A DNA stretch of 12,868 bases from a bacterium (GTDB lineage Bacteria > Patescibacteriota > Minisyncoccia > Phycocordibacterales > UBA2100). The stretch lies in the NCBI GenBank assembly GCA_030698935.1, contig JAUYLR010000081.1, forward strand, positions 1 through 12,868, in the 5' to 3' direction. The notes beneath the pieces were generated by a model, which did not search any database, was not told the origin of the DNA, and was given only the letters and a program-made list of their open reading frames with translations. The position numbers and the translations under genes were made by a program. Positions 1-12,868 of the stretch are shown here, in pieces (within the stretch, counting starts at the first letter, position 1; each line of letters begins with the position of its first letter).

Positions 1-209
1 GCGTGCCCCATGTGGAGCGTTCCCGTAACATTGGGCGGGGGAAGTACAATAGAGTACGATTCGGCATTTGGCGCGGTCACCCCTTTTTCAACACACACAT
101 CGGGGTTGGCAAACCCGCTCTTCTCCCAGAGTTTAAGAATCCGCAGTTCGCTCTCCTTGGAATTGTAAGGTTTTAGGAACGGTTCCGGCGCTTTGGACGG
201 CTCTGTCAT
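1..209 (-). CDS. valS: Valyl-tRNA synthetase, N-terminal fragment (runs off window)
   Basis: Class I aminoacyl-tRNA synthetase that charges tRNA-Val in the cytoplasm. Reading the minus strand from the ATG at 209 gives an uninterrupted frame to the window edge (69 codons). It includes an N-terminal stretch with KPYN and [11 protein letters not shown], and then the segment [14 protein letters not shown] at the edge, which carries the HIGH-type ATP-binding signature (HMGH) in the context typical of ValS. The rest of the gene lies outside the window. The hexamer TACTAT ends 6 nt before the ATG, so the mRNA may be leaderless; I see no Shine-Dalgarno site. The identification is strong because the PPPNVTG-LHMGHA context is characteristic of valyl-tRNA synthetase, although isoleucyl- and leucyl-tRNA synthetases share the fold. 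Confidence 0.93.
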
Positions 210-215
210 TTCGCT

Positions 216-221
216 ATAGTA
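216..221 (-). promoter_or_regulatory. -10-like hexamer of valS
   Basis: TACTAT on the minus strand, followed by AG and ending 6 nt before the valS ATG. The same TACTATAG octamer precedes tsaD. A -35 at the usual distance is weak. It sits in one arm of the 219-359 inverted-repeat element. Confidence 0.45.
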
Positions 222-359
222 ACCCGTCACTAAACTTTGGCATAGTTTTGCAGGTTCATTCTGAGAGTACAAAGGGGATTTTGCAATCGTAGCAAGGCCT
301 GACTTTCCGGCTTCAATTGAGGCAAAACGGGAAAATGCCAAAGTTAGTGCATGGGCAGG
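219..359. repeat. Inverted-repeat element, copy 1 (MITE/REPIN-like)
   Basis: Two arms of about 23 nt face each other: 219-241 (containing CACTAAACTTTGGC) and 337-359 (containing GCCAAAGTTAGTG). They pair over about 14 bp with one bulge and enclose about 95 nt. The left arm has a GTAACCC end and the right arm ends in CATGGGCAGG. A second copy with matching arms lies at 1709-1843 in the opposite orientation, on the other side of tsaD. No coding frame is seen. The element fills most of the gap between valS and tsaD. Confidence 0.7.
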
Positions 360-386
360 CCCGCCCCCAAACTAAGACCAAACAGT

Positions 387-1694
387 TCAGGCGAGTTTTA
401 AATTGCCATTTGCCTTGAGCATGTCGGGATTTACGAACTCCCGATTTTGGGCGCGGAAATACCCCGCGAGCGCTATCATAAGCGCATTGTCCGTCGCGAG
501 TTCGGGAGGTGGAGTTAACAGTTTACAGTCTACGGTTGCCAGTTGTGTCGCCAGTTGCGCCCGGATATGCGTATTTGCAGAAACGCCTCCGCCGACGAGC
601 ACCGTTTGTATTCCGTATTCATCCACCGCTTTCATCGTTTTTGCAACCAGCACGTCAGTCACAGCATCTTCAAATTCCAGAGCGATGCGCGACTTCATTT
701 CATCCGTAAGAGGGGAATGAGCCTGCACTATTCTTAAAACAGCGGTTTTCAGTCCCGCAAAAGAAAAATCCAGAGTGTCGTCATGCAGCATCGGCCGCGG
801 CAAATGAAACGCGGAACCATGCGAAACAGACGCGGAACGATGCGGAACTTTTTCCGCGTGTTTCCGCGTTTGTTCGGCGTTGTTCCGCGACATTTCCGCA
901 AGTGCGGAAATGTGCGGGCCGCCTGGATAGGGAAGTCCGAGAAGTCGCGCAACCTTATCAAACGCTTCGCCGACGGCATCGTCGCGCGTAGCGCCGACGA
1001 TTTTGTAATCGTGCCATTTTGATGAAAGGACTAACTCCGTGTGTCCGCCGGAAATTAAAAGAGAAAGTAAGGGGTAGCGCACAGCGTTTAGCGCACAGCG
1101 TTTAGGTGTATGAGTTTCTTTTTGGAAATTGGGAATTGTAAATTGGAAATTGTCATGTCGCATTAGCGACATGACAATGTGCCCTTCCATGTGATTGACG
1201 GCGACTAAGGGGATATTCCACACGAGGTTCAATGCGCGCGCAAAGTTAATGCCCACCCACAGAGCGGGCTCAAGGCCGGGGCCTACGGTAACTGCAATCG
1301 CATCTATTTCAGGTTTCGCGTATTTTTGGAGAAAAACAATCAGCCGTTCGTATAGGTCGGGCTCTCTCGCAAGGATAATTTGCAGTTCTGCGATGGTGAC
1401 TTTCTGCGAGGCGTCGCCTCGCAGTAATGTCTCGGCCTGTTGGAGCGTTTGCTCAAGCAATGGAACAAGGTTTTTCGCATGTTCTCTTTTCGCAAGATTG
1501 GGGAATACACCGCCATATTGCGCGTGAATTGCGATTTGAGAAATCAGGGAATTTCCGAGTACCTGAAATTGAAAGTTATTACCCGCCTTCGCGTGAAGCT
1601 TCGGCGAGGCAAAGTCAAAATCTCCCTGCGCGTCAATTAAGCATACGGCAGACTCATCGCAGCTTGTTTCTATGCCTAAAATCTTCATATACAT
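387..1694 (-). CDS. tsaD: tRNA N6-adenosine threonylcarbamoyltransferase TsaD, with in-frame insertions
   Basis: Transfers the threonylcarbamoyl group from the TsaC product onto A37 of ANN-decoding tRNAs (t6A). The sequence shows the ASKHA-type start KILGIETSCDES (residues 4-15), the metal-binding HMEGH (168-172), SGGHTEL (215-221), GEAFDKVARLLGLPYPGGP (242-260), LDFSFAGLKTAV (308-319) and ATDNALMIA near the C-terminus. At 435 aa it is much longer than the roughly 330-350 aa usual for bacterial TsaD. The excess lies in four places: residues ~29-49, ~91-128, ~175-206 and ~268-295. Each of these coincides with a palindrome or repeat in the DNA. All motifs are intact, so the protein is probably active. 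Residue 3 (ATG at 1688) is a likely start: it matches the family N-terminus and lies 8 nt after a TACTAT hexamer. The insertion boundaries come from memory of the family, not from an alignment. Confidence 0.95.
   Translation of the reverse strand: MYMKILGIETSCDESAVCLIDAQGDFDFASPKLHAKAGNNFQFQVLGNSLISQIAIHAQYGGVFPNLAKREHAKNLVPLLEQTLQQAETLLRGDASQKVTIAELQIILAREPDLYERLIVFLQKYAKPEIDAIAVTVGPGLEPALWVGINFARALNLVWNIPLVAVNHMEGHIVMSLMRHDNFQFTIPNFQKETHTPKRCALNAVRYPLLSLLISGGHTELVLSSKWHDYKIVGATRDDAVGEAFDKVARLLGLPYPGGPHISALAEMSRNNAEQTRKHAEKVPHRSASVSHGSAFHLPRPMLHDDTLDFSFAGLKTAVLRIVQAHSPLTDEMKSRIALEFEDAVTDVLVAKTMKAVDEYGIQTVLVGGGVSANTHIRAQLATQLATVDCKLLTPPPELATDNALMIALAGYFRAQNREFVNPDMLKANGNLKLA
807..912. repeat. 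GCGGAA/TTCCGC repeat cluster and palindrome inside tsaD
   Basis: The stretch is filled with GCGGAA units and their complements TTCCGC. It ends in a 22-nt palindrome at 891-912 with arms CATTTCCGCA and TGCGGAAATG around 2 nt. It encodes TsaD residues ~261-295, between GGPHISALA and LPRPM, where other TsaD proteins have only a few residues. The frame stays open throughout. Confidence 0.75.
1077..1104. repeat. Tandem 14-bp duplication inside tsaD
   Basis: GCGCACAGCGTTTA occurs twice back to back (1077-1090 and 1091-1104). Fourteen bp is not a multiple of 3, so the two copies are read in different frames. They lie in the third extra segment of TsaD, just before RYPLLSLLISGGHTEL. Confidence 0.85.
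1149..1178. repeat. 13-bp-stem palindrome inside tsaD
   Basis: ATTGTCATGTCGC, a 4-nt loop ATTA, then GCGACATGACAAT. It encodes residues 173-182, directly after the metal-binding HMEGH. It is followed by an AT-rich stretch with repeated GGAAATTG-like units (1123-1152) that encodes the foreign-looking FQFTIPNFQ. Confidence 0.9.
1404..1424. repeat. 10-bp-stem palindrome inside tsaD
   Basis: CTGCGAGGCG, one base T, then CGCCTCGCAG. It encodes LRGDASQ (residues 91-97) at the start of an extra helical segment of TsaD. Confidence 0.9.
1582..1605 (-). repeat. GAAGCTTC-centred imperfect palindrome inside tsaD
   Basis: The 24-nt minus-strand segment contains CCGAAGCTTCACGCGAAGG and encodes residues ~30-37 (within ASPKLHAKA). 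It matches the intergenic segment 7124-7147 at about 19 of 24 positions, so both appear to be copies of one palindromic repeat. It opens the first extra segment of TsaD. Confidence 0.65.
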
Positions 1695-1696
1695 CT

Positions 1697-1724
1697 ATAG
1701 TATTTTCACCTGCCCATGAACCAA
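1697..1724 (-). promoter_or_regulatory. tsaD promoter
   Basis: Minus-strand -35 TTGGTT (1724-1719), 16-nt spacer, -10 TACTAT (1702-1697). Transcription would start near 1690, so translation from the ATG at 1688 would be essentially leaderless. The -35 lies within an arm of the second inverted-repeat element. Confidence 0.5.
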
Positions 1725-1843
1725 CTTTGGCTTTCTTTGTCGAGACGCGCCATATCTACCAATGGAAAAATAACGATATATTATTTGAAATGAAGTAGCA
1801 AAATGCCCGAGGCCGACCAAGTCAAAGTTTGGTGCTGGGTTAC
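1709..1843. repeat. Inverted-repeat element, copy 2 (MITE/REPIN-like)
   Basis: The arms are 1709-1731 (containing CCAACTTTGGC) and 1821-1843 (containing GTCAAAGTTTGG), enclosing 89 nt. Read on the minus strand, the end order matches copy 1: a GTAACCC end first, and CATGGGCAGG last. The central sequences show little similarity, so only the ends look conserved. With copy 1 it flanks tsaD in inverted orientation. Confidence 0.7.
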
Positions 1844-1889
1844 GGATGATAGTACACAGGAAAAAGTAAATTACCACTTCTTGATGGTA

Positions 1890-1937
1890 GAAAATCGCAA
1901 AAGGAAACGAGCGCGCGGCGGGATTGCCACGCGCTCG
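1890..1937 (-). terminator. Intrinsic terminator after the 62-aa membrane protein gene
   Basis: On the minus strand CGAGCGCG (1937-1930) pairs with CGCGCTCG (1915-1908), with an inner GGC/GCC pair. The T-rich tail TTTCCTTTTGCGATTTT follows. It lies about 18 nt past the stop of the 1956-2144 gene. Confidence 0.7.
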
Positions 1938-1955
1938 ACGGGATGGGGAATACGT

Positions 1956-2144
1956 TCATCCCCAGTACCCGAACGCTCCTGCGGCGAGGATTACTGCCCC
2001 AACCGGCAGGGTTATCTGGGCGAAGCTTTTCAGGGCTTCCGCCGTCTCTGCCTGAGGCAGAGTTTTCGCGTGGTTTTTTTCCCACATGAACGCACCCAGA
2101 GCCAAAGCGCCGAGTGCAACGAGTATCCATCCTAGGATATTCAT
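1956..2144 (-). CDS. Small two-TM membrane protein, unknown function
   Basis: A 62-aa protein with a hydrophobic segment at residues ~3-20 (ILGWILVALGALALGAFMW), a hydrophilic middle (EKNHAKTLPQAETAEALKSF) and a second hydrophobic segment at ~42-61 (ITLPVGAVILAAGAFGYWG). I chose the ATG at 2144 over the in-frame ATG at 2171 because it has a good Shine-Dalgarno-like GGGGGTGATG just upstream, one of the few such sites in this window, and because it leads straight into the first TM segment. It has its own terminator and is transcribed divergently from the ABC exporter 95 nt away. I do not recognise a family. Two helices joined by a short polar loop would place both termini on the same side of the membrane. 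Confidence 0.75.
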   Translation of the reverse strand: MNILGWILVALGALALGAFMWEKNHAKTLPQAETAEALKSFAQITLPVGAVILAAGAFGYWG

Positions 2145-2239
2145 CTCATCACCCCCTCTCTCTACGCACATCCTACACCCAAAATGGCCATGCAGAACAG
2201 TGCGCCGAGAAATAGCCCAAAGGGTTCCCGTGCGCTAGG

Positions 2240-4114
2240 ATGACCAACATGCAGGAGGTAAAAAGAAAATTTGCCACTCCGACGCAAGTCTTACGCACGT
2301 ATTACCGGAGCGTAATAAAATACCCTTTTTACATTTTTCTGATATTTGTGGGAGTTGTCGGCCTTCAAATAGCAGACCTCGCCGCCCCGTGGTATTTGAA
2401 AGAGTTCTTCAATTTACTGGCGTCGCAGACGCCGGATGCGTCAATGGTAAGCCGGCTTCTCGGCATCATCGCAATCGTGGCGCTCATTTGGCTCGCGAGT
2501 TGGGCGATGCGTCGACTGCAGGATTTCAGCAACATTCAACTTGAGTCGCGCGTGATGACCAACCTATTCTCAAACGCCTTTGAATACCTGATAGGCCACT
2601 CGTACAATTTTTTCACCTCCAATTTTGCGGGCTCACTCACGCATCGCGTCAGCAAATTTGCGCGCGCGTTTGAAGTCATGTTTGACGCCATCGTCATACA
2701 ATTCTTCCCTACATTTTTGTTCGTGTGCGGAGCGGTAACCGTCCTTTACATACGCAACCATACGCTCGGGATTGCGCTCGGCGTGTGGTCGGTGCTTTTT
2801 ATGGCGTTTCAAATTTACGTCGCCAAACTCCGCCAGCCCGTGCGCGCCGCGCGCGCGGAGGCAGACACGAGAATTACCGGCGCGCTCGCCGATTCAATCT
2901 CAAACCACCCGACAATAATGCTTTTCTCCGGCACCCGCCACGAGCTCGGTCTTTTTAATGCCGTTGTAAACATATGGCGCAAGGCGACAATGCGCTCATG
3001 GTTTACCGACAACTTGATATGGTCCGGCATCGGATTCTTCATGATAGTTATTGAAGTCGGGTTGCTGTGGGGCGCGACTATCTATTGGGGAAAGGGATTG
3101 CTCACAATCGGAGACTTCGTGCTTATTCAGGCCTACCTCATGACGACGTTTGACCGGCTCGTAAGCATCAACCGCGAACTGCGCCGCTTCTACGATGCGC
3201 TCGCGGATTCCAGCGAAATGGTCTACATTCTGGAGCAGAAGCACGACGTAGAGGATGCGCCGGGCGCTACACCCCTCAAGGTTACCGCAGGAGAGATCGT
3301 TTTTCACGAGGTTGATTTTTCTTTCAGCCGGGATAATCGCCTGCTTGTGGCATATAGCATTCGCATTGCGCCCAGAGAAAAAGTCGGCCTCGTGGGCCCA
3401 TCCGGAGCGGGAAAATCAACCATTACCAAACTTCTTCTGCGCATGTTTGACGTACAGCGGGGCACGATTTCCATTGATGGGCAGGATATTTCAAAAGTGA
3501 CGCAGGATTCTTTGCGCGAGGGAATAGCGTTCGTTCCGCAAGAGCCTGTTTTGTTCCACCGGCCGCTTATGGAAAACATCCGCTACGGGCGCCGCGATGC
3601 GACCGACGAAGAGGTGATAGCGGCGGCAAAACAAGCCCACTGTCATGAGTTCATTTTGCGATTGCCCGACAGGTACGATAGCTTCGTCGGCGAGCGCGGC
3701 ATAAAACTCTCCGGAGGCGAGCGTCAGCGCGTTGCCATCGCGCGCGCGATTCTCAAAAACGCACCCATACTTCTCTTGGACGAGGCGACATCAAGTTTGG
3801 ATTCCGAATCGGAAGCGCTCATCCAAGACGCGCTTGAGACATTGATGAAGGATAAGACTGTGATAGTGATAGCGCACCGACTTTCTACGATAATGAAAAT
3901 GGACAGGATAATTGTGCTGGAAAAGGGAAATGTGGTTGCCGAAGGCACGCATCAGCAGTTATTGGAAGACAAAGGGCTGTATCAAAAACTCTGGAAAATC
4001 CAAGCGGGCGGTTTCAGAGACGAACCGGCACCGGAAGAGGTGGATGTGGAGAACATAGAGGCGGAAGAAGAAGACACGGAAAAAGAGCCGCCGGTAGTTC
4101 CGAAGATGAAATGA
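2240..4114 (+). CDS. ABC exporter half-transporter (TM domain fused to ATPase)
   Basis: A multidrug/lipid-exporter type ABC protein of 624 aa, expected to act as a homodimer in the cytoplasmic membrane. The N-terminal ~320 residues hold about six membrane segments (for example YPFYIFLIFVGVVGLQIA and LLGIIAIVALIWLASWAM) and fit an ABC exporter domain. The ATPase has Walker A GPSGAGKST (386-394), Q-loop Gln434, signature LSGGERQ (490-496), Walker B ILLLDE (510-515), D-loop SSLD and switch His546, all intact. The C-terminus is an unusual, strongly acidic tail (~595-624). A second ATG at 2249 is an alternative start; TAGGAT lies 7 nt before it. The substrate cannot be told from sequence. The gene overlaps the next one by 4 nt (ATGA), indicating translational coupling. 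Confidence 0.92.
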   Translation: MTNMQEVKRKFATPTQVLRTYYRSVIKYPFYIFLIFVGVVGLQIADLAAPWYLKEFFNLLASQTPDASMVSRLLGIIAIVALIWLASWAMRRLQDFSNIQLESRVMTNLFSNAFEYLIGHSYNFFTSNFAGSLTHRVSKFARAFEVMFDAIVIQFFPTFLFVCGAVTVLYIRNHTLGIALGVWSVLFMAFQIYVAKLRQPVRAARAEADTRITGALADSISNHPTIMLFSGTRHELGLFNAVVNIWRKATMRSWFTDNLIWSGIGFFMIVIEVGLLWGATIYWGKGLLTIGDFVLIQAYLMTTFDRLVSINRELRRFYDALADSSEMVYILEQKHDVEDAPGATPLKVTAGEIVFHEVDFSFSRDNRLLVAYSIRIAPREKVGLVGPSGAGKSTITKLLLRMFDVQRGTISIDGQDISKVTQDSLREGIAFVPQEPVLFHRPLMENIRYGRRDATDEEVIAAAKQAHCHEFILRLPDRYDSFVGERGIKLSGGERQRVAIARAILKNAPILLLDEATSSLDSESEALIQDALETLMKDKTVIVIAHRLSTIMKMDRIIVLEKGNVVAEGTHQQLLEDKGLYQKLWKIQAGGFRDEPAPEEVDVENIEAEEEDTEKEPPVVPKMK

Positions 4115-4833
4115 AAAAGAAAACCGTTCTGGTTTGTATATTGAAACATAAACGCGATCGGCGCATATTATTGCAAGAACGATGGTACAGAATTCCCGTC
4201 GCCTATCTGCCCCGGCGGAAGTTCACGCATCTCGCGTTTTACCAGCCGATAGAGTTTGGAAGATTCGGTAAGCGCATACAATATTATGCGCGCGTGCTGA
4301 ATAGGAAAATTGTAAAGAGAATTGACTTACTGCCAAAAGAGAAAAATCATCCACGGGCGCACGACGAGTATCTGAAGATTGGATTGGTGTGGATAAGAAA
4401 ACTTCCGCACCAGATTAAAAATATCATCCCGCGCAGGGTTTCTTTCGGGTTTACCACTCTAAAATCCTTGTTGAAGGCTGGTGATATTTTGGAGCTGTAT
4501 GGAATTTCACCCACGGAACAAATTATAGAGAGGGGGTTACAGAGGTTGGGCATCAAAACAGAAAAGGAATTTACTATCTCAAAGGATGGCAAACGGTATC
4601 GTCTTGATTTGGCGGTCTTCTGCCGCGATGGCCGCATCGCCATTGAATGCGACAACCTCAAGGCGCATTCAGGAGTACAGATAGGCAAAGACAAGATAAA
4701 GGATGCATTCCTGAAGCGCCACGGTTGGCACGTAATCCGTTTGAGGGAACCGGATATTATTGAAAAGCCCGATTATTGTCTCGGGCTCGTGGTAAAAGCA
4801 GTCAACAGGTTTGGCGGTCAAGTTGATTCGTAG
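4111..4833 (+). CDS. Unknown N-terminal domain plus PD-(D/E)XK/DUF559-like nuclease domain
   Basis: A 240-aa protein. The C-terminal half (from ~132) resembles the Vsr/DUF559 branch of PD-(D/E)XK nucleases: a helix with Glu (TEQIIERGL, 135-143), then RYRLDLAVF with Asp166, then RIAIECDN with Glu179 and Asp181, then KDKIKDAFLKRHGWHVIRLRE (193-213), the classic 'GW-VIR--' strand after a basic helix. The N-terminal ~115 residues are basic and aromatic (RKFTHLAFYQPIEFGRFGKRIQYYARV) and end in IPRRVSFGFTTLKSLL. I cannot assign that domain. The start overlaps the ABC exporter stop by 4 nt, so the two are probably co-translated, which is an odd partnership for a transporter. The metal-site arrangement is E...D...ExD, not the canonical ExK, so catalysis is likely but unproven. 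Confidence 0.75.
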   Translation: MKKKTVLVCILKHKRDRRILLQERWYRIPVAYLPRRKFTHLAFYQPIEFGRFGKRIQYYARVLNRKIVKRIDLLPKEKNHPRAHDEYLKIGLVWIRKLPHQIKNIIPRRVSFGFTTLKSLLKAGDILELYGISPTEQIIERGLQRLGIKTEKEFTISKDGKRYRLDLAVFCRDGRIAIECDNLKAHSGVQIGKDKIKDAFLKRHGWHVIRLREPDIIEKPDYCLGLVVKAVNRFGGQVDS

Positions 4834-4834
4834 T

Positions 4835-5245
4835 TCATTTCTTCATCCTAAAACCATCCTTTCCATCTTCCTCTGCATCTCCGAGTCGCAGAAGTTTTTC
4901 CCACAGCTTTACTGCATTTGGTTTTTCCTGCGATACATCACGCTTTTCACTCATTTGGTCAGATGACTGCAGTTGATATTCAGGATATTTAGATTGAAGA
5001 AATCTGTATAAGGACACACCATATCCTTGTCCCTGTTTGTTCACCTTCATCTTAACGTCTGTGACCGTAATAGTTTTCTTGGCGTGATTCAACTGAAAGT
5101 CAACATACCCGATTTCTTTTCCTGTTGTTGCATCTCTGACATCAGAGTGAAATATTGGCGATATCTTTGATGAAAAAGTCTCTTGCGGTCTTAGTAAGAC
5201 GGATGGAAGAGATTCTTTATTTTGCGGAAATGTACCAAAGCTCAT
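4835..5245 (-). CDS. GNAT-like acetyltransferase domain protein
   Basis: A 136-aa protein. The central part IGYVDFQLNHAKKTITVTDVKMKVNKQGQGYGVSLYRFL fits strand-strand-loop-helix of a GNAT fold, with QGQGYG as the acetyl-CoA pyrophosphate loop (consensus Q/R-x-x-G-x-G/A). The following SKYPEYQLQSSDQMS...NAVKLWEKLL fits the last strand and helix with the usual Asn/Trp region. The first 30 residues look disordered and the C-terminus is charged. The substrate is unknown. The hexamer TAAAAT lies 6 nt before the ATG, suggesting a leaderless transcript. It is convergent with the nuclease-domain gene, one base apart. A GNAT-like fold without acetyltransferase activity remains possible because the protein is small. 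Confidence 0.6.
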   Translation of the reverse strand: MSFGTFPQNKESLPSVLLRPQETFSSKISPIFHSDVRDATTGKEIGYVDFQLNHAKKTITVTDVKMKVNKQGQGYGVSLYRFLQSKYPEYQLQSSDQMSEKRDVSQEKPNAVKLWEKLLRLGDAEEDGKDGFRMKK

Positions 5246-5300
5246 AACTGGATTTTAACAGTCTTCAAGACTCTTCAGAAGTCCAATTCAGTTCTATCTG

Positions 5301-5377
5301 TGGTGGGCGGTACAGGGCTCGAACCTGTGAACCTTCCGCACGTCAAGCGGACGCTCTACCAACTGAGCTAACCGCCC
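5301..5377 (-). tRNA. tRNA-Val (anticodon GAC) with encoded CCA
   Basis: Minus-strand cloverleaf of 77 nt. The acceptor GGGCGGT pairs with ACCGCCC; the D arm is GCTC...GAGC with AGTTGGTA; the anticodon stem TCCGC/GCGGA holds the loop TTGACGT (anticodon GAC, reading GUC/GUU); the T arm ACAGG-TTCGAGC-CCTGT is standard. Discriminator A is followed by a genomically encoded CCA (5303-5301). The 5' half is also the 3' end of the upstream protein gene, whose TGA stop lies in the anticodon loop. Confidence 0.96.
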
Positions 5378-6062
5378 ACTGTTCTGTGATTTTGTCACAG
5401 AACATGTTTGCAATATATACCAGTTTTCTTTGTATTGCCACGCGGGAACACTCGATAATACAAACACCTTTGTAATGCGGATATGTTGCTCTGCCAGCTG
5501 TCCGCTTGTCCAAAATCGGCTTTCGGAAATTGCGAAGCGGTATTTCGAGCGCCGACGACCAATACCGGGTCATTTTATTAGGATTTTGATCGGCACGCAG
5601 ATGCAGATAACATCTCATATCCGAAACCGGCACATTATAAAGCCGCTGTAACATTGAGATGAAAAAGCGAAGCACTAATGGGTCAGAATTGCCGAGTGCA
5701 GTTGCTACCGATTTTTTTGCACCTTCACCGAGATACAAAATAGCAAGTGCCAATTCTGCTATAGCATCATCATTAAAATCGATGTTCTTAATAGTTTCTG
5801 CCGCTTGTGCGCATGCTAAATCTATCCGAGCCGCCTTTTGAGCATTGTGCCATTTCACCGCTTCGACCCTGGCTTTAACAAGAGCATTGTCGGCTCGCTT
5901 TTTAAGTAGTTTGAGGTGATGTTCGGATAGAGGCACCTTTGTGAACCAGTAGCTCAATGTAGAACGGCGTACGCCCAGTCGCTTCTCAATATCACGAACC
6001 GACGCACCATGCCGTCGCATGCTTATGGCGCGTTGCTTCACATGTTGCCATCTGGAGAGCAT
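5343..6062 (-). CDS. HTH plus LAGLIDADG-like protein, 3' end read through into tRNA-Val
   Basis: A 239-aa protein from the ATG at 6062 (an 18-nt longer GTG start at 6080 is possible). The N-terminus HGASVRDIEKRLGVRRSTLSYWFTKVPLS is a helix-turn-helix like those of resolvases or transposases. A helical linker follows, then AELALAILYLGEGAKK...NSDPLVLRFFISMLQRLYNV, which resembles the LAGLIDADG homing-endonuclease helix in an HTH-linked family that I recall as frequent in Patescibacteria. The acidic residue sits at the GE of LYLGEGA. Counting from the GTG, residues 226-234 come from a palindrome (5380-5404) and the last 11 (WAVSSVGRASA) from the tRNA gene, so the true C-terminal end of the family is probably near KLVYIANM. 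TATCAT lies 8 nt before the ATG. Function is uncertain: a DNA-binding regulator or a selfish nuclease. Confidence 0.7.
   Translation of the reverse strand: MLSRWQHVKQRAISMRRHGASVRDIEKRLGVRRSTLSYWFTKVPLSEHHLKLLKKRADNALVKARVEAVKWHNAQKAARIDLACAQAAETIKNIDFNDDAIAELALAILYLGEGAKKSVATALGNSDPLVLRFFISMLQRLYNVPVSDMRCYLHLRADQNPNKMTRYWSSALEIPLRNFRKPILDKRTAGRATYPHYKGVCIIECSRVAIQRKLVYIANMFCDKITEQWAVSSVGRASA
5380..5404. repeat. 10-bp-stem palindrome between HTH gene body and tRNA-Val
   Basis: TGTTCTGTGA, loop TTTTG, TCACAGAACA. It lies 2 nt upstream of the tRNA 5' end and inside the open frame of the HTH gene. It lacks a T-tract after the stem, so it is not a clear terminator; it could guide 5' processing of the tRNA or be one more inserted palindrome. 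Confidence 0.85.
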
Positions 6063-6132
6063 CAACGTACATGATAACACTCAATGGTACAGACAAGGTG
6101 TGGAATTTCCCGAAGCAGTGGATAATGGGCGT

Positions 6133-6822
6133 ATGGAAGTATTGAATCTCAAAAAACAGGGCATGGCGGCGTGCGTGAAGAATGCTGTCAAAGAATTGGC
6201 GGCGGGTGGCGTGATTATCTATCCCACCGATACGCTTTATGGGCTGGGAGCAGACGCGCTTTCAGACAAGGCAGTTGGCAAAGTGTATAAGATAAAAGGG
6301 CGCGATGAGCGGAAGCCCATTCATGCGATTGTCGCGGATATAAAAATGATTGAGAAATACGCGGAGGTGCCCGACATGGCGCGTATGCTCGCGAAAGAAT
6401 TTTTGCCGGGACCGCTCACGCTGATACTCAAGAAAAAAGCGGGCATAAAGACAGGTATCGCGAAAGGAGTATCAAAAATCGGTTTTCGCATCCCCAATAA
6501 CCAATTTTGCCCTGCGCTTGCGAAGAAATTCGGCGGCCCCATAACAACGACGAGCGCAAATAAAAGCGGGCGTAAAACAGAACGCACAGTAAAAGCGGTT
6601 TTGGAACAACTCGGTGTCAATAATCCCTATGCTAGTGTTTTGCAAAAGACTGCAATAAGAAAAAAGACAGGTATAGATTTGGTCATTGATACAGGTGAAC
6701 TCCCCGAACGCCAGCCCTCAACAGTCGTGGACTTGTGTGGTAAAGAGCCGGTAATTTTGCGTGAAGGGGCTATTTCCGCTTCCGAAATCTGGAATCTTCT
6801 CGGAACAGAATTTCAAGATTGA
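6133..6822 (+). CDS. tsaC: Threonylcarbamoyl-AMP synthase TsaC (YrdC domain), with a palindrome-derived insertion
   Basis: Makes threonylcarbamoyl-AMP from threonine, bicarbonate and ATP, the donor for t6A synthesis by TsaD. A 229-aa single YrdC domain: GGVIIYPTDTLYGLGADA (25-42), the nucleotide/carbamate site YKIKGRDERKP (52-62), LPGPLTLIL (91-99), GFRIPNN (117-123), and TTSANKSG (139-146) with its conserved S-x-N. The C-terminus PSTVVDL...VILREGAI is typical. There is no C-terminal Sua5 domain. Residues ~163-180 (NNPYASVLQKTAIRKKTG) look inserted between LEQLG and IDLVIDTG and coincide with a palindrome (6627-6659). I chose the ATG at 6133 because GATAAT sits 6 nt before it and the longer upstream frame has no family similarity. 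It is convergent with the repair gene downstream (3-nt gap). Confidence 0.92.
   Translation: MEVLNLKKQGMAACVKNAVKELAAGGVIIYPTDTLYGLGADALSDKAVGKVYKIKGRDERKPIHAIVADIKMIEKYAEVPDMARMLAKEFLPGPLTLILKKKAGIKTGIAKGVSKIGFRIPNNQFCPALAKKFGGPITTTSANKSGRKTERTVKAVLEQLGVNNPYASVLQKTAIRKKTGIDLVIDTGELPERQPSTVVDLCGKEPVILREGAISASEIWNLLGTEFQD
6627..6659. repeat. TTTTGCAAAA-centred palindrome inside tsaC
   Basis: An imperfect palindrome around TTTTGCAAAA. The right half, TTTTGCAAAAGACTGCAATA (6638-6657), is identical over 20 nt to part of the intergenic palindrome 11295-11326. The left half, CTATGCTAGTGTTTTG, differs at two positions from the left arm of the palindrome at 11785-11818. It encodes TsaC residues 165-176. 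Confidence 0.85.
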
Positions 6823-6825
6823 CCA

Positions 6826-7080
6826 TCAGCGAATCGCCCCCTCTTTTTTCAAGAGTTTTGTTTTCATCTTTGTTCCGCGATTGTATCCGCCGGTTGTTCC
6901 GTCACTGCGGATGACGCGATGGCAGGGAATGCGCGGGTCATGATTCTTGTTCAAAATATTTCCGACAGCGCGATAGGCCCGGGCATTTCCCGCGCGTTCC
7001 GCAACTTCTTTGTAGGTCAGAGTTCTCCCTTTGGGGATTTTCGCGACGACAGCAAATACTTTTTCTTTAAACGATTTCAT
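6826..7080 (-). CDS. Methylated-DNA-cysteine methyltransferase domain protein (Ogt/Ada C-terminal type)
   Basis: An 84-aa protein corresponding only to the DNA-binding/active-site domain of O6-alkylguanine-DNA alkyltransferases. The winged-helix part is FKEKVFAVVAKIPKGRTLTYKEVAERAGNARAYRAVGNILNKN, with the expected arginine-finger region around residue 37. The active site is IPCHRVI, with acceptor Cys53, so this is not a Cys-less alkyltransferase-like (ATL) protein. The N-terminal domain of the full-length enzymes is absent, and the C-terminus GGYNRGTKMKTKLLKKEGA is family-like. It lies downstream of an AlkA-like glycosylase on the same strand, 112 nt away, which fits joint alkylation repair. 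The gap holds a long inverted repeat, so co-transcription is not certain. Confidence 0.88.
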   Translation of the reverse strand: MKSFKEKVFAVVAKIPKGRTLTYKEVAERAGNARAYRAVGNILNKNHDPRIPCHRVIRSDGTTGGYNRGTKMKTKLLKKEGAIR

Positions 7081-7091
7081 AATGACTCTTT

Positions 7092-7164
7092 TTCCTTATG
7101 CGCTAATTCGTGCACCGTGCCCGCCCGTAGCTTTATGCGAAGGAGGGAATTAGCGCATAAGGAA
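7092..7164. repeat. 18-bp perfect inverted repeat with a second repeat in its loop
   Basis: TTCCTTATGCGCTAATTC (7092-7109) pairs perfectly with GAATTAGCGCATAAGGAA (7147-7164) around a 37-nt loop. It sits between the glycosylase stop and the methyltransferase start. There is no T-tract directly after the stem on the minus strand (AAAAAGAG follows), so it is not a typical intrinsic terminator. Confidence 0.9.
7124..7147 (+). repeat. GCGAAGG-type palindromic motif, intergenic copy
   Basis: Contains GTAGCTTTATGCGAAGGAGG and matches the tsaD-internal segment 1582-1605 (minus) at about 19 of 24 positions. It lies in the loop of the 18-bp inverted repeat and shares one base with its right arm. Confidence 0.6.
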
Positions 7165-7192
7165 GTTGCAATTGGTTTGTATCTCACAACTC

Positions 7193-7822
7193 TCATTTTT
7201 TAACTCTCGCATTATCTGCGACGCGCCACAAATACCACGAGGCGAGCGATGCGTGCGCGCGCCAGTCTTGCGCGAGTCTCTCCATCTTCGCGTGATCTGG
7301 CAGGGTCTTCAATCCATAGGTAATCTGAAAGCCCTTGCGGATGCCGAGGTCGCCTGTCGGCAGGACGTCGGGGCGGTTAAGCGTAAAGATGAGGAACATG
7401 TGCACGGTCCACACGCCGATGCCTTTCACCTGCGTCACATGCGCAATAATTTCATCATTTGTCATCCGCAGTAGGGAAGCATGTTTTATTGTTCCGTCGG
7501 CGAATTTATGCGCGAGGTCCTTCAGGTACATAATTTTTTGCTTGGAGAGCCCGGCCGCGCGCATCTTTTCTGCCGGTACATTCATGACCATTGCGGGCGT
7601 GGGGAATTGCTTTCCGCGAAAAAGTTGCTTGAAGCGCGCCAAAATACTTGCGGCCGCCTTCCCGGATATTTGCTGGTAAATAATGGAGCGGCAAAGCGAT
7701 TGGAAAGCATCGCCTCGCTCAAGATTGTTCCATTTGAATTCCGGAAGCCCGTGCTTTTTGATAAGCCGCGCGAAGCGCTTGTCGCGCTTGAGTGCCGAGA
7801 TTGATTTCGAGTGGTTTGGCAT
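7193..7822 (-). CDS. DNA-3-methyladenine glycosylase II (AlkA-like, HhH-GPD)
   Basis: Removes alkylated bases such as 3-methyladenine by base excision. A 209-aa HhH-GPD domain: [21 protein letters not shown] (41-61), the typical AlkA substrate-side helix; [13 protein letters not shown] (92-104); a helix-hairpin-helix [15 protein letters not shown] (132-146); and [11 protein letters not shown] (154-164) with catalytic Asp158. There is no iron-sulfur cluster cysteine motif, which argues against Nth/MutY. The N-terminal domain of E. coli AlkA is missing, as in many short bacterial forms. The start ATG at 7822 gives a normal N-terminus. It is divergent from pdxS, with a 127-nt gap holding a perfect palindrome. 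The neighbouring alkyltransferase-like gene supports a repair role. Confidence 0.92.
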
Positions 7823-7872
7823 ACCCAGCGTAACGATACAGAATTTAAAGCGTTTAGCCAGCCTCGATTTAA

Positions 7873-7904
7873 ATAGTCTCGTATTCTTAAGAATACGAGA
7901 CTAT
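7873..7904. repeat. Perfect 32-bp loopless palindrome
   Basis: Left arm ATAGTCTCGTATTCTT and its exact complement, centred on TTAA. It lies between the divergent alkA-like and pdxS genes, just upstream of the pdxS promoter. An operator role is possible, but similar palindromes occur at several unrelated sites here. Confidence 0.95.
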
Positions 7905-7909
7905 ACACG

Positions 7910-7938
7910 TTGCCATGTTGCGCCTGAAAGGGTATATT
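7910..7938 (+). promoter_or_regulatory. pdxST promoter
   Basis: -35 TTGCCA (7910-7915), 17-nt spacer, -10 TATATT (7933-7938). Predicted start near 7945, leaving a leader of about 5 nt before the pdxS ATG at 7950. The -35 begins 6 nt after the 32-bp palindrome. Confidence 0.6.
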
Positions 7939-7949
7939 CTGTTTTCGGT

Positions 7950-8858
7950 ATGAAAGAAAAGAATCTCAAGCAAGCTAAAGGAACATTTGCACTAAAGGCC
8001 GGCCTCGCGCGCATGTTGAAGGGCGGCGTCATCATGGATGTGACGAACGCCGAGCAGGCGAAAATCGCGGAGGATGCGGGAGCCGTGGCTGTCATGGCGC
8101 TGGAGCGCGTTCCTTCGGACATCCGCGCGCAAGGCGGAGTCGCGCGCATGTCAGACCCTGAAATGATAATCGGAATTCAAAAGGCGGTGACGATTCCCGT
8201 GATGGCAAAATGCAGAATCGGGCATTTTGTTGAAGCGCAGGTGCTTGAGGCGCTTGAAGTGGACTATATAGATGAGAGCGAAGTTTTAACGCCCGCCGAC
8301 GAAGAGTTTCATATTGATAAAACAAGATTTACGACCCCGTTCGTCTGCGGCGCGCGCAATCTTGGGGAAGCCGTGCGCCGCTTGCAGGAAGGCGCGGCGA
8401 TGATACGGACAAAGGGGGAGGCGGGAAGCGGGAACATCGTGGAGGCCGTGCGCCACATCCGTGCGGTTGACAAAGGAATCGCGGAGCTCAAAGAATTTTT
8501 ACGGCAAAAGCAGATGAAGAAAATAAAAGACAAGGCGGCTGAATATCGCGTCTCGCCGGAATTGCTTATCCAAATCGCGAAATTGGGGAGATTGCCCGTA
8601 GTGAATTTCGCGGCGGGAGGAATCGCGACGCCCGCCGATGCAGCTCTCTGCATGCAGTTGGGAGTGGACGGCGTATTCGTCGGCTCCGGAATATTCAAGA
8701 GCGGGAATCCGCGGAAGCGCGCGAAAGGAATAGTGGATGCGGTCGCCCACTTCACCGACAAGAAAAAAATCGCGGAAGCGAGCAAGGGATTAGGCGATGC
8801 GATGGCAGGATTGGAAATCGGCACGCTTGCCACCAAATACGCGGAGCGCGGAATTTAA
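7950..8858 (+). CDS. pdxS: Pyridoxal 5'-phosphate synthase subunit PdxS
   Basis: Condenses ribose 5-phosphate, glyceraldehyde 3-phosphate and ammonia into PLP in the DXP-independent pathway. It forms a dodecamer with PdxT bound as the ammonia source. The 302-aa TIM barrel shows [21 protein letters not shown] with Asp30, [32 protein letters not shown] with catalytic Lys87, [11 protein letters not shown] with the second lysine Lys155 and the phosphate loop, and [19 protein letters not shown]. Length and all motifs are normal. I chose the ATG at 7950 because it follows a good promoter by 11 nt and the family starts here; the longer upstream frame crosses the intergenic palindrome. pdxT follows after 4 nt. 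Confidence 0.97.
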
Positions 8859-8862
8859 AACG

Positions 8863-9462
8863 GTGAACAAGAAAATTCAAATAGGCGTGCTCGCATTTCA
8901 GGGTGATGTTGCCGAGCACATTGAGGCAGTAAAAAATGCCGCGGTAAAGTTACGTAGAAACGTTTCGGTTGTTCCGGTGCGGGAGCAAAGAGACCTCACG
9001 GGTTTGAATGGCCTCATTATTCCGGGGGGTGAAAGCACGACGTTTTACAAGCTGTGCCAAAGAGAAGGAATTTTCGGAGAAATCAAAAAAATCAAGAATA
9101 TATTAGGCACATGTGCGGGGGCCATCATGCTTTCCAAAAACGCGCAAAACAAAACCAAAGACCAAGTTACGCTTCAGCTCATGGATGTTGAAGTAGCGAG
9201 GAATGCCTACGGCAGACAGAACGATTCGTTTGAGGCGGATATTTCTACGACATTAGGCGCAATGCATGCGATGTTCATCCGCGCGCCCAAAATTACGAGA
9301 ACAGGAAAGAACGTGCGCGTACTTGCAGAACATGAGGGCGAAATAATCGCCTGCGAAGAAGATTCAAAAGGGAAGTACTATTTGGCACTCGCCTTTCATC
9401 CGGAGTTGACCACGACGCTCTTTCACGAGCATTTTTTGCATAAAGTGTTTGCGAACTCATAG
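8863..9462 (+). CDS. pdxT: Pyridoxal 5'-phosphate synthase glutaminase subunit PdxT
   Basis: A class I glutamine amidotransferase that hydrolyses glutamine and channels ammonia to PdxS. A 199-aa protein with IGVLAFQGDVAEHIEAV at the N-terminus, LIIPGGESTTFYKL (51-64, oxyanion region), LGTCAGAIML with nucleophile Cys84, and FHPEL with His179 and Glu181 completing the triad. RNAYGRQNDSFEADI is the typical PdxT segment. The start is a GTG at 8863, 4 nt after the pdxS stop; no better in-frame start fits the family N-terminus, and the short gap points to translational coupling. Its TAG stop overlaps the first bases of a long hairpin element. Confidence 0.96.
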   Translation: MNKKIQIGVLAFQGDVAEHIEAVKNAAVKLRRNVSVVPVREQRDLTGLNGLIIPGGESTTFYKLCQREGIFGEIKKIKNILGTCAGAIMLSKNAQNKTKDQVTLQLMDVEVARNAYGRQNDSFEADISTTLGAMHAMFIRAPKITRTGKNVRVLAEHEGEIIACEEDSKGKYYLALAFHPELTTTLFHEHFLHKVFANS

Positions 9463-9585
9463 AGCGCGACTAAAAAGCTTCAGATACGAGGTGCGGGGAA
9501 AGCGGGCGAGAAGACGTATGGCACATACGGCGACTCGCACGCAGGGGCTCCGCAACGAAGTATACGAGCTTTTTAGGCCCGCTCT
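9461..9585. repeat. 125-nt rod-like inverted-repeat element between pdxT and argF
   Basis: Nested complementary arms span the whole gap. AGAGCG-CGA-CTAAAAAGCT (9461-9479) pairs with AGCTTTTTAG-GCC-CGCTCT (9567-9585). Inside, GCGGGG (9493-9498) can pair with CTCCGC (around 9548-9553), and GCGGGCGAG (9502-9510) with CTCGCACGC (9534-9542) apart from one mismatch. The tip is CGTATG-GCA-CATACG (9515-9529). On the plus strand the last arm holds TTTTT and could terminate pdxST. It may be a bidirectional terminator, a structured RNA or a palindromic repeat. I see no SRP, 6S or tmRNA signature. Confidence 0.75.
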
Positions 9586-9587
9586 GT

Positions 9588-10532
9588 CTATTTGTAGAGC
9601 AGGTAGAGGAGCGCTTTCGCTATGTGAAGCCTGCATTCGGCTTGGTCAAATACGACCGACTGTTTGCTGTCTATAACTTCCGCCGCGACTTCGTCGCCGC
9701 GGTGCGCGGGCAGGCAGTGCATGAATATCGCATCTTTTTTCGCGCATTGCATTATCGCCGCCGTCACTTGATACGGTTTGAAATCAACAACGCGTTTTTT
9801 GCTCTCGGCCTCGTCGCCCATGGAAACGAAGGTGTCGGTGTAGATTACATCTGCGAGCGAGGCGGCCTTTTTGGGGTCGTTGGTGAATTCCAGCTTTGAA
9901 CCGGTTTGTGTTGCGATGTTTTTCGCGATGTCCTGAAATTTCTTTGGAATCTCGTAACCGGTCGGACTGCCGATGGAAAAATTCATTCCCATGACGGCAC
10001 AGATATCCATGAGTGATGTGGCCACGTTATTGCCGTCGCCTATAAACGCAACTTTAAGTCCGGTAGTTTTTCCCTTGTGCCACTGTATCGTCATCAAGTC
10101 CGCGAGCGCTTGCGTAGGGTGGTGCTCGTCACAAAGCAGGTTAATCACAGGATTTTTGGAGTAACCTGCAATATCGGTGAGGGATTTGTGGCTGTTGACG
10201 CGCGCGGCTATTCCGTGCGCGAGGCGGTCCAGGTTCTGCGTGATGTCGCCGATGCTTTCGCGGCTCGTATCGCTCTTTGCCCTATACAATATATTGTCTC
10301 CGGCGAGGAAAACCGGGTGCCCGCCAAGGTAGCTCACGGCCGCTTCAAAGGCGACTCTCGTGCGCAAAGAGTTCTTCTCAAAGATGAGCGCGATGGATTT
10401 GCCCTCCAAGACTTGGTCCCGCGCCTTCGGCGCGCCCCTGTATTCCTTGAATTTGAAAGCCTCAAAAAGAATCCGCTCAATGTTCTGGCGGCTCAATTGC
10501 GGAATGGTCAGTATGTCTTTAGGGAGTTTCAT
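9588..10532 (-). CDS. argF: Ornithine carbamoyltransferase-like protein
   Basis: Transfers carbamoyl from carbamoyl phosphate to ornithine, giving citrulline (or the reverse in arginine fermentation). The 314-aa protein has the carbamoyl-phosphate loop NSLRTRVAFE (S55-L-R-T-R, where S-T/M-R-T-R is usual), HPTQALADLMT (138-148), IGDGNNVATSL (164-173, start of the second domain), DTFVSMGDE (233-241, where OTCs usually have a Trp in place of Phe) and FMHCLPAHRG (270-279) with the ornithine-binding HCLP. I chose the ATG at 10532 because KLPKDILTI fits the family start; the 14-residue upstream extension does not. No other arginine genes are nearby. A related carbamoyltransferase with another amine substrate is possible, but HCLP and SMG favour ornithine. 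Confidence 0.9.
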   Translation of the reverse strand: MKLPKDILTIPQLSRQNIERILFEAFKFKEYRGAPKARDQVLEGKSIALIFEKNSLRTRVAFEAAVSYLGGHPVFLAGDNILYRAKSDTSRESIGDITQNLDRLAHGIAARVNSHKSLTDIAGYSKNPVINLLCDEHHPTQALADLMTIQWHKGKTTGLKVAFIGDGNNVATSLMDICAVMGMNFSIGSPTGYEIPKKFQDIAKNIATQTGSKLEFTNDPKKAASLADVIYTDTFVSMGDEAESKKRVVDFKPYQVTAAIMQCAKKDAIFMHCLPAHRGDEVAAEVIDSKQSVVFDQAECRLHIAKALLYLLYK

Positions 10533-10651
10533 CCCGTTTAGAAGCAGGACGCGGAAACAGAAGGCGCTCCGCACCCTAACGTACTACTTCTGGTAAATGC
10601 CGATAGCATAAATATTTTATTATTGATAAGTCGTCCGCGGCTTCTAACGGG
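10533..10651 (-). promoter_or_regulatory. Inverted repeat in the argF leader, one arm touching the start codon
   Basis: CCCGTTTAGAAGC (10533-10545), immediately before the argF ATG, is complementary to GCTTCTAACGGG (10640-10651) with one bulged base. In argF mRNA the 5' arm could pair with the ribosome-binding region. A second helix, TAAGTCGT (10627-10634) with ACGACTTA (10658-10665), would hold the 5' arm in its loop, so the two pairings could compete or form a pseudoknot. Confidence 0.5.
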
Positions 10652-10657
10652 ATTCAT
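10538..10657 (-). CDS. Possible argF leader peptide (39 aa, arginine-rich start)
   Basis: An open frame from ATG at 10657 to TAA at 10540-10538, ending 5 nt before the argF ATG. The product begins MNPVRSRGRLINNK, with three arginines in residues 5-9 and a fourth at residue 23. A candidate promoter places transcription start about 6 nt before this ATG, like other near-leaderless starts in the window. If translated, ribosomes would finish next to the argF start and could affect the competing leader helices. A 39-codon open frame by chance is not rare, so this is a hypothesis based on position and composition. Confidence 0.3.
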   Translation of the reverse strand: MNPVRSRGRLINNKIFMLSAFTRSSTLGCGAPSVSASCF

Positions 10658-10669
10658 ACGACTTACATC

Positions 10670-10697
10670 ATCCTATCAGCCATATAATACTGGTCAA
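10670..10697 (-). promoter_or_regulatory. Candidate argF promoter
   Basis: Minus-strand -35 TTGACC (10697-10692), 16-nt spacer, -10 TAGGAT (10675-10670). Predicted start near 10663, giving a leader of about 130 nt that contains both arms of the inverted repeat. On the plus strand TATAAT at 10683-10688 has no convincing -35 or downstream gene. Confidence 0.4.
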
Positions 10698-10710
10698 CGC
10701 CCCATCACGA

Positions 10711-10740
10711 CATTCCAACATTCTGCAGAATGTTGGAATG
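10711..10740. repeat. Perfect 30-bp loopless palindrome
   Basis: Left arm CATTCCAACATTCTG and its exact complement, centred on TGCA. It lies between the nudix stop and the argF promoter. It has no T-tract and little GC, so it does not look like a standard terminator. Confidence 0.95.
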
Positions 10741-10781
10741 AAAGGCAAATAAAGGAATGGAAAATTGATTACGCAACTCAT

Positions 10782-11216
10782 TCAACCCGTTTTACCCCAC
10801 CCGACTTCCGAAAACGCGACGCCCTTCCCGATGTATTCCATCGCTTGCCGGTCGTACGAAAGAATGTTCGCGGGCAACTCTGCGAGAGGGAACCACTTTA
10901 TGTCGTCGCACTTATCCGGTTCCGCAATTCCGGGCTCGCCCTTCCACGCGCTAGCCGTGAAATACACGTCCATGTACTCAATATTATTGGTAGACATTCT
11001 ATGCATCGTATGCACGACCCGCAGATTTTCTCTCGCGATAGAAATGCCCGTTTCCTCCTTTGCTTCGCGTACCATCGCATCGGTGACTGTTTCTCTGCCG
11101 TCCACATGGCCTCCCGCGAGGCCGTAGTTGCCGTCTTCCCAGCCGGTATTTTTCCGTCTCATCAAAAGTACCTTCCCGTCTTTTAAAAGAATAAGGTGTA
11201 CTGCAATCCGCACCAT
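10782..11216 (-). CDS. Nudix hydrolase (MutT-like)
   Basis: Hydrolyses a nucleoside diphosphate linked to another moiety, possibly an oxidised or modified NTP. A 144-aa protein with a complete Nudix box from G36 to I58 (G-x5-E-x7-REA-x-EE-x-G-I, here starting GHVDGRE and ending REAKEETGI), preceded by the usual VLLMRRKNTGWEDGNYGLAGG. The C-terminus has the typical WFPLAELPANI segment. I chose the ATG at 11216 because GGAGGAA lies 8 nt upstream, a rare Shine-Dalgarno in this window. The in-frame ATG at 11234 is an alternative, since TATAAT lies exactly 7 nt before it. The exact substrate cannot be read from the sequence. Confidence 0.92.
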   Translation of the reverse strand: MVRIAVHLILLKDGKVLLMRRKNTGWEDGNYGLAGGHVDGRETVTDAMVREAKEETGISIARENLRVVHTMHRMSTNNIEYMDVYFTASAWKGEPGIAEPDKCDDIKWFPLAELPANILSYDRQAMEYIGKGVAFSEVGWGKTG

Positions 11217-11241
11217 GAATCGTTCCTCCGACATGCTATGG

Positions 11242-11247
11242 ATTATA
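11242..11247 (-). promoter_or_regulatory. -10 hexamer of the nudix gene
   Basis: A perfect TATAAT on the minus strand, 7 nt before the ATG at 11234 and 25 nt before the ATG at 11216. The -35 region is weak. A hairpin (11254-11276, arms GCGTGGGGA and TTCTCACGC with two G-T pairs) lies just upstream of it. Confidence 0.5.
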
Positions 11248-11294
11248 CCGCGTGCGTGGGGAGCTTATTCTCACGCAGACTTCTCCATACCCCC

Positions 11295-11326
11295 CTATTG
11301 CAGTCTTTTGCAAAAGACTGCAATAG
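11295..11326. repeat. Perfect 32-bp loopless palindrome (TTTTGCAAAA family)
   Basis: Left arm CTATTGCAGTCTTTTG and its exact complement. Twenty bases of it are repeated inside tsaC (6638-6657), and its core and ends match the palindrome at 11785-11818. It lies between the nudix gene and the next minus-strand gene. Confidence 0.97.
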
Positions 11327-11371
11327 AGGCCCCCCACGATACACATACGCCAGAAGGCTTCTCGGGTTCTT

Positions 11372-11386
11372 TAAGGTTAAACCTTA
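11372..11386 (-). terminator. Small hairpin over the stop codon of the 108-aa protein gene
   Basis: TAAGGT (11372-11377) and ACCTTA (11381-11386) pair around TAA; the minus-strand stop codon TAA (11386-11384) is part of the stem. It is short and has no good T-tract, so a termination role is weakly supported. Confidence 0.3.
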
Positions 11387-11710
11387 CTGAGACTTTTCAC
11401 GCAGTTTTTTCTCATAGTCTTCGGCGCGGCGAACCGTACTGATATGTAGAGTAACTGTGGCGGTCACTTTTTCATCCGCAAAGCGGACTGACATCCACCC
11501 ATTGTTTCTTACTGCCGTCACCGTACCTATTGTGGCTCTTTCTTTAACAACAACACGGTTACCGCGGTTCAGGGTTTCCACTGGTGACAGCTTGTCAAAC
11601 TCTCCAGACCTCACAAATTCCTTGTGTTGCCTCTCCCGGTCGGTTAATTGTTTCTGATGCCGGCGTTTTTCTAGTCCCTTTTCTCTCATGAATGCATGGT
11701 ACATCGCCAT
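11384..11710 (-). CDS. Hypothetical protein with basic helical N-terminus and SH3-like C-terminus
   Basis: A 108-aa protein that I do not recognise. Residues 1-40 are highly charged and helical (REKGLEKRRHQKQLTDRERQ), then SPVETLNRGNRVVVKERATIGTVTAVRNNGWMSVRFADEKVTATVTLHISTVRRAEDY, which has the spacing of a small beta barrel (SH3/KOW-like: GNRVVV...GTVTAV...WMSVRF). The C-terminus is basic (EKKLREKSQ). The pattern suggests nucleic-acid or ribosome association, which is inference only. Start: ATG at 11710 or 11704; TACATT lies 11 nt before the first. A 373-nt palindrome-rich gap separates it from the upstream gene. Confidence 0.6.
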   Translation of the reverse strand: MAMYHAFMREKGLEKRRHQKQLTDRERQHKEFVRSGEFDKLSPVETLNRGNRVVVKERATIGTVTAVRNNGWMSVRFADEKVTATVTLHISTVRRAEDYEKKLREKSQ

Positions 11711-11784
11711 GCGTTTGTGGCAATGTAGTTTAATTTGATAACCTGCGGTTGGGTCGCCAGATTTTGGCCGGGCAGAGGATAATT

Positions 11785-11818
11785 TCTATTCTAGTATTTT
11801 GCAAAATACTAGAATAGA
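11785..11818. repeat. Perfect 34-bp loopless palindrome (TTTTGCAAAA family)
   Basis: Left arm TCTATTCTAGTATTTTG and its exact complement. The TTTTGCAAAA core and the CTAT/ATAG ends are shared with 11295-11326 and with the tsaC-internal copy. It stands in a non-coding stretch about 75 bp upstream of the 108-aa protein gene. Confidence 0.97.
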
Positions 11819-11872
11819 TTCGGTGGGGAAAAGGGGGAAAAGGTCAGCATTATTTCATATCCACAAATCACG

Positions 11873-11908
11873 GGGGCGATTAACTCAACGGGTTGAGTTA
11901 ATCGCCCC
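11873..11908. repeat. 17-bp-arm palindrome with a 2-nt centre
   Basis: GGGGCGATTAACTCAAC, GG, then GTTGAGTTAATCGCCCC. It lies in the non-coding stretch 11711-12083, 12 nt before the larger structured element. Confidence 0.95.
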
Positions 11909-11920
11909 AAAGAGGTTTAC

Positions 11921-12081
11921 CCCGTTAGAGAATGTCCCGTGCGACAAGTAGCGGGTCGCATTACTCGCGGCGAACATTCATATTTGCTTATTCAATTGAA
12001 TAAGCAAATATGAATCGGGACACAGACTATCAGAATAAGCACAGTACGGGGTTTAATACCCCGTGTGAGTTCTCTAATGGG
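11921..12081. other. Multi-helix non-coding element containing a perfect 40-bp palindrome
   Basis: Outer arms CCCGTTAGAGAA (11921-11932) and TTCTCTAATGGG (12070-12081) pair with one G-T. Immediately inside, TGTCCCG (11933-11939) pairs with CGGGACA (12016-12022). Between these lie a hairpin TGCGAC/GTCGCA (11940-11960) and a perfect 40-bp palindrome at 11976-12015 (left arm ATTCATATTTGCTTATTCAA). A last hairpin, ACGGGGT/ACCCCGT, is at 12046-12064. The element begins 2 nt past the stop of the winged-helix gene. No open frame of note. The nesting suggests a folded RNA or a mobile palindromic element; I do not recognise a known family. Confidence 0.7.
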
Positions 12082-12083
12082 AA

Positions 12084-12398
12084 TTACTTCAATGTGTAAA
12101 AAACATTTTGCCCAATAGTCCCGTGCTGGGTTATTGCGCCTTCTTTTTCAAGCTCATTCAGATACCGCTCGGCGGTCGCGTTGGATACTCCAACAAGTTT
12201 CTCCACATCGTTGTTTCGGGTTTTTCCGTTTGTACGAATAAACTCAAGAATCTTTTGCTTGTTCTCCGCCTTTTTCTCGCTTTGCCCGTCCCGGGCGCCG
12301 AGGGACTCTGAAATAAATCCGCCCGTGTTCCGCCGAGCGAGATACATTCCAAGTGCAACTCCCGCCACCCCGACGATAATTAAGACAAAGTAGTTCAT
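12084..12398 (-). CDS. Membrane-anchored winged-helix DNA-binding protein
   Basis: A 104-aa protein with an N-terminal membrane anchor (FVLIIVGVAGVALGMYLARR, residues 4-23), a short polar linker, and a C-terminal winged helix: KKAENKQKILEFIRTNGKTRNNDVEKLVGVSNATAERYLNELEKEGAITQHGTIGQNVFYTL (~41-103). The recognition helix is SNATAERYLNELEKEG, as in DeoR/MarR-type domains. The arrangement suggests a regulator or DNA-tethering protein whose DNA-binding domain is cytoplasmic. TACAAT ends 8 nt before the ATG, so the message may be leaderless. The family is known to me only as small hypothetical proteins, and its targets are unknown. The multi-helix element starts directly after its stop codon. Confidence 0.75.
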   Translation of the reverse strand: MNYFVLIIVGVAGVALGMYLARRNTGGFISESLGARDGQSEKKAENKQKILEFIRTNGKTRNNDVEKLVGVSNATAERYLNELEKEGAITQHGTIGQNVFYTLK

Positions 12399-12406
12399 GT
12401 CGGTTT

Positions 12407-12412
12407 ATTGTA
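12407..12412 (-). promoter_or_regulatory. -10-like hexamer of the winged-helix gene
   Basis: TACAAT on the minus strand, 8 nt before the ATG at 12398. The -35 is weak (GGTCCA about 17 nt upstream). The 80-nt gap 12399-12478 shows nothing else. Confidence 0.4.
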
Positions 12413-12478
12413 CTATATGGAGGTACTATTGGACCACGTATTTTATGAATTAACTGTGCTGCCCCCATTATTCCTTGT

Positions 12479-12739
12479 CTATCGATATGCGTCTTTGCGG
12501 TGTCTGATTCTGTACACAAGAATCGTTCCACCTTCTTCAAACTCAAAAAGAACCCTGTAATCTCCCAAGCGTAGACGGTACCCGGTAAACGGCTCTTGAA
12601 CTTTTCTCGTGTTAAATCGAGGGCCAAATGGATTCGTCTGAAAGTCTCCGTCAAACAATTTCCTTACTCGTATCTGCACCTCACTCGGCAGACGTTTATA
12701 TTCCCGTTCGGCCGCAGAAGTGAGGACAATGCGAGCCAT
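12479..12739 (-). CDS. RelE/ParE-superfamily toxin
   Basis: An 86-aa protein with the compact fold of RelE-type toxins: MARIVLTSAAEREYKRLPSEVQIRVRKLF (strand and two helices), then the strands PFTGYRLRLGDYRVLFEF and TILVYRIRHRKDAYR. GYRLRLGDYRVLFE and IRHRKDAYR match the typical RelE pattern, with basic residues where ribosome-dependent mRNA interferases have them. The C-terminal RHRKDAYR favours RelE over ParE gyrase inhibitors, but the two cannot be told apart securely. It lies 12 nt downstream of a short partial gene on the same strand that is probably its antitoxin. No strong ribosome-binding site precedes it, suggesting coupled translation. Confidence 0.88.
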   Translation of the reverse strand: MARIVLTSAAEREYKRLPSEVQIRVRKLFDGDFQTNPFGPRFNTRKVQEPFTGYRLRLGDYRVLFEFEEGGTILVYRIRHRKDAYR

Positions 12740-12751
12740 ATGGAGTAACTA

Positions 12752-12868
12752 TTAGTGTCCTCGCACTTTCTCCCAAGGTATAAACTTCTTACCTTTATTT
12801 TCTTTTATGAGCCGGGCGAGTGTGCGCCCCGCCTGTTCGTCTTCCCATAGTTCCATAAGCTCGTTATA
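12752..12868 (-). CDS. Putative antitoxin, C-terminal fragment (runs off window)
   Basis: The minus strand is open from the window edge to TAA at 12754-12752 (38 codons). The product reads YNELMELWEDEQAGRTLARL and then IKENKGKKFIPWEKVRGH. The acidic helix followed by a basic tail that ends next to the toxin start is what toxin-binding tails of Phd/YefM- or RHH-type antitoxins look like. The DNA-binding N-terminus lies outside the window, so the family is not assignable. Position, strand and 12-nt gap to the toxin support the call. Confidence 0.6.
   Translation of the reverse strand, partial: YNELMELWEDEQAGRTLARLIKENKGKKFIPWEKVRGH

Follow-up and report, generated by a model that had tools for sequence, protein, structure and literature searches.

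Short palindromes in the loops of Kaiserbacteria TsaD and their match to the ends of RAYT-type transposase genes

In Candidatus Kaiserbacteria, uncultured bacteria of very small size, short mobile palindromes have very probably landed again and again in the loops of TsaD. Their main class is REP-like and matches the ends of RAYT-type transposase genes. Such palindromes are found in the tsaD genes in excess and are placed in the loops. They also flank Y1 transposase genes, and the two match within the same genome. The REP-like element is a near-perfect hairpin with an odd centre, about 19-31 nt long and in some cases present as an inverted pair; it corresponds to the palindromes ending the RAYT-type HuH/Y1 transposase genes of its genome. 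In the proposed mechanism, the transposase would recognise the folded single strand and move or copy the hairpin, as studied for the E. coli TnpA_REP. Insertions into genes would survive only if the frame was kept and a flexible loop was hit.

The tsaD gene of the window

The window, which is the whole stretch of 12,868 nucleotides analysed here, is contig 85 of a Candidatus Kaiserbacteria genome of 678,695 bases that is 69% complete. Its features are collected in Table 1. In a search for protein homologues, the closest one had 79% identity. As the sequence-only reading had claimed, this protein of 435 residues carries extra residues at four places when compared with solved TsaD, and its catalytic motifs are kept: H168, E170, H172, D402 and N403 are among the invariant residues of 48 aligned TsaD. 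The alignment (A1) holds 48 of 50 sequences, without L019, which is truncated, and L027, which has a flagged stop. The boundaries of the four loops were taken from an alignment that itself includes the inserts, and the palindrome at each site was judged against 100 shuffles.

Table 1. Features of the window
Feature	Position	Strand	Remarks
tsaD, 435 aa	387..1694	-	NCBIfam TIGR03723, 331 bits versus a cut-off of 296
Near palindrome TCGGGAGTTCGTAAATCCCGA, codes for REFVNPD (C-terminal codons)	424..444	-	Stem of 9 bp with a single mismatch
About 18 extra residues, CGCGGAA repeat cluster, loop 4	825..878	-	From the alignment; boundaries approximate
Perfect palindrome, arm 11, beside the fourth site	890..913	-	Codes for conserved HISALAEM, outside the insert
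Tandem pair of AAACGCTGTGCGCT, loop 3	1076..1103	-	From the sequence; missing from the sequence-only reading
AATTTCC-type repeats (NFQFTIPNFQ), loop 3	1126..1155	-	Dispersed near copies in own genome
Perfect 13-bp hairpin with 4-nt loop, at loop 3	1149..1178	-	0/100 shuffles as good
Perfect odd-centred palindrome CTGCGAGGCGACGCCTCGCAG, REP-like, codes for LRGDASQ, loop 2	1404..1424	-	0/100 shuffles as good
Private 11-residue insert DFASPKLHAKA, loop 1	1584..1616	-	No palindrome beyond chance
MTES_1575-type endonuclease-like ORF	4111..4833		
Imperfect second-class palindrome, core TTTTGCAAAA, in tsaC	6627..6657	+	In frame, as YASVLQKTAI
Long perfect palindrome, arm 16	7873..7904		
Second-class perfect palindrome CATTCCAACATTCTGCAGAATGTTGGAATG	10711..10740		
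Second-class perfect palindrome, core TTTTGCAAAA	11295..11326		
ORF of 108 aa flanked by second-class palindromes (within 11295-11818)	11384..11710	-	No Pfam family and no relative in the loci searched
Second-class perfect palindrome, core TTTTGCAAAA	11785..11818		
Long perfect palindrome, arm 17	11873..11908		
Long perfect palindrome, arm 20	11976..12015		
ParE-like toxin ORF (PF05016)	12479..12739		

The sequence-only reading had seen a palindromic insertion at each of the four places. Perfect palindromes are found at 1404-1424 and 1149-1178, and inverted CGCGGAA repeats lie within 807-912 (1/100 shuffles as good). The stretch 1582-1605 is not palindromic beyond chance, with 80/100 shuffles as good. 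In loop 1, which has 26 residues in the window against 15, the 11 inserted residues are absent from all others of the 50 aligned TsaD. Loop 4 has 38 residues in the window versus 20-25 in the four nearest relatives and a genus median of 20. The extra residues of both loops are private to the window TsaD. The fourth palindrome had been placed inside an insert, but the perfect palindrome at 890-913 is made of conserved codons instead.

Palindromes and inserts coincide only in part. Loop 2, which contains 1404-1424, is an older, shared loop: the window and its four nearest relatives all have 46 residues there, and relative to them the palindrome adds no length. The loop is of about equal length in most relatives, and the structure model predicts a helix with confidence for its second part. 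Loop 3 has 34 residues in the window, 31-36 in the four nearest relatives and a genus median of 23. Here, as in 807-912, hairpin and simple repeats form a composite. One arm of the 1149-1178 hairpin consists of the conserved IVMS codons and the other is the start of the insert. The AATTTCC-type stretch includes the direct repeats 1128-1141 and 1142-1155 and has its best own-genome match at contig C82 (E 1.8e-5). The tandem repeat of AAACGCTGTGCGCT has weak dispersed matches at C108, C77, C19 and C87 (E 0.017 to 1.45). The near palindrome at 424-444 is accompanied by no length change in TsaD. A perfect form of it occurs at the same place in the tsaD of genome G018, where the same family is also found twice in loop 3.

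A single active palindromic element had been proposed for the four sites. It is unsupported, since more than one palindrome family is involved; one active family behind all sites is ruled out, as they differ in sequence and in kind. Most likely, 1404-1424 is a REP-like mobile element, and the other extra TsaD residues of the window come from another hairpin and from simple repeats, dispersed in the genome, that use the same permissive loops.

When the own genome was searched for the 1404-1424 palindrome, six places were found with up to 3 mismatches, and none with a reversed-pattern control. Besides tsaD, an exact copy is found on C20, where it lies in no long ORF, and further copies lie on C23, C24, C36 and C57. 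The copy on C23 is in frame in an ABC-ATPase ORF. The core recurs beside Y1 genes of the genomes G007 and G016. A PF01797 search of the window's genome gave no match. With an alignment of 42 relatives as the query, one RAYT was found, cut by the end of C101, and it carries a different palindrome, which includes the RAYT stop codon. No transposase gene flanked by the 1404-1424 palindrome was found in this 69%-complete genome. We can only infer the mover of 1404-1424, since the sole RAYT found carries another palindrome.

Palindromes in tsaD and other genes of the genus

In the 34 tsaD genes of the genus, 32 palindromes with an arm of at least 10 are spread over 23 genes, whereas 0.45 are expected from synonymous shuffles and 0.15 from codon permutation. 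The remaining 11 genes have none. The 16 tsaD genes of other families hold 4, versus 0.2 and 0, respectively. Four loops with about 21% of the residues contain 36 of the 39 genus tsaD palindromes with an arm of at least 9. Grouped by eye, the palindromes form families with common cores such as AGGCGWCGCCT, AAGGTCNGACCTT, GAGRTGWCAYCTC and TTACGAA; the arms vary between species and the pairing is preserved. Neighbours on a tree of the TsaD core differ in palindrome family and loop. For two groups of species with the same kind of palindrome at one loop, at least 3 changes are required on well supported branches, and their clustering does not exceed that of shuffled labels.

Palindromes with an arm of at least 10 reach 23.0 per 100 kb in the own-genome sample, a density that may be high, as 18 of the 20 contigs added to the window (187 kb of 679 kb in all) were chosen for tsaD matches. 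The other genomes were sampled by place. Nine of the genus gave 5.0-45.0 per 100 kb, and shuffles gave 0-1.5. Six genomes of other families gave 30.0, 32.5, 40.0, 5.0, 7.5 and 10.0. Three of these six reach 30-40 per 100 kb, so other families share the excess. ORFs of at least 150 aa make up 79-83% of the sampled DNA, yet most palindromes lie outside long genes, with 13/43 inside such ORFs in the own sample and 28/98 in the other genus samples.

In genome G035, the 19-nt unit TGGAAGGTCNGACCTTCCA occurs at 20 places (up to 2 mismatches). Five close pairs, 0-6 nt apart and with opposite centres, are arranged as in REPINs; such pairs were not seen for the 1404-1424 element of the window. Of the 17 places that were read, all except those on C30, C3 and C16, 15 are within ORFs of at least 120 aa, and C24 and C27:297 are outside. 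The unit is in frame in six housekeeping genes, namely tsaD, a dnaE ORF, gatA, a beta-CASP nuclease, miaA and a class-V aminotransferase that is closest to cysteine desulfurases. Its copies are translated in different frames, as GRSDLP, EGQTF or KVRPS. Against solved relatives, the net gain is about 20 residues in the cysteine desulfurase, about 4 in GatA and about none in MiaA. With so small a gain in GatA and MiaA, some copies seem to have taken the place of loop sequence. A Y1 ORF of G035 holds three copies, one in frame behind the Y1 domain and two in an N-terminal extension, where they may precede the true start. In genome G004, another unit is found twice in tsaD and once in the ORF of locus L250, named miaA by eye against the G035 protein, at the stretch that is occupied in G035. 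The same stretch of miaA holds one palindrome family in L250 and a different one in L233 of G035.

A second class, which has cores such as TTTTGCAAAA or ATTCTGCAGAAT, is made up of even palindromes 30-34 nt long. When up to 3 mismatches are allowed, it is present in 15/36 genomes with up to 17 copies each, and the control gave 0. Its peptides are (H/Y)(S/A)(N/S)(I/V)L(Q/E)N-like in one register and are found in tsaD loop 3 of several species. One loop of tsaC carries the class in 7/29 genes, including that of the window, and lacks it in 22. Among the matches listed, the arms covary: columns 6 and 25 pair in 33/53 rows versus a shuffle mean of 20.2. These rows were found with a nearly palindromic search pattern in which columns 6 and 25 alone were free. 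No partner transposase was found for this class. In the tsaC of G023 (L129) and G021 (L131), a second-class copy is seemingly split by the insert PARRSLGAGG, an element within an element.

Y1 transposase genes and their flanking palindromes

Y1 genes were found at 149 places, and 67 of these, in 24 genomes, were examined; 16/67 had no palindrome in the flanking intervals used. The predicted fold of the transposase has a REP-associated tyrosine transposase (RAYT), 4er8, as its best match. The HuH motif and a tyrosine (H110, H112 and Y170) are invariant in 42 rows, and Y170 is presumably the catalytic tyrosine. All 8/8 proteins scored below the cut-off of the NCBIfam RAYT model NF047646, with 31.0-39.9 bits versus 80. 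Around 78 flank palindromes with an arm of up to 16, the 8 positions on each side of the hairpin showed no conserved base and no GTAG/CGTC-like tag.

In the 22 genomes with both examined Y1 flanks and a tsaD palindrome whose arm is at least 8, tsaD palindromes and flanks were compared by their longest exact match. The control ORFs in this comparison may include some non-genes. Matches of at least 16 nt within the same genome were found in 6/22 genomes (G015, 27 nt; G007 and G013, 23 nt; G035 and G012, 21 nt; G008, 17 nt), whereas between genomes 2/462 pairs reached this length. One of these two, of 29 nt between a G008 tsaD palindrome and the flank of another genome, exceeds every same-genome match. 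In 10,000 shuffles of the labels, 6 genomes were never reached. With 67/149 Y1 places examined, 16/22 genomes had no same-genome match of at least 16 nt. In G015, a 21-nt pattern is present at three places, near each end of a Y1 gene and in tsaD. The entry of mobile palindromes into TsaD in frame is well supported at the level of the genus because of the excess over shuffles and these matches with same-genome transposase-flanking palindromes.

An exact DnaA box, TTATCCACA, is located upstream (5') of the Y1 gene in 8/67 places (L169, L178, L181, L182, L197, L217, L083 and L097), with about 0.37 expected from a background of 13 in 733,175 bases. At L180 (G023, C11), two Y1 genes of equal length lie about 1.1 kb apart and share their flank palindromes, as if the entire unit had been duplicated.

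Alternative explanations and known systems

Inverted repeats could also arise and be perfected in place by local template switching during replication, with no mobile element. Arms that differ among species but remain paired would fit this, as would the conserved coding arm of 1149-1178 and the position of 890-913 wholly in conserved codons. However, cores common to species and genes are not expected from local events, nor are the identity with Y1 flanks of the same genome and the 19-nt unit in six G035 housekeeping genes. Pure template switching is ruled out by these findings as a general account, and we consider the explanation unlikely. That the hairpins are selected for a function in mRNA or DNA, such as translation pausing or a binding site, is very improbable. 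The covariation in the second class, seen among the matches listed, would agree with selection, but is also expected when already perfect variants are copied in, and the genus tsaD genes without a palindrome as well as the differences between tree neighbours argue against it.

The extra residues might instead be old and vertically inherited, with the palindromes incidental. The sequence-only reading had named extra residues shared by relatives as the case against itself. The length of loop 2 is shared in this way and its second part is a confidently predicted helix, but sites 1 and 4 are private. The palindrome excess over synonymous shuffles and the changes needed on well supported branches also speak against old loops, which are extremely unlikely as the explanation: they are rejected as a general account and refuted for sites 1 and 4, and they hold for loop 2 itself, not for its palindrome.

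A divergent REP/RAYT system that lacks the tag accounts for the palindromes better than the Rickettsia element that had been proposed, although that proposal was of the right kind. As in REP/REPIN and RAYT systems (REPtrons), short hairpins lie at both ends of HuH/Y1 genes with a 4er8-like fold, copies are dispersed, and G035 has five close inverted pairs. The hairpin-forming palindromes are of the REP length of about 20-50 nt. They flank a RAYT gene of the same genome for the tsaD palindromes of 6/22 genomes, not for the window's own. The transposases have the HuH motif, the tyrosine and the RAYT fold. Unlike REP/RAYT systems, no GTAG/CGTC tetranucleotide stands beside the stem, the RAYT model stays below its cut-off, the hosts are Patescibacteria and the copy number is low (3 in G015, 20 in G035). 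REPs are chiefly extragenic; here, long ORFs hold the minority of palindromes counted above (13/43 and 28/98), but 15/17 of the G035 unit places read. The Y1 ORF of G035 with its in-frame copy behind the Y1 domain resembles the TnpAREP of subclass 2.4. In pattern, the palindromes also resemble the Rickettsia palindromic elements (RPEs), which add residues in frame to unrelated proteins, here in six G035 housekeeping genes and tsaC. A difference is that here, in several cases, the genome also has a transposase gene that carries the palindrome in question.

Intragenic REPs are already known, since PMC3733652 and PMC6006769 report such cases. The former describes REPs within genes and in frame, some of them in genes for repair and tRNA modification, and identifies the R. 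conorii elements RPE-4 and RPE-6 as CGTC REPs; the latter describes subclass 2.4 tnpAREP genes that contain in-frame REPs, and the terms Parcubacteria and Patescibacteria have zero occurrences in it. Recognition of the hairpin together with GTAG is described in PMC8266576. In the open-access literature, which misses most subscription journals, we found neither REP/RAYT pairs of Patescibacteria nor palindromes of Kaiserbacteria. What is new is a RAYT-hairpin system of Patescibacteria that has no tag, the match between transposase flank and in-gene copy within the same genome, and the repeated use of the loops of one gene.

A wider reading is tentative. Kaiserbacteria might have many RAYT-hairpin pairs without a tag, in which every transposase has an odd-centred hairpin of its own. 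Part of the hairpins might persist in these small genomes because they sit in frame in essential genes, in loops from which they could be deleted only at a cost. The A37-modification enzymes TsaD and MiaA, and TsaC for the second class, would then be favoured refuges, mobile DNA would be a steady source of loops, and coding palindromes such as the RPEs would generally be the work of such transposases. The favouring of tRNA A37-modification genes rests on few genes and, jointly with the refuge reading, is doubtful. We lowered the refuge reading from possible to doubtful, because most palindromes lie outside long genes.

To our knowledge, it has never been shown what spreads coding palindromes of the Rickettsia type. 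In the Kaiserbacteria, it is seen several times that a single genome combines a palindrome, a copy of it in frame in an essential gene and a transposase gene flanked by that palindrome, and with this co-occurrence the question of the spreader becomes testable. With short mobile palindromes landing in frame in a few loops of TsaD, mobile DNA would become protein, which suggests that extra loops of Patescibacteria proteins can be recent mobile DNA rather than adapted features.
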